A stretch of 64,000 bases of DNA from Aquabacter cavernae. Its GTDB lineage: Bacteria; Pseudomonadota; Alphaproteobacteria; Rhizobiales; Xanthobacteraceae. Positions within the stretch are counted from its first letter, which is position 1, and each line of letters starts with the position of its first letter. The stretch is from assembly GCF_003993795.1 (NCBI RefSeq), contig NZ_RWKV01000008.1, forward strand, positions 372,001 to 436,000. The letters run 5' to 3'. Positions 1 to 64,000 of the stretch are shown here, piece by piece. The notes under the pieces are model-generated. The model saw nothing but the letters and a program-made list of their open reading frames with translations, searched no databases and was not told where the DNA came from. The translations under genes and the position numbers were made by a program.

Positions 1-152
1 CCGGTGGCTCCGGCCCGTGCGGCCAGATCCGTGCTCTGCGAGAAGCTGCGCTTTTCGGCCGGCACGCTCTTGCCGCCCATGCTCGAGATGCGACGCCGCT
101 TTTCCGGATCCATCGAGGCGAACCCGCGTCGCGATTTCGGCTTTTCGTCCAT
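1..152 (-). CDS. KGG-motif stress-induced protein (partial, C-terminus off the window)
   Basis: The reverse strand from base 152 reads MDEKPKSRRGFASMDPEKRR, then RISSMGGKSVPAEKRSFSQS, and runs off the left edge after 50 full codons. The GFASMDPEKRR...S-x-GGK pattern is that of the KGG (YciG/GsiB-like) family of small, very hydrophilic stress proteins, where it usually repeats. Purine-rich AAGGTCAAGG lies directly upstream of the ATG. The family is associated with general stress or desiccation responses, but its biochemical role is poorly known. Only the N-terminus is seen, so the number of repeats is unknown. Confidence 0.75.
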   Translation of the reverse strand, partial: MDEKPKSRRGFASMDPEKRRRISSMGGKSVPAEKRSFSQSTDLAARAGAT

Positions 153-418
153 CCTTGACCTTTGGTTGCGGGCCGTCCGGGAGGGCCAGACGGCGCCTGT
201 GGCGGGATGTCCGGCCCGGTTGGCCTGACCTTGGGCAAACGCAAGCTAGGGCTCACGGTTCCACGGTCCGCGTGCATTCGCTCCGTGGAGCGTTCCGGGG
301 CTGGGGCTTTCGCCGGACTGTCTTGGAGGCGCTATGGGCGCAGAAAGCCGTTTCCTCCCGTGACGTCGCGCTCTAGCGTGGCGCCGTTCCCGCTTTGGGG
401 ATGCGCAAGGGGGCTGAC
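153..418. other. Intergenic region between divergent small genes
   Basis: No convincing coding sequence is seen on either strand; the frames that stay open here have arginine-rich shadow composition. It must hold the promoters of the leftward KGG gene and the rightward secreted-protein gene. It also has one copy (367-376) of the CGCGCTCTAG decamer that recurs around the hairpin at 58598-58680. Confidence 0.5.
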
Positions 419-781
419 ATGAAAACGGGTGTTCTCGGCGCGGCGATCGTCGTCGCCGCTCTCGCCGTCACGCCGGCCATGGCCAAGGGGCCTGGCAAAT
501 ATGGGGTGAAGGGCACCAATGGCGGCGACAAGTCGGAATATTCCGGCAACGCCACCCTCACCAAGACCGGCGAGAATACGTGGCGGCTCGTCTCCGTCAT
601 CGGTTCGGACAAGTTCGAAGGCTATGGTATCGGCGACGACGACATCATCGCCGTGACCTATGCGGGCGGCGGCTCCACCGCCGTGGCGCTCTATGTGGCG
701 CAGGCGGACGGCAGCTATTCCGGCGTGTGGGCCTTCAAGGGCGACACCAAGGTGAGCATCGAGACGCTGACCCCGAAATGA
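419..781 (+). CDS. Small secreted protein of unknown function
   Basis: A 120-residue protein starting MKTGVLGAAIVVAALAV, with a typical Sec signal peptide ending near TPAMA-KG (residues 20-25). The mature part (about 97 residues) is rich in Gly, Asp and aromatic residues (GIGDDDIIAVTYAGGGS, SYSGVWAFKGD), consistent with a small beta-rich periplasmic domain. The ATG at 419 was preferred over the in-frame 395 start because AAGGGGG sits six bases upstream of it and the signal peptide begins there. No family is recognised. It is followed 39 bases later by the end of the convergent GntR gene. Confidence 0.65.
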   Translation: MKTGVLGAAIVVAALAVTPAMAKGPGKYGVKGTNGGDKSEYSGNATLTKTGENTWRLVSVIGSDKFEGYGIGDDDIIAVTYAGGGSTAVALYVAQADGSYSGVWAFKGDTKVSIETLTPK

Positions 782-820
782 ACTCTTGGGGTACGGGCCT
801 TGCCGGGCGAGTGGGGGCGC

Positions 821-1618
821 TCAGGTGAGGTCCGAGAGGTAATGGGCCTGGTGCGTCAGGCATAGGCTGACGCGCCACTCCACCGGCACCTGGTCCAGCG
901 AGAAGCCGAGCCGGTCGATGAGCAGAGCGGGCGTGCCGGGCGCAACGCCGAGGGCGGCCGCATCATCGGCGGGCGCGGCGACGGCCTTCAGCTTCTCCCG
1001 CGCCCGGGCCACGGTGATGCCGTAGCGCGCGGAATAGAGGCCGTAGAGATTGTTGGGAATTTCCATGTCGGTGAGGCCCGGGAACAGGGCCTCCGGCAGG
1101 GAGAGGGTCTCCACCAGCAAAGGCGCCCCGTCCAGAAGGCGCACGCGGCGGATGCGCACCACCCGGCTGCCCCGCACCAGATCCAGCGCCGCGCATTCCG
1201 CCGCGCTCGCCTTGGCCTTGCCGATGGACAGGACACGGCTGTCGGGAAAGCGCCGCACCCCGTCATTGGGCACCAGTTTGAAGAATTGGAAGAGGATGCG
1301 GTCCTCGTCGTGCCGCGCCACGAAGGTGCCGCGCCCCTGGCGGCGCACCACCAGATTCTCGGCCGCCATCTCGTCCAGCGCCTTGCGCACGGTGCCCTGG
1401 CTCACCCCCAGCTCGGCGGCGAGCTGCATCTCGCTGGGCAAGGGTTCGCCGGGCGCCCAGACGCCGTCCACCATGCGGCGGATGAGCGTGTCGCGCACCT
1501 GGCGATAGAGCGGCTTCATGCCGAGCCCGTCGCCGTCCGGCGCGGTGCCGGCCATGGTCCGGGACTGGTCGCCCCCGCTGATGCCCGCCTTGCCCACGCC
1601 AACGCTTCCCCTTCGCAC
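821..1618 (-). CDS. GntR-family (HutC-type) transcriptional regulator of the sulfolactate island
   Basis: A 265-residue frame. The N-terminal winged helix-turn-helix has the GntR signature (PLYRQVRDTLIRRMVDGVW, PGEPLPSEMQLAAELGVSQG, TVRKALDEMAAENLVVRRQG; about residues 36-98). A UTRA-type ligand domain follows (about 120-260), so it belongs to the HutC/FarR subfamily. The start is uncertain: 1618 is a GTG with no good ribosome site, and later in-frame GTG or ATG codons (residues 8, 22, 34) are possible. It is transcribed divergently from slcC. The shared motif at 1692-1715 and 5626-5649 makes it the probable repressor of the sulfolactate genes, with a C3-sulfonate as likely effector. That link is inference. 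Confidence 0.9.
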   Translation of the reverse strand: MRRGSVGVGKAGISGGDQSRTMAGTAPDGDGLGMKPLYRQVRDTLIRRMVDGVWAPGEPLPSEMQLAAELGVSQGTVRKALDEMAAENLVVRRQGRGTFVARHDEDRILFQFFKLVPNDGVRRFPDSRVLSIGKAKASAAECAALDLVRGSRVVRIRRVRLLDGAPLLVETLSLPEALFPGLTDMEIPNNLYGLYSARYGITVARAREKLKAVAAPADDAAALGVAPGTPALLIDRLGFSLDQVPVEWRVSLCLTHQAHYLSDLT

Positions 1619-1691
1619 CTTACCACTCCGCTTTAACGTGAAATGACGGCTCCCGCCACCACCCGGCGGCCGGGGAGGGCCGCTCTGGACT

Positions 1692-1715
1692 GGTCTTATA
1701 TCTTATATATGATAG
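1692..1715. promoter_or_regulatory. Candidate GntR operator, copy A (regulator/slcC intergenic)
   Basis: Between the GntR gene and slcC lies an AT-rich element of the form GTCTT-N-TAT-N6-TATGATAG, with an imperfect palindrome TATC-N8-GATA inside it (1700-1715 region). The same spaced words occur at 5626-5649 in the suyA/tctC divergent promoter and stand out from the GC-rich surroundings. HutC-type regulators usually bind such short AT-rich palindromes. Binding by the adjacent regulator is inferred. Confidence 0.55.
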
Positions 1716-1791
1716 CAGAGCAAAGAAGCGGCGTGAGGCGCCCGTGGGCGGAACAGCCCCGGCGGCACGGCCGCAGGATCCGGGGAGTAGG

Positions 1792-2724
1792 ATGCCTGAT
1801 ATTGTCGTAACCGAGTTCATGGACGAAGCCGCCCTCGATGTGCTGCGGGCGGACTATGACCTTGTCTATGATCCCACCCTCGTGGACAAGCCGGAAGCCC
1901 TGGCGGCCCTGCTGCCCGGCGTGCGCGGCCTCATCGTGCGCAACCGCACCCAGGTGCGCGGCGCGGTGCTGGAAGCGGGCACGCAGCTCCAGGTGGTCGG
2001 CCGCCTCGGCGTCGGCCTCGACAATATCGACGTTGATGCCTGCCGCGCGCGCGGCATTGAGGTGTGCCCCGCCACCGGTGCCAATGACGTGTCCGTGGCC
2101 GAATATGTGGTGTGCGGCGTCATGATGATGCTGCGCGGCGCCTATTTCGCCACCGCCGAGGTGGCCGCCGGCGCCTGGCCGCGCACCCGCCTCATGGGCC
2201 GCGAGGCCATGGGCGCGACTTTGGGCCTCGTGGGCTTCGGCTCCATCGCCCGCGAGACCGCCCGCCGCGCCCGCGCGCTGGGCATGGAGATCGTCGCGTA
2301 CGATCCCTTCCTCCCCGACGACCACCCGGCCTTCGCCGCCCATGAGGCGCGCCCGGTTTCGCTCGACGCGCTGCTCGCGCAGTCCGACGCGGTGAGCCTG
2401 CATGTGCCGCTGACCGACGCCACGCGCAATCTGATCGATGCCGGCGCGCTGGCGGGCATGAAGTCCGACGCGGTGCTGGTGAATGCCGCGCGCGGTGGCG
2501 TGGTGGACGAGGCGGCGCTCGCCGAGGCCCTGAAGGCGGGCCGCATCGGCGGCGCCATGCTGGACGTGTTCGACCGCGAGCCGCTGCCCGGCGGCGGGCC
2601 GCTGATGGACGTGCCCAACCTCGTCCTCACCCCCCACATTGCGGGCGTGACGGTGGAATCCAACGTGCGCGTTTCCGGCGTCACCGCCGAGGCGGTCGCC
2701 CGCGTGCTGAAGGAGCGTGCCTGA
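1792..2724 (+). CDS. slcC: (S)-sulfolactate dehydrogenase-like D-2-hydroxyacid dehydrogenase
   Basis: A 310-residue NAD-dependent D-2-hydroxyacid dehydrogenase. It shows the Rossmann motif GLVGFGSIARE (about 145-155) and the catalytic triad in NAARGGVVDE (Arg234), DREPLP (Glu263) and LTPHIAG (His282). Family members use many 2-hydroxyacids. The call rests on the neighbours: comC overlaps its stop (TGATG) and suyAB lie beyond. In that setting SlcC oxidises (S)-sulfolactate to sulfopyruvate with NAD+, the first half of the racemising route known from Chromohalobacter. The ATG at 1792 follows GGGGAGTAGG and was preferred over 1744. Without context it could be called a phosphoglycerate dehydrogenase-like protein. 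Confidence 0.82.
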   Translation: MPDIVVTEFMDEAALDVLRADYDLVYDPTLVDKPEALAALLPGVRGLIVRNRTQVRGAVLEAGTQLQVVGRLGVGLDNIDVDACRARGIEVCPATGANDVSVAEYVVCGVMMMLRGAYFATAEVAAGAWPRTRLMGREAMGATLGLVGFGSIARETARRARALGMEIVAYDPFLPDDHPAFAAHEARPVSLDALLAQSDAVSLHVPLTDATRNLIDAGALAGMKSDAVLVNAARGGVVDEAALAEALKAGRIGGAMLDVFDREPLPGGGPLMDVPNLVLTPHIAGVTVESNVRVSGVTAEAVARVLKERA

Positions 2725-3728
2725 TGCCCGTGACCCTCACTTTGGATGACGCGCGGGATCTCGCGCGCGCCGCGCTGATGGCGGCGGGCACCTCGCCTGA
2801 GAATGCCGCCATCACCGCCGCTGCCCTGGTGGCGGCGGATGCGGATGGCATTGCCAGCCACGGCCTTTCGCGCCTGCCCGCTTATGCGGACCAGGTGGCG
2901 ACCGGCAAGGTGCAGGGCAACGCGGTGCCCGCGCTGGACTGGACCGCCACTGCCACCCTGCGGGTGAATGCCGGCTGCGGCTTCGCCTTCCCGGCCGTGG
3001 CGGCGGGCCTTGCCGCCGCTGCCGAGCGGGTGCGCGAGACCGGCATCGTGGGTGTCGGTGTTTATGCCTCCCACCATGCGGGCGCCATGGGCCATCATGT
3101 GGAATGGCTGGCGGAGCGGGGCCTTGCGGGCATCGCCTTCACCAATTCTCCGTCCGCCATCGCCCCCTGGGGCGGGTCGCAGGGCGTGTTCGGCACCAAT
3201 CCCGTGGCCTTCGCCGTGCCCCGCGCAGGCAGGCCGCCGCTGGTTATCGACGCCTCGCTGAGCAAGGTGGCGCGCGGCAAGATCATGGTGGCGGCCCAGC
3301 GCGGCCAGCCCATTCCCGACGACTGGGCGCTGGATGTGGACGGCAAGCCGACCACCGATGCCAAGGCGGCGCTGGCGGGCACCATGCTGCCGGTGGGTGA
3401 CGCCAAGGGTGCGGCCCTGGTGCTGATGGTGGAAATCCTCGCCGCCGCCCTCACGGGCGGGCAGTTCGGCTTCGAGGCTTCGTCCTTCTTCACGGCGGAC
3501 GGACCGTCTCCGGCCATCGGCCATCTGTTCCTGGTGATGGACCCGGTCCGGCTTGGGGGCGACCAGTTCCCGGCCCGTCTCGAAACCCTGCTGGGTGCGA
3601 TCCTTTCCCAGGAGGGCACCCGCCTTCCCGGCGACCGGCGCATCGCGGCGCGCACCAAGGCGGCCGGGGAGGGGATCAGCATTCCCGACGATCTCGCCGC
3701 GGACCTTCGCCGCCGGGCGGGCGTCTGA
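2724..3728 (+). CDS. comC: (R)-sulfolactate dehydrogenase (malate/L-lactate dehydrogenase family)
   Basis: A 334-residue member of the Ldh_2 (YlbC/ComC/MDH) family. Hallmarks are DGIASHGLSRLPAY (His46), the ASHHAGAMGHH segment (His117-118), GGSQGVFGTNPVAFAVP, and the C-terminal DQFPARLETL and RLPGDRR blocks. The ATG overlaps the slcC stop, so the two are translationally coupled. In the sulfolactate pathway ComC reduces sulfopyruvate to (R)-sulfolactate, the isomer used by SuyAB. The family name comes from coenzyme M synthesis in methanogens, which is not implied here. A strong terminator at 3759-3790 closes the transcript. Confidence 0.85.
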   Translation: MPVTLTLDDARDLARAALMAAGTSPENAAITAAALVAADADGIASHGLSRLPAYADQVATGKVQGNAVPALDWTATATLRVNAGCGFAFPAVAAGLAAAAERVRETGIVGVGVYASHHAGAMGHHVEWLAERGLAGIAFTNSPSAIAPWGGSQGVFGTNPVAFAVPRAGRPPLVIDASLSKVARGKIMVAAQRGQPIPDDWALDVDGKPTTDAKAALAGTMLPVGDAKGAALVLMVEILAAALTGGQFGFEASSFFTADGPSPAIGHLFLVMDPVRLGGDQFPARLETLLGAILSQEGTRLPGDRRIAARTKAAGEGISIPDDLAADLRRRAGV

Positions 3729-3758
3729 CGCGCTGCCATCGCATTTCGCATATCGAAT

Positions 3759-3790
3759 CACCTGCGCGCCCGGCGGGCAGGTGTTTTTTT
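3759..3790 (+). terminator. Rho-independent terminator of slcC-comC
   Basis: A perfect 7-bp stem CACCTGC/GCAGGTG (3759-3765 with 3777-3783) is followed at once by seven T residues. It lies 31 bases after the comC stop. Confidence 0.85.
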
Positions 3791-3850
3791 ACGGGTCAAT
3801 AGCCGTGAGAAAATTTTTATATTGCCGGCAAATTAAACTGCGTTTCCCTT

Positions 3851-3878
3851 AAAAAAGCGGCGTCCCGAGGGACGCCGC
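3851..3878 (-). terminator. Rho-independent terminator of suyA-suyB (leftward)
   Basis: A 10-bp perfect stem GCGGCGTCCC/GGGACGCCGC (3857-3878) borders a run of six A on the + strand (3851-3856), so the leftward transcript ends in a U-run. A second strong hairpin without a U-run (11-bp stem, 3972-3982 with 3992-4002) lies between it and the suyB stop and may protect the 3' end. Confidence 0.85.
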
Positions 3879-4009
3879 AGTTGGTCACAACATCGTTCGC
3901 GGGGTGCTACCATAACCCGCGTGCTGCTCAGGAGCGGCGCGCCAGGGCAGGGCGCCGACCGATGCCTCTTTCCATCGGCCCGATCATGGACCGGGCCGAT
4001 GGGCTCAAT

Positions 4010-5290
4010 TCAGGCGCTGCGATAGAGCTTGGTCATCACGAACTCGCGGTGGCCGAGGGATTCAGCCGCCGTGAGCCGGCCGTTGGCGGTGCGGATGATC
4101 ATGTCGATCAGCGCGTCGCCGGCCTGCGGGATGGTCATGTCGCGGCGCAGCACGCCGGAAACGTCCACGTCGATATGCTCGCCCATGGTGCGGATCGTGC
4201 GGGGATTGCCCGTGATCTTGATGACCGGAACGATGGGGTTGCCGATCACGTTGCCCTGCCCGGTGGGGAAGGTGTGGATCACGTAGCCCGCCGCCGCCAT
4301 CAGGGTCACGCACTCGGCAGCCGCCGAGGAGGTGTCCATGTAATAGAGGCCGGGACCCTTCGCAGGGGCTTCAGCCGCATCCAGGGCGTCGATGAACTTG
4401 CACTCGCGGCCGATCTTTTCGAGATTGCCGAGGGCCTTTTCCTCGATGGTGGTGAGACCGCCGACAATATTGCCCTTGGTGGGCTGGCTGTCGGAGAGGT
4501 CGTTGGTCTTGTGGGCCTCGATCACGTCGTCCTGGTAGGACTTCCAGATCTTGTACCACTTCTCCGCCACTTCCGGAGACGCAGCCCGCTCCTTGCAGAG
4601 ATGCTCGGCGCCGGTGATCTCGGAGGTCTCGCCGAACACGCCGTAGATGCCGTGCGGGATCAGCTTGTCATACATGTTGCCCACGGTGGGGCAGGAGGAG
4701 AGGCCCGTGGTGGTGTCGCTCTCGCCGCACTTGGTGGAGACCCACAGCTCGGAAATGGAGCAGGTCTCGCGCGGCAGCTCGGTCGCCCACTGCACGAAGC
4801 GCTTGGCCTGGTAGGAGGCCTTGGCGATGGTGGCGATGTCGCCATGGCCTTCGATGCCGAAGCCCACAACCGGCTTGCCGGTCTTGGCGATGCCCTCGAC
4901 CACGGTGTTGGTCCACTGGTCCTCAATGCCGATCACCACCACGGCGGCGACGTTCGGGTTCGAGCCGATGCCGATCAGGGTGCGGAAGTGGAGGTCCAGG
5001 TCCGCGCCGAACTGGAGGCGGCCATAAGCGTGGGGGAGGGCCTGCGTGCCCTTCACGTTATTGGCCACGGCCTCGCAGGCGGCGTTGGACAGGTCGTCGA
5101 GCGGCAGCAGGACGACGAGGTTGCGCACGCCGACGCGGCCATTCTCACGGCGCCAGCCGGTGAAGGTGGCGTTCTTGTAGTCGATGGAGGCGAGCTCGGT
5201 GGGGGTCGCCGTCGTCACCATCTGGTCGGGCGCGCCGCCGTTGAACGGGTTCTGTGCGGTCTGGGCATGGAACATTGCGTTTTCGGACAT
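4010..5290 (-). CDS. suyB: (R)-sulfolactate sulfo-lyase, beta (large) subunit
   Basis: A 426-residue protein of the UxaA/altronate-dehydratase C-terminal (SAF-associated) family, with [45 protein letters not shown] and [20 protein letters not shown]. SuyAB removes sulfite from (R)-sulfolactate to give pyruvate. The start at 5290 ([14 protein letters not shown]) follows GGTGAGGCCGAC and leaves 7 bases after suyA; the longer frame to 5371 would overlap suyA. Altronate and galactarate dehydratases are paralogues, but the split small subunit with its [10 protein letters not shown] tail, together with slcC and comC, argues for the sulfo-lyase. It is the last gene of a leftward two-gene operon. Confidence 0.88.
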
Positions 5291-5297
5291 GTCGGCC

Positions 5298-5585
5298 TCA
5301 CCAGCGCTTCGTCTTGGCATTGTGGACGTGGAGATGCTCGCCCTTGGCGATATCCGCCTTCGCGACGCCAATGTCCTGGCCGTATTTCCAGATGGTGTCG
5401 CCGGCCTTGATATCCACCAGCGCCACCTTGTGGCCGATCGGAACGTCCATCTTCGAGGTGAGGTGGAAGGCCGAATTGTCGTGGGTGATCACGCAGAGCA
5501 TGTCGGTCCCGGCCTTCAGGCCCTCAACCACCACCACTCCGACCGTATCTTTTTTCTCGTGAACCAATAGGTGCGGCGCACTCAC
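5298..5585 (-). CDS. suyA: (R)-sulfolactate sulfo-lyase, alpha (small) subunit
   Basis: A 95-residue SAF-domain protein containing [39 protein letters not shown] and the ending [10 protein letters not shown], which matches the family of small subunits of SuyAB and of split altronate-type lyases. The start is set at a GTG (5585), preceded by AGGAGGCAAGC, an excellent ribosome site; the in-frame ATG further up has none. It is transcribed first, with suyB 7 bases behind. The divergent promoter region toward the TctC gene holds operator copy B. Confidence 0.88.
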
Positions 5586-5625
5586 GCTTGCCTCCTCGCC
5601 TCTTCCGGCTTGCCGTTTCGACACA

Positions 5626-5649
5626 AGTCTTCTATAAGACGTATGATAG
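5626..5649. promoter_or_regulatory. Candidate GntR operator, copy B (suyA/tctC intergenic)
   Basis: This element repeats the motif at 1692-1715: GTCTT, then TAT after one base, then TATGATAG at the same spacing (16 of 24 positions identical). Within it GTCTT-N4-AAGAC forms an inverted repeat (5627-5640). It lies 41 bases upstream of the suyA start and 127 bases upstream of the tctC start, so a bound regulator could control both directions. Confidence 0.55.
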
Positions 5650-5775
5650 ATGAGTTAATCGAAGGTCGGTGTCAAGCGCGGTTCCGGCACTTCGGTGAAA
5701 AACTCACAAAAACACGATGCGCGTCAATGCGTTAGCTGCCGTGTGCTTAGGGAAGAACCATTGAGGAGGAAGCTG

Positions 5776-6747
5776 ATGGTGCGTTTGATGAAATGGGTGG
5801 CCGCCGGTATTTTCGGCCTCACCATGGGCGTGAGCGGGGCGTCCGCGCAGGGCTATCCCACCCGCCCGATCACTTTGATCGTTCCTTATTCCGCCGGCGG
5901 CCCGAGCGACGCCATTGCCCGGCTGCTCGGCCAGAGCATGTCGGCCACCCTGGGCCAGCAACTGGTGATCGAGCCGGTGGTCGGCGCGGGCGGCACCACG
6001 GGCGCGGGGCGCCTCGCAAAGTCCGCCCCGGACGGCTACACCCTTCTGATCCACCACGTTGCCCTGGCCGCGAGCGCCTCGCTCTATGCGAGCCTCGCCT
6101 ATGACACCAACAAGGCGTTCGAGACCATCGGCCTGATCAATTACGGCCCGATGGTGCTGCTCTCCAAGAAGGACTACGGGGCGGCCAACATCGCCGAGCT
6201 GATCGCCAAGGTGAAGGCGGACGGCACCAAGACCACCATTGCCCATGCCGGTGTCGGCTCCAATTCCTATCTCTGCGCCCAGCTGCTCCAGAAGGCGATG
6301 GACGTGAAGATGACGGACGTGGGCTATCGCGGCACCGGCCCGGCCATGAACGACCTCATGGGCGGCCAGGTTGACCTTCTGTGCGAGCAGTCCACCACCG
6401 CGGTTCCGCAGATCAAGGGCGGCACCGTGAAGCCGTTCGCCGTGACCTCCGCCAAGCGGATGGAGATCCTCAAGGACCTGCCGACGCTGCAGGAAGCGGG
6501 CCTGAAGGATTTCGACTTCGTCATCTGGCACGGCCTCTACGCGCCCAAGGGCACGCCGGCCGACATCGTGACCAAGCTGAACGGCGCCCTCCAGAAGGCG
6601 CTGGAGGATCCCACCATCCAGTCGCGCTTCGCCGACGTGGGCACCAGCGTGTTCCCGCCCGCCGATCGCGGCCCCGATGTGCATCTCAAGATGTTCGAGA
6701 AGGAAATCGGCATCTGGAAGACGGTCATCGACAAGCCGGTTCAGTGA
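5776..6747 (+). CDS. TctC/Bug-family periplasmic solute-binding protein, probably for sulfolactate
   Basis: A 323-residue protein with a signal peptide (MVRLMKWVAAGIFGLTMGVS, cleavage near ASA-QG) and the Bug/TctC fold motifs YPTRPITLIVPYSAGGPSD, GAGGTTGAGRLAKSAPDGYT, GGTVKPFAVTSAKR and DFVIWHGLYAPKGTP. Such proteins deliver carboxylates to tripartite tricarboxylate transporters. The start at 5776 follows GAGGAGGAAGCTG. Its position divergent from suyAB and beside copy B of the operator suggests it binds sulfolactate, as SlcH does in other bacteria. No TctA or TctB membrane partner is present here, so it must use membrane genes elsewhere or act as a sensor. Confidence 0.85.
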   Translation: MVRLMKWVAAGIFGLTMGVSGASAQGYPTRPITLIVPYSAGGPSDAIARLLGQSMSATLGQQLVIEPVVGAGGTTGAGRLAKSAPDGYTLLIHHVALAASASLYASLAYDTNKAFETIGLINYGPMVLLSKKDYGAANIAELIAKVKADGTKTTIAHAGVGSNSYLCAQLLQKAMDVKMTDVGYRGTGPAMNDLMGGQVDLLCEQSTTAVPQIKGGTVKPFAVTSAKRMEILKDLPTLQEAGLKDFDFVIWHGLYAPKGTPADIVTKLNGALQKALEDPTIQSRFADVGTSVFPPADRGPDVHLKMFEKEIGIWKTVIDKPVQ

Positions 6748-6772
6748 GGCTTTTCGACCTGTCCTGACATTG

Positions 6773-6806
6773 GGCGCGCGGCTCCGGCCGCGCGCCTTTT
6801 TCTTTT
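6773..6806 (+). terminator. Rho-independent terminator after the TctC gene
   Basis: A 10-bp perfect stem GGCGCGCGGC/GCCGCGCGCC with a TCCG tetraloop (6773-6796) is followed by TTTTTCTTTT. It lies 25 bases after the tctC stop. Confidence 0.9.
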
Positions 6807-6912
6807 CCCGGCATCCCCGCTGGATACTACTGCCTCGCCGCCTCCGGTTACGCTTCAGATGAGCGACGAAACAGAGTGTAACGAAATCCTGCGTGTGCTG
6901 AGCGAGGCCGCG

Positions 6913-7148
6913 CTTTGGCAAGGTGTCGCGATTGGCCTCAACAGCCGCATACGGCTCACCGGCAAGCTGGCGCTGGAGGGGGACGCCGCCGCCAGCGCCT
7001 ATGCCGTCGCCGGCCGGCCCAATGTGAGCCTCGGCGGTCGCTCCGGCTGGCAGGGGTGAACCTCGCCCCCGCGAATACCCGCATCGACACGGTGGCGATG
7101 ACGCTGAACTGGCGCTTCGATCCCTTCGCGGCCCGCTCCGCGCCCTGA
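6913..7148 (+). pseudogene. Frameshifted C-terminal remnant of an outer-membrane beta-barrel protein
   Basis: Frame 1 reads ALWQGVAIGLNSRIRLTGKL through PNVSLGGRSGWQG and meets a stop at 7057-7059. The adjacent frame continues smoothly as VNLAPANTRIDTVAMTLNWR FDPFA to 7148. The switch falls at a GGGG run near 7053, as expected for a one-base indel. Alternating polar and hydrophobic strands and the closing TVAMTLNWRF resemble the last strands of porin-like or autotransporter barrels. No upstream part is present. The 6807-7273 interval otherwise holds nothing recognisable. The identity is tentative. Confidence 0.4.
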
Positions 7149-7273
7149 GCGCGGGGCGAACGGAGGTGGCCTGTGCCGGATGGCGCTCTATGCGGGCTTT
7201 CCCTTCGCCGCTATCCTGAGTGCCGATGACGCCGGAGCGTGCGCCGGAAGCGGAAGGCGAAGGGGCGGGTGAG

Positions 7274-8512
7274 ATGAAAAGCGTGCGTTTCTTCGCGCTG
7301 GTGCTCGCCGCATGGTCGCTGATCGCGGCGGAAACCGCGCTGGCGCGGCAGGTGAAGTCGTTCGACGTGCGCGGCTGGGACGTGCATGTCTATGTGGACG
7401 ACGATACCGGCGCCTTCAGCAATTGCGTCGCCTCCGCCGAATATGAAAGCGGGATGGTGCTGGCTTTCCAGATCGGCGCCGACTTCTCCTGGAACATGGC
7501 GGTCTTCGACGCGCCCGTGACCTTCAAGAAGGGTCAGAAGGTGGATGTCCGCTATCAGGTGGACGGCGGGCGGACCCGCCGCGCCTCCGCCACGGCGGAG
7601 GACACAGACTTCCTGCTTATCCCACTTCCGGATGATGTGGACCTGTTCAGCGAGTTCCGGCAGGGCAAGCTTCTGCGGGTGTTCGTCTCCGGCCGCACAG
7701 CCGGCTTCCGGCTGGACGGCACCGCCGCCATGCTGGCCGCGCTGCTGGACTGCGCCGACAAGCACCAGAACATGACCGCCGATTCCGGGGGCGGCAAGCG
7801 CGGCAAGGGAGAGGCGGAAGCGGGCAAGACGGACAAGGGCAAGGATGGCGGCAAGGGGAGTGGCAAGGGTGGCGGCGATGCCTCGGAGGGGGATCTCTCC
7901 ACGGGCAGCGGCTTCTTCGTGACTTCGGACGGCGTCGCGCTCACCAATGCCCATGTGATCGAGGGCTGCACGGAGGCGGTGATCGCTGGCTACGGCGCCG
8001 CGCGCATCCTCGCCACGGACACCGCCAACGACCTCGCTTTATTGAAGGTGACGACGCCCGCCGCCACCACGCCCGCCCGCTTCCGGCGCAAGCATCTGCA
8101 ACTGGGCGAGACCATCTTCGTCATGGGCTTTCCCTTGGCGGGGCAGCTCGACAACGGCCTGAACTTCACCAGCGGCATCGTCTCCTCCCTGGCCGGGCCG
8201 GGCAATGACACCCGCTCGCTCCAGCTCACCGCGCCCATCCAGGCGGGGAATTCCGGCGGTCCCATCGTGGATTCGGCGGGCCTTCTGGTGGGCGTCACGC
8301 AGGCCAAGCTCAGCGAGGTGGCGGCCATCAAGTCCGGCGGCGCCTTCCCGCAGAACGTGAATTTCGGCATCAAGTCCGATCTGGCGGCGAGCTTCCTGCG
8401 TGCCAATTCCGTGGACGCCCAGGAGGTAGAGACCGCCGAGGGCCAGCCCGCCGTCGCCATCGCCCGCGATGGGCGGGCCTATACGATCCAGGTGAAGTGC
8501 ACGCCCAAATAG
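7274..8512 (+). CDS. Secreted trypsin-like (DegP/HtrA-type) serine protease with a charged linker
   Basis: A 412-residue protein with a signal peptide (MKSVRFFALVLAAWSLIAAE, cleavage near ALA-RQ) and an N-terminal domain of about 140 residues that I do not recognise. A low-complexity Gly/Lys/Asp/Glu linker (about 171-207) follows. The C-terminal S1 protease domain has a complete triad: TNAHVIEG (His227), ANDLALLKV (Asp253) and GNSGGPIVD (Ser327). No PDZ domain follows, unlike DegP. The start at 7274 was chosen because the signal peptide begins there. It probably acts in the periplasm or is exported; the substrate is unknown. It converges on the yqhA-like gene 17 bases away. Confidence 0.85.
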   Translation: MKSVRFFALVLAAWSLIAAETALARQVKSFDVRGWDVHVYVDDDTGAFSNCVASAEYESGMVLAFQIGADFSWNMAVFDAPVTFKKGQKVDVRYQVDGGRTRRASATAEDTDFLLIPLPDDVDLFSEFRQGKLLRVFVSGRTAGFRLDGTAAMLAALLDCADKHQNMTADSGGGKRGKGEAEAGKTDKGKDGGKGSGKGGGDASEGDLSTGSGFFVTSDGVALTNAHVIEGCTEAVIAGYGAARILATDTANDLALLKVTTPAATTPARFRRKHLQLGETIFVMGFPLAGQLDNGLNFTSGIVSSLAGPGNDTRSLQLTAPIQAGNSGGPIVDSAGLLVGVTQAKLSEVAAIKSGGAFPQNVNFGIKSDLAASFLRANSVDAQEVETAEGQPAVAIARDGRAYTIQVKCTPK

Positions 8513-8529
8513 AGTGGTCGGGTGCCGCG

Positions 8530-9051
8530 TCAGGAATCCCGGTTCGTGCCTTGGACGAAGCGGTCGGTGAGGGCGAGCACGCCATAGGCGGCCACGAAGA
8601 TGATGTTGGCCACCACGAGCCACTTCACCTGCGTCTCGCTCACATCTGTTTCAAGCCGCATCAAGGCTTTCAGCAGGGTGATGCCGCAAATGGCCATGAG
8701 CGAGGCGAACAGCTTCAGCTTGAGGCCGGAGAAGCTGATGCGGGTCATCCATTCCGGCGAGGAGGGGGCGTCGGCCCGGTCGATCTTCTCGACGAAATTC
8801 TCATAGCCGGAGGAGATGACCACCACGATGAGCCCGCCCACCAAAGCGAGGTCCACCAGGGTCAGCAGACCCATGATGACCTGCGTCTCGGTGAGGGTGG
8901 GCAGGCCCACCGCGAAGGTCCACAGCTCCCGGAAGAAGGCGAACACCAGCAGGATCAGGCCCGCCAGCAGGCCCACGAACAGCGGTGCCATGGCCCAGCG
9001 GCTCAGCACCACCAGGCGGATCATCCACTCGCGCACCGCCATCCCTCTCAT
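8530..9051 (-). CDS. YqhA/UPF0114 family inner-membrane protein
   Basis: A 173-residue protein with four predicted membrane segments. It matches the YqhA family by SRWAMAPLFVGL, TLVDLALVGGLIVVVISSGYENFV, KLKLFASLMAICGITLLKAL and the final helix ending LTDRFVQG. The biochemical role of the family is not established. It is the last gene of a leftward operon: its ATG overlaps the stop of the GntP gene by one base (TGATG), so translation is coupled. Confidence 0.88.
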   Translation of the reverse strand: MRGMAVREWMIRLVVLSRWAMAPLFVGLLAGLILLVFAFFRELWTFAVGLPTLTETQVIMGLLTLVDLALVGGLIVVVISSGYENFVEKIDRADAPSSPEWMTRISFSGLKLKLFASLMAICGITLLKALMRLETDVSETQVKWLVVANIIFVAAYGVLALTDRFVQGTNRDS

Positions 9052-10514
9052 CAGAAGCTACCCACCAGCGTGCCGAGCACGATGATGGTGGCAAGCGCGA
9101 TGAGCGCCCCGACCACCGCCGCCATGACGATGTCCAGATAGCCTTCCTTGTGGGTCACCCCGCACACGGCCAGCAGCGTCACCACCGCGCCGTTATGAGG
9201 CAAGCTGTCCAGCGTGCCCGAGCCGATCACCGCGACGCGGTGCATCAGCGCCGGGTCGAGGCCGGTCTCGCCGGCGATCCGCATGAAGGTGGGGCCGAGC
9301 GAATCGAGGGCGATGGTGAGGCCACCGGAGGCCGAGCCCGTGAGCGCCGCCAGGATGTTGGTGGCCACCGCCAGCGAGACGAGCGGCCCGCCGCCGATAT
9401 TGAGCACCCAGTCGCGCACGTCCGCGAAGGCGGGCAGGGCGGCGACGATGGCGCCGAAGCCCACGAGGCTCGCCACCGAGAGGATGGGCAGCACCGACGC
9501 ATTGGCGCCCGCCGTCACCGTGGCGCGCAATTTCGGCACGCTGCGGAAGTTGATGGCGATGACCGTGATGATCGCGGCGATGAGCGCCACCATTACCGAC
9601 CAAACGCCGCCCACCGCCGAGATGGTGGTGCCGCCCCACTGGGGCGAGGCGAGGAAGCTCGTGTCCATGCGCGGCAGCACCGCGAAGGACATGAGCAGGT
9701 TCACCACGATCACCACGATGATGGGCAGGAAAGCGAGGAGCGCGGACGGGACCTTCTTGGCCTCGTCGCTGTGGTGGATTTCGGCCGGGTCGAACGCCTG
9801 CGACGTGGTGGTGCGTTCGCGCACGATGGGATTGCTGGTGGCCGCCTCGGCGGCTGCCTCCGGCGTGCTGTCCGAGCGCCCGAATCCCTCGCCGGCGGCG
9901 CGGGCGGAAGCCTCGCGGCGCTTCAGCCACCACATGCCGAAGCCCAGCATGATGAGCGAGGCGATGATGCCCAGGCCCGGCGCCGCGAACGGCGTGGTGC
10001 CGAAGAACGGCATGGGGATGGCGTTCTGGATGGAGGGCGTGCCGGGCATGGCCGACATGGTGAAGGTGGAGGTGCCGAGCGCGATGGCGGCCGGCATGAG
10101 GCGGCGCGGCACGCCCGCGGCGCGGAACAGCGCCATGCCCATGGGCGCGATGACGAAGAAGGCCACGAACAGGCTGACGCCACCATAGGTGACGATGGCG
10201 CCCGCCAGCACCACGGCGAGGATCGCCCGCTTGGTGCCGAGGCGGCGGGTCATCTCATCGGCGATGGCGGTGACGGAGCCGGAATCCTCCATCAGCTTGC
10301 CGAACACCGCTCCCAGCAGGAACAGCGGGAAGAATTGCGCGACGAAGTCCGCCGCGCTGCGCATGAAGGTCTGGGTCCAGCTCGCCAGCAGCGGCTCGCC
10401 GGAGAACACGGCCGCGATCAGGCCCGCAATGGGGGCGAGCAGCAGGATGCTCGATCCCCGGAAGGCGAGATAGATGAGGAGCGAGAGCCCCGCGAGAATG
10501 CCGATCAGGCCCAT
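9051..10514 (-). CDS. GntP-family proton:organic-acid symporter
   Basis: A 487-residue permease with about 12 hydrophobic segments. GntP/CitMHS hallmarks are LLGAVFGKLMEDSGSVTAIA, AILAVVLAGAIVTYGGVSLF, MPGTPSIQNAIP and the C-terminal SGTLDSLPHNGAVVTLLAVC. Family members import gluconate, related hydroxy-acids, 3-hydroxybutyrate or similar carboxylates; the substrate cannot be read here. A polar insert (about residues 195-245) lies between the two halves. It starts 3 bases after the patatin stop and overlaps the yqhA-like start. The link to a lipid hydrolase might suggest uptake of short hydroxy-acids, but this is speculative. Confidence 0.88.
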   Translation of the reverse strand: MGLIGILAGLSLLIYLAFRGSSILLLAPIAGLIAAVFSGEPLLASWTQTFMRSAADFVAQFFPLFLLGAVFGKLMEDSGSVTAIADEMTRRLGTKRAILAVVLAGAIVTYGGVSLFVAFFVIAPMGMALFRAAGVPRRLMPAAIALGTSTFTMSAMPGTPSIQNAIPMPFFGTTPFAAPGLGIIASLIMLGFGMWWLKRREASARAAGEGFGRSDSTPEAAAEAATSNPIVRERTTTSQAFDPAEIHHSDEAKKVPSALLAFLPIIVVIVVNLLMSFAVLPRMDTSFLASPQWGGTTISAVGGVWSVMVALIAAIITVIAINFRSVPKLRATVTAGANASVLPILSVASLVGFGAIVAALPAFADVRDWVLNIGGGPLVSLAVATNILAALTGSASGGLTIALDSLGPTFMRIAGETGLDPALMHRVAVIGSGTLDSLPHNGAVVTLLAVCGVTHKEGYLDIVMAAVVGALIALATIIVLGTLVGSF

Positions 10515-10517
10515 GGC

Positions 10518-11537
10518 TCACACGCCTTCCAGAAGCTCGTCGAGGTCGATGGAGGATTCGCGGCCGAGCTTGTCGGCGTCATGGATGAGGAATGCCTCCG
10601 CCGATTTGCGCCCCTCGGCCTTCAGCATGGAGAGGAAATCCCACTCCGCATTGAGCTTGGAGGAATAGCCGAGGCTGGACATGAGCCGGTTGCGCACCAT
10701 GTGGATGCGCATCTTCGCCCATTGCGCGCCCTCGGTATTGCCGGGGTCGGCCACCTTGCGGAGCATGGCGATCATGCGCAGCTCCTTCAGCAGCACCGCG
10801 TTGAACGACACTTCGTTCAGCCGGTTCATGATCTCGGCGGCGGACTTGGGCGTGCCGGGCCGCTGCACGGGATTGATGGGGATGAGGATGGTGTCGTCGG
10901 ACTCCAACTCGCGCACCAGCGGCGTCATGGTGGGGTTGCCGGAATAGCCGCCGTCCCAATAGGGCTCGCCGTCGATCTCAATGGCCTGGAACATGGTGGG
11001 CAGGCAGGCGGAGGCGAGCAGCACGTCGGGCGTGATTTCGGGATTGCGGAACACCCGCCCGCGCCCGGTGCGCACATTGGTGGCGGTGATGAAGAGGCGG
11101 ATGGGCGAGGACTTCAGCCGCTCGAAGTCGATCTGCTCCTCCAGGATGCCCTTCAGCGGATTGAAGTTGCCGGGATTCATGTCGTAGGGCGAGAACAGCC
11201 GGGACATGATGTCCATGCCGACAAAGAGCGGCGAGGTGTCCATGGTCCAGCGGCCGGTCAGCTTGTCGATGGGGCTGCGCTGGAACGGGCTGTAGCGGGC
11301 GGCGTTCGACACCGCCTTCCAATAGCGGTCGAGGGCCGCGCGCGCACCTTCCGGCCCGCCCGCCGCATAGCCGTCCGCGAGGACAGCCGCGTTCATGGCG
11401 CCCGCAGAGGTACCTGAAATGCCGTCGATCTTCAGCCAGCGTTCCTGGAGCAGGCGGTCGAGCACCCCCCAGGTGAACGCCCCATGGGCGCCGCCGCCTT
11501 GAAGGGCAAAGTCGATCAGCAGGGGAGAACGTTCCAT
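10518..11537 (-). CDS. Patatin-like phospholipase
   Basis: A 339-residue protein with the full patatin set: oxyanion-hole LQGGGAHGAFTWG (14-19), nucleophile elbow GISGTSAGAMNAA (Ser44) and catalytic Asp in YWDGGYSGNP (Asp195). There is no clear signal peptide, so it is probably cytoplasmic or peripheral to the inner membrane. Related bacterial enzymes hydrolyse phospholipid or other acyl esters. It is the first gene of a leftward operon with the GntP permease and the YqhA-like protein. Confidence 0.9.
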   Translation of the reverse strand: MERSPLLIDFALQGGGAHGAFTWGVLDRLLQERWLKIDGISGTSAGAMNAAVLADGYAAGGPEGARAALDRYWKAVSNAARYSPFQRSPIDKLTGRWTMDTSPLFVGMDIMSRLFSPYDMNPGNFNPLKGILEEQIDFERLKSSPIRLFITATNVRTGRGRVFRNPEITPDVLLASACLPTMFQAIEIDGEPYWDGGYSGNPTMTPLVRELESDDTILIPINPVQRPGTPKSAAEIMNRLNEVSFNAVLLKELRMIAMLRKVADPGNTEGAQWAKMRIHMVRNRLMSSLGYSSKLNAEWDFLSMLKAEGRKSAEAFLIHDADKLGRESSIDLDELLEGV

Positions 11538-11700
11538 GTCGCGCGTCTCCGGTCAGTGGCCCCGCCGTGGCGGGCCGTGAAAATGCTTTGCTCGCTGTCC
11601 GCTCTGTGCGCTTCCGCCGTGCTCGTGGCGGGCTTATGGGCAGGTTCTTGAGCCTGTCCTTGGACCGGGGCGCCGCCCCGGCCGTCCGTGTGCCCCGGGG

Positions 11701-14700
11701 TCAGGCCCCGGCGGGCTTCATGGTGTCCGGCTTGCCGCCTGCCGCCGCCGCCCGGCTCTCGGCCCGGCTGAACCAGGCCACATAGAGCGTGGGCAGGAAG
11801 ATGAGGGTCAGCAGCGTGCCCACCAGCAGACCGCCCATGATGGCGAAGGCCATGGGCCCCCAGAACACCGTGGGCGCGATGGGGATCATGCCCAGCACCG
11901 TGGAGAGGGCCGTGAGCATGATGGGCCGGAAGCGGGCGCAGGACGCCTGCACCGCCGCATCAAGCACCGAGCGCCCGGCCGCCCGGTCCGCCTCGATCTG
12001 GCTGATCAGGATGACCGCGTTCTTGGTGATCATGCCGATGAGCGCGAGGACGCCCAGGATGGCGACGAAGCCAAGCGGGCGGCCCGAGAGCAGGAGCGCG
12101 GCCACCACGCCGATCAGCCCCAGCGGCGCCACGGACACGACGATCAGCGTCCGCTGGAAGCTCTTCAGCTCCACCATCAGAATGGTGAGCATGAGGAACA
12201 GCATGACCGGCACCACGGCGATGACGGAGGCGAGGGACGACGCGCTCTCCTCAACCGTGCCGCCCACCGCGATGGCATAGCCCGGCGGAAGGGTGCGCCG
12301 CAGGGCCTCGATCTTCGGATCGAGATCCGCCACCACGCCCTCGGGCAGCACGCCCCGCTCCACGTCCGCCTGCACGGTGAGGGTGGGGATGCGGTCGCGG
12401 CGCCAGATGGCGGGATAGTCCTGGCCGAACTCGAAGGTGGCGAACTGGCGCAGCGGAACCGTCCGCCCGTTTGGCAGCGGCACCTGCAGGCTCGCCAGCG
12501 TGGCGAGGGAGACGCGCTCCTCGTCGGTGGCGCGGGCCACCACATTGACGAGGTAGATGTCGTCGCGCACCTGGGTGACCGGGGCGCCCGAGAGCACCGT
12601 GTTCAGCACTCCGGCGATCTGCTGGGTGGAAAGGCCCAGCAGGCGCGCCTCGTCCTGGTCGATGCGGATGCGCACCTGCCGCGCGGGCTCGATCCAGTTG
12701 TAGTTGACCTGCTCCGTGCCGGGCACCGAGGCCATCACGGAGGCCAGCTGGAAGGAGATGTCGCGCACCTTTTCGATGTTCGGGCCGGAGACGCGATACT
12801 GCACCGGCCAGCCCACGGGCGGCCCGAGTTCCAGCGGCGAGATGCGGGTGACGAGCTGCGGGAAGTCGTTGGCCAGCAGCTTTTCGAGCTTGGCCTGGAG
12901 GCGCTCGCGGGCCGCCACGTCGGTGGCCACGATCACCGCCTGCGCGAAGAAATCGTTGGGCAGCTGCACGTCGAGGGGCAGGTAGAAGCGGATGGCGCCG
13001 CGCCCCACATAGGTGCTCCAGCGCTCCACGTCCGGATCGCCCGTCAGCACCTTGTCGAATGCCTGCGCCACGCTCTCGGTGGCATAGATGGAGGCGTTCT
13101 GCGGCAAGGCGAGGTCCACCAGCAGTTCGGGCCGGTCGGAGGAGGGGAAGAACTGGCGCGGAATGAGCGGCAAAGCCAGCACGGAGAGCACGAACAGACC
13201 GAGCGTGACCGCCAGCGTCACATAGCGCAGCCGCAGGCACAGGAGCAGGATGTTCCTGTAGATCGCCATCAGCCCCTTGGGCGGCGCGTTCGGGTCCGGC
13301 TGCTTGGCCGGGTCCGGGGCCTTCAGCAGCATCACCTGGAGGAGGGGGGCGAACAGGACCGCCACGATCCAGGAGACCAGCAGCGCGATGGCCACCACGG
13401 CGAACAAAGTGAAGGTGTATTCACCCGCCGAACTGGCGGCGAAGCCCACGGGCACGAAGCCCGCCACCGTCACCAGCGTGCCGGCCAGCATGGCGGGCGC
13501 ATAGGCCTTGAAGGCGTAGGAGGCGGCTTTGTTCTTGTCGTCACCCGCGGCGAGGCGGGTCAGGGTCGCGTCGGTCGTCGTCATGGCGTCGTCCACCATG
13601 AGGGCGAGGGCGATGATCAGCGCGCCCAGCGAAATGCGCTGCATGTCGATGTGCACCATCTGCATGATGGCGAACACCAGAGCGAGGGTGAGCGGGATCG
13701 CGAGGGCCACGATGGCGCCCGCGCGCACGCCCAGCGCGATGAAGGACACCACCAGGATGATGGCCACCGCCTGCCAGAGGCTTTCCATGAACTCGGCGAT
13801 GGCACTGTTCACGGTGACGGCCTGGTCGGCCACCAACTCGGCATTGATGCCCAGTGGCACATCGGCCATCTGCGCCTGGAGGGCCTTTTCGACGTTCTGG
13901 CCCATGGCCAGGATGTCGCCTCCGTCGCGCATGGCGATGGCGAGGCCGATGGCGGGTTGGCCGTTCACGCGGAACATGGGCTGGGGCGGATCGGCATAGC
14001 CGCGCCGGATGGTAGCGATGTCGGCGAGCCGGATCAGCCGTCCGTTGGAGACAAAATTGACGTTGGCGATGTCCGCTTCCGAACTGAAGGCGCCGGACAC
14101 GCGGATGGAGATGTTCTCCGCCCCGGTCTGCATCTCGCCGGAGGGCTGCACCATGTTCTGGGCCTGCAGCGCCGCGAGCACCGCCGCGCGGTCGATGCCG
14201 AGGCTCGCCAACTCGCGGATGGAGAATTCGATGAAGATGCGCTCGTCCTGCGCCCCCAGGATCTCGATCTTCGACACATCGGGGACGCGCAGCAACTCGG
14301 AGCGCACGTCTTCCACATAGTCGCGCAATTCGCGCTGGGTGAAGCCGTCCGCGGTGAAGCCGTAGATGATGCCGAACGTGTCGCCGAACTCGTCGTTGAA
14401 GAACGGGCCGATAATCCCCTGGGGCAAGGTGTGGCGGATGTCGCCGACGCTCTTGCGCACATGGTACCAGATGTCCGGAACCTCGGCGGCGGTGGCGCTG
14501 CCCTTCAGGTTCACGAAGACGGTCGTGGTGCCGGGGCGGGTGAAGCTTTCCAGAAAGTCGAGCTGGGGCACTTCCTGGAGCTTGCGCTCCAGCCGCTCGG
14601 TAACCTGCTTGAAGGTCTCTTCCAGGGTTGCGCCCGGCCAGTTGGCCTGCACCACCATGGTCTTGATGACGAAAGTGGGGTCTTCCGCCCGCCCGAGGGC

Positions 14701-14799
14701 GCGGAATGCCAAGACGCCGGCAATCGCCGAGACGAGCATCAGATAGACAACCAGCGAACGGTGCCGGAGTGCCCAGGCGGAGAGGTTGAAGCCGCTCAC
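11701..14799 (-). CDS. RND efflux transporter, inner-membrane permease (HAE1 family)
   Basis: A 1032-residue AcrB-type proton antiporter. It starts SGFNLSAWALRHRSLVVYLM (first membrane segment) and has PNWPGAT-like and ERLERKLQEVPQL N-terminal motifs. The central repeat-1 membrane block contains GALIIALALMVDDAMTTTDA, which supplies the paired acidic residues for proton relay, and the second block has LGFVAILGVLALIGMITKNA. The GTG at 14799 overlaps the adaptor stop (GTGA); the longer frame to 14973 lies inside the adaptor gene. No TolC-type outer-membrane gene is next to it. The substrate is unknown. Confidence 0.92.
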   Translation of the reverse strand: MSGFNLSAWALRHRSLVVYLMLVSAIAGVLAFRALGRAEDPTFVIKTMVVQANWPGATLEETFKQVTERLERKLQEVPQLDFLESFTRPGTTTVFVNLKGSATAAEVPDIWYHVRKSVGDIRHTLPQGIIGPFFNDEFGDTFGIIYGFTADGFTQRELRDYVEDVRSELLRVPDVSKIEILGAQDERIFIEFSIRELASLGIDRAAVLAALQAQNMVQPSGEMQTGAENISIRVSGAFSSEADIANVNFVSNGRLIRLADIATIRRGYADPPQPMFRVNGQPAIGLAIAMRDGGDILAMGQNVEKALQAQMADVPLGINAELVADQAVTVNSAIAEFMESLWQAVAIILVVSFIALGVRAGAIVALAIPLTLALVFAIMQMVHIDMQRISLGALIIALALMVDDAMTTTDATLTRLAAGDDKNKAASYAFKAYAPAMLAGTLVTVAGFVPVGFAASSAGEYTFTLFAVVAIALLVSWIVAVLFAPLLQVMLLKAPDPAKQPDPNAPPKGLMAIYRNILLLCLRLRYVTLAVTLGLFVLSVLALPLIPRQFFPSSDRPELLVDLALPQNASIYATESVAQAFDKVLTGDPDVERWSTYVGRGAIRFYLPLDVQLPNDFFAQAVIVATDVAARERLQAKLEKLLANDFPQLVTRISPLELGPPVGWPVQYRVSGPNIEKVRDISFQLASVMASVPGTEQVNYNWIEPARQVRIRIDQDEARLLGLSTQQIAGVLNTVLSGAPVTQVRDDIYLVNVVARATDEERVSLATLASLQVPLPNGRTVPLRQFATFEFGQDYPAIWRRDRIPTLTVQADVERGVLPEGVVADLDPKIEALRRTLPPGYAIAVGGTVEESASSLASVIAVVPVMLFLMLTILMVELKSFQRTLIVVSVAPLGLIGVVAALLLSGRPLGFVAILGVLALIGMITKNAVILISQIEADRAAGRSVLDAAVQASCARFRPIMLTALSTVLGMIPIAPTVFWGPMAFAIMGGLLVGTLLTLIFLPTLYVAWFSRAESRAAAAGGKPDTMKPAGA

Positions 14800-15911
14800 C
14801 GGGCGGCTCCGAGCAGGCGCACCTTTTGGCCCGGATGGAGGGCCTGCACGCCTGCCGTCACCACGATCTCGGAGGGCTTGAGGCCCTCGGCCACGGCCAC
14901 GGAGGACGGGGTGTAGCGCAGCACGTCCACATTGCGCAGCGCCACGGTCTCGGTCTTGGGATCCACCACCCACACGGCGGGCTTGTCATTCAGACGGGTG
15001 AGGGCGCTGGCCGGGATCTCGATGACCGGGCCGGTATCCACCACCACGCGCCCGAGCACCGTCACGCCGAGCCGCATGGCCTCTGGCGGATCGATGAGGC
15101 CGACGCGCACCCGGAAGGAGCGGGTCACAGGATCCGCCTGCGGCGCCACCTCGCGCACGCGGCCCATGGCCTTCACGGCCGGGTCGCTGGCGAGCGTCAC
15201 TTCCACCTGCGGGTCCGCCGGAAGGGCGGTCAGCAAGGGGGCGGGTACGTCGAACACGGCGTCGCGCCCATTCTGGCGGGCGATCTCGACGACGGGCTGT
15301 CCGGCCTGGACCACCTCGCCCGCCTCGGCGCGGCGCTGGGTGACGACACCGGCAGAATCGGCGCGCAATTCGGTGAAGCTCAGCCGGTCGTCCGCCATGC
15401 GCAGGCGGGCGGTGGCGTCGTCCATCTGCGAGCGGGCGTTCAGGAAGGCTTGCTCGGCTTGCTCATATTGTGCGCGGGGGGTGAAGCCGCGGTCCAGCAA
15501 TTGGCGCTGGCGCTCATACTGGCTCCGGCTCTGGTTCACCGCCGCCTCGGCGGCCGCCAAGGCGGCCTGCGCGGAGCGCTTGGCATTCTGCTCGTCCTGG
15601 GGATCGAGCCGCGCGAGCACCTGGCCCGGCGCGACCGTATCGCCCACATTCACCAGCCGCTCGAGAATGCGCCCGCCGATGCGGAAGCCGTAGCTGGCCT
15701 CGTTCTGGGCTTCCACGGCGCCGGTCAGAAGGATGGAATCACTTGCCGTGCGGCTGGATGTAACGATGGTGCGGACCGGCCGGGGACCGGGGGGCTCCGG
15801 GGCCTTCTGCTCGCCGCATCCGGCGATGAGAAGCACGGCGCCGAGGGCGACGGCGGGGCGCAGATAGGTGCGAAGACGGCCCTTGCCGGTGGTCCGCGGA
15901 CGGTGATCCAT
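14796..15911 (-). CDS. RND efflux periplasmic adaptor (membrane-fusion) lipoprotein
   Basis: About 371 residues. A lipoprotein signal (AVALGAVLLIAGCGEQ) gives a lipidated Cys, then come the barrel-sandwich start TGAVEAQNEASYGFRIGGRI, a helical hairpin (about 110-170, Ala/Gln-rich), the second lipoyl half and a beta-barrel with membrane-proximal domain. It links the permease downstream to an outer-membrane channel. The start at 15911 gives a normal lipoprotein leader; an ATG at 15950 in frame is the alternative and neither has a strong ribosome site. No regulator gene is adjacent on its 5' side; the next gene diverges at 16154. Confidence 0.9.
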   Translation of the reverse strand: MDHRPRTTGKGRLRTYLRPAVALGAVLLIAGCGEQKAPEPPGPRPVRTIVTSSRTASDSILLTGAVEAQNEASYGFRIGGRILERLVNVGDTVAPGQVLARLDPQDEQNAKRSAQAALAAAEAAVNQSRSQYERQRQLLDRGFTPRAQYEQAEQAFLNARSQMDDATARLRMADDRLSFTELRADSAGVVTQRRAEAGEVVQAGQPVVEIARQNGRDAVFDVPAPLLTALPADPQVEVTLASDPAVKAMGRVREVAPQADPVTRSFRVRVGLIDPPEAMRLGVTVLGRVVVDTGPVIEIPASALTRLNDKPAVWVVDPKTETVALRNVDVLRYTPSSVAVAEGLKPSEIVVTAGVQALHPGQKVRLLGAAR

Positions 15912-16153
15912 ATCGGTCAAGGCTAAGCGTCCCTTCGCAGTGCGTCTCATGGCTATAGCTTAGGTTGGGTGTGTCTGCCAGCCGGCCAGAGTCGCAGCCC
16001 GCGCGGTGTGGCCGCATGGCGACAGGCCCTGGTTTGGAGGCATTTTAATCCATTGCACGCGGAGCGGTTCGGGCTCACCTCGATGGAGGAGAGGCTCCGC
16101 GCGGCGAAAAACGAAGCAGGCTGCGGGCCCACCCGCGAACGGGAGAAACGCCG

Positions 16154-17443
16154 ATGGTGACGGAACAGAACGGCATGCATGCGGATGCGCCGGGCAGCGG
16201 GAAGGCGTGGACCGGCTGGCGGCCCTTCTTCGTGGATCACCGGGTGGATGAAAGCGACGCCATCACCTCTTTCTGGCTGCGGCCGGTGGATGGCCGGACG
16301 CTGGCACCTCACGCGCCCGGCCAGCACATCACCTTGCGCCCCACCGGGGAGGGGGCGCCGGCGGGCCACCGCAACTATTCCCTCTCCGCCCCCGGCGACG
16401 GGCGCATGCTGCGCATCTCCGTGAAGCGCGATCCGCGCGGCGCCGTCTCGCGCTGGCTCCACGACCACGCGGTGCCCGGCACGGCCATCGATCTCCTGCC
16501 GCCCTCCGGAGACTTCTGCCTCCCGGCATCCGGGCGGCCTCTGGTTCTGATCAGCGCCGGGGTGGGCGTGACGCCGCTCATGGCCATGCTGGAGGCGGTG
16601 GAGCCCGAGCGGCGGGTGGCCTTCCTGCACGGCACGCGGGACGGAGCGACCCATGCCTTCGGCGCGCGGGTGCGGGAAATCGCCGGAGCGCGGCCGGGCC
16701 TGACGGCCCGCGTCCATTATTCCCGCCCCCGGAGCGCGGATGTGGAGGGGCGGAATTTCGACGCGGCGGGGCACCTGACGGTGGATGCCGTGGCGGGGCA
16801 GGTGCCGCTGGGGGAAAGCGACATCTTCATCTGCGGTCCCGTTGGCTTCATGCGGGACATGGTCACCGGGCTGCGCAAGGCGGGCGTCCCGGCCGTGCGC
16901 ATCCATACGGAATTCTTCGGCGACTTCGCGGTGCTGGACGAGACTGCACCGGACGCCGCGCCGGCCTTGTCATCAAACGCCGCCATGGCGGCGCCCGAGG
17001 GCCTGGATCCCGCCTCCATCGGCGCGGCGCTGCTGGGCAGTGCCGCCGACGCCGTCATGGCCAGCGACCGGGAGGGCATCATCGTCCTGTGGAATGCCGG
17101 CTCGGAGCGCATTTTCGGCTTTTCGGCGCAGGAGGCATTGGGCCGGTCGCTGGACATCATCATTCCCGAGCCGCTGCGCGCCCGGCATTGGGAGGGTTAT
17201 CACCACACGGTGGCCACGGCCGTGAGCCGCTACGGGGCGGGCGACATGTTGTCCGTGCCCGGCCTGCACAAGGAGGGGCACCGCCTGTCCCTGGAATTCA
17301 CCATCGTCCTCATCAAGGACGCGGCGGGCACGGTGACCGGCATGGTCTCCACCCTGCGCGACGTGACCCGCAGGTTCGAGGAGACGCGCGCGCTCAAGAA
17401 GCGCATCGCGGAGCTGGAGGCAGCGGCGCGTCCGGAGGGGTAG
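16154..17443 (+). CDS. Flavohemoglobin-type FAD/NAD reductase fused to a C-terminal PAS domain (no globin)
   Basis: A 429-residue protein with two parts. Residues 20-260 match the reductase half of flavohemoglobin (Hmp): FAD site HRNYSLSAP (72-80), NAD site AGVGVTPLMAML (135-146), CGPVGFM (228-234) and the Hmp-like end RIHTEFFGDF. The N-terminal globin is absent. After an Ala/Pro linker (262-290), residues 291-410 form a PAS domain: VMASDREGIIVLWNAGSERI, FGFSAQEALGRS, IIPEPLRARHWEGYH and an RDVTRRFEE exit helix. His345 in PEP-x-R-x-R-H recalls the heme-ligand context of FixL. It ends in a short helix and has no kinase or output domain. GGGAGAAACGCCG precedes the ATG. Its 3' end overlaps the convergent LysR gene by 50 bases. 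A redox- or heme-based role is inferred. Confidence 0.85.
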   Translation: MVTEQNGMHADAPGSGKAWTGWRPFFVDHRVDESDAITSFWLRPVDGRTLAPHAPGQHITLRPTGEGAPAGHRNYSLSAPGDGRMLRISVKRDPRGAVSRWLHDHAVPGTAIDLLPPSGDFCLPASGRPLVLISAGVGVTPLMAMLEAVEPERRVAFLHGTRDGATHAFGARVREIAGARPGLTARVHYSRPRSADVEGRNFDAAGHLTVDAVAGQVPLGESDIFICGPVGFMRDMVTGLRKAGVPAVRIHTEFFGDFAVLDETAPDAAPALSSNAAMAAPEGLDPASIGAALLGSAADAVMASDREGIIVLWNAGSERIFGFSAQEALGRSLDIIIPEPLRARHWEGYHHTVATAVSRYGAGDMLSVPGLHKEGHRLSLEFTIVLIKDAAGTVTGMVSTLRDVTRRFEETRALKKRIAELEAAARPEG

Positions 17444-18296
17444 GGGCTTCGCCTTCCGCCACCAGCCACCGCTCCAACTCCGCCAGGATGCGGGGATTGC
17501 GGGCGGCGGGCGGGCGGACGAAATAATAGCCCTCCTCCAGCTCCGCGACCGTGCCAAGGGCGCGCAGCCGTCCCGAAGCCAGATGCGGCGCGATGAAGCG
17601 CGCATCCGTCAGGACGACGCCGGCGCCCGCCAGGGCCGCTTCCAGGGCCTGCGCCCTGTTCTCCACCACCATGCCACCTTCAGGCGGGGCACCTGCAAAC
17701 CCGGCCGCCTGCCACCAGAGCGACCAGTCCCGGAACCGCGTCCGCGCGCGGATGACGGGCCATGCGGACGGGGTGCCCGCGAGGACCCCCGGGGCGATGG
17801 CGGGGACCAGCGTCTCCCGGAACAGGAGGCGCGCGGTGACCCCCGGCCACTCCCCACGCCCGTGCCGGATGGCGCAGTCGATACCTTCCGCTTCCAGATC
17901 CGCCACCCGCTGTGTGGTGAGGATGGCCATCTCCACATGGGGATGCGCGCGCTGGAAGCCCGGCAGGCGCGGGAGCAGCCAATTGGCGGCCAGCGTGTTG
18001 ACCGTGGAAAGCCGCACCTGCGCCCGCCGCCGCTGGAGCGGGGCGACCGCCGCCTCAATGCGCTCCAGCGCATCCCCCATGGCGGAAAGCAGTGCGACGC
18101 CGTCATCCGTGAGCATGGAAACGCGGCCCGTTCTGGCGGTGAGCGCCGCGCCAAGCTCGCGCTCCAATTCATCGATGCGATGGGACAAAGCGGAGCGGGA
18201 AATGCCCAGCGCCTGTGCCGCCGCCTTATGTCGCTTGTGGCGCGCGAGCGCCTGAAGGGCGGCAAGGCCACGCAGGGAGGGCAGGGTGGCGGGCAT
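17394..18296 (-). CDS. LysR-family (GcvA-like) transcriptional regulator
   Basis: A 300-residue LysR protein. The N-terminal helix-turn-helix (LRGLAALQALARHKRHKAAA, ALGISRSALSHRIDELEREL) is followed by a periplasmic-binding-like effector domain containing DCAIRHGRGEWPG and LVPAIAPGVLAG, as in GcvA/AmpR-type members. The start at 18296 follows AGGAG; the frame continues to 18365 but lacks support there. It is divergent from the cupin gene with a LysR box between them, so the cupin is its likely target. The stop lies inside the convergent FNR-PAS gene. Confidence 0.9.
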   Translation of the reverse strand: MPATLPSLRGLAALQALARHKRHKAAAQALGISRSALSHRIDELERELGAALTARTGRVSMLTDDGVALLSAMGDALERIEAAVAPLQRRRAQVRLSTVNTLAANWLLPRLPGFQRAHPHVEMAILTTQRVADLEAEGIDCAIRHGRGEWPGVTARLLFRETLVPAIAPGVLAGTPSAWPVIRARTRFRDWSLWWQAAGFAGAPPEGGMVVENRAQALEAALAGAGVVLTDARFIAPHLASGRLRALGTVAELEEGYYFVRPPAARNPRILAELERWLVAEGEAPTPPDAPLPPAPRCAS

Positions 18297-18340
18297 GCGC
18301 GTCTCTGCTCCTCGTGCGGCGTCCGGTCGGGAGGCGAACA

Positions 18341-18357
18341 GGTGAGAATATCTCACC
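18341..18357. promoter_or_regulatory. LysR-type operator between the regulator and cupin genes
   Basis: GGTGAGA-ATA-TCTCACC is a perfect 7-bp inverted repeat and contains the T-N11-A pattern (TGAGAATATCTCA) that LysR-family proteins typically recognise. It sits 45 bases from the LysR start and 55 from the cupin start, so it could serve both promoters. Binding is inferred from position and symmetry. Confidence 0.7.
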
Positions 18358-18411
18358 GTTATCATGCCCCATCTGCGCTAGGGTCCAAACCAGTACTTTG
18401 CACAGGAGACA

Positions 18412-18888
18412 ATGATGACCGCCCCCGATCACCGTCCGCGTGTGGCGCTCGACGTTCCGCCGCGTGTCACGCCCTCTAACTATCCCGCGCCCTTCGTGGC
18501 GCGCATGGCGGGGCGGGTGAAGCGGCAACTGGGTGATGCGTTCGGCCTGACGCGGTTCGGGGTGAACCTCACCATCCTGGCGCCGGGCGCCCAGTCCGCG
18601 CTGCTGCACCGTCACAGCCGGCAGGAGGAGTTCGTTTATATCCTGAGCGGCACACCCACATTGCGCACGGATGCGGGTGAGTTCCCGCTCTGCCCCGGCA
18701 TGTGCGTGGGGTTTCCCGCGCAGGGATGCGCCCACCACCTCGTCAACCGGAGCGGGGAGGAGGTCCAGTATCTGGAGATGGGCGACCGGGATGCGCAGGA
18801 TCGCGCCGATTATCCCGAGGACGACCTGGAGGCGGCCTTCTCGGCACACGGATGGTCTTTCACGCGCAAGGACGGCACGCCCTGGTGA
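18412..18888 (+). CDS. Single-domain cupin protein
   Basis: A 158-residue protein with one cupin_2 domain. Metal-ligand motif 1 is seen as LLHRHSRQEEFVYILSGTP (H-x-H, Glu) and motif 2 as FPAQGCAHHLVNRSG. The family binds a metal and includes small isomerases, dioxygenase-like enzymes and stress proteins; no specific reaction can be assigned. AGGAG lies just before two tandem ATG codons (18412 and 18415), and the second has the better spacing. It is divergent from the LysR gene and probably controlled by it. Confidence 0.85.
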   Translation: MMTAPDHRPRVALDVPPRVTPSNYPAPFVARMAGRVKRQLGDAFGLTRFGVNLTILAPGAQSALLHRHSRQEEFVYILSGTPTLRTDAGEFPLCPGMCVGFPAQGCAHHLVNRSGEEVQYLEMGDRDAQDRADYPEDDLEAAFSAHGWSFTRKDGTPW

Positions 18889-18949
18889 GCGCCTGCCGCA
18901 GCGAGCGGCTCGGCTGATCCTTGCGCGGGAGATGTGACGCGGGACGCGC

Positions 18950-19114
18950 CTATTTCGGCCGCCGATCCGGCGGCGCCTGCCGTTCCGCCGCGTGAAGCGG
19001 GTGGGCCTTGTTCGCCTCCATCAGCGTCTGCAGGACGGACGCCACATCCCGTTCCTTGTCGCCGCGAAAGTGCTGCACGAGCGCGCGCAGAAGCGGCTTG
19101 TCGGTGCTACCCAT
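18950..19114 (-). CDS. Small hypothetical protein (54 aa)
   Basis: An ATG at 19114 opens a 54-residue frame starting MGSTDKPLLRALVQHFRGDK, then ERDVASVLQTLMEANKAHP and a basic tail. It looks like a compact helical protein with normal composition. Its ribosome site is weak (GGGG about 8 bases upstream). No family is recognised. It lies beyond the terminator of the Q-rich gene, so it needs its own promoter. Confidence 0.45.
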   Translation of the reverse strand: MGSTDKPLLRALVQHFRGDKERDVASVLQTLMEANKAHPLHAAERQAPPDRRPK

Positions 19115-19191
19115 GGTAAAAACCCCAGCTATCCAGGCGCAATCAACGCTTGGCTGGGGTTCCGGTTCCCGATGTGCGTAGGGAAGGGCGC

Positions 19192-19234
19192 AAAAATAAA
19201 CCCCGGCCCTCCTGAGAGGACCGGGGCCGGGTTT
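19192..19234 (-). terminator. Rho-independent terminator of the Q-rich small gene
   Basis: A long hairpin (AAACCC at 19198-19203 pairs with GGGTTT at 19229-19234, with further inner pairs) ends on the reverse strand in TTTATTTTTG. It lies just after the stop of the 19248-19460 gene. Confidence 0.8.
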
Positions 19235-19247
19235 CCAGGTACTTGGA

Positions 19248-19460
19248 TCAGCGCTGGCCGGGATTGTCGCGATCCTTGCGCTGCTGATCCTGCGAGCCAT
19301 GCTGGCCCTGCTGATCAGGCCGCTTCTGACCGCCCTGCTGGCCATGGCCTTCGCCGCCCTGGCTCTGCTGGCCCGGACGATTGGGATCCGTCTGGCGATT
19401 GGGATCCTGCTGCTGGCCGCCCTGCTGGCGGTTGCGGTCCTGTTCGTTCTGATTGCCCAT
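19248..19460 (-). CDS. Gln/Gly/Asp-rich hydrophilic small protein
   Basis: A 70-residue protein beginning MGNQNEQDRNRQQGGQQQDP and made almost wholly of Gln, Gly, Asp, Arg, Pro and His. It has no hydrophobic segment and is predicted to be disordered. Such composition is reminiscent of small stress or desiccation proteins, but no family motif is certain. AGAGGAAATCAAC gives a good ribosome site for this ATG, and a strong terminator follows, so it is probably expressed. Confidence 0.6.
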   Translation of the reverse strand: MGNQNEQDRNRQQGGQQQDPNRQTDPNRPGQQSQGGEGHGQQGGQKRPDQQGQHGSQDQQRKDRDNPGQR

Positions 19461-19839
19461 GTTGATTTCCTCTTGTTGGGGTATTCCCACAAACACAACG
19501 ACAGTCCCCACCATGCGTTTCAGCTTGGCCGGAAATAAAAGTCGGGTTTGGCATGGAAATGGTTGATGCAATTGGCTTTGCGCCGCCACGGGCGGGCGCT
19601 CGCCGAGGGCCGTCGGATTGGGCGTCGGAAAGCGAGCATCGCGGCTTTGTCGGCAAGCGTCGCGGTGCGCTTTAAGGGCCGTATGTCTTTCGTTGGCACC
19701 GAGCGCTCAGCGTCGATTGATATTTTCCTGCCGCTCAACCTGCAGTAACATGAGGCGATCGGGAGTGGGGCAAGCCACCCGGCGCTCTCCATGTCCCGTG
19801 CATTTTATCCGTATATTCATTGATCATGGGGCGGGGAAC

Positions 19840-20334
19840 ATGCGGAATTTCAAAAGCCTGACGGCCGTTGCGGCAGCATTTTGCGGATCATTGGTGGCCC
19901 TCACCGCCAGCTCAGCTTATGCGGGCCGGGGATTCCTCGTGACAATAGAAAATCACCGCAGCGGTGATGTTTATATAAACGTATCATCTTATCAAAACTG
20001 GTATAAATATGGATTTACATTTCAGCAAATGGTCCCGCCGAATGAAAAAAGAACTTTCTATACAGAATCGTGCGAGGCGTTTCTGGGGTGCATTGACAAT
20101 TGGGGAGATCATGGAAAGCGATCTTTGAAATTTAAGATAGTAGAATATTCTGTACTTTTGGGTGAAGTTACGATTTTTGCTGAAAATTATTATAAATTTC
20201 AGAATGATCCGGCGAGTTTCTTGTGCGCTCCGCCTATTCAACACAGCAATTTCAAGAAGCCGAAAGCAGGAGAGCAATTGCATCTACGGGTGAAGGTTTT
20301 TCCAAAATGGCACATCGCGTGCAGTTCGGAATAG
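19840..20334 (+). CDS. AT-rich secreted protein of unknown function, probably acquired
   Basis: A 164-residue protein with a signal peptide (MRNFKSLTAVAAAFCGSLVA, cleavage near AYA-GR). The mature domain is rich in aromatic and polar residues: FLVTIENHRSGDVYINVSSY, then EAFLGCIDNWGDHGKRSLKF. The pattern suggests a small all-beta domain, with three Cys that could form disulfides. Base composition is strikingly lower in GC than every neighbour, with codons such as AAA, TAT and TTT, which signals recent horizontal transfer. GGGGAAC precedes the ATG at 19840; the longer frame to 19618 is a GC-rich accident. A terminator follows. No family is recognised. Confidence 0.7.
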   Translation: MRNFKSLTAVAAAFCGSLVALTASSAYAGRGFLVTIENHRSGDVYINVSSYQNWYKYGFTFQQMVPPNEKRTFYTESCEAFLGCIDNWGDHGKRSLKFKIVEYSVLLGEVTIFAENYYKFQNDPASFLCAPPIQHSNFKKPKAGEQLHLRVKVFPKWHIACSSE

Positions 20335-20413
20335 GTTATCCGTGCTTAATGGCATCGGTGACCTACCGTATAACGCAGGCTAACCCCAAATATGGGGGAG
20401 AAATGGAGAAGCG

Positions 20414-20437
20414 ACCTGCAGGTCTCTGCAGGTTTTT
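20414..20437 (+). terminator. Rho-independent terminator after the AT-rich gene
   Basis: A perfect 8-bp stem ACCTGCAG/CTGCAGGT with a GTCT loop is followed by a T-run (five T counting the last stem base). It ends the 19840-20334 transcript. Confidence 0.8.
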
Positions 20438-20567
20438 GACGCTTCCATTCAGCGTATCTCGCAGACGTGACATGCCACTGGATTGGCGGCCGATATTTCA
20501 TCGACAACAGAAATGACGCAATGCGCCGAGAGACGGGATGAAGGAGGCGGCATCGTGCCTCCTCCTT

Positions 20568-20585
20568 CCAAGTGTGGACACTTGG
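20568..20585 (-). terminator. Hairpin downstream of the 41-aa gene
   Basis: CCAAGTGT-GG-ACACTTGG is a perfect 8-bp inverted repeat just after the stop of the leftward small gene, followed by a second GGAGG/CCTCC hairpin (20540-20567). Neither has a U-run, so termination is uncertain. Confidence 0.45.
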
Positions 20586-20587
20586 CG

Positions 20588-20713
20588 TTAGCCGATTTGT
20601 TCCGCAATAATCTGTCGAAGCTCTTCGCGCGTAAGACCGTTGGGCTGGGGCTTCCAGTCCGGTGAAGATCGGGGCGGGCGCGGGTGATGTGATGATTTAG
20701 TCTGAGTGTTCAT
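20588..20713 (-). CDS. 41-residue small protein with an NGLTREELR motif
   Basis: The reverse strand from 20713 reads MNTQTKSSHHPRPPRSSPDW, then KPQPNGLTREELRQIIAEQI G and stops. A Pro/His-rich N-terminus precedes a short amphipathic helix. The W-x-P-x-P-NGLTREELR-I-x-x-x-x-G ending resembles tails I have seen in other tiny alphaproteobacterial proteins. AGGATATTT gives a good ribosome site. It is too short for routine gene calling. Function is unknown. Confidence 0.6.
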   Translation of the reverse strand: MNTQTKSSHHPRPPRSSPDWKPQPNGLTREELRQIIAEQIG

Positions 20714-20960
20714 AAATATCCTGGGCCTCGACATTGCAGCCGTGGCCAACGCCGTTTTTCCGGCGATCCGTTTGGTTTTTTGTTGATGGCGAATGGCGCG
20801 TGCATCTGCGCCAGGTGGCCGAAAATAATCGGCGATGAAGCTTATGATCTGAAACTACGGTTTTTGAAAGGCTGTGCCGGGATCTCCCTGGACGGCGCTC
20901 ATCCCTGCTATACGACGCGCAACCAGTCCGAGCTTCGCCCGGGCGCAGCAGGAGCAGAAC

Positions 20961-21140
20961 ATGGCCGAGCGTTTTGAACGGCATCGCCAACCTTGGACCA
21001 ACGATGAATTGGAGAAGCTGAAGCTTCTCGCGAAGAAGGGCATGGCGCTGAAGGCCATCTCGAAAGCGATGACGCGCAGCGAAGAATCCATCAAAGACCG
21101 CGCCAAGCTCGACGGCATCGGGATCGCGAAGCTGCGTTAG
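20961..21140 (+). CDS. Small SANT/Myb-like helix-turn-helix protein
   Basis: A 59-residue basic protein: MAERFERHRQPWTNDELEKL, then KLLAKKGMALKAISKAMTRS and EESIKDRAKLDGI. The order W-T-x-x-E...K-x-I-x...R-S-x-x-S-I is that of a Myb/SANT-like three-helix DNA-binding fold in which GM-x-LKAISKAMTRSEESI is the recognition half. AGGAG precedes the ATG. The frame stays open for 43 further sense-like codons after its TAG stop (to 21272). Targets are unknown. Confidence 0.65.
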   Translation: MAERFERHRQPWTNDELEKLKLLAKKGMALKAISKAMTRSEESIKDRAKLDGIGIAKLR

Positions 21141-21400
21141 TTGATTGCTGGTGCCCACGACGCGGGCGATGTCGCCGCCAAGTTCGCGGCGCGGGCAGAG
21201 GTGCGCATTGTAGTGCTTGATGACGATAAAATCGCTTTCGGAATGGTTATGCGAAGTGTGCGTTCCGTTTAATCGGGAAGACACGACCGAAAATGAGAGT
21301 GAATAGTAGGTGATATCGGAAATGTTTACTGAAACGTTGGCAATATCATTGAGGGGCGTTGGGCGCTGTCCGGGGTAGCAATCGTAACCCATTGAAAAAT

Positions 21401-21476
21401 TGGTGGGCCCGGCAGGACTTGAACCTGCAACCAGACCGTTATGAGCGGCCGGCTCTAACCATTGAGCTACAGGCCC
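21401..21476 (-). tRNA. tRNA with CAU anticodon, most likely tRNA-Ile2 (lysidine-modified)
   Basis: The reverse strand folds as a complete 76-nt tRNA with encoded CCA. The acceptor is GGGCCTG/CGGGCCC, the D-arm GCTC-AATGGTTA-GAGC, the anticodon arm GGCCG-CTCATAA-CGGTC and the T-arm GCAGG-TTCAAGT-CCTGC. The anticodon is CAT. The start and D-loop resemble bacterial Ile2 tRNAs more than elongator Met, and three consecutive G-C pairs before the anticodon loop, typical of initiator tRNA, are absent. Ile versus Met cannot be settled by eye. Confidence 0.93.
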
Positions 21477-21708
21477 CACCCGTTGGGCATCGTCCGAGCC
21501 GTCCGGTCGCCTAATGCGGGACGGCGCGGCGGCAACCCTTTGTCCGACTTCCAAATAACCCCGGAGACGGAACCGCCGGGCCGCCTGATTCAAGCGGCCC
21601 GCATCAGCCTCTAGCAAGTCCCGTGCACAGGAACAACCGCCCGCGCCCCATTGGCGCCGTGATCGCGCTGTCGTGTGGCACCCTCATTGTTCCCATGCGG
21701 AGACGTTC

Positions 21709-22440
21709 ATGATCGCCCGACGGCTGCACCGGCACCTTGCCGCAGCGCTCGCCTTGTCCCTGTCGCTCGGTTGGCTCGCGGCGCCGGCGCACGCGCAGGA
21801 TCCGGAGCGCGCCACCCTCTCCGTGGTGGGCGAGGGCGAAGCCGCTGCCGCGCCCGACATGGCGACCTTCAGCACCGGCGTCGTCGCCAGCGGCAAGACC
21901 GCCGAGGAGGCGTTGGCCGCCAATTCCAAATCCATGGGCGAGCTGATCAGCGCCATCAAGGCCATCGGCATCGAGGACCGGGACATCGCCACGTCCGGCT
22001 TCTCCATCTCGCCGCAATATTCCCAGCCCGCCCAGAACAGCCGCGAAGCGCCGCGCCTTGTGGGCTTCGAGGTGCGCAATACGGTGGGCGTGAAGGTGCG
22101 TGATCTCACCCGCCTGGGCAGCCTGCTGGACCGCATGGTCCAGGCGGGTGCCAATCAGGCGGGTGGCCTGCGCTTCGGCCTCGCCGATGACGGGCCGCTG
22201 ATGGAAAAGGCGCGGGTCGCCGCGCTGAAGGACGCCCAGGCCCAGGCGAAGACCCTGGCCGAGGCGGCCGGAATGCGCCTGCTGCGCGTGCGGCGCATCG
22301 CCCCGTCCGATCGCGGCGGCGACATGATCGCCTCCGCACCCATGATGATGAAGGCGGAAGCGCGTGCGGTTCCCATCGAGGCGGGAGAGCTGGCCGCCCG
22401 CGCCCGCATCACCATCGTCTATGAAGTCGAGCCGATCTGA
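21709..22440 (+). CDS. SIMPL-domain (DUF541) periplasmic protein
   Basis: A 243-residue protein with a signal peptide ending near AHA-QD and the SIMPL/DUF541 fold: LSVVGEGEAAAAPDMATFST, KAIGIEDRDIATSGFSISPQ, GFEVRNTVGVKVRDL and ALKDAQAQAKTLAEAAGM. The family forms periplasmic oligomers linked to oxidative stress or cell-envelope functions; the role here is unknown. GGAG lies 7 bases before the ATG. Its last 22 bases overlap the convergent mazG gene. Confidence 0.9.
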   Translation: MIARRLHRHLAAALALSLSLGWLAAPAHAQDPERATLSVVGEGEAAAAPDMATFSTGVVASGKTAEEALAANSKSMGELISAIKAIGIEDRDIATSGFSISPQYSQPAQNSREAPRLVGFEVRNTVGVKVRDLTRLGSLLDRMVQAGANQAGGLRFGLADDGPLMEKARVAALKDAQAQAKTLAEAAGMRLLRVRRIAPSDRGGDMIASAPMMMKAEARAVPIEAGELAARARITIVYEVEPI

Positions 22441-23285
22441 GGCGGCTGCGGCGCGGGGGCATCGCGCTCGCGCCGCTTGGCTTCCACCCATAGCGCCTCC
22501 ATCTCATCGAGGCTCGCCTGCGCGGGATGGCGGGCCTGAGCCGAAAGGCTGTCTTCGATGAAGGCGAAGCGGCGGGTGAATTTCTGGTTCGTGCCGCGCA
22601 AGGCCGCCTCCGGGTCCACCCCCGCATGGCGCGCCAGATTGACCACGGCGAACAGCAGGTCTCCCACCTCGTCGCGGATCGCGTCCGTTCCCCCGGCTGC
22701 GAGAGCTTCGTCCACTTCCTCGGTTTCTTCGCGGATCTTCGCCAGCACCTGGCGGGCATCCTGCCAGTCGAAGCCCACCTTTCCGGCCTTTTCCTGAAGC
22801 TTGAGGGCGCGGGTCAAGGCGGGCAGAGGCACGGGGATGCCGTCCAGCGTGCGGCCCTCGCTGTCAGGCGGCAGGCCCGCCTGCGCCCGCCGCGCGGCGC
22901 GCTCCGCCTTTTCCTGCGCCTTGATGCGCCCCCAGCTGGCTTTCACGTCTTCCGGGCTGAGGTCGGCGGTATTGCCGAACACATGGGGGTGCCGCCGGAT
23001 CATCTTGGAGGTGATGGCCTCCACCACGTCGCCGAAGTCGAAGGCGCCCGCTTCCTCTCCCATCCGCGCGTGGAACACCACCTGCAGCAGCAGGTCGCCC
23101 AGTTCCTCGGGCAGGTCGCCCATGTCGTTCCGCTCGATGGCGTCCGCCACCTCATAGGCTTCCTCCACCGTGTAGGGGGCGATGGTGGAGAAGTCCTGCT
23201 CCAGGTCCCAGGGGCAACCGGTTTCGGGCGTCCGCAGCGCCGCCATGATCTCGATGAGGCGCGCGATGTCGCGGGAGGGCTGCAT
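22419..23285 (-). CDS. mazG: Nucleoside triphosphate pyrophosphohydrolase MazG
   Basis: A 288-residue protein with two MazG domains. The first has CPWDLEQDFSTIAPYTVEEA, the metal-binding EELGDLLLQVVFHARMGEE and IRRHPHVFG. The second has KVGFDWQDA, EETEEVDEAL and DEVGDLLFAVVNLARH. MazG hydrolyses NTPs to NMP and pyrophosphate, sanitising the nucleotide pool and tempering ppGpp responses. The start at 23285 follows GGAGACCTCC. The length is typical of alphaproteobacterial members. Confidence 0.95.
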   Translation of the reverse strand: MQPSRDIARLIEIMAALRTPETGCPWDLEQDFSTIAPYTVEEAYEVADAIERNDMGDLPEELGDLLLQVVFHARMGEEAGAFDFGDVVEAITSKMIRRHPHVFGNTADLSPEDVKASWGRIKAQEKAERAARRAQAGLPPDSEGRTLDGIPVPLPALTRALKLQEKAGKVGFDWQDARQVLAKIREETEEVDEALAAGGTDAIRDEVGDLLFAVVNLARHAGVDPEAALRGTNQKFTRRFAFIEDSLSAQARHPAQASLDEMEALWVEAKRRERDAPAPQPPQIGSTS

Positions 23286-23398
23286 GGAGGTCTCCGGTGG
23301 GCAGGGGCCGTGGGTTTCCTCTAGAGTGCGATCATGCCGCCTTGAAGCAAATTCTTGCCGGAGGGCGGCATGTGAATCGCTCGCTATCAACGAGCTGG

Positions 23399-23417
23399 AG
23401 CCTGATCGGATCAGGCT
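23399..23417. repeat. Dispersed intergenic palindrome, copy 1
   Basis: AGCCTGATCGGATCAGGCT is almost a perfect palindrome between mazG and the TrmO-like gene. It matches the copy at 36446-36464 at 16 of 19 positions. CTAGAGTGCGATC at 23321-23333 resembles the border word of the 58598-58680 element on the opposite strand. Confidence 0.5.
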
Positions 23418-23493
23418 TCAGCGTGGGAATGGCTGGCGGGGAAGCGCCAGTGCGCGGTCTCCCATGAGGTGCGGCGGCAGGGAGGGGGATGGG

Positions 23494-23946
23494 GTGAGCG
23501 AAGTGAGCGATATACGGCCGGGCGAGGTGGCGGTGGACCTGCCATCCGCCTTCGATGGCGGGCTCTATTTCATCGGCCGCATCCGCACGCCCTGGACGCG
23601 CCGGGGGGAGTGTCCGCGCCGGGGCGCGGCGGATGGCCCGGTGTGTCGCCTGGAGGTGGACCCGCGCTGGTCGGCGGCGCTGGAAGGGCTGGCGCGCAGT
23701 CCCCGGCTCCAGGTGCTCTATTGGATGCATGAGGCACGGCGCGACCTGGTGCTCCAGTCCCCCAAGCATGACGGCACCACGCGGGGCACGTTCTCCCTGC
23801 GCTCGCCGGTGCGGCCGAACCCTATCGCCTCCTCGGTGGTGGATCTGGTGGCGGTGGAGGGAAACACGGTGCTCGTGCGCGGGCTGGATTGCCTGGACGG
23901 CACGCCGCTCCTGGACCTCAAGCCCGAGGCATGTGCTTTTGCCTGA
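23494..23946 (+). CDS. TsaA-like tRNA N6-threonylcarbamoyladenosine methyltransferase (TrmO family)
   Basis: A 150-residue TsaA/TrmO beta-barrel protein: GLYFIGRIRTPWTRRGECPR, LEGLARSPRLQVLYWMHEA, GTFSLRSPVRPNPIASSVV and LDCLDGTPLLDLKP. TrmO uses S-adenosylmethionine to methylate t6A37 of some tRNAs. The protein has only the core domain and lacks the extension of E. coli TrmO, so the substrate may differ. The GTG at 23494 has GGAGGGGGATGGG upstream; an ATG at 23464 is the alternative. Confidence 0.82.
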   Translation: MSEVSDIRPGEVAVDLPSAFDGGLYFIGRIRTPWTRRGECPRRGAADGPVCRLEVDPRWSAALEGLARSPRLQVLYWMHEARRDLVLQSPKHDGTTRGTFSLRSPVRPNPIASSVVDLVAVEGNTVLVRGLDCLDGTPLLDLKPEACAFA

Positions 23947-24007
23947 GGGTTGCGCTTTTGCGCGAGGTGCGCGTAAAGGGCGATGAACGGTGACGGAACG
24001 GAAGACG

Positions 24008-24589
24008 ATGGACGACCACGCGGACGACGGCGCCGTCACCTATGCGGCAAAACCGAAACTGGTGGGCCCGGGATCACGCTTCCGCCTGCAGGATGGCGTG
24101 CTGGACTGGACCGTGGGTCCCCGCTCGGGCCGCCTTGCCCTCACGGACGTGGTGGCGGTGCGCCTCAGCTATCATCCCGGCCAGCTCGCTGCGCCCAATT
24201 ACGAGATGCGGCTGAAGGGCCGCAACGGCGAGTCGCTGCGCGTGGGCTCCCTCTCGCGCACCTCCGTCACCAATGTGGAGGACAACCGGGTCGCCTTCGC
24301 GGGCTTCGTGCGCGCGGTTCATGCCGGGGTCGCGGGCAATCGGGAAACGGACTTTGCCGCCGGGCTGCCGCGTTGGCGCTGGGTTTTGATGGCCGCGCTC
24401 GGCTTCATCACAGCCCTGGGCCTGCTCGCCGTGCTGGTGAGCGCGCTGATGCAGAGCGAGTGGCCGGTGGCGACGCTCATGGCGATCCTGTGCCCGGTTC
24501 TGGGCTGGCCGTTGGTGGAAACCCTCTGGCGAAACGTGCCTGGGGCCTATTCGCCGGGCGCCTTGCCCACGCGCCTGATGCCCGCCTGA
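24008..24589 (+). CDS. Conserved membrane protein of unknown function
   Basis: About 193 residues. The N-terminal soluble part (about 130 residues) has a PH-like or beta-rich look (SRFRLQDGVLDWTVGPRSGR, LALTDVVAVRLSYHPGQ), and two hydrophobic segments (about 125-175) anchor it in the membrane. A GTG at 23990 is an alternative start. The last 43 bases overlap the convergent ycjF gene. No named family is recognised with confidence. Confidence 0.7.
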   Translation: MDDHADDGAVTYAAKPKLVGPGSRFRLQDGVLDWTVGPRSGRLALTDVVAVRLSYHPGQLAAPNYEMRLKGRNGESLRVGSLSRTSVTNVEDNRVAFAGFVRAVHAGVAGNRETDFAAGLPRWRWVLMAALGFITALGLLAVLVSALMQSEWPVATLMAILCPVLGWPLVETLWRNVPGAYSPGALPTRLMPA

Positions 24590-25608
24590 GGCTCGGCCTG
24601 GGTTTCGGCGTCCTGCGCGCTGCGCACGAGGCCGCTCGCCACGTCCGCGATGCGCGGTGCCGGGAGGGCGGCGAAGGGCAGGGGGCGGGTGACGGCGATG
24701 GCGGCAAGGCCGAGCCGGGCCGTGAGCAGCCCGTTCACCACACCCTCGCCCAGCCGGGCGGAGAGCCGGGCGGCCAAGCCGTGACCCACCACTTGCTGAA
24801 TGAGGCTGTCACCCGCCGCCATGCCGCCGGTGACCGCCAGATGGCTCACCACATGGCGCACCAGCCGGATCATGCCCAGGGCGCCCGGTCGCCCGCCGTA
24901 AAGGCGGGATAGTCGTCTCATGAGGGTGAGGGCCGTGTAGAACACGAACAGCAGGTCCACGGCGGCGCGCGGGGAGACGGCCGTGACCACCGACACCTGC
25001 TTGGCCGCGTCGGACACCATCTGGCTGGCCCGTGCATCCAGCGGGGCCATGAGGGTGCGCTCCGTGAGGCGGACGAGGTCCGCGCCGTCGATGATGGCAC
25101 CCAGATGGGAGGACAGTTCGGCGCGCGGGCGGGCGAGCGCGGGCATGGTGGCGGTGAGGGAGAGGAGATCCCGCGTCACCGCCTCGGCCTCGGGCCGGTC
25201 GTCCGCCGCGAGCGCCGCCATGGCGCGGGTGCGCATGGCATCCAGGCTGGACAGGCGTGCCAGCGCCAGCCCTTCCCGGCAGATGATGGCAAGGGTCGCC
25301 GCACCGAACAGGGCCGCGAAGCTCAGGCCCACATAGCCGAGCCAATCGGCCCGTGCGAACAGGTCTTCCACCAGCTTGGAGACCGCAAGGCCCGTGCCCA
25401 GGCTCACCAACCCGCCAAGCCCGGCCCAGAACAGCGTGCCGAGGCCGAGGCGCGACCGGGCGGGCGGCGCTGGGACCGTCACGGGCAGAGCCAGTTCGTC
25501 GGGCATGGGCTCGGCCTCGGCAAAGGTGATACCGGCCTCGTCCAGGCGGAAGACCTGCGGGCGCGCGGCTTCTCCGCTGCTCTCGCGGGTGTTCGTGCCC
25601 TTCGCCAT
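24547..25608 (-). CDS. ycjF: YcjF family (DUF697, TIGR01620) inner-membrane protein
   Basis: A 353-residue protein with two adjacent membrane segments (about 55-75 and 88-110) and the DUF697 region at the C-terminus (KQVSVVTAVSPRAAVDLLFV, YGGRPGALGMIRLVRHVVSH, GEGVVNGLLTARLGLAAI). In many proteobacteria ycjX and ycjF travel together and are linked to the phage-shock/envelope-stress response. It lies 68 bases downstream of ycjX and is the last gene of the leftward operon. Confidence 0.9.
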   Translation of the reverse strand: MAKGTNTRESSGEAARPQVFRLDEAGITFAEAEPMPDELALPVTVPAPPARSRLGLGTLFWAGLGGLVSLGTGLAVSKLVEDLFARADWLGYVGLSFAALFGAATLAIICREGLALARLSSLDAMRTRAMAALAADDRPEAEAVTRDLLSLTATMPALARPRAELSSHLGAIIDGADLVRLTERTLMAPLDARASQMVSDAAKQVSVVTAVSPRAAVDLLFVFYTALTLMRRLSRLYGGRPGALGMIRLVRHVVSHLAVTGGMAAGDSLIQQVVGHGLAARLSARLGEGVVNGLLTARLGLAAIAVTRPLPFAALPAPRIADVASGLVRSAQDAETQAEPQAGIRRVGKAPGE

Positions 25609-25676
25609 CCTTCGATCCTTGTCCTCGATCCCGCGTTTCTCTCACGCGAACCGCTTCACACTTCGCTCGGAAACGC

Positions 25677-27122
25677 TCAGCCGAGGCGGTCGCCAAGAAG
25701 GAACTGAAGCGCGCGGTCGAGGCGGATATGGGGCAGGGGAGCGCCGGTTCCAATCCCCGGCGGGGGGCGGAAGCGCAGGAAGCGGAAATCTGCATCGCCG
25801 CTGGCAAGCCCCCGGAAGCCCGAGCCGGAGGGGTCGAACAGGGTCTCGGGGTCCTCCGGCAAGGCGCCGGGAAACAGGGCCACCTCCTCCTCGCCGTCGA
25901 ACAGGTGCCCGCCCGCCTCCTGTCCGGCCTCGGGCGTGCCGACGATGGCAGCCATGCGACGGCCATCTCGCGTAACTTCCGCCTCTCGGGTGGCGCGCAC
26001 GGCGGCCATGGCCACCACGTCCAGGCTCGCCCCACCGGTGCGGGCGCGCGCATAGGCACGTTCCACGAGCCGGCGCAGAATGGCTTCCAGCCGGTCATGG
26101 CTGGTGCGGTGCAAATGGTCGGCCTTGGTGGCGGCGAACAATACCTTCTCGATGCGCGGCCGCCACAAAGCCGAGAACAGGCTGTTCCGCCCCACCCGGA
26201 AGGCCAGAAGGATGGAGTCCAGCGCCCGCTCCAGGTCGGCCAGGGCCGCCGGGCCGGCATTGAGCGCGGCCAGCACGTCCACCAGCACGATCTGGCGGTC
26301 CAGGCGGGCGAAATGCTCCCGGAAGAAGGGGCGCACGATGCCGGCCTTATAGGCCTCAAAGCGCCGCTCCATCATGGCCGCCAGGGAGCCTGGGGGCGGT
26401 GTGCCGGGGGCAAGGTCCAATGGCGCGAAGGTGAGGGCAGGTGAGCCTTCCAGATCCCCCGGCAGCAGGAAGCGGCCGGGCGGCAGGAGGCTCATGGCCA
26501 CCCGCTCCGCGCGGCAGGCGGAGAGATAGGTGGTGAACCGCGCCGCCAGCGCACGGGCGGTGGCCTCGTCGGCCGGTCCCGCCGGGTTGGCTTCGCCGAG
26601 GCCCGCCAGCATCTGCGCCGCCGCCTCGCGCCGCGCGTCCGCCCGGGCGAGGCTCAGGCTCTCGCGGCTGAAATCCGCATAGGTCATGTCCAGCAGCGGC
26701 AGGTCCAGCAGCCATTCGCCGGGATAATCCACGAGGTCCAAAGTGAGGGTGCGCATGCCGCCGCGCCGGGTGGCGTGGCGCACGGCGAGGCGCAATTCAC
26801 TGACGCGCGACGTGGAGGCGGGCCATGCGCGCGCCGCCAGGGACAGCAAATGGTCTTCCACGGGAAAGCGCGGGACGGTGTCGTCGGGCTGGGGCTGCAA
26901 ATGCGCGCCGGCTATGCGCCCGGAGGCGAACGGCTCGAACACCGGAAGGCGGCCGCCATTGCGCAAGGCCTCCACCAAAGCGGTGGTGAAAACCGTCTTG
27001 CCGGACCGCGCGAGGCCGGTGACGCCGATCCGGAGCGTCGGCCGCGCCAGATCTTCCACCCTGTCCGCGACGGCGCGCAGGCCGATGCGCGCCTCCTCCA
27101 GCAGGCGCGAGCCGCCCGCCAT
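25677..27122 (-). CDS. ycjX: YcjX family P-loop NTPase-like protein (DUF463)
   Basis: A 481-residue protein with a Walker A motif in RIGVTGLARSGKTVFTTAL (36-43), the family block LTLDLVDYPGEWLLDLPLL (switch-like DYPGEW) and the late FAATKADHLHRTSHDRLEAI segment, which resembles the guanine-specificity region of GTPases. It is cytosolic or membrane-associated through YcjF. It begins 3 bases after the sixA stop, so the genes are co-translated. It is associated with envelope stress in other bacteria. Confidence 0.92.
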   Translation of the reverse strand: MAGGSRLLEEARIGLRAVADRVEDLARPTLRIGVTGLARSGKTVFTTALVEALRNGGRLPVFEPFASGRIAGAHLQPQPDDTVPRFPVEDHLLSLAARAWPASTSRVSELRLAVRHATRRGGMRTLTLDLVDYPGEWLLDLPLLDMTYADFSRESLSLARADARREAAAQMLAGLGEANPAGPADEATARALAARFTTYLSACRAERVAMSLLPPGRFLLPGDLEGSPALTFAPLDLAPGTPPPGSLAAMMERRFEAYKAGIVRPFFREHFARLDRQIVLVDVLAALNAGPAALADLERALDSILLAFRVGRNSLFSALWRPRIEKVLFAATKADHLHRTSHDRLEAILRRLVERAYARARTGGASLDVVAMAAVRATREAEVTRDGRRMAAIVGTPEAGQEAGGHLFDGEEEVALFPGALPEDPETLFDPSGSGFRGLASGDADFRFLRFRPPPGIGTGAPLPHIRLDRALQFLLGDRLG

Positions 27123-27125
27123 GGG

Positions 27126-27647
27126 TCAGCTTTCGCCCGACAGCATGCGCGGCGTGATGAAACGGTCGAGGCGGCCGCTATCGGGCGCGATATCGATCCA
27201 GCGGTCCACGGGCAGGTCGATGACCGCCACGGCCCCGGTGGGGAACTTCTCGTCCATGGCATCCCGCGCGGAGACGGAGCCGTTCTGCACCAGCGTATCA
27301 GCCAGATCCTCGAAGCCAGGATTGTGGCCGATGAGCAGCAACGTATGGGCGGTGTCCGGTTGTTCCCGCACCACGGCGAGCAGGCGCGCCGCGCTGGCCT
27401 CATAGATGCGCGGTTCGCTGGCCGAATCCGGCAGGCCCTTCATCTCGGCGCTCAGGAGATCCCACGTCTCGCGGGTCCGCCGCGCGGGGGAAACCAAGAT
27501 GCGGTCGGGCACGAGGCCTTCACGGGCCAGATAGCGGCCCATCAGGGGCGCGGCAGTCCGCCCGCGCGCCGCGAGCGGACGTTCGAGATCGACAATGCCA
27601 TCGGGCCAGTCGGATTTCGCGTGGCGGAGCAGGATGAGACGACGCAT
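27126..27647 (-). CDS. sixA: SixA-type histidine phosphatase
   Basis: A 173-residue phosphoglycerate-mutase-fold phosphatase. The phospho-acceptor motif is LILLRHAKSDWPDG (RHG variant RHA), followed by VSPARRTRETWDLL and the second His in LLLIGHNPGFEDLA. SixA of E. coli dephosphorylates phosphohistidine on phosphotransfer domains; alphaproteobacterial homologues act on similar targets by inference. It is the first gene of the sixA-ycjX-ycjF operon. Confidence 0.88.
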   Translation of the reverse strand: MRRLILLRHAKSDWPDGIVDLERPLAARGRTAAPLMGRYLAREGLVPDRILVSPARRTRETWDLLSAEMKGLPDSASEPRIYEASAARLLAVVREQPDTAHTLLLIGHNPGFEDLADTLVQNGSVSARDAMDEKFPTGAVAVIDLPVDRWIDIAPDSGRLDRFITPRMLSGES

Positions 27648-27808
27648 TGCACCGGCAGTCGATGGGGAAAGGCGACTCGCAGTTTAGAGCGCCAGCGGCC
27701 CCGGCGGAAGCGCGGCACGCACCCGTTCCACCGCTCCCCCGCCCAAATGCAGCATCTGGCGAAGTCTGCGGGCTTCTGTCACACAGGTGGGCAGGGGGCG
27801 AGGGCTGC

Positions 27809-29071
27809 ATGAGCACCACATCTTCGCGGGCATCCGCCGCGGTGCGGGACCTGGATTGCGACGTCTGCATTGTCGGGGCGACGCTGGCCGGGCTCGCCTG
27901 TGCCCTGTCGCTCGCGCTCCGCGACCGGGAGGTGGTGGTGGTGGAGGCCGGGGAGGTCGGCCCCTATCAGGGCAGCGGCCTCGTCCGGCCGGGTTTCGGG
28001 CGCACCGCGGCCGATCTGTGCGCGGCCGGCGCCCGCGATGACGTCCGGCGCATCTATGACCTCTCGGCGGCGGCCGCCCGCAGCGCCAACCGGCTCATGG
28101 AAGTGATCGGCATCGCCCCGCGTGCGGGCGGCCTCATCTATCTGCCCGGCCCCACCGGCCGCCTCGACCTGATCGACGAGGCGGCGGCGCGGGACAGCCT
28201 GGGGCTCGAAACGCTCGTTCATCTGGGGGCGGAGGAAGTGCGCCGCCTGCTGGGGATCAATGCCCCCTTCGGCGCCCTCTTCGATCCGGACCCCATCTCC
28301 TACGACGCCCACAAGGTCTCCCTCGTCCTCGCCAAGGCGGCGCGGGGGGCGGGCGTGCGAATCATCGAGCGCTCGAAACTTCTCTCCTCGGATCTGGACG
28401 GGGTGCGCAAATATCTGAGCGTGCCGGGCCTGCGGGTGCGAGCGGAGCATGTGGTGTTCGCCACCGAGTGGGGCCTCGGCGCCGCCGCGCCCTGGATCGC
28501 CCGTGCGCTCATCGGCGACCATTACGTGACCGGGCGATTCTCGGTCGGCGTGGATGAGAGCCGGGCAAGCGAAACGGTGGTGGAGGGCGGCGCGCGGGGC
28601 GCGAGCTTCGCCTGGGACGGGACAAGCCTGTCCTTCACCGCGGCCACGGCCAGTCTCGTGCGCGGTGAGACGGGCGCGGCATGTGCCCTGCGCCGCCACG
28701 CCGCCCGCCTCTATCCGGGTCTTCGCCGGTCTGTGGTGGAGGGTGCGCATGGCATCCGCACACGCAGCTCGCGCCACGGTCTGCCGCTCATCGGCGCCTT
28801 CCGGCCCGGCATCTGGTATGCCGCCGGCCTCGGGCCGGAGCCGCTTACGGTGGCAAGCCTTGCCGCCGACCTGATCGCCGACGCCATCGTGGAGCGGGAT
28901 GACCTCATCGCGGCGTTCCGGCCCTTTGCCCCGTCCTATAGCTGGGGCATCCCCGGCCGCCTCGTGCGGCGCGCGGCCTATTGGACGGGCCGCATCTCCG
29001 ATGCCTCCGCCCGCGCCGAGGCGCTGCGGGAACTGCCGACCGCGCCCCTGCAGGCTACATCTCAAGCTTAA
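27809..29071 (+). CDS. FAD-dependent oxidoreductase of the DAO/glycine-oxidase type
   Basis: A 420-residue protein with an N-terminal dinucleotide fold (CDVCIVGATLAGLACALSLA, with VVVVEAGEVGPYQGSG) and a C-terminal block in which HGIRTRSSRHGLPLIGAF and GIWYAAGLGPEPLTVASLAA resemble the GD-motif of the DAO family, though the usual G-D is altered. The glycine motif is GATLAG rather than GxGxxG. Members oxidise amines or amino acids; the substrate is unknown. GAGGG lies before the ATG at 27809; the frame to 27647 overlaps sixA antisense and is not used. Confidence 0.85.
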   Translation: MSTTSSRASAAVRDLDCDVCIVGATLAGLACALSLALRDREVVVVEAGEVGPYQGSGLVRPGFGRTAADLCAAGARDDVRRIYDLSAAAARSANRLMEVIGIAPRAGGLIYLPGPTGRLDLIDEAAARDSLGLETLVHLGAEEVRRLLGINAPFGALFDPDPISYDAHKVSLVLAKAARGAGVRIIERSKLLSSDLDGVRKYLSVPGLRVRAEHVVFATEWGLGAAAPWIARALIGDHYVTGRFSVGVDESRASETVVEGGARGASFAWDGTSLSFTAATASLVRGETGAACALRRHAARLYPGLRRSVVEGAHGIRTRSSRHGLPLIGAFRPGIWYAAGLGPEPLTVASLAADLIADAIVERDDLIAAFRPFAPSYSWGIPGRLVRRAAYWTGRISDASARAEALRELPTAPLQATSQA

Positions 29072-29191
29072 CCGCTCGTGGGGCGTGGTTTTTTACCCTC
29101 ATGACTGTGGGGGAGGTGCGAATGTGTGGCATTCGCGCAACCAACCGGAAAGGCGTTTGCGCTATCGTGCTCACCGCTGGAGGCGTTCAAA

Positions 29192-30055
29192 ATGCGTTTG
29201 ATGAGCGGTCGGACTATTGCGGGTCTGTGCGTCGGTGCGGCCATTTCGCTGGGAGCCGGTGCAGCGTGTGCCCAGGAGGTGCTCGACCAGATCCCCGGCT
29301 TCCGGGCGCCTGAATTCGTTTATGACGAGAACAATTGGTACCTGAATGTGGGCGTGGGCATCATGGTCCAGCCGCGTTTCGCGGGCGCCGACCAGTATAC
29401 GGTCCTGCCGTTCCCCGTCATCAGCCTGGCAAAGGGTGGCGAGCTCTACGACTTCAACAGCGTGGATGATCGTTCCTCCATCACCCTGTTCGACTTCAGC
29501 GGCTTTTCCGGCGGCGCGGCGTGGGGACTGAACCTCGGCCGCGACGAGGAAGAGGGCAATGAGCTGGCCGGGCTGGGCGATGTGAGCCCCAGCTTCGAGG
29601 CGGGCGGCTTCCTGCAATGGTTCCCGGTGTCGTGGTTCCGCCTGCGCGGTGAGTTCCTGTACGGCATGGGCGGGTTCAGCGGCTATGTGGGCAATGTCGG
29701 CGCGGACTTCATCGCCGCCAACGGCCCCTGGCGCTTCGCGATCGGCCCGCGCATGAGCTTCGGCGGCACCGACTATATGGATTCCTTCTTCGGGATCTCG
29801 CCGACCCAGTCGGCCATCGCCAATTATTTCGGGAACTACGTCCCGGCCTATCAGGCGTCCAGCGGGATTGAAGCCTGGGGCGTGACCGGCCAGGTGACCA
29901 AGTATCTCGGCAAGGGCTTCACCTGGGGCATGTACGGCACCTATGGCCGCCTTGTGGGGGATGCGGCGGATTCGCCTCTCACCCAGAGCGCGAATCAGTT
30001 CGAGGCCGGCATGTCCATCAGCTACGCCATCAATCTGGGCAAGTCCTGGTGGTGA
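29192..30055 (+). CDS. MipA/OmpV family outer-membrane protein
   Basis: A 287-residue protein with a signal peptide (cleavage near ACA-QE) and a predicted 12-strand-like barrel: NNWYLNVGVGIMVQPRFAGA, LPFPVISLAKGGELYDFN, GAAWGLNLGRDEEEGNELAG and a final strand ending in aromatic residues (SISYAINLGKSWW). MipA binds the transglycosylase MltA and penicillin-binding proteins in E. coli; other members act as porins. GGAGG precedes the ATG. Confidence 0.88.
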   Translation: MRLMSGRTIAGLCVGAAISLGAGAACAQEVLDQIPGFRAPEFVYDENNWYLNVGVGIMVQPRFAGADQYTVLPFPVISLAKGGELYDFNSVDDRSSITLFDFSGFSGGAAWGLNLGRDEEEGNELAGLGDVSPSFEAGGFLQWFPVSWFRLRGEFLYGMGGFSGYVGNVGADFIAANGPWRFAIGPRMSFGGTDYMDSFFGISPTQSAIANYFGNYVPAYQASSGIEAWGVTGQVTKYLGKGFTWGMYGTYGRLVGDAADSPLTQSANQFEAGMSISYAINLGKSWW

Positions 30056-30262
30056 ATGTGCCCCTGTGCTGAGTGCCTGTCGCGCCGGGACATCCCGGCG
30101 CTGCACGCTTTATCAACGCGCCCGGCCCATTCGAATGGCAAAGCGCCCATTGCGTGATCATCTGTCGCTTGTGCGCTGCAGGCCAGTTGTCGGCGGGCCG
30201 ACGTATGGCTATAAGCGCGGCGACCCCACGGGATCAGCGACGGCGTATCGAGGACTTTGCTG

Positions 30263-30679
30263 ATGTCGATCCAAATCGACCAGGACTATCGCCCCCGCGA
30301 GGATGAGCCTTTCATGAACGATCGGCAGCGGGAATATTTCCGCAAGAAGCTGTTCGGGTGGAAGGAAGACATCCTCAAAGAGGCGCGCGAGACCCTACAG
30401 CACCTTCAGGACGAGAATCAGAACCACCCCGATCTGGCGGATCGCGCCTCTTCGGAGACGGACCGTTCCATCGAGCTGAGAGCCCGCGACCGGCAGCGCA
30501 AGCTGATCGCGAAGATAGACGCTGCGCTCATGCGCATCGAGGATGGTTCCTACGGCTATTGCGAGGATACCGGCGAGCCCATTTCGCTTAAGCGGCTTGA
30601 GGCCCGTCCCATCGCGACATTGTCGGTGGAGGCTCAGGAGCGTCACGAGCGGCGTGAGCGGGTTTATCGCGACGACTGA
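30263..30679 (+). CDS. dksA: RNA polymerase-binding transcription factor DksA
   Basis: A 138-residue DksA. The coiled-coil tip has the conserved DLADRA (D-x-x-D-x-A) needed in E. coli for action in the polymerase secondary channel with ppGpp. The zinc-finger region YGYCEDTGEPISLKRLEARP keeps only one Cys (Cys100), so zinc binding is unlikely; this degenerate form is common in alphaproteobacteria. The ATG at 30263 lies two codons inside a TTG alternative. It regulates rRNA and amino-acid promoters during starvation. Confidence 0.95.
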   Translation: MSIQIDQDYRPREDEPFMNDRQREYFRKKLFGWKEDILKEARETLQHLQDENQNHPDLADRASSETDRSIELRARDRQRKLIAKIDAALMRIEDGSYGYCEDTGEPISLKRLEARPIATLSVEAQERHERRERVYRDD

Positions 30680-30784
30680 TGGGAGACCGCCGAACGGCTG
30701 CGTTGCCGTCGTTCGGGGGCTCGGCTAGGTTTCTGGAAACGTCAATGCGGCGCGCGGCTTCCGGGCCGCGCGAGGGTGGGCAGG

Positions 30785-31090
30785 ATGGTGGCACGTATCT
30801 ACAAGCCGGCGCGCAACGCCATGCAGTCTGGCGTGGCGAAGACCAAGTTCTGGCTGCTCGAATATGAGCCGGAGCTTCCGCGCTCCATCGAGCCGCTCAT
30901 GGGCTACACCTCCTCCACGGACATGCACAGCCAGGTTCGCCTGCGCTTCGAGACCAAGGACGAGGCGGTGGCCTACGCGGAGCGCCACGGCATCCCCTAT
31001 CAGGTGTTCGAGGCGCACGATCCCGAGCACCGCAAGATCGCCTATTCCGACAATTTCGCGTTCGGCCGCGCGGGGCAGTGGACGCACTGA
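30785..31090 (+). CDS. NDUFS4-like (18 kDa) complex I accessory subunit
   Basis: A 101-residue protein matching the ETC complex I NDUFS4/AQDQ family: ARIYKPARNAMQSGVAKTKF, WLLEYEPELPRSIEPLMGYT, STDMHSQVRLRFETKDEAVA and the ending YSDNFAFGRAGQWTH. This supernumerary subunit is shared by alphaproteobacteria and mitochondria and stabilises the NADH module. It is encoded away from the nuo operon, as is usual. Confidence 0.93.
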   Translation: MVARIYKPARNAMQSGVAKTKFWLLEYEPELPRSIEPLMGYTSSTDMHSQVRLRFETKDEAVAYAERHGIPYQVFEAHDPEHRKIAYSDNFAFGRAGQWTH

Positions 31091-31194
31091 CCTCCGCCGC
31101 GGGCGCGTCCCGCGTGCCCTTATGCCTGATGCTGACCGGCCCGGCCCGTTCCGGGCTGGGGTTTGCCGCCCGACTGGCGTAAAAGCGCAGCCAT

Positions 31195-31271
31195 GGCCCC
31201 GTAGCTCAGCTGGATAGAGCAGCCGCCTTCTAAGCAGCAGGTCGCAGGTTCAAGTCCTGCCGGGGTCGCCA
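31195..31271 (+). tRNA. tRNA-Arg (anticodon TCT)
   Basis: A 77-nt tRNA with encoded CCA. The acceptor is GGCCCCG/CGGGGTC (one G-U), the D-arm GCTC/GAGC, the anticodon loop CTTCTAA (TCT, reads AGA) and the T-arm GCAGG/CCTGC. The anticodon stem GCCGC/GCAGC has a C-A mismatch at the 29:41 position (31224 with 31236), where most such tRNAs would pair. All other features look normal. Confidence 0.95.
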
Positions 31272-31292
31272 CCTCCTCGCCGGGAGCAGGTT

Positions 31293-31499
31293 TCAGGCGA
31301 TGGCGACGCGGTTTCGGCCTTCGCTTTTCGCGCGATACATGGCCGCGTCTGCGCGCCGCAGCAGCACGTCCACGGAACGTCCCACAGGTTCAAGAGCCCC
31401 GTGCGTGAGGGGATCGAGACGCGCGGCCGAGTCCAGGCCGGCATTGTCCTGCCCATGAGAGACACCCATAAGAGACGCCGCGTCTTGTTGCGGCGGGCC
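31293..31499 (-). pseudogene. Collapsed GGDEF (diguanylate cyclase) remnant
   Basis: The reverse strand encodes MGVSHGQDNAGLDSAARLDP (from 31469), then LTHGALEPVGRSVDVLLRRA and DAAMYRAKSEGRNRVAIA with a stop at 31293. The first part matches the entry to a GGDEF domain (AARLDPLTG...) and the last part its final helix (LLRRADAAMYRAKSEGRN). The whole central part with the GGDEF signature is missing, so an in-frame internal deletion of about 130 codons is likely. It lies between tRNA-Arg and the serine hydrolase gene and cannot be an active cyclase. Confidence 0.65.
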
Positions 31500-33098
31500 T
31501 CACTGGCGCACGAAATGGCCGAGCCCGTCGGTATTGAGGTAGTCGATGGTGATTTCCCCCGCCGGGTCCTGCCCGGATAGGGAGAAGGTGGCCGCCGCTT
31601 TGGAGCCGGCGGGTTCGTTCTCGCCAAACGGGACAAAGGCGAAAGTGTTCCCATCCCAATGGGTCAGCGGATAGCGCACCGCACCGTCGGGCCCGAGTGC
31701 CAGCTCCAGCGCGCCGTCCTTCTCAGTCACCCGGGCAGTGCCGAAATAGGGATTGTAATAGGAGCCCGCATAAAGGGCGGCGGTGGCGGCGGGCGCCGGA
31801 TTGGGGGGCGCGGTGCGCCCGGCCAGGCTGCCCGCGGGCGCCATGAGCGGCCCCATCACCTGGCTGTAGGCCGCGAACCAGTCACGGGAGGTCCGGCCGA
31901 TCTCCACCTGGTCCATGAATTCCGCGGCCACCGCTTCCGCCGCGCCGATGGGCTCCGCATTGGTGAATACGGCGATGCCGATGCCGAGCGAGGGGAGGAG
32001 GCGGTAGGTGGTGCCCGCGCCCATGGAGAAGGCGCCCGAATGGTCCAGCGACACCCGCCCGCTGGAGGAGATGCTGACGCCGAAACCGTAGCCGTAGGAG
32101 CCCGTCCGGGATTCCGGGGTGCGGGAGAGCGAGGAGATCATTTCCGCCCGAATGGCCGGGAGGAGGACGTTGGCTGGCACGATCTCACGTCCCTCGAAGG
32201 TGCCCTGCTGGAGCACCATGACCATCCAGCGGGCGAAATCATTCATGGAAGCGCTGGCGCCTCCCGCCGGTGCCTGTGCGTCCGGCTTGCGCTGGTATTT
32301 CGAGACGAATGTCCCATTAATCTTCACATGCGGAAAGGCGCGGTTGGCCCGCGCCTCGTAGTCGGCGAAGCGGGAACTGGTTGAGGCCATGCCGAGCGGC
32401 TTGTAGAGGGCTGTCTCGGACAGGCTGGCCCAGTCGGTGCCGGAGGCGACGGCCACCGCTTCCGCTCCGGCCGTCAGGCCGAAATTCGTATAGGCATAGG
32501 TGTCACGAAAGCTGGCCAGGGGCAGGTAGCGCAGCCGCTCCAGGACCTGCTGGCGGTCAAAGCCCACATCCTCCAGTTCGTCGCCCGCATGGTCGGGCAG
32601 TCCGGAGCGATGGCTGAACATGTCGGCGACGGTGACATGGCTGGTGACCCAGGGGTCGGACAACTGGAACCAGGGCAAATGGGACACGAGAGGCGTGTCC
32701 CATTTCACCATGCCGGCACCGACTTGCCGCGCCACGACGGTGCCGGACAGGGATTTGGAGAGAGAGGCGAGCTGGAAGACGGTGTCGGGGTCGATCTTGG
32801 CGGGCTCGCCCACCTTGCGGATGCCGAATCCCTTCGCATAGGCAACCTTGCCGTCGCGCACTACGGCGACCGCCATGCCGGGAATCTGGGTCCGGCGCAT
32901 GATGGCTGCGGCGATATCGTCCAGGCGGGCGAGGGCGGCGTCCACCTGGGCCGGAGGCACAGGCGTGGCCGAATATTCGGCGGGCGACGGGTCCGCATGT
33001 GCATGCGTCGCGGGCAGCAGCCCGGTGAGGCCGAGAACCCCTGCCGCCAGGAAAAACCGCAGCGCCGACCGTCCCTTACCGCATTCGATCTGTGCCAT
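31500..33098 (-). CDS. Secreted serine hydrolase of the class C beta-lactamase family
   Basis: A 532-residue protein with a signal peptide (FFLAAGVLGLTGLLPATHAH, cleavage near AHA-DP). The PBP-like domain has SLSK (Ser112, Lys115), Tyr203-Thr-Asn in YAYTNFG and a DHSGAFSMG motif in place of KTG. A C-terminal extension (about 420-532) forms a DUF3471-like lipocalin domain (ALYAGSYYNPYFGTARVTEK). Such proteins are esterases, D-aminopeptidases or peptidoglycan hydrolases rather than true cephalosporinases. Resistance should not be inferred. Confidence 0.88.
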   Translation of the reverse strand: MAQIECGKGRSALRFFLAAGVLGLTGLLPATHAHADPSPAEYSATPVPPAQVDAALARLDDIAAAIMRRTQIPGMAVAVVRDGKVAYAKGFGIRKVGEPAKIDPDTVFQLASLSKSLSGTVVARQVGAGMVKWDTPLVSHLPWFQLSDPWVTSHVTVADMFSHRSGLPDHAGDELEDVGFDRQQVLERLRYLPLASFRDTYAYTNFGLTAGAEAVAVASGTDWASLSETALYKPLGMASTSSRFADYEARANRAFPHVKINGTFVSKYQRKPDAQAPAGGASASMNDFARWMVMVLQQGTFEGREIVPANVLLPAIRAEMISSLSRTPESRTGSYGYGFGVSISSSGRVSLDHSGAFSMGAGTTYRLLPSLGIGIAVFTNAEPIGAAEAVAAEFMDQVEIGRTSRDWFAAYSQVMGPLMAPAGSLAGRTAPPNPAPAATAALYAGSYYNPYFGTARVTEKDGALELALGPDGAVRYPLTHWDGNTFAFVPFGENEPAGSKAAATFSLSGQDPAGEITIDYLNTDGLGHFVRQ

Positions 33099-33283
33099 GC
33101 TCTCGTCCGTTCGCAGGCGCGCGAGCGCCGTTTCGGTTCGCGGCGCAGCTTACATCAAGGGCCGGACACGTTAACCGGGGGCAGGCAGGTTTCGCTGCGG
33201 CATCTCTCCTCCTGCGCGGTGGGCTCCGCGGCTATTAAGGGCGTGGGTGGCGTTGGCGCCCAAGGTTTGATTTGATTGTGGCC

Positions 33284-33844
33284 ATGGCTGCTCACTTTTC
33301 CTCCCGCGCCGTTCCGCGCCTGTGCGCCCTTGCGCTCCTGCTTGCCTTTACGTCCGCAGGGCTTGCCCGTGCGGATGCGATCCAGGTTCCCGCGCAGGAC
33401 GCCTATCTCTTCGGCACGGCGCGGGTGATCGATGGCGATACGCTTGAGATCGCGGGCAACAGCATCCGGCTCGCCGACATTGATGCTCCTCCGCTCAGCT
33501 TCACCTGCGGCGCGGACGAGGCGGGTCGGCCGGTTCCCTGCGGGCAGCGCGCGGCGCTGTTTCTGCGGGAACTGGTGGGCCTCTCGCCTGTCGCCTGCAT
33601 TCCCGAAGGGCGCGACAGCTATACGCGCGACGTGGCGCAGTGCCGCGTGAAGGAGCAGGATCTCGGCGCGGCCATGGTGCGCGCGGGTTGGGCGCTGGCG
33701 AGCTTCGGAACGCGCTATGTGGCCGAGGAGGCGCAAGCCAAGGCGGACAATGCCGGACTGTGGGGCTTTCCGGCGGGCCGTGCCTTCCTTCCCGCTGCGC
33801 CGCCTGCGCCATCTCCCGCGGCATCCGTGGGCACAAAACCCTGA
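33284..33844 (+). CDS. Staphylococcal-nuclease-like (SNase) secreted protein
   Basis: A protein of about 186 residues with a signal peptide (cleavage near ARA-DA) and an SNase-type OB-fold: GTARVIDGDTLEIAGNSIRL, ADIDAPPLSFTC, GRDSYTRDVAQCRV and GWALASFGTRYVAEEAQAK. The Asp in DGD and the Arg in IRL are kept, but the Glu that usually follows DAP (catalytic Glu43 in staphylococcal nuclease) is replaced, so nuclease activity is doubtful. Four Cys suggest disulfides. The start could be 33272 (TTG), 33278 (GTG) or 33284 (ATG). Confidence 0.8.
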   Translation: MAAHFSSRAVPRLCALALLLAFTSAGLARADAIQVPAQDAYLFGTARVIDGDTLEIAGNSIRLADIDAPPLSFTCGADEAGRPVPCGQRAALFLRELVGLSPVACIPEGRDSYTRDVAQCRVKEQDLGAAMVRAGWALASFGTRYVAEEAQAKADNAGLWGFPAGRAFLPAAPPAPSPAASVGTKP

Positions 33845-33917
33845 GACATATGTCGCAGGACGTCGCGCCACTCTGTATTCGCCTCAAATTCAACCTCTTG
33901 TCTTGGCCAACTCACGC

Positions 33918-34151
33918 ATGCTCTGCGCCGAATGCCCCCGTTGCCGCCGCCGATCCATCATCGGAATGCCGAAGCCGGATCTGTCCATAGAAGACCTCTC
34001 CGCCGCCGGCCCGTCCGCCGAAGGCCCCGAAACGGCGGACAGGCCCGCAGGCGCGCGCCTGCGGTGCGACCTGTGCGGAAGCCGCGCGGTGCGTGTGGTC
34101 AGCTTTGCCTCGCCCATCGAAGCCTTGCGCTTCACCACCGCCCGGCGCTGA
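33918..34151 (+). CDS. Small protein with two CxxC knuckles (possible zinc ribbon)
   Basis: A 77-residue frame with MLCAECPRCRRRS at the N-terminus, a Pro/Ala-rich linker and LRCDLCGSRAVRVVSFASPI near the end. The paired C-x-x-C groups about 40 residues apart suggest one zinc ribbon. There is no strong ribosome site before 33918, so the start is tentative. Function is unknown. Confidence 0.45.
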   Translation: MLCAECPRCRRRSIIGMPKPDLSIEDLSAAGPSAEGPETADRPAGARLRCDLCGSRAVRVVSFASPIEALRFTTARR

Positions 34152-34188
34152 AGCCACAAGCCATCCACGGGGCGAGAGCCCCGTTCTC

Positions 34189-34449
34189 TCAGGCGAAAGC
34201 GGCGTGCGTCGTCTGTGCGGCGGGGATAGCGATGCCGTGGCTGATCAGCGGGTAGTCGGCCAGAAGGCCGCCATCCACGCCCAGCGCATAAACGGCGAGA
34301 CCTGCGGCATGGCCACGGTCGCTCTCCGCCATTTCCAGCGCCAGATCCAAATCGAAGCAAATGGTGTCCGGTTCGGTCAAAAGTGCCCCTGACGACGTCA
34401 GGAGGCAGGCCCGGACAAGGTAAGCATAAGCAGAGGAATGGATGGGCAT
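34189..34449 (-). CDS. Small hypothetical protein (86 aa)
   Basis: An ATG at 34449 after GGGGATCGTTATC opens MPIHSSAYAYLVRACLLTSS, then GALLTEPDTICFDLDLALEM and a hydrophobic C-terminus ending QTTHAAFA. The composition looks protein-like and the base use suits a real gene. It has no recognisable domain. It is divergent from the antiporter gene. Confidence 0.5.
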   Translation of the reverse strand: MPIHSSAYAYLVRACLLTSSGALLTEPDTICFDLDLALEMAESDRGHAAGLAVYALGVDGGLLADYPLISHGIAIPAAQTTHAAFA

Positions 34450-34603
34450 GATAACGATCCCCGCCCCGCCGTGGCTGCGCTCCCCCCGGAACGACCCTCT
34501 GGCACACGACGAGCCCACAACCACCATACGCCCGAAGGGCAGGACCGGCTACACTCGATTCCTTTCCGATTGTTGCCGGTGAAACCGAAGGACTGCCTGC
34601 TCC

Positions 34604-36394
34604 ATGGCCTCCGTGATCCTGTCCAACCTGGTGCTGCTCATCTGCGCGACCCTGGTGGTGGTGGGGACGGTATCGAGCCTCGTGGCGGCCCGCTTCGGCG
34701 CCCCCATCCTGCTGGTGTTCCTGATTGTGGGCATGCTGGCCGGCGAGGACGGCCTCGGCGGCATCCATTTCAGCGATTACTGGGCCACCTACATGGTGGG
34801 CTCGGCGGCGCTCGCCGTGATCCTGTTCGACGGCGGGTTGCGCATGCGGGTGTCCAGCATGCGCGGCGCGGTTGCGCCCGCATTGCTCCTGTCCACTGTC
34901 GGGGTCTTGGGCACGACCGGGCTGGTGGCGGCGGCGGCGGTGCCGCTGCTGGGGCTCAATTGGCTTCAGGGATTGCTGCTCGGCGCCATCGTCGCCTCCA
35001 CGGATGCGGCGGCGGTGCTGTTCCTGGTGCGCGCCCAGGGACTGAAGCTCGGCCGCAAGCTGGATGCCGTGATCGAGATCGAGTCCGCCACCAACGATCC
35101 CGCGGCCGTCTTCCTCACCGTGCTGCTGGTGGAGCTGATCAGCTCCGGAACAGGGGATTTCGGCTGGGCGGTCATCACCGGCGTGCTGCGGGAAATGTCC
35201 GTGGGCGCGGTGATGGGCGTGGTGGGCGGCTTCGCGTTGGCCGCTTTCCTAAACCGGGTGGACCTTCCCGGCGGGCTCCAGCCCATCCTGGTGGTGGCCT
35301 GGGCGGTGCTGGTGTTCGCGCTCACGTCCCTGGCCCACGGCTCCGGCTTCCTGGCGGTTTATCTGGCGGGCCTCGTCCTCGGCAACAGGCCGGTGCGCGG
35401 CATCGCGGGCATCACCTCGTTCCATGATGCGGTGACGTGGCTGTGCCAGATCGTGATGTTCACCATGCTGGGGCTGCTGGTGACGCCCCATAGCCTGATG
35501 GTGATCCTGCCCGCCGGACTAGCCGTGGCGGGCTTCCTGTTCCTCGTGGCGCGCCCGGTGGTGGTGTTCGCCTGCCTTGCCCGGTTCGGCTTCTCGGTCC
35601 GGGAGAAGCTGTTCGTCTCCTGGGCGGGTCTCAGGGGCGCGGTGTCCATCTTCCTCGCCACCATTCCCATGCTGGCGCAGCTTCCCATGGCGCCGCTCTA
35701 CTTCAACATCGCCTTCATCGTCGTCCTCGTGTCGCTGGTGCTGCACGGGCTCACGCTGGCTTTGTCGGCGCGGCGCCTGGGCGTGGCGCTGTCCGATCCG
35801 GCCCGCGAGCCGCAGCGCTTCGAGATCGACCTGCCGGGCCAGAGCGAGCACGAACTGGTGGGCTATCCCGTCGCTTCCGGTGCCCAGCCGATCCTGCCGG
35901 GGCTGCTCCCGTCCTGGGCGCAACCCGTTCTGGTGGTGCGGGAAGGGCATGTCCTGTCGGCGGCGGATGCGGGGCTCCTGATGCCGCGTGATTATGTCTA
36001 TCTGCTCGCGCCCCCCAAGCGGGTGCAGCAGCTCGACCGCGTCTTCATGACCGAGTCGCAGATCTGGGCCGACGATTCCGCCTTTCCCTTTTCCGGCGAC
36101 GTGCGGCTCGGCGACGTGGCGGACCTGTACGGCCTTCCCGTTCCCGAGGTGGACCGGCAGATGTCAATCGCGGACGCCTTCGCGGACCGGGCCGAAGAGC
36201 GGGTGGCGCCGGGCATGCGCATCATGCTTGGTCACGCCACCGTGGAGGTGCGCGCCGTGCATGGCGGGCGGGTCACGCAGGTGGCGCTGCGCTTCGAGGG
36301 GGTCGCGGAAGAGGAGCAGGGTGCGCGCGAGCGTCTGGTGCGTCGCGCCCGCCGCGCCGTCGCCCGCGCCGCCGCCCGCATTGTCGGGGGGTGA
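34604..36394 (+). CDS. K+/H+ antiporter of the CPA1 family (CvrA/NhaP2-like)
   Basis: A 596-residue membrane protein with about 12-13 membrane segments and CPA signatures: ILLVFLIVGMLAGEDGLGGI, VILFDGGLRMR, ASTDAAAVLFLVRAQGLKL, ESATNDPAAVFLTVLLVEL and WAGLRGAVSIFLATIPML. The cytoplasmic tail has a TrkA-C domain (about 405-480) and a CorC/HlyC-like transporter-associated domain (about 490-580), as in E. coli CvrA. It exports K+ in exchange for protons and supports volume and pH control. Confidence 0.92.
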   Translation: MASVILSNLVLLICATLVVVGTVSSLVAARFGAPILLVFLIVGMLAGEDGLGGIHFSDYWATYMVGSAALAVILFDGGLRMRVSSMRGAVAPALLLSTVGVLGTTGLVAAAAVPLLGLNWLQGLLLGAIVASTDAAAVLFLVRAQGLKLGRKLDAVIEIESATNDPAAVFLTVLLVELISSGTGDFGWAVITGVLREMSVGAVMGVVGGFALAAFLNRVDLPGGLQPILVVAWAVLVFALTSLAHGSGFLAVYLAGLVLGNRPVRGIAGITSFHDAVTWLCQIVMFTMLGLLVTPHSLMVILPAGLAVAGFLFLVARPVVVFACLARFGFSVREKLFVSWAGLRGAVSIFLATIPMLAQLPMAPLYFNIAFIVVLVSLVLHGLTLALSARRLGVALSDPAREPQRFEIDLPGQSEHELVGYPVASGAQPILPGLLPSWAQPVLVVREGHVLSAADAGLLMPRDYVYLLAPPKRVQQLDRVFMTESQIWADDSAFPFSGDVRLGDVADLYGLPVPEVDRQMSIADAFADRAEERVAPGMRIMLGHATVEVRAVHGGRVTQVALRFEGVAEEEQGARERLVRRARRAVARAAARIVGG

Positions 36395-36445
36395 GGTCGC
36401 TCGCCATCGCTACGTTCGGAACGGCTTCATCTCTCAGGTTGGTTC

Positions 36446-36464
36446 AACCTGACGGGATCAGGCT
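36446..36464. repeat. Dispersed intergenic palindrome, copy 2
   Basis: AACCTGACGGGATCAGGCT matches the 23399-23417 element at 16 of 19 positions. It lies just upstream of a small conserved gene. Confidence 0.45.
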
Positions 36465-36516
36465 CTATGATGCACGGGCGCGGACAGCGCGCGACGCTTT
36501 GGGAGGATCCAAGGGC

Positions 36517-36810
36517 ATGGTGCGCTTCTTCATGCGCGGCAAAGGCGGGGACGGTAGCCGGGAGGCGGCCCGCGATGCGGCGCGCGAGGTGGCTGACAAG
36601 GTGCGCCGCCTGCTGGACCTCGATGAGGAGGCGACGGTCTCCGTCACCGAGATCGCCTGCGGGGATCCCGCCTGCGGCGGCGCGGAGACGGTCATCCTCG
36701 TCATGCGCGCCGGACGGCGGACCGAGGCGGCCAAGCTCCTGAAGCCGCTGTCCACCGTGACCGAGGAGGAACTGGCCGAAGCCCTGGTGCCGCTGCGTGC
36801 CGTGGGCTGA
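36517..36810 (+). CDS. Small conserved hypothetical protein with a CGDPAC motif
   Basis: A 97-residue protein starting MVRFFMRGKGGDGSREAARD, with an acidic-basic helical N-terminus and a compact C-terminal domain (VSVTEIACGDPACGGAETVI, LVMRAGRRTEAAKLLKPLST, VTEEELAEAL). The C-x-D-P-x-C-x-G-x-E-T block looks conserved and could bind a metal. GGGAGG and AAGGG both lie upstream of the ATG at 36517. No function is known to me. Confidence 0.65.
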   Translation: MVRFFMRGKGGDGSREAARDAAREVADKVRRLLDLDEEATVSVTEIACGDPACGGAETVILVMRAGRRTEAAKLLKPLSTVTEEELAEALVPLRAVG

Positions 36811-36882
36811 CTTGGGCGTCCTGCCGCACGGCCGGGCTGCGCCCTTTTCCTTCCGCCCGTGAAGGATTACACATCCGCGCCC

Positions 36883-38097
36883 ATGACAACGTCCGCGCCC
36901 ATGACCAGCCAAGCCAACAGCCCCATCGTCCCGCGCCCCCTGAACGCGGTGTTCTCCGGCCTGCCGACCACCGTGTTCGAGGTCATGTCCGCGCTTGCGC
37001 GTGAGCATCAGGCCATCAATCTCGGCCAGGGCTTTCCGGACGATCCCGGCCCGCTGGACGTGCGCACCAAGGCTGCCGAGGCGGTGGTGGACGGCTGGAA
37101 CCAGTATCCGCCCATGATGGGCCTGCCCGAGCTTCGGCAGGCGGCGGCGGACCATTACCGGCACTGGCAGGGGCTGGACCTGGACCCGGCCGCCGAGGTG
37201 ATGGTGACATCCGGCGCCACGGAGGCGCTGGCGGGGGCCCTGTTCGCGCTTATCCAGCCCGGCGACGAGGTGGTGCTGTTCCAGCCGCTCTATGACGCCT
37301 ATCTGCCGCTGGTGCTGCGGGCGGGCGGCGTGCCGCGCCTCGTGCGGCTGCAGCCGCCGCAGTGGCGCATCACCCGCGAGGCGCTGGCGGAGGTGTTCTC
37401 GCCGCGCACCAAGCTGGTCCTGTTCAACAATCCCCAGAACCCGACGGGCGTCGTCCATAGCCGGGAGGAGATGCAGCTCATCGCCGACCAGTGCCTCGCC
37501 TGCGACGCGCTGGCCGTGTGCGACGAGGTGTGGGAGCACATCATCTTCGACGGGCGAAGCCATCTGCCCATGATGAGCCTGCCCGGCATGCGCGAGCGCA
37601 CGGTGAAGATCGGCTCGGCGGGCAAGATCTTCGGCATGACCGGCTGGAAGGTGGGCCTCGTCTGCGCCGCGCCGCCGCTCATGAAGGTGCTGAGCAAGGC
37701 GCACCAGTTCCTCACCTTTACCACGCCGCCCAATCTCCAGGTGGCGGTGGCCTATGGACTGGGGAAGGATGACGGCTATTTCGAGGGCATGCGGGCGGAT
37801 CTCCAGCGCTCGCGTGACCGGCTGGCGCGGGGCCTGTCCGAACTCGGCTTCCCCGTGCTGCCGAGCGCGGGCACCTATTTCCTCTCGGTGGATCTCGCCG
37901 CGCTCGATCCCACGCTGGATGACGAAGCCTTCTGCCTCGACCTCGTGCGCACCCATGGCGTCGCGGCCATTCCGGTCTCGGCCTTCTACGCGCAGGATGC
38001 GGTGCGCTCGGTGGTGCGCTTCTGCTTCGCCAAGCGGGACGCCACTTTGGATGGGGCGCTGGAACGCCTCGCCGGAGCACTGCGCGGGCGGGTCTGA
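36883..38097 (+). CDS. Class I PLP-dependent aminotransferase (YbdL/methionine aminotransferase type)
   Basis: A protein of about 404 residues very like E. coli YbdL: MSALAREHQAINLGQGFPDD, TSGATEALAGALFALIQPGD, FNNPQNPTGVVHSREEM, CDEVWEHIIFDG, and the PLP lysine in GSAGKIFGMTGWKVG (about Lys248). It also keeps the C-terminal HGVAAIPVSAFY...RFCFAKRD. YbdL transaminates methionine, His and Phe; kynurenine and DapC-like activities occur in related proteins. Alternative starts are GTG 36859 and ATG 36901. Confidence 0.9.
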   Translation: MTTSAPMTSQANSPIVPRPLNAVFSGLPTTVFEVMSALAREHQAINLGQGFPDDPGPLDVRTKAAEAVVDGWNQYPPMMGLPELRQAAADHYRHWQGLDLDPAAEVMVTSGATEALAGALFALIQPGDEVVLFQPLYDAYLPLVLRAGGVPRLVRLQPPQWRITREALAEVFSPRTKLVLFNNPQNPTGVVHSREEMQLIADQCLACDALAVCDEVWEHIIFDGRSHLPMMSLPGMRERTVKIGSAGKIFGMTGWKVGLVCAAPPLMKVLSKAHQFLTFTTPPNLQVAVAYGLGKDDGYFEGMRADLQRSRDRLARGLSELGFPVLPSAGTYFLSVDLAALDPTLDDEAFCLDLVRTHGVAAIPVSAFYAQDAVRSVVRFCFAKRDATLDGALERLAGALRGRV

Positions 38098-38312
38098 CGG
38101 GCGGCGGAGGGGCTGCCGTCGAAAATCAAGTCGAGTATCAAACGGAACAAAATCGGCCATCGAACACGAACGTGATCGCCGACAGGCCGTGTGCTGTGTA
38201 AAGTCTTGAACGCGCGTTCGAGCTTTACCTTACGCATGCGCGGACGCGCGCTTCCTCGGATTTGGTTCATGGCGCTTCAGGCGCCTGAAACGCTCTCTGG
38301 CATGAATGGCAT

Positions 38313-39473
38313 ATGGCGCGCTCTCGGTCTTCTGGTCGCAAAATTCTTCTCATGGTCTTCGTTCTCGTCCTGGCGGGCGGGGGCGGGTGGCTGTGGACCA
38401 GTGGACTGCTCGGCAGCAAGGCCCCCGGCGCCAATGCCCAGACCACGGGCGCGCGCCAATCGGTGGCGGTGACCGTGGCCAATGCGGTGCGCGAATCCGC
38501 TCCCGTTCGTTTCGAGGCCATCGGCGCGGTCGAACCCCTGGTGACCGTCACCATCCGGGCCCGGGTGGCGAGCCGGGTGGAGCAGGTGAAGTTCGAGGAC
38601 GGCGCCGAGGTGAAGGAGGGAGACGTGCTCTTCGTCCTCGATTCCCGCGAGATCGACGCGCAAATTCTCCAGGCCCAGGCGACCCTCACCAAGGACAAGT
38701 CGCAGCTGGAAAAGGCCATGCGCGACGTGGAGCGCTATAGCGGCCTCGCAGCGCGCAACGCCGTCTCGCAGGTTCAGGTGGACGATTCCAAGACCACCGC
38801 CGACATGCAGAAGGCCACGGTCCAGCAGGACGAGGCCAATCTCCAGGCGCTGCAGGTCCAGCGCTCCTATTACGAGATCAAGGCGCCGGTTTCCGGCCGG
38901 GCCGGCATCGCGCAGGCCCGTCCCGGCGCGGTGATCCGCGTGGACGACACGCTCGCCACCATCCGGCAGATCAAGCCCATCTACATCGCCTTCGGCGTGC
39001 CTGAGCGCTATCTCAGCGACGTGCGCACCAACATGGCGCAGGCCACGGTGCAGTTCCGCCTCCAGGGCAGTGGCACGGTGGTGTCCGGCGGCAAGGTGGC
39101 CGCGCTCGACAACACCATCGATATCCAGACCGGCACGCTCATGGTGCGCGCCATCTTCCCCAACGCCGACGAGCGCCTGTGGCCCGGCACCCTGGGCGAC
39201 GTGACGGTGACGCTGCGCATGGAACCGAACGTGGTCACCGTGCCCGCCGAAGCGATCCAGAGCGGCCAGTCCGGCACCTTCGTGTTCACGGTGGACAACA
39301 ACACCGCGCGGGTGAAGCCCGTGACCGTGGAGCGCACGGTGGACGGCAAGGCGGTGGTCTCGGTTGGCTTGTCGGGCGGCGAGGTGGTGGTCACGCAGGG
39401 TCAGCTGGCGCTGCGCAATGGCAGCCGCGTCGATATCAAGGCTGAAACGAAGGCGCCGAGCGCGGGGAGCTGA
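38313..39473 (+). CDS. RND efflux periplasmic adaptor (MdtA-like)
   Basis: A 386-residue membrane-fusion protein with an N-terminal anchor (ILLMVFVLVLAGGGGWLW), barrel-sandwich halves (EAIGAVEPLVTVTIRARVAS and YYEIKAPVSGRAGIAQARPG), a helical hairpin (about 110-165), and beta-barrel and membrane-proximal domains. It does not have a lipobox. The permease gene starts 5 bases after its stop. The ribosome site is weak. It belongs to the MdtA type, distinct from the lipoprotein adaptor at 14796-15911. Confidence 0.9.
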   Translation: MARSRSSGRKILLMVFVLVLAGGGGWLWTSGLLGSKAPGANAQTTGARQSVAVTVANAVRESAPVRFEAIGAVEPLVTVTIRARVASRVEQVKFEDGAEVKEGDVLFVLDSREIDAQILQAQATLTKDKSQLEKAMRDVERYSGLAARNAVSQVQVDDSKTTADMQKATVQQDEANLQALQVQRSYYEIKAPVSGRAGIAQARPGAVIRVDDTLATIRQIKPIYIAFGVPERYLSDVRTNMAQATVQFRLQGSGTVVSGGKVAALDNTIDIQTGTLMVRAIFPNADERLWPGTLGDVTVTLRMEPNVVTVPAEAIQSGQSGTFVFTVDNNTARVKPVTVERTVDGKAVVSVGLSGGEVVVTQGQLALRNGSRVDIKAETKAPSAGS

Positions 39474-39478
39474 CCGTC

Positions 39479-42400
39479 ATGTTCTCCGATCTCTGCATTC
39501 GCCGACCGGTGATGACATGCCTGATGATGCTGTCGCTGGTGGTGGCGGGCCTGTTCGCCTATCGCCTGCTGCCGGTGGCGGCGCTGCCCCGGGTGGATTT
39601 CCCCACCATCAACATCAGCGCCACTCTGCCGGGCGCGAGCCCGGAGACCATGGCCTCGGCGGTGGCGACGGTCATCGAGCGCCAATTAGCGACTATTTCG
39701 GGCATTTCCTCGCTCACCTCGTCCAGTACCCAGGGCTCCACCTCCATCACGGTGCAGTTCGACCTCTCCCGCAATATCGATGACGCGGCGCTGGACGTTC
39801 AGTCGGCTCTTTCAGTGGCGCAACGGCAATTGCCGGATGAGATGACCACGCCGCCAAGCTTCCGTAAGGTCAATCCTGCGGACGCTCCGGTGATCCTGCT
39901 GGCGGTCTCCTCGGATACGCTGCCGCTGTCCTCCGTCAACGAATATGCCGATACCATCATCGGCCAGCAGATCTCCCAGCTTCCCGGCGTCGCGCAGGTG
40001 CAGATCTACGGCACGCAGAAATATGCGGTGCGCATCCGGGTGGACCCGGCCGCCGCGGGCGTGCGCAACATTTCCGCCAGCGACATCCAGGGCGCGGTGC
40101 AGGCGGCGGCTTCCAACACGCCCATCGGCCAGCTCTCCGGCCCGCGCCAGAACCTCACCATCGACATGGGCACCGCCAAGGCGAGCGCGGAGCCGTTCCG
40201 CCGCATCGTCGTCGCCTGGCGCAACGGCGCGCCGGTGCGGCTCGACGAGATCGCCCGCATCACCGATGGGGTGGAGAATGAGCGGGTCGCGAGCTGGTTC
40301 AACGACAACCGCGCCATCGTGCTCGCCGTGGTCCGCCAGCCGGAAGCCAATACGGTGGCCGTGGTGGACGAGGTGCGCGGCCATCTCGACCAGTATCGCG
40401 CCCAGCTTCCCCCCTCCATCAGCATCGAGGTTCTGAACGACCGCTCGCGCTCCATCCGCGACGCGGTGGCGGACGTGCAGAAGACGCTGCTGGAAGCGGT
40501 GGTGCTGGTGGTGCTGGTGATCTTCCTGTTCCTGCGCAATGTGCGGGCGACGATCATCCCATCGCTGGCCTTGCCCCTGTCCATCGTCGCCACCTTCGCG
40601 GCCATGTGGGTGCTGGATTTCTCCATCAACAACATGACGCTGCTGGCCCTTACGCTGTGCGTGGGCTTCGTGGTGGACGACGCCATCGTGGTGCTGGAGA
40701 ACATCTATCGCCACATCGAGAACGGCGAACGTCCCTTCAAGGCCGCCATATTGGGCGCGCGGGAGATCAGCTTCACCATCATCTCCATGACGCTGTCCCT
40801 GGTGGCGGTGTTCATTCCGGTGCTGTTCATGGGCGGCGTCGTGGGACGGGTGTTCCGCGAGTTCGCCGTCACCATCTCGGTGGCCATCCTGGTCTCGGGC
40901 TTCGTGTCCCTGACGCTCACGCCCATGCTGTGCGCGCGGCTCCTGAAGCCCGTGGACCATTCCAAGCGGCCCAACGCCTTCTTCCGCGCCAGCGAGCGCG
41001 TGTTCGATGCGTGGCTCGCGGGCTACCGCGTCAGCCTCGACTTCGTCCTGCGCCACCGTCCCTACATGCTGGTGGTCACCTTCGCGACCATGGGGCTGGC
41101 CGCCTATCTCTATGTGATCGTGCCGAAGGGCTTCTTCCCCACCGAGGATACCGGCTTCATCACCGGCACCGTGGAAGGCGCCACCGATATTTCGTTCGAC
41201 GCCATGGTGGAACGGCAGAAGGCGGTGGCGGACGCGGTGCGGGGCGATCCCAACGTCGCCTATCTGGTTTCCACCGCCGGGGCCACGGGCGTCAGCCGCA
41301 CGGCCAATAGCGGGCGCATGTTCATCGCGCTCAAGCCCCAGTCCGAGGGGCGCCCCAGCGCGTTCAACATCATCCAGGACCTGCGCAAGCGGGTCGCGGT
41401 GGTTCCGGGTGTGAAGGTGTTCTTCCAGCCGGTGCAGAACATCAATATCGGCGGCGTCGCCTCCAAGAGTCAGTTCCAGTACACGCTGCAAAGCTCGGAT
41501 TCCGAGGCCCTCTATCCCGCCGCCTCCGCCATGGAGGACCGTCTTGCCGCCTTGCCGCAATTGCGGGACGTGACCTCGGACCTGCAGATCACCAATCCGC
41601 AGCTCACCATCAATCTGGAGAAGGACAAGGCGGCGGCCCTGGGCATCACCGAGGAGCAGTTGCGCAATGCCCTCTACACCCAGTTCGGCACCCGCCAGAT
41701 CGCCACCCTCTACACGCCCACCAACCAATATGCGGTGATCGTGGAGGCGCAGCCGCGCTTCCAGCAGGATGCCACCGACCTCGGCCGCGTCTATCTGCGC
41801 ACCTCCAGCGGGGCCGTGGTGCCGCTGGAGACGGTGGCGGACATCACCCGCTCCGTGGGGCCGCTGCAGATCGCCCACCAGCAGCAGCAGCCGGCGGTGA
41901 CCATCTCGTTCAACCTGGCGCCCGGCGTGTCGCTGGGGCAGGCGGTTGACGCCATCGGCGTGGCGGAGCGGGAGGCGGGCCTTCCGGCCTCGGTCAATAC
42001 GGGCTTCCAGGGCACCGCGCAGGTGTTCCAGGATTCCCTCTCCAACCAGCCGCTCCTGATCCTGGCGGCGGTGGTGGTCATCTATATCGTGCTGGGCATT
42101 CTCTATGAGAGCTTCGTTCACCCGCTGACCATCCTGTCCGGCCTGCCGTCCGCGGGCATCGGCGCACTGCTGACGCTCATGGTCTTCGACATGGAGCTGT
42201 CGGTGATCGCCCTCATCGGCATCATCATGCTGGTGGGGATCGTGAAGAAGAACGCGATCATGATGATCGACTTCGCGCTGGAGCGAAGACGCGAGGGGGC
42301 GGATGCGCAGGATGCCATCCGCGAAGCCTGCCTGCTGCGGTTCCGCCCGATCATGATGACCACGCTCGCCGCCATCTTCGGCGTCCTGCCCATCGCGCTC

Positions 42401-42595
42401 GGCGGCGGGGCAGGGGCGGAGCTGCGCCAGCCTTTGGGCATCGCGGTGGTGGGCGGCCTGCTCGTGTCGCAGGTGCTGACCCTCTACATCACGCCCGTGG
42501 TCTATCTCTATCTGGACCGCTTTGACCGCATGGTCACCAAGGCCGTGAGCGGCGAATCCTCCGGCGCCGGCAGTGCTCCCCATCCCGCCGAATAG
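39479..42595 (+). CDS. RND efflux permease (MdtB/MdtC-like)
   Basis: A 1038-residue HAE1 transporter. Visible motifs are IRRPVMTCLMMLSLVVAG, LPRVDFPTINISATLPGASP, LTLCVGFVVDDAIVVLENIY (paired Asp of the proton relay), SLVAVFIPVLFMGGVVGRVF, VPKGFFPTEDTGFITG and IGIIMLVGIVKKNAIMMIDF. It resembles the MdtBC subfamily, which exports bile salts, novobiocin and other drugs in E. coli, but here one permease serves. The outer-membrane channel is not encoded nearby. A terminator follows at 42636. Confidence 0.93.
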   Translation: MFSDLCIRRPVMTCLMMLSLVVAGLFAYRLLPVAALPRVDFPTINISATLPGASPETMASAVATVIERQLATISGISSLTSSSTQGSTSITVQFDLSRNIDDAALDVQSALSVAQRQLPDEMTTPPSFRKVNPADAPVILLAVSSDTLPLSSVNEYADTIIGQQISQLPGVAQVQIYGTQKYAVRIRVDPAAAGVRNISASDIQGAVQAAASNTPIGQLSGPRQNLTIDMGTAKASAEPFRRIVVAWRNGAPVRLDEIARITDGVENERVASWFNDNRAIVLAVVRQPEANTVAVVDEVRGHLDQYRAQLPPSISIEVLNDRSRSIRDAVADVQKTLLEAVVLVVLVIFLFLRNVRATIIPSLALPLSIVATFAAMWVLDFSINNMTLLALTLCVGFVVDDAIVVLENIYRHIENGERPFKAAILGAREISFTIISMTLSLVAVFIPVLFMGGVVGRVFREFAVTISVAILVSGFVSLTLTPMLCARLLKPVDHSKRPNAFFRASERVFDAWLAGYRVSLDFVLRHRPYMLVVTFATMGLAAYLYVIVPKGFFPTEDTGFITGTVEGATDISFDAMVERQKAVADAVRGDPNVAYLVSTAGATGVSRTANSGRMFIALKPQSEGRPSAFNIIQDLRKRVAVVPGVKVFFQPVQNINIGGVASKSQFQYTLQSSDSEALYPAASAMEDRLAALPQLRDVTSDLQITNPQLTINLEKDKAAALGITEEQLRNALYTQFGTRQIATLYTPTNQYAVIVEAQPRFQQDATDLGRVYLRTSSGAVVPLETVADITRSVGPLQIAHQQQQPAVTISFNLAPGVSLGQAVDAIGVAEREAGLPASVNTGFQGTAQVFQDSLSNQPLLILAAVVVIYIVLGILYESFVHPLTILSGLPSAGIGALLTLMVFDMELSVIALIGIIMLVGIVKKNAIMMIDFALERRREGADAQDAIREACLLRFRPIMMTTLAAIFGVLPIALGGGAGAELRQPLGIAVVGGLLVSQVLTLYITPVVYLYLDRFDRMVTKAVSGESSGAGSAPHPAE

Positions 42596-42635
42596 CGGGC
42601 GCCGGCGTTCATTTCATTTTGATGTCTGATCAGAG

Positions 42636-42673
42636 ACGGGCGGGTGCGGGCAGCGCATCCGCCCGTTTCCTTT
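42636..42673 (+). terminator. Terminator after the MdtA/MdtB-like pair
   Basis: ACGGGCGG (42636-42643) pairs with CCGCCCGT (42659-42666), with an inner TGCG/CGCA stem, followed by TTCCTTT. It lies about 40 bases after the permease stop. Confidence 0.7.
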
Positions 42674-42763
42674 ACGTCTGCGCATGGATCTGCCCCAGCG
42701 CCATGCGTTGATTTTCGCATTCCAGTGTATTAGGGGACGTTGAGCATCATTCTGATAAATATT

Positions 42764-42783
42764 GAGCTATTCCAAAGTAGCTC
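42764..42783. promoter_or_regulatory. Inverted repeat upstream of hemP
   Basis: GAGCTA-N8-TAGCTC is a perfect 6-bp inverted repeat in an AT-rich stretch 51 bases before hemP. Iron regulators (Irr, RirA, Fur) often control hemP, but this repeat does not clearly match their known boxes. The role is inferred only from position. Confidence 0.35.
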
Positions 42784-42834
42784 GAAAGCTTCGCCGCCGT
42801 AGTTTTGGACGCATTTTAATTTGGAGTCATTCAA

Positions 42835-43023
42835 ATGACGAAGCATGAGCACAAGTCGGCTGCATGGTCGTCGCGGGGGAAGGCCCGGTCGGTCTTCATG
42901 GTGGAAGAGCAGTTGGACAGCCGGGACCTGTTTTCCTCGTCGAAGGTGATCACCATCGCCCATGGGGGGCAGGTCTATCAGTTGCGCCTGACGTCGCAGG
43001 ATAAGCTCATCCTCACCAAATAG
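42835..43023 (+). CDS. hemP: Hemin uptake protein HemP
   Basis: A 62-residue protein whose C-terminal half, DLFSSSKVITIAHGGQVYQL RLTSQDKLILTK, matches the HemP domain. HemP proteins are small factors tied to heme acquisition; in Bradyrhizobium and Burkholderia relatives HemP/HmuP acts with Irr or Fur as an activator of the heme receptor operon. No receptor, HmuTUV or HmuS gene is adjacent, so here it stands alone. The start follows TTGGAG with 8-base spacing. The upstream DNA is AT-rich. Confidence 0.9.
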   Translation: MTKHEHKSAAWSSRGKARSVFMVEEQLDSRDLFSSSKVITIAHGGQVYQLRLTSQDKLILTK

Positions 43024-43220
43024 GCCGGTCGCCGCTCCGGGGGAGGGCAGCGGTTACGGTGTCGTGCGGCCGAGACAGAACGCGCCATCATTCCGCCCAC
43101 CTCGCTGGGCACTTGGGCGCGATCGGGAACAGGCCGCGCGTTTCGGTCCAGGGCATCTTTTCGCACCGGACGTTTCTGCTATGGTCCCGCGCCCTGAACC
43201 GACCGGACCCGAATTTACGA

Positions 43221-44957
43221 ATGGCCCTCTCCGAGCCCGCCGGTAGCGCACGCACGGCCTCCCGATCGTCGCTGCTGGACTTCGCCGCGCGCGGCCTGGA
43301 TTTCGCCAGCGCCACGCATCGCCGCGCGAGCCTCCTGCTTGTGCTGGTGGCGCTCTTCGCCTTTCTGCCCGGTTTCGGCTCCATCTCCCCCATCGACCGT
43401 GACGAGGCCCGCTTCTCCCAGGCCACCAAGCAGATGCTGGAGAGCGGGAATTTCGTCGATATCCGGTACAAGGAGACCGCGCGGCACAAGAAGCCGGTGG
43501 GCATCTACTGGCTCCAGGCGGCAAGCGTCGCCACGGCCGAGGCCCTGGTCGGACCCTCCGCCCGCACAACCATCGCCTTCTACCGCATCCCCTCGCTCCT
43601 GGCGGCCATCGGCGCGGTGCTGCTCACCTATTGGACCGCGCTCGGCTTCGTGACACGGCGGGGCGCCTTCCTCGCCGGGTTGATGATGGCGAGTTGCGTG
43701 CTGCTGGGCGTGGAGGCGCGCCTCGCCAAGACCGACGCCGTCCTGCTCTTCACGACACTCGCCTCCATGGGCGCCCTGGCGCGGGCCTATCTGCGCCCCG
43801 CGCCCGCCAAGGCGGATCTCGGCCTTGCCGCCCTCTTCTGGACCGCCATGGCGGCGGGCATTCTCGTGAAGGGTCCGCTTGCGCCCATGTTCGTGGGCCT
43901 GCCCATCCTGGTGCTTGCCATCGCGGATCGCTCTGCGCGCTTCATGCGCCCTCTCATGCCGCTTCCGGGCCTGCTCTGGTGCCTGCTGCTCTGCCTGCCC
44001 TGGTTCATCGCCATCTATTTTGTCACCGGCGGCGCCTTTTACGAACATGCCGTGGGCGTGGACATGCTGGGCAAGGTGGCGGAGGGCGCGGAGGGCCATT
44101 GGGGGCCGCCGGGAACCTATCTGCTCGCCGTATGGGGCACGTTCTGGCCGTCCGTGGTTCTGGTGGCCATGGCAGTGCCGTTCGCCTGGAAGAACCGGCG
44201 CGAAAGGCCGGTCCGGCTGCTTCTGGCCCTTATTGTGCCGTGCTGGCTGGTGTTCGAGATCGCGGCCACCAAGCTGCCGCACTATGTGCTGCCGCTCTAC
44301 CCGGCCCTCGCCATCCTCACCGCGCTGGCGGTGGAGCGGGGCGCGGTGGATGCGGTGGGCAAGCGCCTGGGCGACCTTCGGGGCCTTTGGGGCATCCTCG
44401 GTTCCATCCTCGTTGTGGTGCTGGGCGGCGCCTTCATCTGGCTGAAGGGCGACTGGGCCTATGGCGTGGCCGCCGTGCCCTTCCTGGCCCTGTCCATCTA
44501 TGTGCTGTTCCGGGCATCCTTCGGCTTCCGCCCGGCGGGCGCGGCCGCGGCCTTCACCACCGCCGCCTGCGGCGCGCTGCTGCTCTATGTGGGAGTCTAC
44601 CAGTTCCTTCTCCCGCACATGCGGGCGGTCTGGATTTCCGAGCGCCTGGCGGAAGTGGCCCGCGAGAGCGGGTGCCCGGCCTCGTCCATCGCCACCGTTC
44701 CCTATCAGGAGCCGAGCCTTGCCTTCCTGGTGGGCACGGACCTGCGCTTCACGGACCCCGTCCAGGCGGCGGACCTGTTGAAGCAGGGCGGGTGCACCAT
44801 GGCCTTCGTGGGCTCCAACATGGTGCCCCTGTTCGAGCAGCGCGCGCGGGAGATCGGCCTGCGCTATAAGGCGGCGTCGAGCATATCGGGCTTTACCTAT
44901 AATGGTGGACGCAACGTGGTGATCACCGTCTTCCGGCCCCTGGAGGGTAATCCGTGA
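43221..44957 (+). CDS. ArnT/PMT-family integral membrane glycosyltransferase
   Basis: A 578-residue protein with about 12 membrane segments and the GT83 pattern: the first loop PIDRDEARFSQATKQMLESG (D-E-x-R-Y-like acidic motif), YKETARHKKPVGIYWLQAAS, GVEARLAKTDAVLLFTTLAS and a long periplasmic C-terminal domain. ArnT-type enzymes move a sugar from a polyprenyl phosphate donor to lipid A or LPS core. The next three genes can supply the donor, so this is probably the transferase of that module. The start 43221 was preferred over 43059 because the first membrane segment follows normally. Confidence 0.9.
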   Translation: MALSEPAGSARTASRSSLLDFAARGLDFASATHRRASLLLVLVALFAFLPGFGSISPIDRDEARFSQATKQMLESGNFVDIRYKETARHKKPVGIYWLQAASVATAEALVGPSARTTIAFYRIPSLLAAIGAVLLTYWTALGFVTRRGAFLAGLMMASCVLLGVEARLAKTDAVLLFTTLASMGALARAYLRPAPAKADLGLAALFWTAMAAGILVKGPLAPMFVGLPILVLAIADRSARFMRPLMPLPGLLWCLLLCLPWFIAIYFVTGGAFYEHAVGVDMLGKVAEGAEGHWGPPGTYLLAVWGTFWPSVVLVAMAVPFAWKNRRERPVRLLLALIVPCWLVFEIAATKLPHYVLPLYPALAILTALAVERGAVDAVGKRLGDLRGLWGILGSILVVVLGGAFIWLKGDWAYGVAAVPFLALSIYVLFRASFGFRPAGAAAAFTTAACGALLLYVGVYQFLLPHMRAVWISERLAEVARESGCPASSIATVPYQEPSLAFLVGTDLRFTDPVQAADLLKQGGCTMAFVGSNMVPLFEQRAREIGLRYKAASSISGFTYNGGRNVVITVFRPLEGNP

Positions 44958-45829
44958 CCAGCAGGGCCGCTGCTCTGGGTGCCGGGCTGGCTGCGGCCGT
45001 GAGCGGGCTTGTGGCCGCGTGGCGCTATCTGTGGCGCCGCCCGGTGCGCTTTCCGCGCCCGCGTATCGGCACGGCGGGCCTCGTGGAACTCGTCGCCCTT
45101 GCCATCCTGGTGGCGAGCCTCGTCGCGGCCTCCATGATCCTCATCGATCCGCTGGTGCCGGGCCTGCGCGGCAACCTGCCGCTGGAAGTGGTCCGCTTCT
45201 TCGAGCGCATCACCGAACTGGGTCTGGGCGGCGTTGTGCTTTGGCCCATCGGCCTGTGCCTGCTCGTCCTGTTCGGCCTGATGCCGCGCCTCGACGCCAT
45301 GGGGCGGCGCATCGCGGCGGCGGCGGCGGCGCGGGTAGGTTTCCTGTTCATCTCCATCGCCGGGTCGGGGCTGGTGGTGCTGGTGCTGAAATATATCCTC
45401 GGCCGGGCGCGCCCCCATGTGGCGCTGCATCTGGCGGGGGCGAATCCCCAGCTCACCTTCGACTGGCTGGCCCTGAAGTCGAGCTTCGCCAGCTTCCCCT
45501 CCGGTCATAGTGCCGTGGTGTTCTCCACCGCGGTGGCGTTCTCGGCCCTGTTTCCGCGCGCCCGTGTGCCTCTGGTGCTGCTCGCGGTGCTGGTGGGATC
45601 GTCCCGCGTGGTGCTCGGTTCCCACTATCCCAGCGACGTTCTGGCGGGCGCGGCGGTGGCGACGGTATTCGTTCTGCTCATGGTCAAGGCGTTCGCTGCG
45701 CGCCGCATCGTCTTCTCTGTTGCGTCCGACGGCGCTATTTCACCCATGCTCGGGCCGTCCCCGCGGCGGCTCGCGCGGCTTCTCGCGCCGGCCGCGGCGC
45801 GGCCCGCCCTCGAAGAGGCCAGATCTTGA
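44954..45829 (+). CDS. PAP2-family membrane phosphatase
   Basis: A 291-residue protein with about six membrane segments and the complete PAP2 triad: KYILGRARPH, FPSGHSAVVFS and SRVVLGSHYPSDVLAG. Family members remove phosphate from undecaprenyl pyrophosphate, phosphatidylglycerol phosphate or lipid A (LpxE/LpxF). Its GTG overlaps the ArnT stop (GTGA). Dephosphorylation of lipid A before sugar addition, or recycling of the released polyprenyl phosphate, would fit the module. Confidence 0.9.
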   Translation: MTSRAAALGAGLAAAVSGLVAAWRYLWRRPVRFPRPRIGTAGLVELVALAILVASLVAASMILIDPLVPGLRGNLPLEVVRFFERITELGLGGVVLWPIGLCLLVLFGLMPRLDAMGRRIAAAAAARVGFLFISIAGSGLVVLVLKYILGRARPHVALHLAGANPQLTFDWLALKSSFASFPSGHSAVVFSTAVAFSALFPRARVPLVLLAVLVGSSRVVLGSHYPSDVLAGAAVATVFVLLMVKAFAARRIVFSVASDGAISPMLGPSPRRLARLLAPAAARPALEEARS

Positions 45830-46584
45830 CCCTATCCGTTTCCGGCGCGCCCGCTCCCGCGCGCCTGTCCGTGATCATCGCGGTCCGCGATGAGGTGGAC
45901 AATATTCTTCCCCTCGTGTCCGAGCTGGACGCGGCGCTGCTGCCGCTCGGCTACGAGCTGATCTTCGTGGATGACGGCTCCACCGACGGCACGGGCGCGC
46001 GCCTCGTGGAGGCCGCCCAGGGCCGCCCCCATATGCGCGTGCTGACCCATGAGCGGTCCTGCGGCAAGTCGGCGGGCGTCGCCTCCGGCGCCTGGTTCGC
46101 GCAGGGCGACATGCTGCTGCTGCTGGACGGCGACGGACAGAACAACCCGGCCTACCTGCCGGAAATGGTGCGCCTGCTGGACAAAGCCGGCCCCGGCGCC
46201 GGCATGGTGCAGGGCGAGCGGCAGGGCCGGCAGGACACGCTGTTCAAGAAGGTGCAGTCGCGCTCCGCCAATTATGTGCGCCGGGCCTTGCTGCGGGACG
46301 GCACCAAGGATACGGGCTGCGGGCTGAAGGTGGTGCGCCGGGATATCTATCTGCGCCTGCCCCATTTCGAGGCCCTGCACCGCTTCACCCCCGCCCTCGT
46401 GGCGCGGGAGGGGTATGAGGTGCTCACCTATCCCGTGGTGGACCGGGCGCGCTGGCACGGCGTGTCCAAATACGGCTTCTGGAACCGCCTCTGGGTGGGG
46501 ATCGGCGACATGCTGGGCGTGTGGTGGCTCCTGCGCCGGCGCAACGTGCAAAAGGTCGTGAAGGTTTATCCGGATGCTCATTGA
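45826..46584 (+). CDS. GT2 glycosyltransferase (polyprenyl-phosphate sugar synthase type)
   Basis: A 252-residue soluble GT-A enzyme: LSVIIAVRDEVDNILPLVSE, FVDDGSTDGTGARL, LLLLDGDGQNNPAYLPEMVR (DxD-like DGDGQ), KDTGCGLKVVRRDIY and HRFTPALVAREGYEV. It is of the ArnC/DPM type that loads a sugar onto polyprenyl phosphate, but lacks the two C-terminal membrane helices of ArnC. It starts with TTG overlapping the PAP2 stop; GAGG precedes it. It overlaps the LAB_N gene by 11 bases. Confidence 0.9.
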   Translation: MTLSVSGAPAPARLSVIIAVRDEVDNILPLVSELDAALLPLGYELIFVDDGSTDGTGARLVEAAQGRPHMRVLTHERSCGKSAGVASGAWFAQGDMLLLLDGDGQNNPAYLPEMVRLLDKAGPGAGMVQGERQGRQDTLFKKVQSRSANYVRRALLRDGTKDTGCGLKVVRRDIYLRLPHFEALHRFTPALVAREGYEVLTYPVVDRARWHGVSKYGFWNRLWVGIGDMLGVWWLLRRRNVQKVVKVYPDAH

Positions 46585-46909
46585 TCTCGCGAACACTGTC
46601 GGCGACTACCTGCACGACGTCTTCGTCACCCAGATCGACGGCTGGGTGATCCTGGGCTTCGTGGCCCAGTTCATGTTCACCATGCGCTTCGTGGTGCAGT
46701 GGCTCGCCAGCGAGCGGGCAGGGCGCAGCGTCATCCCGTTCGCCTTCTGGACCTTCTCGCTGGGCGGCGGCACGCTGCTGCTGGTCTATGCCGTCTATCG
46801 CCGCGACCCCGTCTTCATCGCGGGACAGGCGCTGTCCACCTTCATCTATATCCGCAACCTGCAATTCGCCCTGCGCGAGCGGCGCCAGAACAGGGCGGCG
46901 GCGGGCTGA
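46574..46909 (+). CDS. LAB_N-domain (lipid A biosynthesis N-terminal-like) small membrane protein
   Basis: A 111-residue protein with three membrane segments and the LAB_N signature: LGFVAQFMFTMRFVVQWLAS, ERAGRSVIPFAFWTFSLGGG, and QALSTFIYIRNLQFALRERR. These small proteins occur beside GT2 enzymes and may present or flip the lipid-linked sugar; rhizobial RgtE/RgtF-like pairs for dodecaprenyl phosphate-galacturonic acid are a possible parallel. It ends 12 bases from the end of the convergent metC-like gene. Confidence 0.88.
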   Translation: MLIDLANTVGDYLHDVFVTQIDGWVILGFVAQFMFTMRFVVQWLASERAGRSVIPFAFWTFSLGGGTLLLVYAVYRRDPVFIAGQALSTFIYIRNLQFALRERRQNRAAAG

Positions 46910-46921
46910 ACGCCCGCCTGT

Positions 46922-48109
46922 TCAGGTTGAAGCCGCCTCGTCCATGCGGACGAAAGCCTGGGCGAGGTCGGCGATGAGATCGGCGGGTGCTTCCAGGCCC
47001 ACATGGAGGCGGATGGCCGGTCCCTCCGTCTGCCAGCGTGTCGCGGTGCGATAGGCCGAGCAGTCGAACGGGATGATGAGGCTCTCGAAGCCGCCCCAAG
47101 AATAGCCCATTCCGAACAAGGCCAGCGAATCGAAGAAGATGGCGAGCGCCCGCTCCGGCACCGGCTTCAGGATGGCCGAGAACAGGCCGGACGCGCCGGT
47201 GAAGTCGCGCGTCCACAGATCGTGGCCCGCATCGCCCGCCATGGCGGGATGGATGAGGCGCGCCACCTGCGGCTGGGCCTGGAGCCAGTGGGCCACTTCA
47301 AGCCCCGACTGCCAGTGCCGCTCCAGCCGCACCGCCATGGTGCGCAGACCGCGCGCGCCGAGCGCGGCGTCATCCGGGCTCACGCAGATGCCCATGTCGC
47401 CATGGGTGCCGATGACCTGTTTCCAGGCCCGGCCCTTCGCCGCGATGGTGCCGATATTCAGGTCCGCATGGCCGGAGAGATATTTCGTGCCGGCCATGAT
47501 GGAGACGTCCACCCCGTGCTCCAGCGGGCGGAAATAGAGCGGCGTCGCCCAGGTATTGTCGATCAGCGTGGTGATGCCCCGGTCCCGCGCCACGGCGACG
47601 ATGGCGGGCACGTCCTGCACCTCCAGGCTCTGGGAGCCGGGCGATTCCATGAAGATGGCCCGCGTTTCGGGGCGAACCAGCTCCGCGATGCCGCCGCCCA
47701 CCAGCGGATCATAATAGGTGACTTCCACCCCGTAGCGGGTGAGCAGGCCATCGCAGACGCGGCGGGTGGGATTGTAGGCGCTGTCCGTCATGAGCAGGTG
47801 GTCGCCCGCCTTCAGCACCGAGAGCAGCGCCACGGAGACGGCGGACAGGCCAGAGGGGGTGAGCACGGTGCCGTCCGCGCCCTCAAGGGCCGAGATGGCC
47901 GTCTCCAGCCCCTCGCTGGTGGGATTGCCCCGCCGCCCATAGCTGTAGCGCCCGCGATGGTTCACGAGATCGTCATAGGTGGGGGAGAGCACGGTCGAGC
48001 CGCGCACCACCGGAGGATTGACGAAGCCGTCGAAACGGAACGGGTCCCGGCCCAGGCGCACCACCTCTGTTTCGGGCGCATATGCGGTTCCAGGGGCGGG
48101 CGCTTTCAT
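46922..48109 (-). CDS. metC: Cystathionine beta-lyase-like PLP enzyme
   Basis: A 395-residue member of the Cys/Met metabolism PLP family: YSYGRRGNPTSEGLETAISA, TPSGLSAVSVALLSVLKAGD, PGSQSLEVQDVPAIVAVARD, IDNTWATPLYFRPLEHGVDV and the PLP lysine in AGTKYLSGHADLNIG. It cleaves cystathionine to homocysteine, pyruvate and ammonia, a step toward methionine. Cystathionine gamma-synthase and lyase are paralogues, but the NTWATPLYFRPLEHG block suits MetC. The start at 48109 follows GGGAG. Confidence 0.88.
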   Translation of the reverse strand: MKAPAPGTAYAPETEVVRLGRDPFRFDGFVNPPVVRGSTVLSPTYDDLVNHRGRYSYGRRGNPTSEGLETAISALEGADGTVLTPSGLSAVSVALLSVLKAGDHLLMTDSAYNPTRRVCDGLLTRYGVEVTYYDPLVGGGIAELVRPETRAIFMESPGSQSLEVQDVPAIVAVARDRGITTLIDNTWATPLYFRPLEHGVDVSIMAGTKYLSGHADLNIGTIAAKGRAWKQVIGTHGDMGICVSPDDAALGARGLRTMAVRLERHWQSGLEVAHWLQAQPQVARLIHPAMAGDAGHDLWTRDFTGASGLFSAILKPVPERALAIFFDSLALFGMGYSWGGFESLIIPFDCSAYRTATRWQTEGPAIRLHVGLEAPADLIADLAQAFVRMDEAAST

Positions 48110-48273
48110 CACGAACTCCCAAATGGACAAAGATAGGATGTTGAACGCGCGGACGAACTATTGACCGTCCGCCCGCAACCGAATGAGATACATGCATACG
48201 ACGTCCCGGACGACGACGTCGACCCGCGGCGCGGGCGGAGATCGTCAGGGCTGGCTTGGGAGCGCAAAAAGCT

Positions 48274-49293
48274 ATGTCACGGACATTCAAACACTTCCTG
48301 CTTGCCGCCGGCATGCTCGCCATGGGCGCCAGCGCCGCAGGCGCGGCGACGCTGGACGACGTGAAGGCCAGGAGCGCCCTCAATTGCGGCGTGTCCCAGG
48401 GGCTTCCCGGATTCTCCAATCCCGACGACAAGGGCAATTGGGCCGGCCTCGACGTGGATTTCTGTCGCGCCATCGCGGCGGCGATCTTCAACGATCCCAC
48501 CAAGGTGAAGTTCTCGCCGCTCTCGGCGAAGGATCGCTTCACAGCCCTCCAGTCGGGCGCCATCGACGTTCTGTCGCGCAACACCACCTGGACCATGTCG
48601 CGCGACACGACGCTGGGCTTCAACTTCGCGGGCGTCATGTATTATGACGGCCAGGGCTTCATGGTCCGCAAGTCGCTGAACCTGAAGTCGGTCTCGGACC
48701 TGAACGGCGCCTCCATCTGCGTGCAGACGGGCACCACCAACGAGCTGAATGTCGGCGACTACTTCCGCACCAACAATCTGAAGTACGAGCTGATCGCGTT
48801 CGCGACCATCGACGAGACCATCAAGGCCTATGATTCCGGCCGCTGCGATGCCTTCACGGCCGACCAGTCCCAGCTCTATGCGGTGCGCCTCAAGCTCACC
48901 AATGCGGCTGACCACGTGGTGCTGCAGCAGGTGATCTCCAAGGAGCCCCTCGGCCCGCTGGTGCGCCAGGGCGACGACCAGTGGTTCGACCTGGTGAAGT
49001 GGACCTACTTCGCCATGCTCGACGCCGAGGAGCTGGGCGTGAACTCCAAGAACGTGGACCAGATGGGCTCCACCGCCAATCCGGAGATCAAGCGCCTGCT
49101 GGGCACGGACGGCAAGTTCGGCGAGGCCATCGGCATCTCAAACGACTGGGTCGCCCGCATCGTCAAGCACGTTGGCAATTACGGCGAGGTGTTCGACCGC
49201 AATCTCGGCCCCGCCACGCCGCTGGCCATCAATCGCGGCCAGAACAATCTGTGGAACAATGGCGGCCTGCAATACGGCATGCCGGTTCGCTGA
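48274..49293 (+). CDS. aapJ: General L-amino acid ABC transporter, substrate-binding protein
   Basis: A 339-residue periplasmic protein with a signal peptide (cleavage near AGA-AT) and the AapJ/YhdW pattern: RSALNCGVSQGLPGFSNPDD, GLDVDFCRAIAAAIFND, GAIDVLSRNTTWTMSRDTTL and ICVQTGTTNELNVGDYF. AapJ binds a broad range of L-amino acids, acidic ones first. It heads the aapJQMP operon. A 12-bp hairpin after its stop probably allows excess AapJ over the membrane parts. Confidence 0.95.
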   Translation: MSRTFKHFLLAAGMLAMGASAAGAATLDDVKARSALNCGVSQGLPGFSNPDDKGNWAGLDVDFCRAIAAAIFNDPTKVKFSPLSAKDRFTALQSGAIDVLSRNTTWTMSRDTTLGFNFAGVMYYDGQGFMVRKSLNLKSVSDLNGASICVQTGTTNELNVGDYFRTNNLKYELIAFATIDETIKAYDSGRCDAFTADQSQLYAVRLKLTNAADHVVLQQVISKEPLGPLVRQGDDQWFDLVKWTYFAMLDAEELGVNSKNVDQMGSTANPEIKRLLGTDGKFGEAIGISNDWVARIVKHVGNYGEVFDRNLGPATPLAINRGQNNLWNNGGLQYGMPVR

Positions 49294-49300
49294 CGCTCTC

Positions 49301-49329
49301 CCGCCCGGCATCTGATTGATGCCGGGCGG
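49301..49329 (+). promoter_or_regulatory. Stem-loop between aapJ and aapQ
   Basis: CCGCCCGGCATC pairs perfectly with GATGCCGGGCGG around a 5-base loop. No U-run follows, so it is more likely a 3'-stabilising or attenuating hairpin than a full terminator. Such hairpins are common between binding-protein and permease genes. Confidence 0.65.
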
Positions 49330-49482
49330 CCTCTCGTGCGAGACATGAGAATTTTATAATAAGACTTTGATATAAAAGACTTTTGGGGAGACAAGGTCGC
49401 GTCTCAACCCGTCGTCGGCCTGGGGCGGTTGGCGGCACCGGAAGAATGATAAGGGCCAAAGCGCCCAGATTTCGAGGGGCTA

Positions 49483-50772
49483 ATGACTGACGCACGCTTG
49501 CCGGATTCCGCTCCGGCGCGCCGATGGTCGTGGACCGACCCGGCGCTGCGATCCGCCGTGATCCAGGTCTCCCTGGCCATATTGCTCATCTGGATGGCGT
49601 GGTCGTTCTTCGCCAACGCCCAGGCCAACCTCGCCCGACAAGGCATCGCCTCGGGCTTCGGCTTCCTCGACAATTCCGCCGGCTTCGGCATCACCCAGAC
49701 GCTCATTCCCTATTCGGAATCCATGAGCTACGGCCGCGCCTTCCTGGTGGGCCTGCTCAATACGCTCCTGGTGGCCGTGCTGGGCATCATCCTCGCCACC
49801 GTCATCGGCTTCCTGGTGGGCGTCGCGCGCCTGTCGGAGAATGTGGTCATCCGCGCTTTGGCCTCCGCTTATGTGGAGGTGACGCGCAACCTGCCGCCGC
49901 TGTTCCAGATCCTGTTCTGGTATCTGGCGGTGCTCGCCACCATGCCCAATCCGCGCCAGGGCTGGGCCTTCGGCCTCCAGCCCCTGCTTCAGTCGCTCGC
50001 CAACGGGGCGGCATCCATCGGCCTCTCCCCTCTGGCCGACGGGCTGCGCAGCCTTGCGGGTGACGTGTCCGGTCCGGGGGTCTTCCTGTCCAATCGCGGG
50101 CTCGTGGTGCCCCGGCCGGTCTTCGAGGCGGATTTCAATATCATCTTCGGCGTATTGGTCGTCGGCATCATCGCCGCCTGGATCGTGAAGCGCTGGGCGC
50201 ATGTGCGTCGCGAGAAGACCGGCCAGCCTTTTCCCACCTTCTGGGTGGGACTGGCCCTGGTTCTCGGTCCCGCCATCATCGCGGGCTTCGTGCTGGGCTG
50301 GCCCATGACCTTCGAGAAGCCGGAACTGCGCGGCTTCAACTTCGCGGGCGGGGTGCGCATCATCCCTGAATTCGTGGCCCTGCTGGTGGCGCTGTCGGTC
50401 TACACGGCGGGCTTCATCGCGGAGATCGTGCGCGCGGGCATCCTGGCGGTGTCCAAGGGGCAGACGGAAGCTGCGAAATCGCTGGGCATGCGCTCCGGTC
50501 CGACCATGCGGCTGATCATCATTCCGCAGGCCATGCGGGTCATCGTGCCCCCGCTCACCAGCCAGTATCTGAACCTCACCAAGAATTCGACGCTCGGCGT
50601 GGCGGTGGGCTATCCGGACCTGTTCGCGGTGTTCGCCGGCACCACCCTGAACCAGACCGGGCAGGCCATTGAAATCATCGCCATGACCATGGCGGTCTAT
50701 CTCACCATCTCCATCCTCACGTCGATGCTGATGGGTTGGTACAACAAGCGCGTCGCGCTTGTGGAACGGTGA
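49483..50772 (+). CDS. aapQ: General L-amino acid ABC transporter, permease AapQ
   Basis: A 429-residue inner-membrane permease with an N-terminal membrane segment, a large insert typical of AapQ and the HisM-type core: GLLNTLLVAVLGIILATVIG, YVEVTRNLPPLFQILFWYL, EIVRAGILAVSKGQTEAAKS (the EAA loop) and LTKNSTLGVAVGYPDL. It pairs with AapM. GAGGGG precedes the ATG. Confidence 0.95.
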   Translation: MTDARLPDSAPARRWSWTDPALRSAVIQVSLAILLIWMAWSFFANAQANLARQGIASGFGFLDNSAGFGITQTLIPYSESMSYGRAFLVGLLNTLLVAVLGIILATVIGFLVGVARLSENVVIRALASAYVEVTRNLPPLFQILFWYLAVLATMPNPRQGWAFGLQPLLQSLANGAASIGLSPLADGLRSLAGDVSGPGVFLSNRGLVVPRPVFEADFNIIFGVLVVGIIAAWIVKRWAHVRREKTGQPFPTFWVGLALVLGPAIIAGFVLGWPMTFEKPELRGFNFAGGVRIIPEFVALLVALSVYTAGFIAEIVRAGILAVSKGQTEAAKSLGMRSGPTMRLIIIPQAMRVIVPPLTSQYLNLTKNSTLGVAVGYPDLFAVFAGTTLNQTGQAIEIIAMTMAVYLTISILTSMLMGWYNKRVALVER

Positions 50773-50783
50773 GGAGGCGCGCC

Positions 50784-52160
50784 ATGGAAACCCGCACCGT
50801 CGCCTTTGTGGCCCCTCCGGAGCTTCGCCCGCAGGAACCCGCACCCGCCAACACCCGCGGCGCCATCGGCTGGGCCCGCGCGCATCTGTTCGGCTCGGTC
50901 GGACAGGTTCTGCTGACCCTGCTCGGCATCTTCGTCGTCTATGCCGTCGTGCCGCCGCTGCTGAAGTTCTTCGTCTTCGAGGCGGTCTGGACCGGCACGG
51001 GTCGTGACGACTGCCTGCCCGAGAAGATCGGCCGCCCCGTGGGCGCCTGCTGGCCCTTCATCTGGGCCAAGTGGAACCAGATCCTTTACGGCTTCTACCC
51101 GGCGGCGGAGCGCTGGCGGGTGAACACGGTCTATCTCATGGGCGCGCTGCTGCTGGCGCCGCTCCTGTTCCCCAAGCTGCCCTTCAAGCGGCTCAATGCG
51201 CTCGCCTTCTTCGGTATCTATCCGGTCATCGCCTTCGTGCTGCTGACCGGCGGCGACCTGGACATGCGCACCTTCCTGCTCGGCTGGACCGGCCTGGATT
51301 TCGGGCTGGCGAGCTTCGCCGGACTGCGGGTCGGATTCTGGCTGCAATTCATCCTCGTGGCGCTCATCGCGGCGGGGATCGGCATGCTGGTCTGCCCCTT
51401 CTTCGGGGGCGAGCGCGGCAGCGTCGCGAAGTCCATCCTCAAGGTCTTCGCGGTGCTCGGCGTGATCCTGCTGGTGGTGGATCTCGATTTCGGCCTGGAG
51501 CCGGTGGAGACCCGCCAATGGGGCGGCCTGCTCGTGACGTTGGTGATCGCGGTCACCGGCATCACGGTGTCGCTGCCGTTCGGCATCCTGCTGGCGCTGG
51601 GCCGACGCTCCGACTATCCGCTGGTGAAATACGCCTCGATCATCTTCATCGAGTTCTGGCGCGGCGTGCCGCTCATCACGGTGCTGTTCTTCGCCACCTA
51701 CATGCTGCCGCTGTTCCTGCCCGGCCGCTTCACCATTGACGGCCTTCTGCGGGCCCTGGTGGGCGTCGCGCTGTTCGCCTCCGCCTACATGGCGGAAGTG
51801 GTGCGCGGCGGCCTGCAGGCGATCCCCAAGGGGCAATATGAAGGCGCCATGGCGCTCGGCCTGCGGTCGGGCTTCATGATGCGCCTCGTGGTGCTGCCGC
51901 AGGCGCTGAAGCTTGTCATTCCGGGCATCGTCAACAACTTCATCGGCCTGTTCAAGGACACGACGCTGGTGCTGATCGTGTCCATCTTCGACCTGCTGGG
52001 CATCCTGCGGGCGTCCTTCACGGACCCCGCCTGGGCGACGCCGACCACGCTCTTCACGGGCTTCGGCTTCGCGGGGATCGTCTATTTCGTCTTCTGCTAC
52101 GGCATGTCCCGCTATTCCATGGCGCTCGAGAAGCGCCTTGACCGCAGCCACCGCCACTGA
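50784..52160 (+). CDS. aapM: General L-amino acid ABC transporter, permease AapM
   Basis: A 458-residue permease with a long N-terminal half of extra membrane segments and a HisM-type core: [60 protein letters not shown] (EAA loop) and [33 protein letters not shown] gives an ideal ribosome site 11 bases after aapQ. It forms the heterodimeric channel with AapQ. Confidence 0.95.
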
Positions 52161-52170
52161 GGAGAGCGCC

Positions 52171-52953
52171 ATGAGTGCCCAGCAACAAGCCGCCTCCAAT
52201 TCCACCGCCCAAGGCGCGGCGGAATATGCCGTCGAGCTGATCGGCGTGAACAAGTGGTATGGCGATTTTCACGTCCTTCGGGACATCAACCTGTCGGTGG
52301 GGCGCGGCGAGCGCATCGTGGTCTGCGGACCCTCCGGCTCCGGCAAGTCCACCATGATCCGCTGCATCAACCGGCTGGAAGAGCACCAGAAGGGTCGGAT
52401 CGTCGTGGATGGCATCGAACTCACCAACGACCTCAAGCGCATCGACGAGGTGCGCCGCGAGGTGGGCATGGTGTTCCAGCACTTCAACCTGTTCCCCCAC
52501 CTCACCATCCTGGAAAACTGCACCCTCGCGCCCATGTGGGTGCGCAAGATGCCCAAGAAGGAGGCCGAGGATCTGGCCATGCATTTCCTGGCCAAGGTGA
52601 AGATCCCGGAGCAGGCGGCCAAATATCCCGGCCAGCTCTCCGGCGGCCAGCAACAGCGCGTGGCCATCGCCCGGGCGCTGTGCATGCGCCCGCGCATCAT
52701 GCTGTTCGACGAGCCCACCTCGGCCCTCGACCCGGAAATGGTGAAGGAGGTGCTCGACACCATGGTGTCGCTCGCCAATGAGGGCATGACCATGCTGTGC
52801 GTGACCCACGAAATGGGCTTTGCGCGGCAGGTGGCGGACCGGGTGATCTTCATGGATGCCGGGCAGATCATCGAGATGAACGAGCCGAGCACCTTCTTCT
52901 CGAACCCGCAGCACGAGCGCACCCGGCTGTTCCTGTCCCAGATCCTGCACTGA
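52171..52953 (+). CDS. aapP: General L-amino acid ABC transporter, ATPase AapP
   Basis: A 260-residue ATPase with Walker [11 protein letters not shown]-loop [11 protein letters not shown], signature [15 protein letters not shown], Walker [14 protein letters not shown] and the switch His in [16 protein letters not shown]. It energises AapQM. The ATG at 52171 follows GAGGAGAGCGCC, 10 bases after the aapM stop. A palindromic hairpin follows the stop. Confidence 0.96.
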
Positions 52954-52956
52954 GCG

Positions 52957-53034
52957 AAAGCCCGCGCGCGGGCTTTAGTCAACGCACTTTCGTCAACGGG
53001 GCATTCCCCGGGTTTCGATCCGGGCAATGCCCCG
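52957..53034. terminator. Double hairpin between convergent aapP and EAL genes
   Basis: AAAGCCCGCGCGCGGGCTTT (52957-52976) is a perfect 20-base palindrome just after the aapP stop. A second long hairpin follows (CGGGGCATT at 52997-53005 with AATGCCCCG at 53026-53034, and inner CCCGG/CCGGG pairs). Together they probably end both transcripts, although U-runs are short. Confidence 0.65.
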
Positions 53035-53060
53035 TGTTGCCGCCGCTCCGGCGGCCGGGT

Positions 53061-55724
53061 TCACAGGAGCAGGTCGGGCCGCAAATGGCGGCGGTCCCGC
53101 ACCATGGCCTTGAGGCAGGTTTCCGACACCGACCGCGAGAACAGGAAGCCCTGGCCGGTGTGGCAGCCCAGCTCCACGAGCGCCTCCCGCTGTCGTTCCG
53201 TCTCGATGCCTTCAGCGGTGATCGACACGTCCAGCGTGCCCCCGAGGCGCAATGTCATGTCCACGATGGAACGGGAGACGAGGTCCGTATCGATGGCATG
53301 GACAAAGGAGCCGTCGATCTTCAACTCGTCGAAATTCATCAGATTCAGGTAGCTGAGCGAGGAATAGCCGGTTCCGAAATCGTCCAGCGACACCTTGAAG
53401 CCCATGTCGCGGATCTGGTTGATCTTGCGGACTGTGTCCGCGATTTCGCGGCTGAACACGGTCTCGGTCAGTTCGATGGTCACGAGGCTTGGATCGATGC
53501 CTGTGGTGACCAAGTGATCTTTTAGCGTCAGCGCCACATCCACCCGGTCGAACTGGGCGTGGGAGACGTTCAGCGAAATGGGAATGGGCGCGACGCCGTC
53601 CGCTTCATCCAGCCACCGGCGCTGGAAGCGCATGACTTCTCCGATGACCCACTCGCCCAGCGGCACGATGAGCCCGCTTTCCTCCGCCACCGGAATGAAC
53701 ACCGCGGGGCTGAGCGGCCCGTCCGTGGGATGGCGCCAGCGCACCAAGGCTTCCGCGCCAATGATTTCGCCGGTGGAGAGGTTGACCTTCGGCTGATATT
53801 CCAGCTCCAGCCCCTTGTTGGAGACCGCGCGCTGGAGGTCCTCATAGAGCCGGACGCGCTCGTGGGCCTTGGCCTCCAGCTCAGGGCTGAAGAAGGCATA
53901 TGAGCCTTGGCCTCGCCGCCGGGCGAGGCCGTGGGCGATTTCCGCCGCCTGCAGCAGCTTCTCGCCGTCATGCCCCACCGCACCCACATGGGCGGCGCCG
54001 ACCGTCATCTGCGCCAGGAAGGTATGGCCGGTCAGCGGGTATTCTCGCGACAGATGGGTCACCAGGGAGTGGAGCCGGGCCTCGGGGTTGTGCCCGAGGC
54101 TGGGGCCGCAGACGAAAACGCAGAATTTCTCGCTGTCGGTGCGGGCCACCAGGCAGCCATGGGCGCTCAGCGTCGCAAGTGTCGCGCCGACGGCGGAGAA
54201 CGCCTCGTCACTGATCTCGAAGCCCCGGAACTCCTTGAGGCCAGCGAGGCCCACAATGTCGAACACGAACAGGCAGTCGTCGTTCGCGGCGACGGACAAC
54301 GGCGCGGCGACGGCAGCCAGGAAGCCTTCGCGGTTCGGAAGCCCGGTCTTGGAATCCAGGACGAGCTGCGAGCGCAGCCGCAATTCCAGGGCGCGCTGCT
54401 TGGAGATGTCCATCACCAGGATGGCGAAGCCTTCAGCGCTGCCGCCGGGGGCGATGTCGATGCGGCTGATATTCACCGTGAAGTAGCGGTCGATATCGTT
54501 CTGGATGCACCGCAGCTCCAGCGAAGCGTGCGATTTCAGGCCGGATGACACCAATTGCAGGTCGCGCAGGGCCTTTTCGAGGTTTTCCGTCAGCCCCTGG
54601 TCGCCGCCGGACCGGATGGCGTGGCGCAGGCTGGCGAACACGTCTCCGCGCAGATGCTCAGGCACCGCGAACATGTCGGAGAGGCTGATCCAGTTCTCAT
54701 TGTGCTTGATGGCCCCGCCATTGACGTTGGAGATGGCAATGCAGGCGGGCGTCTGGGTGAACATGGTGTCGAGAAGGGTGGAAACCTCCTCCTGATTGCG
54801 GATGCTGCGGGCACCTGCCAGGCCGACGAAGATGATGACGGCGCTCATCAGGCCCGCCAGGGACAGGACCGCGCGGCTGAGGGCCCGCCATTCCGCCAAA
54901 GCATGTTCGGTCGGCACGGAGATGGCGAGGATCAGCGGCAAGTCGGGCAGGTGGCGCAGGACATTCAGGCTCTCGGCATCCCCCGCCAGGGTCTGCCCTT
55001 CCTCGGCAATGAAACGCTCGTTCGTCGTGGCGAAGCGCCGGAGTGCGGGATTGTCCTCGAAGGTGCGCGCAAAGACCGTTGCATCGGAGGGGGCCTGGGC
55101 GACGATACGGAACTTGGTGGTCAGCAGGCTGATGACGATGCCGGAATCGGGGCGGTATGTGGACAGCACGTTCTCGAACAAGGCGGTGTCGATGGAGGCG
55201 CAGATGACGCCGAGGGGATGCCCGTCCGGTCCGCGAATGGGGCGGCTCGCGAAGAATTGCCAAGTGTTGAGGACACGGCTGACGACGGTCTCGGAGATGT
55301 AGAGCTTGTCCTGCTTGCCATCGGAAATCTCCCGGAAATAGGGACGATCGGAGAAGGACAGGTAGGGGAATTCCGGAAGCCGGGAATTGGCAATCATGCG
55401 GCCGGTCGAATCCAGCGCGAAGACCGTCGAGAGGCCCGTGACGCCGGTGGCGAAGTCGGCCAGCTTGGCCTGGATGGCCCGGGTCTCCACCTGTCCGCCG
55501 GACGCCGCGATTTCACGGGAGCTTTTGTCGAGGACGCGGTCTATCCCCAGGATGGCCTTGCTGACGAATTCCGCCAGGACTGCGCTCGCATTCTCGATGC
55601 GGCGATAATTGTTGGCGATCGTGTTCTTTCTTTCGTAAGCAACATAAGCGAGTGAGCCGGCAATTATCGTGATCGCAATTGCAAAGCACGCCGCGACAAG
55701 AATCTTCGCCTGCGTAATCCTCAT
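53061..55724 (-). CDS. Membrane-bound EAL phosphodiesterase with PDC sensor and degenerate GGDEF
   Basis: About 887 residues. Membrane segment 1 (about 8-30) and segment 2 (about 285-308) flank a periplasmic PDC/dCache-like sensor (AVFALDSTGRMIANSRLPEF, SDRPYFREISDGK). A PAS-like linker (about 320-450) leads to a GGDEF-type domain that begins DSKTGLPNREGF but has RTDSEKF (about 528-534) where GGDEF should be, so cyclase activity is lost. The EAL domain is intact: GAEALVRWRHP (about 658), ELTETVFS, DDFGTGYSSLSYL (about 779) and TAEGIETERQ. It should hydrolyse cyclic di-GMP in response to an external ligand. The ligand is unknown. Confidence 0.93.
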   Translation of the reverse strand: MRITQAKILVAACFAIAITIIAGSLAYVAYERKNTIANNYRRIENASAVLAEFVSKAILGIDRVLDKSSREIAASGGQVETRAIQAKLADFATGVTGLSTVFALDSTGRMIANSRLPEFPYLSFSDRPYFREISDGKQDKLYISETVVSRVLNTWQFFASRPIRGPDGHPLGVICASIDTALFENVLSTYRPDSGIVISLLTTKFRIVAQAPSDATVFARTFEDNPALRRFATTNERFIAEEGQTLAGDAESLNVLRHLPDLPLILAISVPTEHALAEWRALSRAVLSLAGLMSAVIIFVGLAGARSIRNQEEVSTLLDTMFTQTPACIAISNVNGGAIKHNENWISLSDMFAVPEHLRGDVFASLRHAIRSGGDQGLTENLEKALRDLQLVSSGLKSHASLELRCIQNDIDRYFTVNISRIDIAPGGSAEGFAILVMDISKQRALELRLRSQLVLDSKTGLPNREGFLAAVAAPLSVAANDDCLFVFDIVGLAGLKEFRGFEISDEAFSAVGATLATLSAHGCLVARTDSEKFCVFVCGPSLGHNPEARLHSLVTHLSREYPLTGHTFLAQMTVGAAHVGAVGHDGEKLLQAAEIAHGLARRRGQGSYAFFSPELEAKAHERVRLYEDLQRAVSNKGLELEYQPKVNLSTGEIIGAEALVRWRHPTDGPLSPAVFIPVAEESGLIVPLGEWVIGEVMRFQRRWLDEADGVAPIPISLNVSHAQFDRVDVALTLKDHLVTTGIDPSLVTIELTETVFSREIADTVRKINQIRDMGFKVSLDDFGTGYSSLSYLNLMNFDELKIDGSFVHAIDTDLVSRSIVDMTLRLGGTLDVSITAEGIETERQREALVELGCHTGQGFLFSRSVSETCLKAMVRDRRHLRPDLLL

Positions 55725-56179
55725 CACGGTTCGCCCGTGCGCGGAGTTAATCGGGGTAAAATTTCAGCCTCCTCCATACTTATTAACCTTAAAAGAAAAG
55801 CGTGTTTCTCCAAGATAGGTGGCTGAGATCACTCTTAAATGTGGCCGACCGCAGGGTGGAAGGTCAAGCTGAACCAGCGTGAATCCTGAAACGTTCTTCC
55901 TTGTGGATTGAAATAAAAAGTAATTCGAGGATGCGGGGGTCAAAGGGGGCCGAAAGCAGAAGCCCAAGCCCCTGGTTCCGATCCGGAACGGGCATAGCGG
56001 GCATAGCGATCCTGCGGTGGGGCACGTTCCGGTGATGGCGGGATCAGCGATCCGCCAGATGAGCGCGCGCCGATGCGCCTGGACAGCCCAGCGCGTCGCG
56101 AGCGTTCGTCATTCAGAAGGCGCTTGGATCCCGCTTCCCCACGCCAAGCCCGGCATGGCGGCTGGTTCGGGGCGCCCCG
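55725..56179. other. Intergenic region upstream of the EAL gene
   Basis: No coding sequence is supported in these 455 bases. The right part is ordinary GC-rich spacer. The left 200 bases are AT-richer and probably hold the EAL promoter. TTAACCTTAA (55783-55792) resembles a CtrA-type box (TTAA spaced repeats, TTAACC), so cell-cycle control is possible but unproven. Confidence 0.5.
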
Positions 56180-57025
56180 TCATACGGGGATGTTGTCGAT
56201 AAGGCGCGTCTTGCCGAGCCACGCGGCCGCCAACAGGCGGATGGGTTCGCCCGGCTCAGCGAGGGGGGCAAGCGTCTCCGCGTGGCGGGCCTCCACATAA
56301 TCTACCTTCAGCCCGGCCGCCGCGATGGTCTTTCTGGCCTGCGCCGCTGCATCGACGGGCGTATGTCCGGTCCGGATGGCATCCGCGGCGGTGATCAGCG
56401 CGCGGGCTATGACCGGCGCGGTGGCGCGCTCCTCGGGCGTCAGATAGCGGTTGCGGGAGGAGAGGGCGAGGCCGTCCGGCTCCCGCGTCGTGGGGCCGGG
56501 TACGATCTCGATGGGAATGTCGAGATCGCGGGCGAGGCGGGTGACCACCTTGAGCTGCTGGTAGTCCTTTTCCCCGAACAGGGCGAAGTCCGCGCCGGAC
56601 TGGAGGAAGAGCTTCGACACCACGATGGCCACGCCCGAGAAGAAGTGCGGCCGGAACGTGCTTTCGAGGCCCTGCGCCGGGCCCTCAAGGACGATCTGGG
56701 TGGTAAAGCCGGAGGGGTACATGTCGGCGGCGGCGGGCACATAGACGAAATCGGCCCCCACCTGCGTGAGAAGCTCCACGTCCCGCTCCAGGGTGCGGGG
56801 ATAGCGCGAGAAGTCCTCATTGGGGGCAAACTGCGTGGGATTGACGAAGATGGAGACCACCACCTTCTCGGCCAGCGCCTTCGCCTGACGCACCAGGTCC
56901 AGATGGCCCTCATGCAGGGCACCCATGGTGGGTACGAGGGCAACGCGCGCGCCGCCCATCTGCAAGGCCCGCAGGGTCCGTCGCAGCTCCGCCGGAGTGT
57001 CCACCAGCTTCGGCGCCTGCGTCAT
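56180..57025 (-). CDS. panC: Pantothenate synthetase
   Basis: A 281-residue enzyme that joins pantoate and beta-alanine with ATP, the last step of vitamin B5 synthesis. It shows VALVPTMGALHEGHLDLVRQ (HIGH-type site), SIFVNPTQFAPNEDFSRYPR, FFSGVAIVVSKLFLQSGAD, FGEKDYQQLKVV (KDxQQ) and ALSSRNRYLTPEER (KMSKS-like). The start at 57025 follows GGGAGGATGGATC; the frame continues to 57385 without support. panB is not adjacent. Confidence 0.97.
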   Translation of the reverse strand: MTQAPKLVDTPAELRRTLRALQMGGARVALVPTMGALHEGHLDLVRQAKALAEKVVVSIFVNPTQFAPNEDFSRYPRTLERDVELLTQVGADFVYVPAAADMYPSGFTTQIVLEGPAQGLESTFRPHFFSGVAIVVSKLFLQSGADFALFGEKDYQQLKVVTRLARDLDIPIEIVPGPTTREPDGLALSSRNRYLTPEERATAPVIARALITAADAIRTGHTPVDAAAQARKTIAAAGLKVDYVEARHAETLAPLAEPGEPIRLLAAAWLGKTRLIDNIPV

Positions 57026-57176
57026 GATCCATCCTCCCGGTTTCTTTTTCGGCGCGGACCTTAGAGTGCCATCGCTTCGGGTGGAAGCGGCCGAGTGCTT
57101 GTGCAATGGGCGGTGAGGCTTATGTTCGCCCTCATGACCACGCCCGGCCTGTCCGCACGCTTTCCGGCTCCGCCCC

Positions 57177-57893
57177 ATGGGTGACCGGGGCCCCCGCCTT
57201 CCCGTTGGAAGCACCTCGTCGCACGAGGAACTGGACGCCTTCCTCAAGGCCGCCGGCAAATCCGTCGCGACCCCAGCAGGCGGCGGGCGCGGGCGGCTGG
57301 CCTTCGCGCTGGACGCCACGTTTTCCAGGCAGGCCACATGGTCGATGGCGCAGGAAATCCAGGCCGAGATGTTCGCCGCGGCCATGGCGCTCGGCGGGTT
57401 GGATGTCCAGTTGATCTATTATCGGGGCGCCCGCGAGTGCCGCGCGTCCGGCTGGGTCAGCGAGAGCGCGGCCCTTGCGCGCCTCATGGGGCGAATCTCC
57501 TGCGAGGGCGGGATGACGCAGATCGGCCGGGTGCTCGCCCACCTCGCCGGCGAGGGAGAACGCGCCCGCCTGCGCGCGGCGGTGTTCGTGGGCGATGCGG
57601 TGGAAGAGGATCCCGGCGCGCTCTATGAAGCCGCCGGGCGGCTCGGCGTGCTCGGCCTCAAGCTCTTCCTCTTCCAGGAGGGGCGGGACCCGCAGGTGGA
57701 GCGGGTCTTCCGCGAGATGGCCCGCCTGTCCGGCGGTGCCTGGTGTGCGTTCGCGCCGGGCGCGGGCGATGAATTGAGGGCGCTGCTGCGGGCGGTCGCC
57801 GCCTATGCCGCGGGCGGGCGGCAGGCGCTCCTTGGCTCGCGCGAGGGCGGCGCCGTGCGTCTGCTTTCCGCCATGGGAGACCGGACACCGTGA
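57177..57893 (+). CDS. VWA-like protein partnered with a DnaJ-domain protein
   Basis: A 238-residue protein with a von Willebrand A-like fold: RLAFALDATFSRQATWSMAQ supplies a D-x-T-x-S MIDAS-like motif, GMTQIGRVLAHLAGEGE a second Thr-bearing loop, and AAVFVGDAVEEDPGALYEAA a third acidic loop. It has no signal peptide and should be cytosolic. The downstream DnaJ gene overlaps its stop (GTGA), so the two products probably work together. The reaction or partner is unknown. Confidence 0.8.
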   Translation: MGDRGPRLPVGSTSSHEELDAFLKAAGKSVATPAGGGRGRLAFALDATFSRQATWSMAQEIQAEMFAAAMALGGLDVQLIYYRGARECRASGWVSESAALARLMGRISCEGGMTQIGRVLAHLAGEGERARLRAAVFVGDAVEEDPGALYEAAGRLGVLGLKLFLFQEGRDPQVERVFREMARLSGGAWCAFAPGAGDELRALLRAVAAYAAGGRQALLGSREGGAVRLLSAMGDRTP

Positions 57894-58588
57894 CTTTGCT
57901 TGCCGGCGTCGCCGTTCTTGGGCTGCTGCTTTACCTGTTTAGCCTCTGGTCGAAGGCCAATCCCAAAGTCCTTGCCCGGCGCCTCATAGAGGCGGGCGGC
58001 GTGGCCTGCCTGCTGGGCGCGGCGGGGCTCCTGGTCACCGGGCGCTTCATGGCCGCGATGGCCCTGGGCGGCGCGGGCCTGGCTCTGCTGGGTCGCTCCG
58101 GGGGGAAGTTCTCCGGCCTGTTCAAGGGCAGGACCGCGCCGAAGGTATCGCGGGTGCGCTCCCCCTGGTTCGAGATGGAACTGGATCATGGCAGCGGGGC
58201 ATTGGCGGGAAGCGTCCTGGCCGGACCGCTTGCGGGAAGCAGACTGGATGATCTGTCCCTGGACAACATTCTCGCCATGCGCCCCGCGCTGGATGCCCAG
58301 TCGCTGGCGCTAATCGAAGCTTATCTCGACCGCCGGGCGCCCGCATGGCGTGAAAACGCTGAGGGCGATACGGGTCGCCGGCGCAGCGGAGAGGGCCTGA
58401 GCCGGAGCGCGATGACCGAGCAGGAGGCCTACGAGGTTCTTGGCCTTGAACAAGGGGCGGGGGAGGCGGAAGTCCGCCGTGCGCACCGGGCGCTGATGAA
58501 GAAGCTCCACCCCGATCATGGCGGTTCCGACTATCTCGCGGCGCGTGTCAACCAAGCCAAGGACATCATCCTGAGCAAACATCGCTGA
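57890..58588 (+). CDS. Membrane-anchored DnaJ-domain protein
   Basis: A 232-residue protein with one or two hydrophobic segments at the N-terminus (LLAGVAVLGLLLYLFSLW and a second at about 38-65), a middle region including DLSLDNILAMRPALDAQSLA, and a C-terminal J-domain: EAYEVLGLEQGAGEAEVRRA, HRALMKKLHPDHGGSDYLAA with an intact HPD. The layout is similar to Tim14/Pam18-like or DjlA-like co-chaperones that recruit DnaK to a membrane site. It starts at a GTG overlapping the VWA gene. Confidence 0.88.
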   Translation: MTLLAGVAVLGLLLYLFSLWSKANPKVLARRLIEAGGVACLLGAAGLLVTGRFMAAMALGGAGLALLGRSGGKFSGLFKGRTAPKVSRVRSPWFEMELDHGSGALAGSVLAGPLAGSRLDDLSLDNILAMRPALDAQSLALIEAYLDRRAPAWRENAEGDTGRRRSGEGLSRSAMTEQEAYEVLGLEQGAGEAEVRRAHRALMKKLHPDHGGSDYLAARVNQAKDIILSKHR

Positions 58589-58597
58589 TTCTTCCGC

Positions 58598-58680
58598 CGC
58601 GCTCTAGGGTTTGATAGAGGGCCATTCACGCTCCACCTTGCAGCACCAGAGAGCTTCAAGGTGGAGCGATCGCGCTCTAG
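58598..58680. repeat. Palindromic element bordered by CGCGCTCTAG direct repeats
   Basis: CGCTCCACCTTG (58629-58640) and CAAGGTGGAGCG (58657-58668) form a perfect 12-bp stem. Identical decamers CGCGCTCTAG lie at both borders (58598-58607 and 58671-58680). Another copy of the decamer is at 367-376, and a near-match on the opposite strand is at 23321-23333. It sits between convergent genes and may act as a bidirectional terminator, or be a small dispersed repeat. Confidence 0.6.
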
Positions 58681-58681
58681 T

Positions 58682-60382
58682 TCAGTTCCGTATAGTCATG
58701 CAGTCGAAATCATTGCGTTGCAGTAAACGGCACGCATCCTTCGCACCCTTTTCGTCCAGGCCCGCGAAGCGGGCGCGGTAGATGGACGAGGAGCCCTTGC
58801 TGGCGCGCTCCACGAAGGGCTCGGCGCGGCCGAGCAAGGACTTGGCCTTGGTCTGGGCGAGATCGAGCCGGCTCTTCGCTTCCTTCTCGGCGCCAAATGC
58901 ACCGATCTGGATCATCCAGCCCGACCGAGGCGTGGGGGTCTCCGCCTTGGGCGCGGGCGGCACGGCGCGCGGCGCTGCCGCCACGGGGGCCACGCTGGCG
59001 GGCAGGGCGATGGGTGCCGCGGATGCGGTGCGGATGGGCTGCTGCAGGACCGGCTGCTGAGAGGGAGCGGGCAGGGGCGGCAGCATCTGCCCGGCGGGCA
59101 GAGCGGCGGCCAGCGGCTGCGCCTGAATCGGCTGCTGGTAGACCGGCTGGGCCTGGAGCTGCTGGGGCGGCTGCATCTGGGCGGGCTGGGCGAGTGCCGC
59201 GGGCGGCGTCGGGCCACCGGAGAAGGTGGGCGCGGGCCCCGCCTGCATGACCGGCTTCGCAATGGCGGTGACCTTCACGGCGGTGGGCTTGATGGGCTCA
59301 TTGGAGCCCGGCGCCTGGCGCGGCGCGATGGCGGCGGTGGTGACGGGATCGGCCGCATAGGCCATGCGCTGGGGCGTCGGCAGGGGGGCGACCTGGGCAG
59401 CGGCCTCGCGCACCGGGGCCGGAGTGGGCCGCGGGGCGGCCTCGGGGGCCTCGGCGGTCTCCACGGACTTCGGCGCGGTGCGCCGGCCAGCATAGGCGCG
59501 GCCCATGTTTCCGGTGATGAGGCTGGCCATTCGGCTGTCGCGGGACGCGGCGCTGCCGCCGCCCATCACCACGCCGATGACGAACTTGTCGTCATTGTGG
59601 ACCGAGGTCAGCAGGTTGAAGCCGGAGGCATTGGTGTAGCCGGTCTTGATGCCGTCCACGCCCTCGATGCGCCCGAACATGCGGTTGTGGTTCGCGATCG
59701 CCTGCCCGCGATAATAGAAGGTGCGGGTGGAGAAATACTTGTAGTAGCGCGGGAAGCGGTCCTGGATGGCGATGCCCAGCGTGGCGAGGTCGCGCGCCGT
59801 GGTGACCTGGCCCTTGTTGGGCAGGCCCGAGGCATTCCGGAACTGGCTGTTATTCATGCCGATGGCGCGCGCCTTGCGGGTCATCATGGAGGCGAACGAG
59901 GATTCGTCGCCGCCGATGGCCTCGGCGATCACCACCGCGATATCGTTGGCCGAGCGTGTCACCAGGGCCTTGATGGCATCCTCCACCTCGATGGTGGCGC
60001 CCGGCCGCAGGCCCAGCTTGGAGGGAGACTGCGAGGCGGCGAACGAAGAGACCGTCAGCGGGCTGTCGAGCCGCAGGCGGCCCGCCTCAAGCTGCTCGAA
60101 CAGCATGTAGAGGGTCATCACCTTGGTGACCGAGGCCGGGTGAAGCGGGTTGTCGGCATTGTCCTCATAGAGGACCCGGCCGGTATTGGCGTCGATGATG
60201 ATGGCCGACTGGCCGCGGCGCCAGCCGGTGTCCGCGGCAACCGGTCGCGAGACGGAGGGTTTCGCCTTCGCCTGCTTCTTGGGCTTCGCATCCGCGGCTC
60301 CCGCGGACAGGCAGACGGAGACGGCAACGGCCGCCGCGAGGATCTTGGCCGGGAGGGTGCCGTGAGCCAGCGCCAATCGCAT
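58682..60382 (-). CDS. D-alanyl-D-alanine carboxypeptidase with a C-terminal SPOR domain
   Basis: A 566-residue low-molecular-weight PBP. After a signal peptide (cleavage near ADA-KP) the S11 domain has HPASVTKVMT (Ser84, Lys87), TRSANDIAV (Ser144-Ala-Asn146) and DGIKTGYT (Lys246-Thr-Gly). A long Pro/Ala/Gln linker (about 300-485) leads to a SPOR domain (GWMIQIGAFGAEKEAKSRLD onward), which binds denuded septal glycan. It trims pentapeptide stems, probably at the division site. It belongs to the DacA/DacF group. Confidence 0.93.
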   Translation of the reverse strand: MRLALAHGTLPAKILAAAVAVSVCLSAGAADAKPKKQAKAKPSVSRPVAADTGWRRGQSAIIIDANTGRVLYEDNADNPLHPASVTKVMTLYMLFEQLEAGRLRLDSPLTVSSFAASQSPSKLGLRPGATIEVEDAIKALVTRSANDIAVVIAEAIGGDESSFASMMTRKARAIGMNNSQFRNASGLPNKGQVTTARDLATLGIAIQDRFPRYYKYFSTRTFYYRGQAIANHNRMFGRIEGVDGIKTGYTNASGFNLLTSVHNDDKFVIGVVMGGGSAASRDSRMASLITGNMGRAYAGRRTAPKSVETAEAPEAAPRPTPAPVREAAAQVAPLPTPQRMAYAADPVTTAAIAPRQAPGSNEPIKPTAVKVTAIAKPVMQAGPAPTFSGGPTPPAALAQPAQMQPPQQLQAQPVYQQPIQAQPLAAALPAGQMLPPLPAPSQQPVLQQPIRTASAAPIALPASVAPVAAAPRAVPPAPKAETPTPRSGWMIQIGAFGAEKEAKSRLDLAQTKAKSLLGRAEPFVERASKGSSSIYRARFAGLDEKGAKDACRLLQRNDFDCMTIRN

Positions 60383-60555
60383 GAAGAAAGGTCCCGTGTC
60401 GGCGCGGGTGAGGCGCTCACGTTCGATTCATGTGGCAGTGCAACCGGGCCGCAAGGGTCGAACGTGTAAAAAGGTGACTGGCCCAGAGCCTAGAAAGGTG
60501 CGGTTACTAAGCCGTAAATTCGGGCGCCTCCGTGATTGTGCGGTGCACAAAAATA

Positions 60556-60588
60556 TTGACGAAAATGTTGCACTGCATATTATGCAAC
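60556..60588 (+). promoter_or_regulatory. Phasin promoter with an overlapping inverted repeat
   Basis: TTGACG (60556-60561) and TATTAT (60578-60583), 16 bases apart, form a good sigma-70-like promoter. GTTGCA-N10-TGCAAC (60567-60588) is a perfect inverted repeat that overlaps the -10 element. PhaR repressors bind TGC-rich repeats before phasin genes in several alphaproteobacteria, so this is a likely PhaR operator. The assignment is by position and symmetry. Confidence 0.6.
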
Positions 60589-60664
60589 CAGGCGGGGAAA
60601 AAGTGGCCTCTCGCCGGGCCCGCGGCCCGGACGAATGAGCTCTGATTCTGGAAAGGAACTCCCA

Positions 60665-61000
60665 ATGGTACAGGTGCAGTCTGTCGAAGAATTTCAGAAG
60701 ATCGGCAAGGACAACATGGATCTTGCCATGAAGAGCTTCGGCTCCTGGTCGAAGAGCGCCCAGGCAATCGCTATCGAGGTTGCCGACTATACCAAGACCT
60801 CGTTCGAGCTTGGCACGTCCACGCTGGAGCAGCTTCTCGGCGCCAAGACCGTCGAGCAGGCGCTGGAGATCCAGCAGACCTATCTGAAGAGCAGCTACGA
60901 GGGTTTCGTGGCCGAGGCGACCAAGCTGGGCGAGCTGTATTCTGCTCTCGCCAAGGAAGCCTACAAGCCCTACGAGGGCCTGTTCCCCAAGACCCACTGA
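60665..61000 (+). CDS. Phasin (polyhydroxyalkanoate granule-associated protein)
   Basis: A 111-residue all-helical phasin_2 protein: VQSVEEFQKIGKDNMDLAMK, SFGSWSKSAQAIAIEVADYT, KTSFELGTSTLEQLLGAKTV and EIQQTYLKSSYEGFVAEATK. Phasins coat polyhydroxybutyrate granules and control their size. AAGGA precedes the ATG at 60665. A GC-rich 9-bp hairpin (61038-61068) lies 38 bases after the stop and may end the transcript. Confidence 0.9.
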   Translation: MVQVQSVEEFQKIGKDNMDLAMKSFGSWSKSAQAIAIEVADYTKTSFELGTSTLEQLLGAKTVEQALEIQQTYLKSSYEGFVAEATKLGELYSALAKEAYKPYEGLFPKTH

Positions 61001-61314
61001 CGACGTGACCTCCTGACCTCTCGTCAGGACCGATCAGGCAGCGAGGGCTCGTCCCGGGTCCTCGCTGCGTATTGACCGTGCCGTCCCGGGCGTCATGCCT
61101 GTTGGACGACCTGCCGTCCCGGCATTTTCCGCCATTCTCCCGTCACGCGCAGCGCAGGCATCCGACCGTTTTGGCGGCCATGCGGCGGGAATTTCATATC
61201 TCGGTGGCGGGGCAGGCTGGCATAGTGCTGTCAGGCTTCCTATTATTTTGGCATGTGCCGAGGTGGCGGGGCGACGGGCCGCGCCAACACCGATCCGGCA
61301 CTCAGAATTGCCAA
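61001..61314. other. Intergenic region between the phasin gene and clpS
   Basis: It contains the GCAGCGAGG/CCTCGCTGC hairpin at 61038-61068 and presumably the clpS promoter. The open frame leading into clpS (from 61072) has no ribosome site or family match before the clpS ATG. Nothing else is recognised. Confidence 0.5.
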
Positions 61315-61698
61315 ATGACTGAGACTGACCACTCCTCTTCCGTGTTTAACTCCTCGCCGCGCCTGTCCGGCGAGCCCGGAAAACCGCGCCGTTCCGGCAG
61401 CGGGCCGGGCACGGCCGTCATCACGCGCACCAAGCCGCAGACCAAGCGCCCGAGCCTCTATCGGGTGCTGCTGCTGAACGACGACTACACCCCCATGGAG
61501 TTCGTCGTTCACATCCTGGAGCGCTTCTTCAGCAAGGACCGCGACGAGGCCAACACCATCATGCTCCACGTCCACAATCACGGGGTGGGCGAGTGCGGCA
61601 TCTACACCTACGAGGTCGCGGAAACAAAAGTGACTCAGGTGATGGACTTCGCGCGCAAACACCAACATCCTCTCCAGTGTGTCATGGAAAAGAAATGA
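61315..61698 (+). CDS. clpS: ATP-dependent Clp protease adaptor ClpS
   Basis: A 127-residue adaptor. After a disordered N-terminus the core has [40 protein letters not shown], and [20 protein letters not shown]. These carry the N-degron pocket residues (DD, M, H). ClpS delivers proteins with destabilising N-terminal residues to ClpAP. It stands 150 bases upstream of clpA, the usual arrangement. Confidence 0.96.
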
Positions 61699-61848
61699 TG
61701 CGGCCGCCAGCGGCACGCAGCTTTGACAGGGGGAACGGGGAGGGTCTTGCGCGGGGCAAGGGCCGGTACGAAGTTTAGGGGAGCGCGTGCACGCCGGGCC
61801 GGCTGGAGTGTCCAGTCCCGCCGGGCGAGGCACGGGATAGAGGTGTAG

Positions 61849-64000
61849 ATGCCAACGTTCTCTCGCAGTCTTGAGCAGTCGCTGCATCGGGCCCTGGCCC
61901 TTGCCAACGAGCGCCACCACGAATACGCGACGCTCGAACATCTGCTCCTGTCCCTGGTTGATGACCAGGATGCCTCCGCCGTCATGCGGGCCTGCAACGT
62001 CGATCTCGAAAAGCTCCGGCGCAACCTCGTCGAATATGTGGATGGCGAGCTGGAAAATCTGGTCCAGCAGAGCGGCGACGATTCCAAGCCCACCGCCGGC
62101 TTCCAGCGCGTGATCCAGCGCGCGGTGATCCATGTGCAGTCCTCCGGCCGCGAGGAGGTGACCGGCGCCAACGTGCTGGTGGCCATCTTCGCCGAGCGGG
62201 AGAGCCATGCCGCCTATTTCCTGCAGGAGCAGGACATGACGCGGTACGACGCGGTGAACTACATTTCCCACGGCATCGCCAAGCGGGCGGGCATGTCCGA
62301 GAGCCGCCCCGTGCGTGGCGCCGAGGACGAGACCGAGACCAAGTCCGGCGACGACGGGAAGAAGAAGGCGGACGCCCTGGACGCCTATTGCATCAACCTC
62401 AACCGCAAGGCGGCTGACGGCAAGGTCGATCCCCTGATCGGCCGCGACAAGGAAATCCAGCGCACCATCCAGGTGCTGTGCCGCCGCCAGAAGAACAACC
62501 CGCTCTTCGTGGGTGATCCGGGCGTGGGCAAGACCGCCATCGCGGAGGGCCTCGCCCACCGCATCATCAATGGCGACGTGCCCGAGGTTCTGGCCACGGC
62601 AACGGTGTTCTCCCTCGACATGGGCTCGCTGCTGGCGGGCACCCGCTATCGCGGCGACTTCGAGGAGCGCCTCAAGCAGGTGGTCAAGGAGATCGAGGCC
62701 TATCCGAACGCCATCATGTTCATCGACGAGATCCACACGGTGATCGGCGCCGGTGCGACCTCGGGCGGGGCCATGGATGCGTCCAACCTGCTGAAGCCCG
62801 CGCTCGCCTCCGGCACGCTGCGCTGCATGGGTTCGACCACCTACAAGGAATACCGGCAGTATTTCGAGAAGGACCGCGCTTTGGTGCGCCGGTTCCAGAA
62901 GATCGACGTGGCCGAGCCCACCGTGCCCGACGCCATCGAGATCCTGAAGGGCCTCAAGCCCTATTTCGAGGACTACCACAAGCTGCGCTACACCAATGAG
63001 GCCATCAAGGCCGCGGTGGAGCTGTCGGCCCGCTACATCCATGACCGCAAGCTGCCCGACAAGGCGATCGACGTGATCGACGAGAGCGGCGCGGCCCAGA
63101 TGCTGGTGCCCGAGGCGCGGCGCAAGAAGATCATCGGCCTCAAGGAGATCGAGGCCACCATCGCCACCATGGCGCGGATTCCACCTAAGACCGTCTCCAA
63201 GGACGATGCGGAGGTGCTGGCCGCGCTGGAAAGCACGCTCAAGCGCGTGGTCTACGGCCAGGACAAGGCCATCGAGGCGCTCTCGGCCTCCATCAAGCTC
63301 GCCCGCGCGGGCCTGCGGGAGCCGGAGAAGCCCATCGGCTCCTATTTGTTCTCCGGCCCCACCGGCGTCGGCAAGACCGAGGTCGCCAAGCAGCTCGCCT
63401 CCACGTTGGGGGTGAATCTGCTGCGCTTCGACATGTCGGAATATATGGAGCGCCACACGGTTTCCCGGCTCATCGGCGCGCCTCCCGGCTATGTGGGCTT
63501 CGACCAGGGCGGCCTGCTGACCGACGGCGTGGACCAGACGCCACATTGCGTGCTGTTGCTGGACGAGATCGAGAAGGCCCACCCGGACCTGTTCAACATC
63601 CTCCTGCAGGTGATGGACCACGGGAAGCTCACCGACCATAACGGCAAGTCGGTGGATTTCCGCAACGTCATCCTGATCATGACCACCAATGCGGGTGCGG
63701 CTGATCTCTCCAAGGCGGCCTACGGCTTTACCCGCACCAAGCGGGAAGGCGACGACGTGGAGGCCATCAACCGGACCTTCGCGCCGGAGTTCCGCAACCG
63801 CCTGGACGCGATCATTCCCTTCGCCCACCTGTCCACCGACATTATCGGCCAGGTGGTGGAGAAGTTCGTGCTCCAGCTGGAAGCCCAGCTCGCCGACCGC
63901 AACGTCACCATCGAGCTGTCCGACGAAGCCACCGCATGGCTGGTGGAGCGCGGCTATGACGAGCAGATGGGCGCCCGTCCCATGGCGCGGGTGATCCAGG
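61849..64000 (+). CDS. clpA: ATP-dependent Clp protease ATP-binding subunit ClpA (3' end off the window)
   Basis: The frame from ATG 61849 ([20 protein letters not shown]) stays open to the right edge, giving 717 codons of an expected 750-820. The N-domain is followed by D1 with [14 protein letters not shown] and [20 protein letters not shown], then D2 with [34 protein letters not shown] and [20 protein letters not shown]. ClpA unfolds substrates for ClpP and receives N-degron cargo from ClpS. AGAGG precedes the ATG. The extreme C-terminus lies outside the window. Confidence 0.97.

Follow-up and report, generated by a model that had tools for sequence, protein, structure and literature searches.

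A predicted sulfolactate regulon in Aquabacter cavernae with operators of the SdhR type

Sulfolactate is an intermediate in that portion of the sulfur cycle which involves sulfonates. In a sulfolactate cluster of Chromohalobacter a regulator gene has been named suyR and, in the portion of that report relevant here, it is tied to suyAB, slcC and comC as is the regulator described below (PMC6018796). For the GntR family, the sections of Suvorova et al. 2015 (PMC4494728) used here give TCTTATGTCTTATATAAGACATAAGA as the motif of SdhR, a member of the HutC subfamily, mention additional half-sites 7–12 nt from the operator centre and describe the typical HutC operator as having GT and AC 4 nt apart, with SdhR being listed as an exception. 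In the literature that we searched, which mostly lies outside the subscription journals, no paper naming an operator of suyAB/slcC operons was found, nor one describing the regulon presented here.

We analysed a window of 64,000 nucleotides from Aquabacter cavernae (contig NZ_RWKV01000008.1, positions 372,001 to 436,000), which carries a putative sulfolactate island together with a GntR/UTRA regulator (Table 1). The domain content of the regulator places it in the HutC subfamily, as PF00392 (76.9 bits) and PF07702 (119.6 bits) both score above their cut-offs. Among curated models none gave a hit above its cut-off for an enzyme of the island, the comC-like protein reaching 203.7 bits against NF040650 (L-sulfolactate dehydrogenase), which has a cut-off of 500. 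The initial annotation had proposed two matching elements in this island, GGTCTTATATCTTATATATGATAG at 1692–1715 between regulator and slcC and AGTCTTCTATAAGACGTATGATAG at 5626–5649 between suyA and tctC. Both coordinates and spacers are correct, but 17 and not 16 of the 24 positions are identical. With up to three mismatches allowed, the pattern GTCTTNTATNNNANNTATGATAG, built post hoc from the two elements, has no match in the window apart from them (shuffle mean 0.01), and in the 4.5-Mb genome it has two exact matches, which are the elements themselves, and one match with three mismatches. When both spacers were shuffled in 20-bp blocks, however, a best 24-mer match of at least 17 was reached in 21 of 300 trials, so that the likeness of the two elements by itself is weak and not significant, and we therefore compared the relatives.

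Table 1. Predicted operators and gene features of the sulfolactate island (positions within the window).
Feature	Position	Strand	Remarks
Operator palindrome O1, TCTTATATATGA (predicted)	1701..1712	+	11/12 to TCTTATATAAGA; regulator–slcC spacer
Extra half-site TCTTATA	1694..1700	+	7 bp upstream of O1, side away from slcC; zero-mismatch three-half-site match
Operator palindrome O2, TCTTATAGAAGA (predicted)	5628..5639	-	11/12; suyA–tctC spacer
Extra half-site TCATACG	5640..5646	-	7 bp upstream of O2, side away from suyA; three-half-site match
GntR/UTRA (HutC-subfamily) regulator, helix SQGTVRK	821..1618	-	PF00392 and PF07702 above cut-off; start codon uncertain
slcC-like D-2-hydroxyacid dehydrogenase	1792..2724	+	PF02826, PF00389; substrate suggested by neighbours
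comC-like Ldh_2 dehydrogenase	2724..3728	+	PF02615
suyB-like lyase subunit	4010..5290	-	PF04295, PF20629
suyA-like small subunit	5298..5585	-	PF08666 (SAF); GTG start taken at 5585
tctC-like substrate-binding protein	5776..6747	+	PF03401

In the best 80 of 586 loci from a SuyB search, the palindrome TCTTATATAAGA is present at 11 or 12 of 12 positions within 300 bp upstream of suyA in 74 loci, compared to 3 of 16000 single-base-shuffled upstream regions. On the suyA-upstream side, 7 bp ahead of the palindrome, begins a third, degenerate half-site (TCWTA); its mean match over 72 distinct suyA footprints is 3.64 of 5, against 0.85–2.22 at other offsets and 2.06 at the mirror position. The conserved operator is thus predicted to consist of the 12-bp palindrome plus an extra half-site 7 bp upstream. 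In the own genome, zero-mismatch matches to the 14-mer RTCTTATANWWGAY and to the 20-mer TCWTAYRTCTTATANWWGAY, which spans all three half-sites, are confined to the two sites of the window, as the proposed genome-wide search for the motif revealed. These unique matches and the conservation in relatives put the inner palindrome well beyond chance, and as the exact patterns occur nowhere else in the genome, a third operator is not predicted with confidence. No further regulon member could be named confidently in the own genome either, since the 14-mer at two mismatches gave 82+60 matches and its reversed control 75+66. A palindrome with one mismatch was also seen at C17:358693, along with other one-mismatch matches to the 14-mer and matches with three mismatches.

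The register of the elements as first drawn had to be given up as a protein footprint, because TATGATAG of the second site drifts in relatives and the palindrome is kept: on the minus strand CTATCATACG changes to CTATCACACG, CTATCCTATA or ATGTAGTATA, while TCTTATANAAGA is constant. The initial annotation compared plus strands, by which one of two oppositely facing operators is read backwards, so that only their outer half-sites were brought into register. Read toward slcC and toward suyA, respectively, the two sites have their parts in one common order, with 14 of 20 positions identical. An alternative reading takes the shared letters as no more than similar -10 elements in AT-rich spacers, without a common regulator. 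Both elements contain TATGAT on the plus strand, a possible -10-like hexamer in the direction of slcC and of tctC; a promoter scan for this hexamer with a TTGACA-like hexamer at 16–18 nt found both of them where 0.5 were expected, and the block-shuffled spacers mentioned above would also fit. We nevertheless regard such an explanation as very improbable, since the conserved part is the palindrome and not TATGATAG, and the palindrome tracks the regulator.

The regulator was found in 31 of 149 genomes of the family (E<=1e-40), and three main layouts occur among the relatives. It is divergent from slcC-comC with suyAB lying apart in the window and in Xanthobacter and its allies, it is divergent from suyA in Bosea and others, and in most Methylobacterium suyAB, slcC, comC and the regulator all point in one direction. 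The regulator–slcC spacer contains TCTTATATAAGA at 11 or more of 12 positions in nine of ten distinct loci with the gene order of the window (the own locus, L004, L005, L007–L010, L089 and L090; the tenth, L006, has 10 of 12), with L084–L087, L091 and L092 left out as apparent copies of counted loci. Upstream of slcC in the other two layouts the palindrome is absent (best 8 of 12), as expected for a gene inside an operon, and Methylobacterium-type loci show no site before the regulator gene itself. A regulator homologue (E<=1e-15) lies inside 69 of the 80 best loci. In five further loci with the palindrome (L011, L013, L014, L019 and L040) it is encoded elsewhere in the genome, and the six loci without palindrome (L047, L052, L055, L073, L074 and L077) belong to genomes that gave no homologue at E<=1e-25. 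Hence the regulator is present in all 74 palindrome-bearing genomes and was found in none of the six others (Fisher 3e-9, a value that ignores the relatedness of the loci), all six motif-free genomes being MAGs and possibly incomplete. Across these gene orders homologues of suyA, suyB, slcC and comC all come under one motif. The motif thus follows the regulator through the orthologous islands, where its absence would have spoken against the proposal of a single regulon under the GntR protein, and the comparison supports this proposal at the level of sequence. That the sites belong to a regulator other than the neighbouring GntR protein has nothing direct in its favour beyond the five palindrome-bearing loci with the GntR gene outside the stretch examined, and appears next to negligible, as all five genomes do encode a GntR homologue and the palindromes adjoin GntR homologues in other contexts too.

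One of these other contexts is that of SdhR. At E<=1e-40 a homologue of the regulator was found in 40 of 398 genomes of the phylum, and 26 of 29 further phylum loci (L150–L178) have the palindrome at 11 or 12 of 12 positions, the exceptions being L157 and L163 with 10 and L153 with 7. Twenty of the 29 adjoin both mdh and sdhC homologues, as checked by Pfam in examples, and a Burkholderia record of the plasmid collection has the order mdh-regulator-sdhC and the same palindrome. The system of the window resembles SdhR, as far as the cited sections describe it, in the core palindrome TCTTATATAAGA, the outer half-sites 7 bp away, the helix SQGTVRK and the GntR and UTRA homology, but differs in its neighbourhood, as the regulator stands beside slcC-comC and suyAB-tctC and SdhR homologues beside mdh and sdhC. 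With the typical HutC operator of the same source it shares an AT-rich palindrome, and with the GntR family at large an additional box, whereas the gap between GT and AC in GTCTTATATAAGAC is 10 nt and not 4 nt. A tree was built from 113 thinned homologues, and its 20 mdh/sdh-linked sequences make up one side of a branch (100/99) with the protein of the window outside; together with the gene context this led us to reject its assignment as SdhR. Given the shared operator type and the separate clade and context, the regulator is predicted to be SdhR-like at the DNA and yet is not SdhR, and by sequence its operator is of the SdhR type and not peculiar to the sulfolactate system. The suy-adjacent regulators do not form a supported single clade either, their labels changing 11 times on the tree with at least 6 changes forced by well-supported branches; the labels were set from locus content, and some paralogues in suy loci inflate the number of changes.

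The operator goes along with the recognition helix. Of 92 homologues with the SQGT helix, 67 lie no more than 600 bp from a palindrome of at least 11 of 12, and among the remaining 25 it is found elsewhere in the locus in 18 and not at all in 7, for which short stretches were examined. For other helices a palindrome of this quality is nearby in 5 of 21. Among 385 genomes from the class of the window, three sequences matched the SdhR query at E<=1e-50, namely the window's own regulator, L244 and L246; no SdhR of the strength seen in Burkholderiales was found in these genomes and none of the three matches is in an sdh context. L244 and L246, both alphaproteobacterial, speak against the link of helix and operator, as they possess the helix SQGTVRK with a best site of 8 of 12 in a short stretch, where neither suy nor sdh genes are seen. 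The alphaproteobacterial sulfolactate regulators carry helix and operator of SdhR (SQGTVRK and TCTTATATAAGA).

In Burkholderiales SuyB was detected at E<=1e-140 in 70 of 399 genomes, and none of the 30 loci examined has TCTTATATAAGA at 11 or more of 12 upstream of suyA. Instead, a TCATATATATGA-like site of at least 9 of 12 is located within 350 bp upstream of suyA in 29 of them (11 or 12 in 19 loci, 10 in 4 and 9 in 6, with none in L221), although the consensus was drawn from loci that are also counted among the 30 (L196, L197 and L205). Of 3000 shuffled controls, a score of 9 was reached in 112, of 10 in 9 and of 11 in none. Where the regulator could be seen in the locus (19 cases), its helix reads [SA][IVM]GT[LIV]R and never has Gln; helix and operator change together here. 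Eighteen of the 30 suyB-bearing genomes also encode SdhR itself (E<=1e-60), with the helix SQGTVRK in 17 and a TCTT palindrome of at least 11 of 12 in 17, the exception being G840 with the helix SLGTARR, a 10 of 12 site and L221, the locus without site, as its suyA locus. We tentatively propose that the regulators of one GntR subfamily have a recognition code in common, which has split in one lineage; this is possible, though we would not yet call it probable. The shift would keep the sulfolactate and SdhR regulons of Burkholderiales apart, and avoidance of cross-talk could hypothetically have driven it, a hypothesis confounded by lineage, because all 12 suyB genomes without detected SdhR also carry the shifted TCAT-type site and lineage too explains the split.

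Taken together, we consider it highly probable from these comparisons that O1 and O2 are operators of the GntR/UTRA regulator, which would jointly repress the island until a compound of the pathway relieves the repression. A dimer of the regulator would read the palindrome, and the third half-site probably aids binding of a further subunit. In the absence of substrate the bound protein would occlude two pairs of divergent promoters, one pair for the regulator gene and slcC-comC (at O1) and the other for suyAB and tctC (at O2). We infer sulfolactate as substrate of the enzymes, and sulfolactate or sulfopyruvate bound in the UTRA domain might cause release, by which uptake, racemisation and desulfonation would be switched on together. 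In relatives TauE- and TctC-type genes lie across the suyA spacer on its far side, and on two plasmids TauE/SafE and Tct genes are annotated close to the regulator, which supports a use of sulfonates. The same regulator could in principle act on both sites mainly as an activator, as O1 precedes the slcC start by about 91 bp and O2 the suyA start by about 54 bp, and the extra half-site lies on the upstream side of the suyA genes. Neither observation separates activation from repression, and activation seems unlikely to us, since members of the HutC subfamily are mostly repressors and the palindromes overlap or touch the -10-like TATGAT hexamers.

Under the preferred reading of joint repression by the GntR protein, the regulon is new while the regulator subfamily and the operator type are already known; most likely this is an ordinary case of a gene set under joint control. 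Unexpected is that its landing site is common with that of a different regulator here and is kept separate in other bacteria. With a defined operator the regulon becomes predictable in new genomes, and an operator that equals that of SdhR in one lineage and differs along with the helix in another offers a natural system in which to test by what means related regulators stay off one another's sites.

In the window comC and suyB converge, and terminator-like stems lie in the gap between their ends. Among the loci of relatives, the Chelatococcus locus L034 carries the regulator and a palindrome matching 11 of the 12 consensus positions (L034:542; identical place to L140) adjoining a gene with Fer2_3/Fer4 domains, and a fumarase-type gene is located close by. 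SQGT-type homologues with TCTTGTATAAGA sites are also present in L152 and L154, where their neighbours are other genes.

Features at the comC–suyB junction and beside regulator homologues
Feature	Location	Strand	Remark
Terminator-like stem	window 3783-3814	plus	between comC and suyB ends
Terminator-like stem	window 3857-3878	minus	between comC and suyB ends
Fer2_3/Fer4 gene	L034:853-1602		resembles succinate dehydrogenase iron-sulfur subunits in its domains
L152 neighbour			GFO_IDH_MocA oxidoreductase
L154 neighbour			PF03601 membrane protein

An altered SdhR helix, SLGTARR, was seen in only one of the 18 suyB-bearing Burkholderiales genomes with this related regulator (G840; L221 and L241), and this genome is also the only one of them in which no site was seen upstream of suyA. 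Regulator paralogues with the helix ALGTMRK adjoin a tctC-like gene in L104 and L110, and the palindrome-like stretch of different sequence upstream of them (TCCTCTAGAGGA in L104) is a possible third operator type.

Extra 11/12 palindromes are located directly after or next to the regulator at L008:12378, L138:2315 and L139:1562. As the ORFs past them match ABC transporter families, namely BPD_transp_1 in L008 (13422-14312) and ABC_tran in both L138 and L139, these sequences suggest that an ABC importer may also belong to the regulon.
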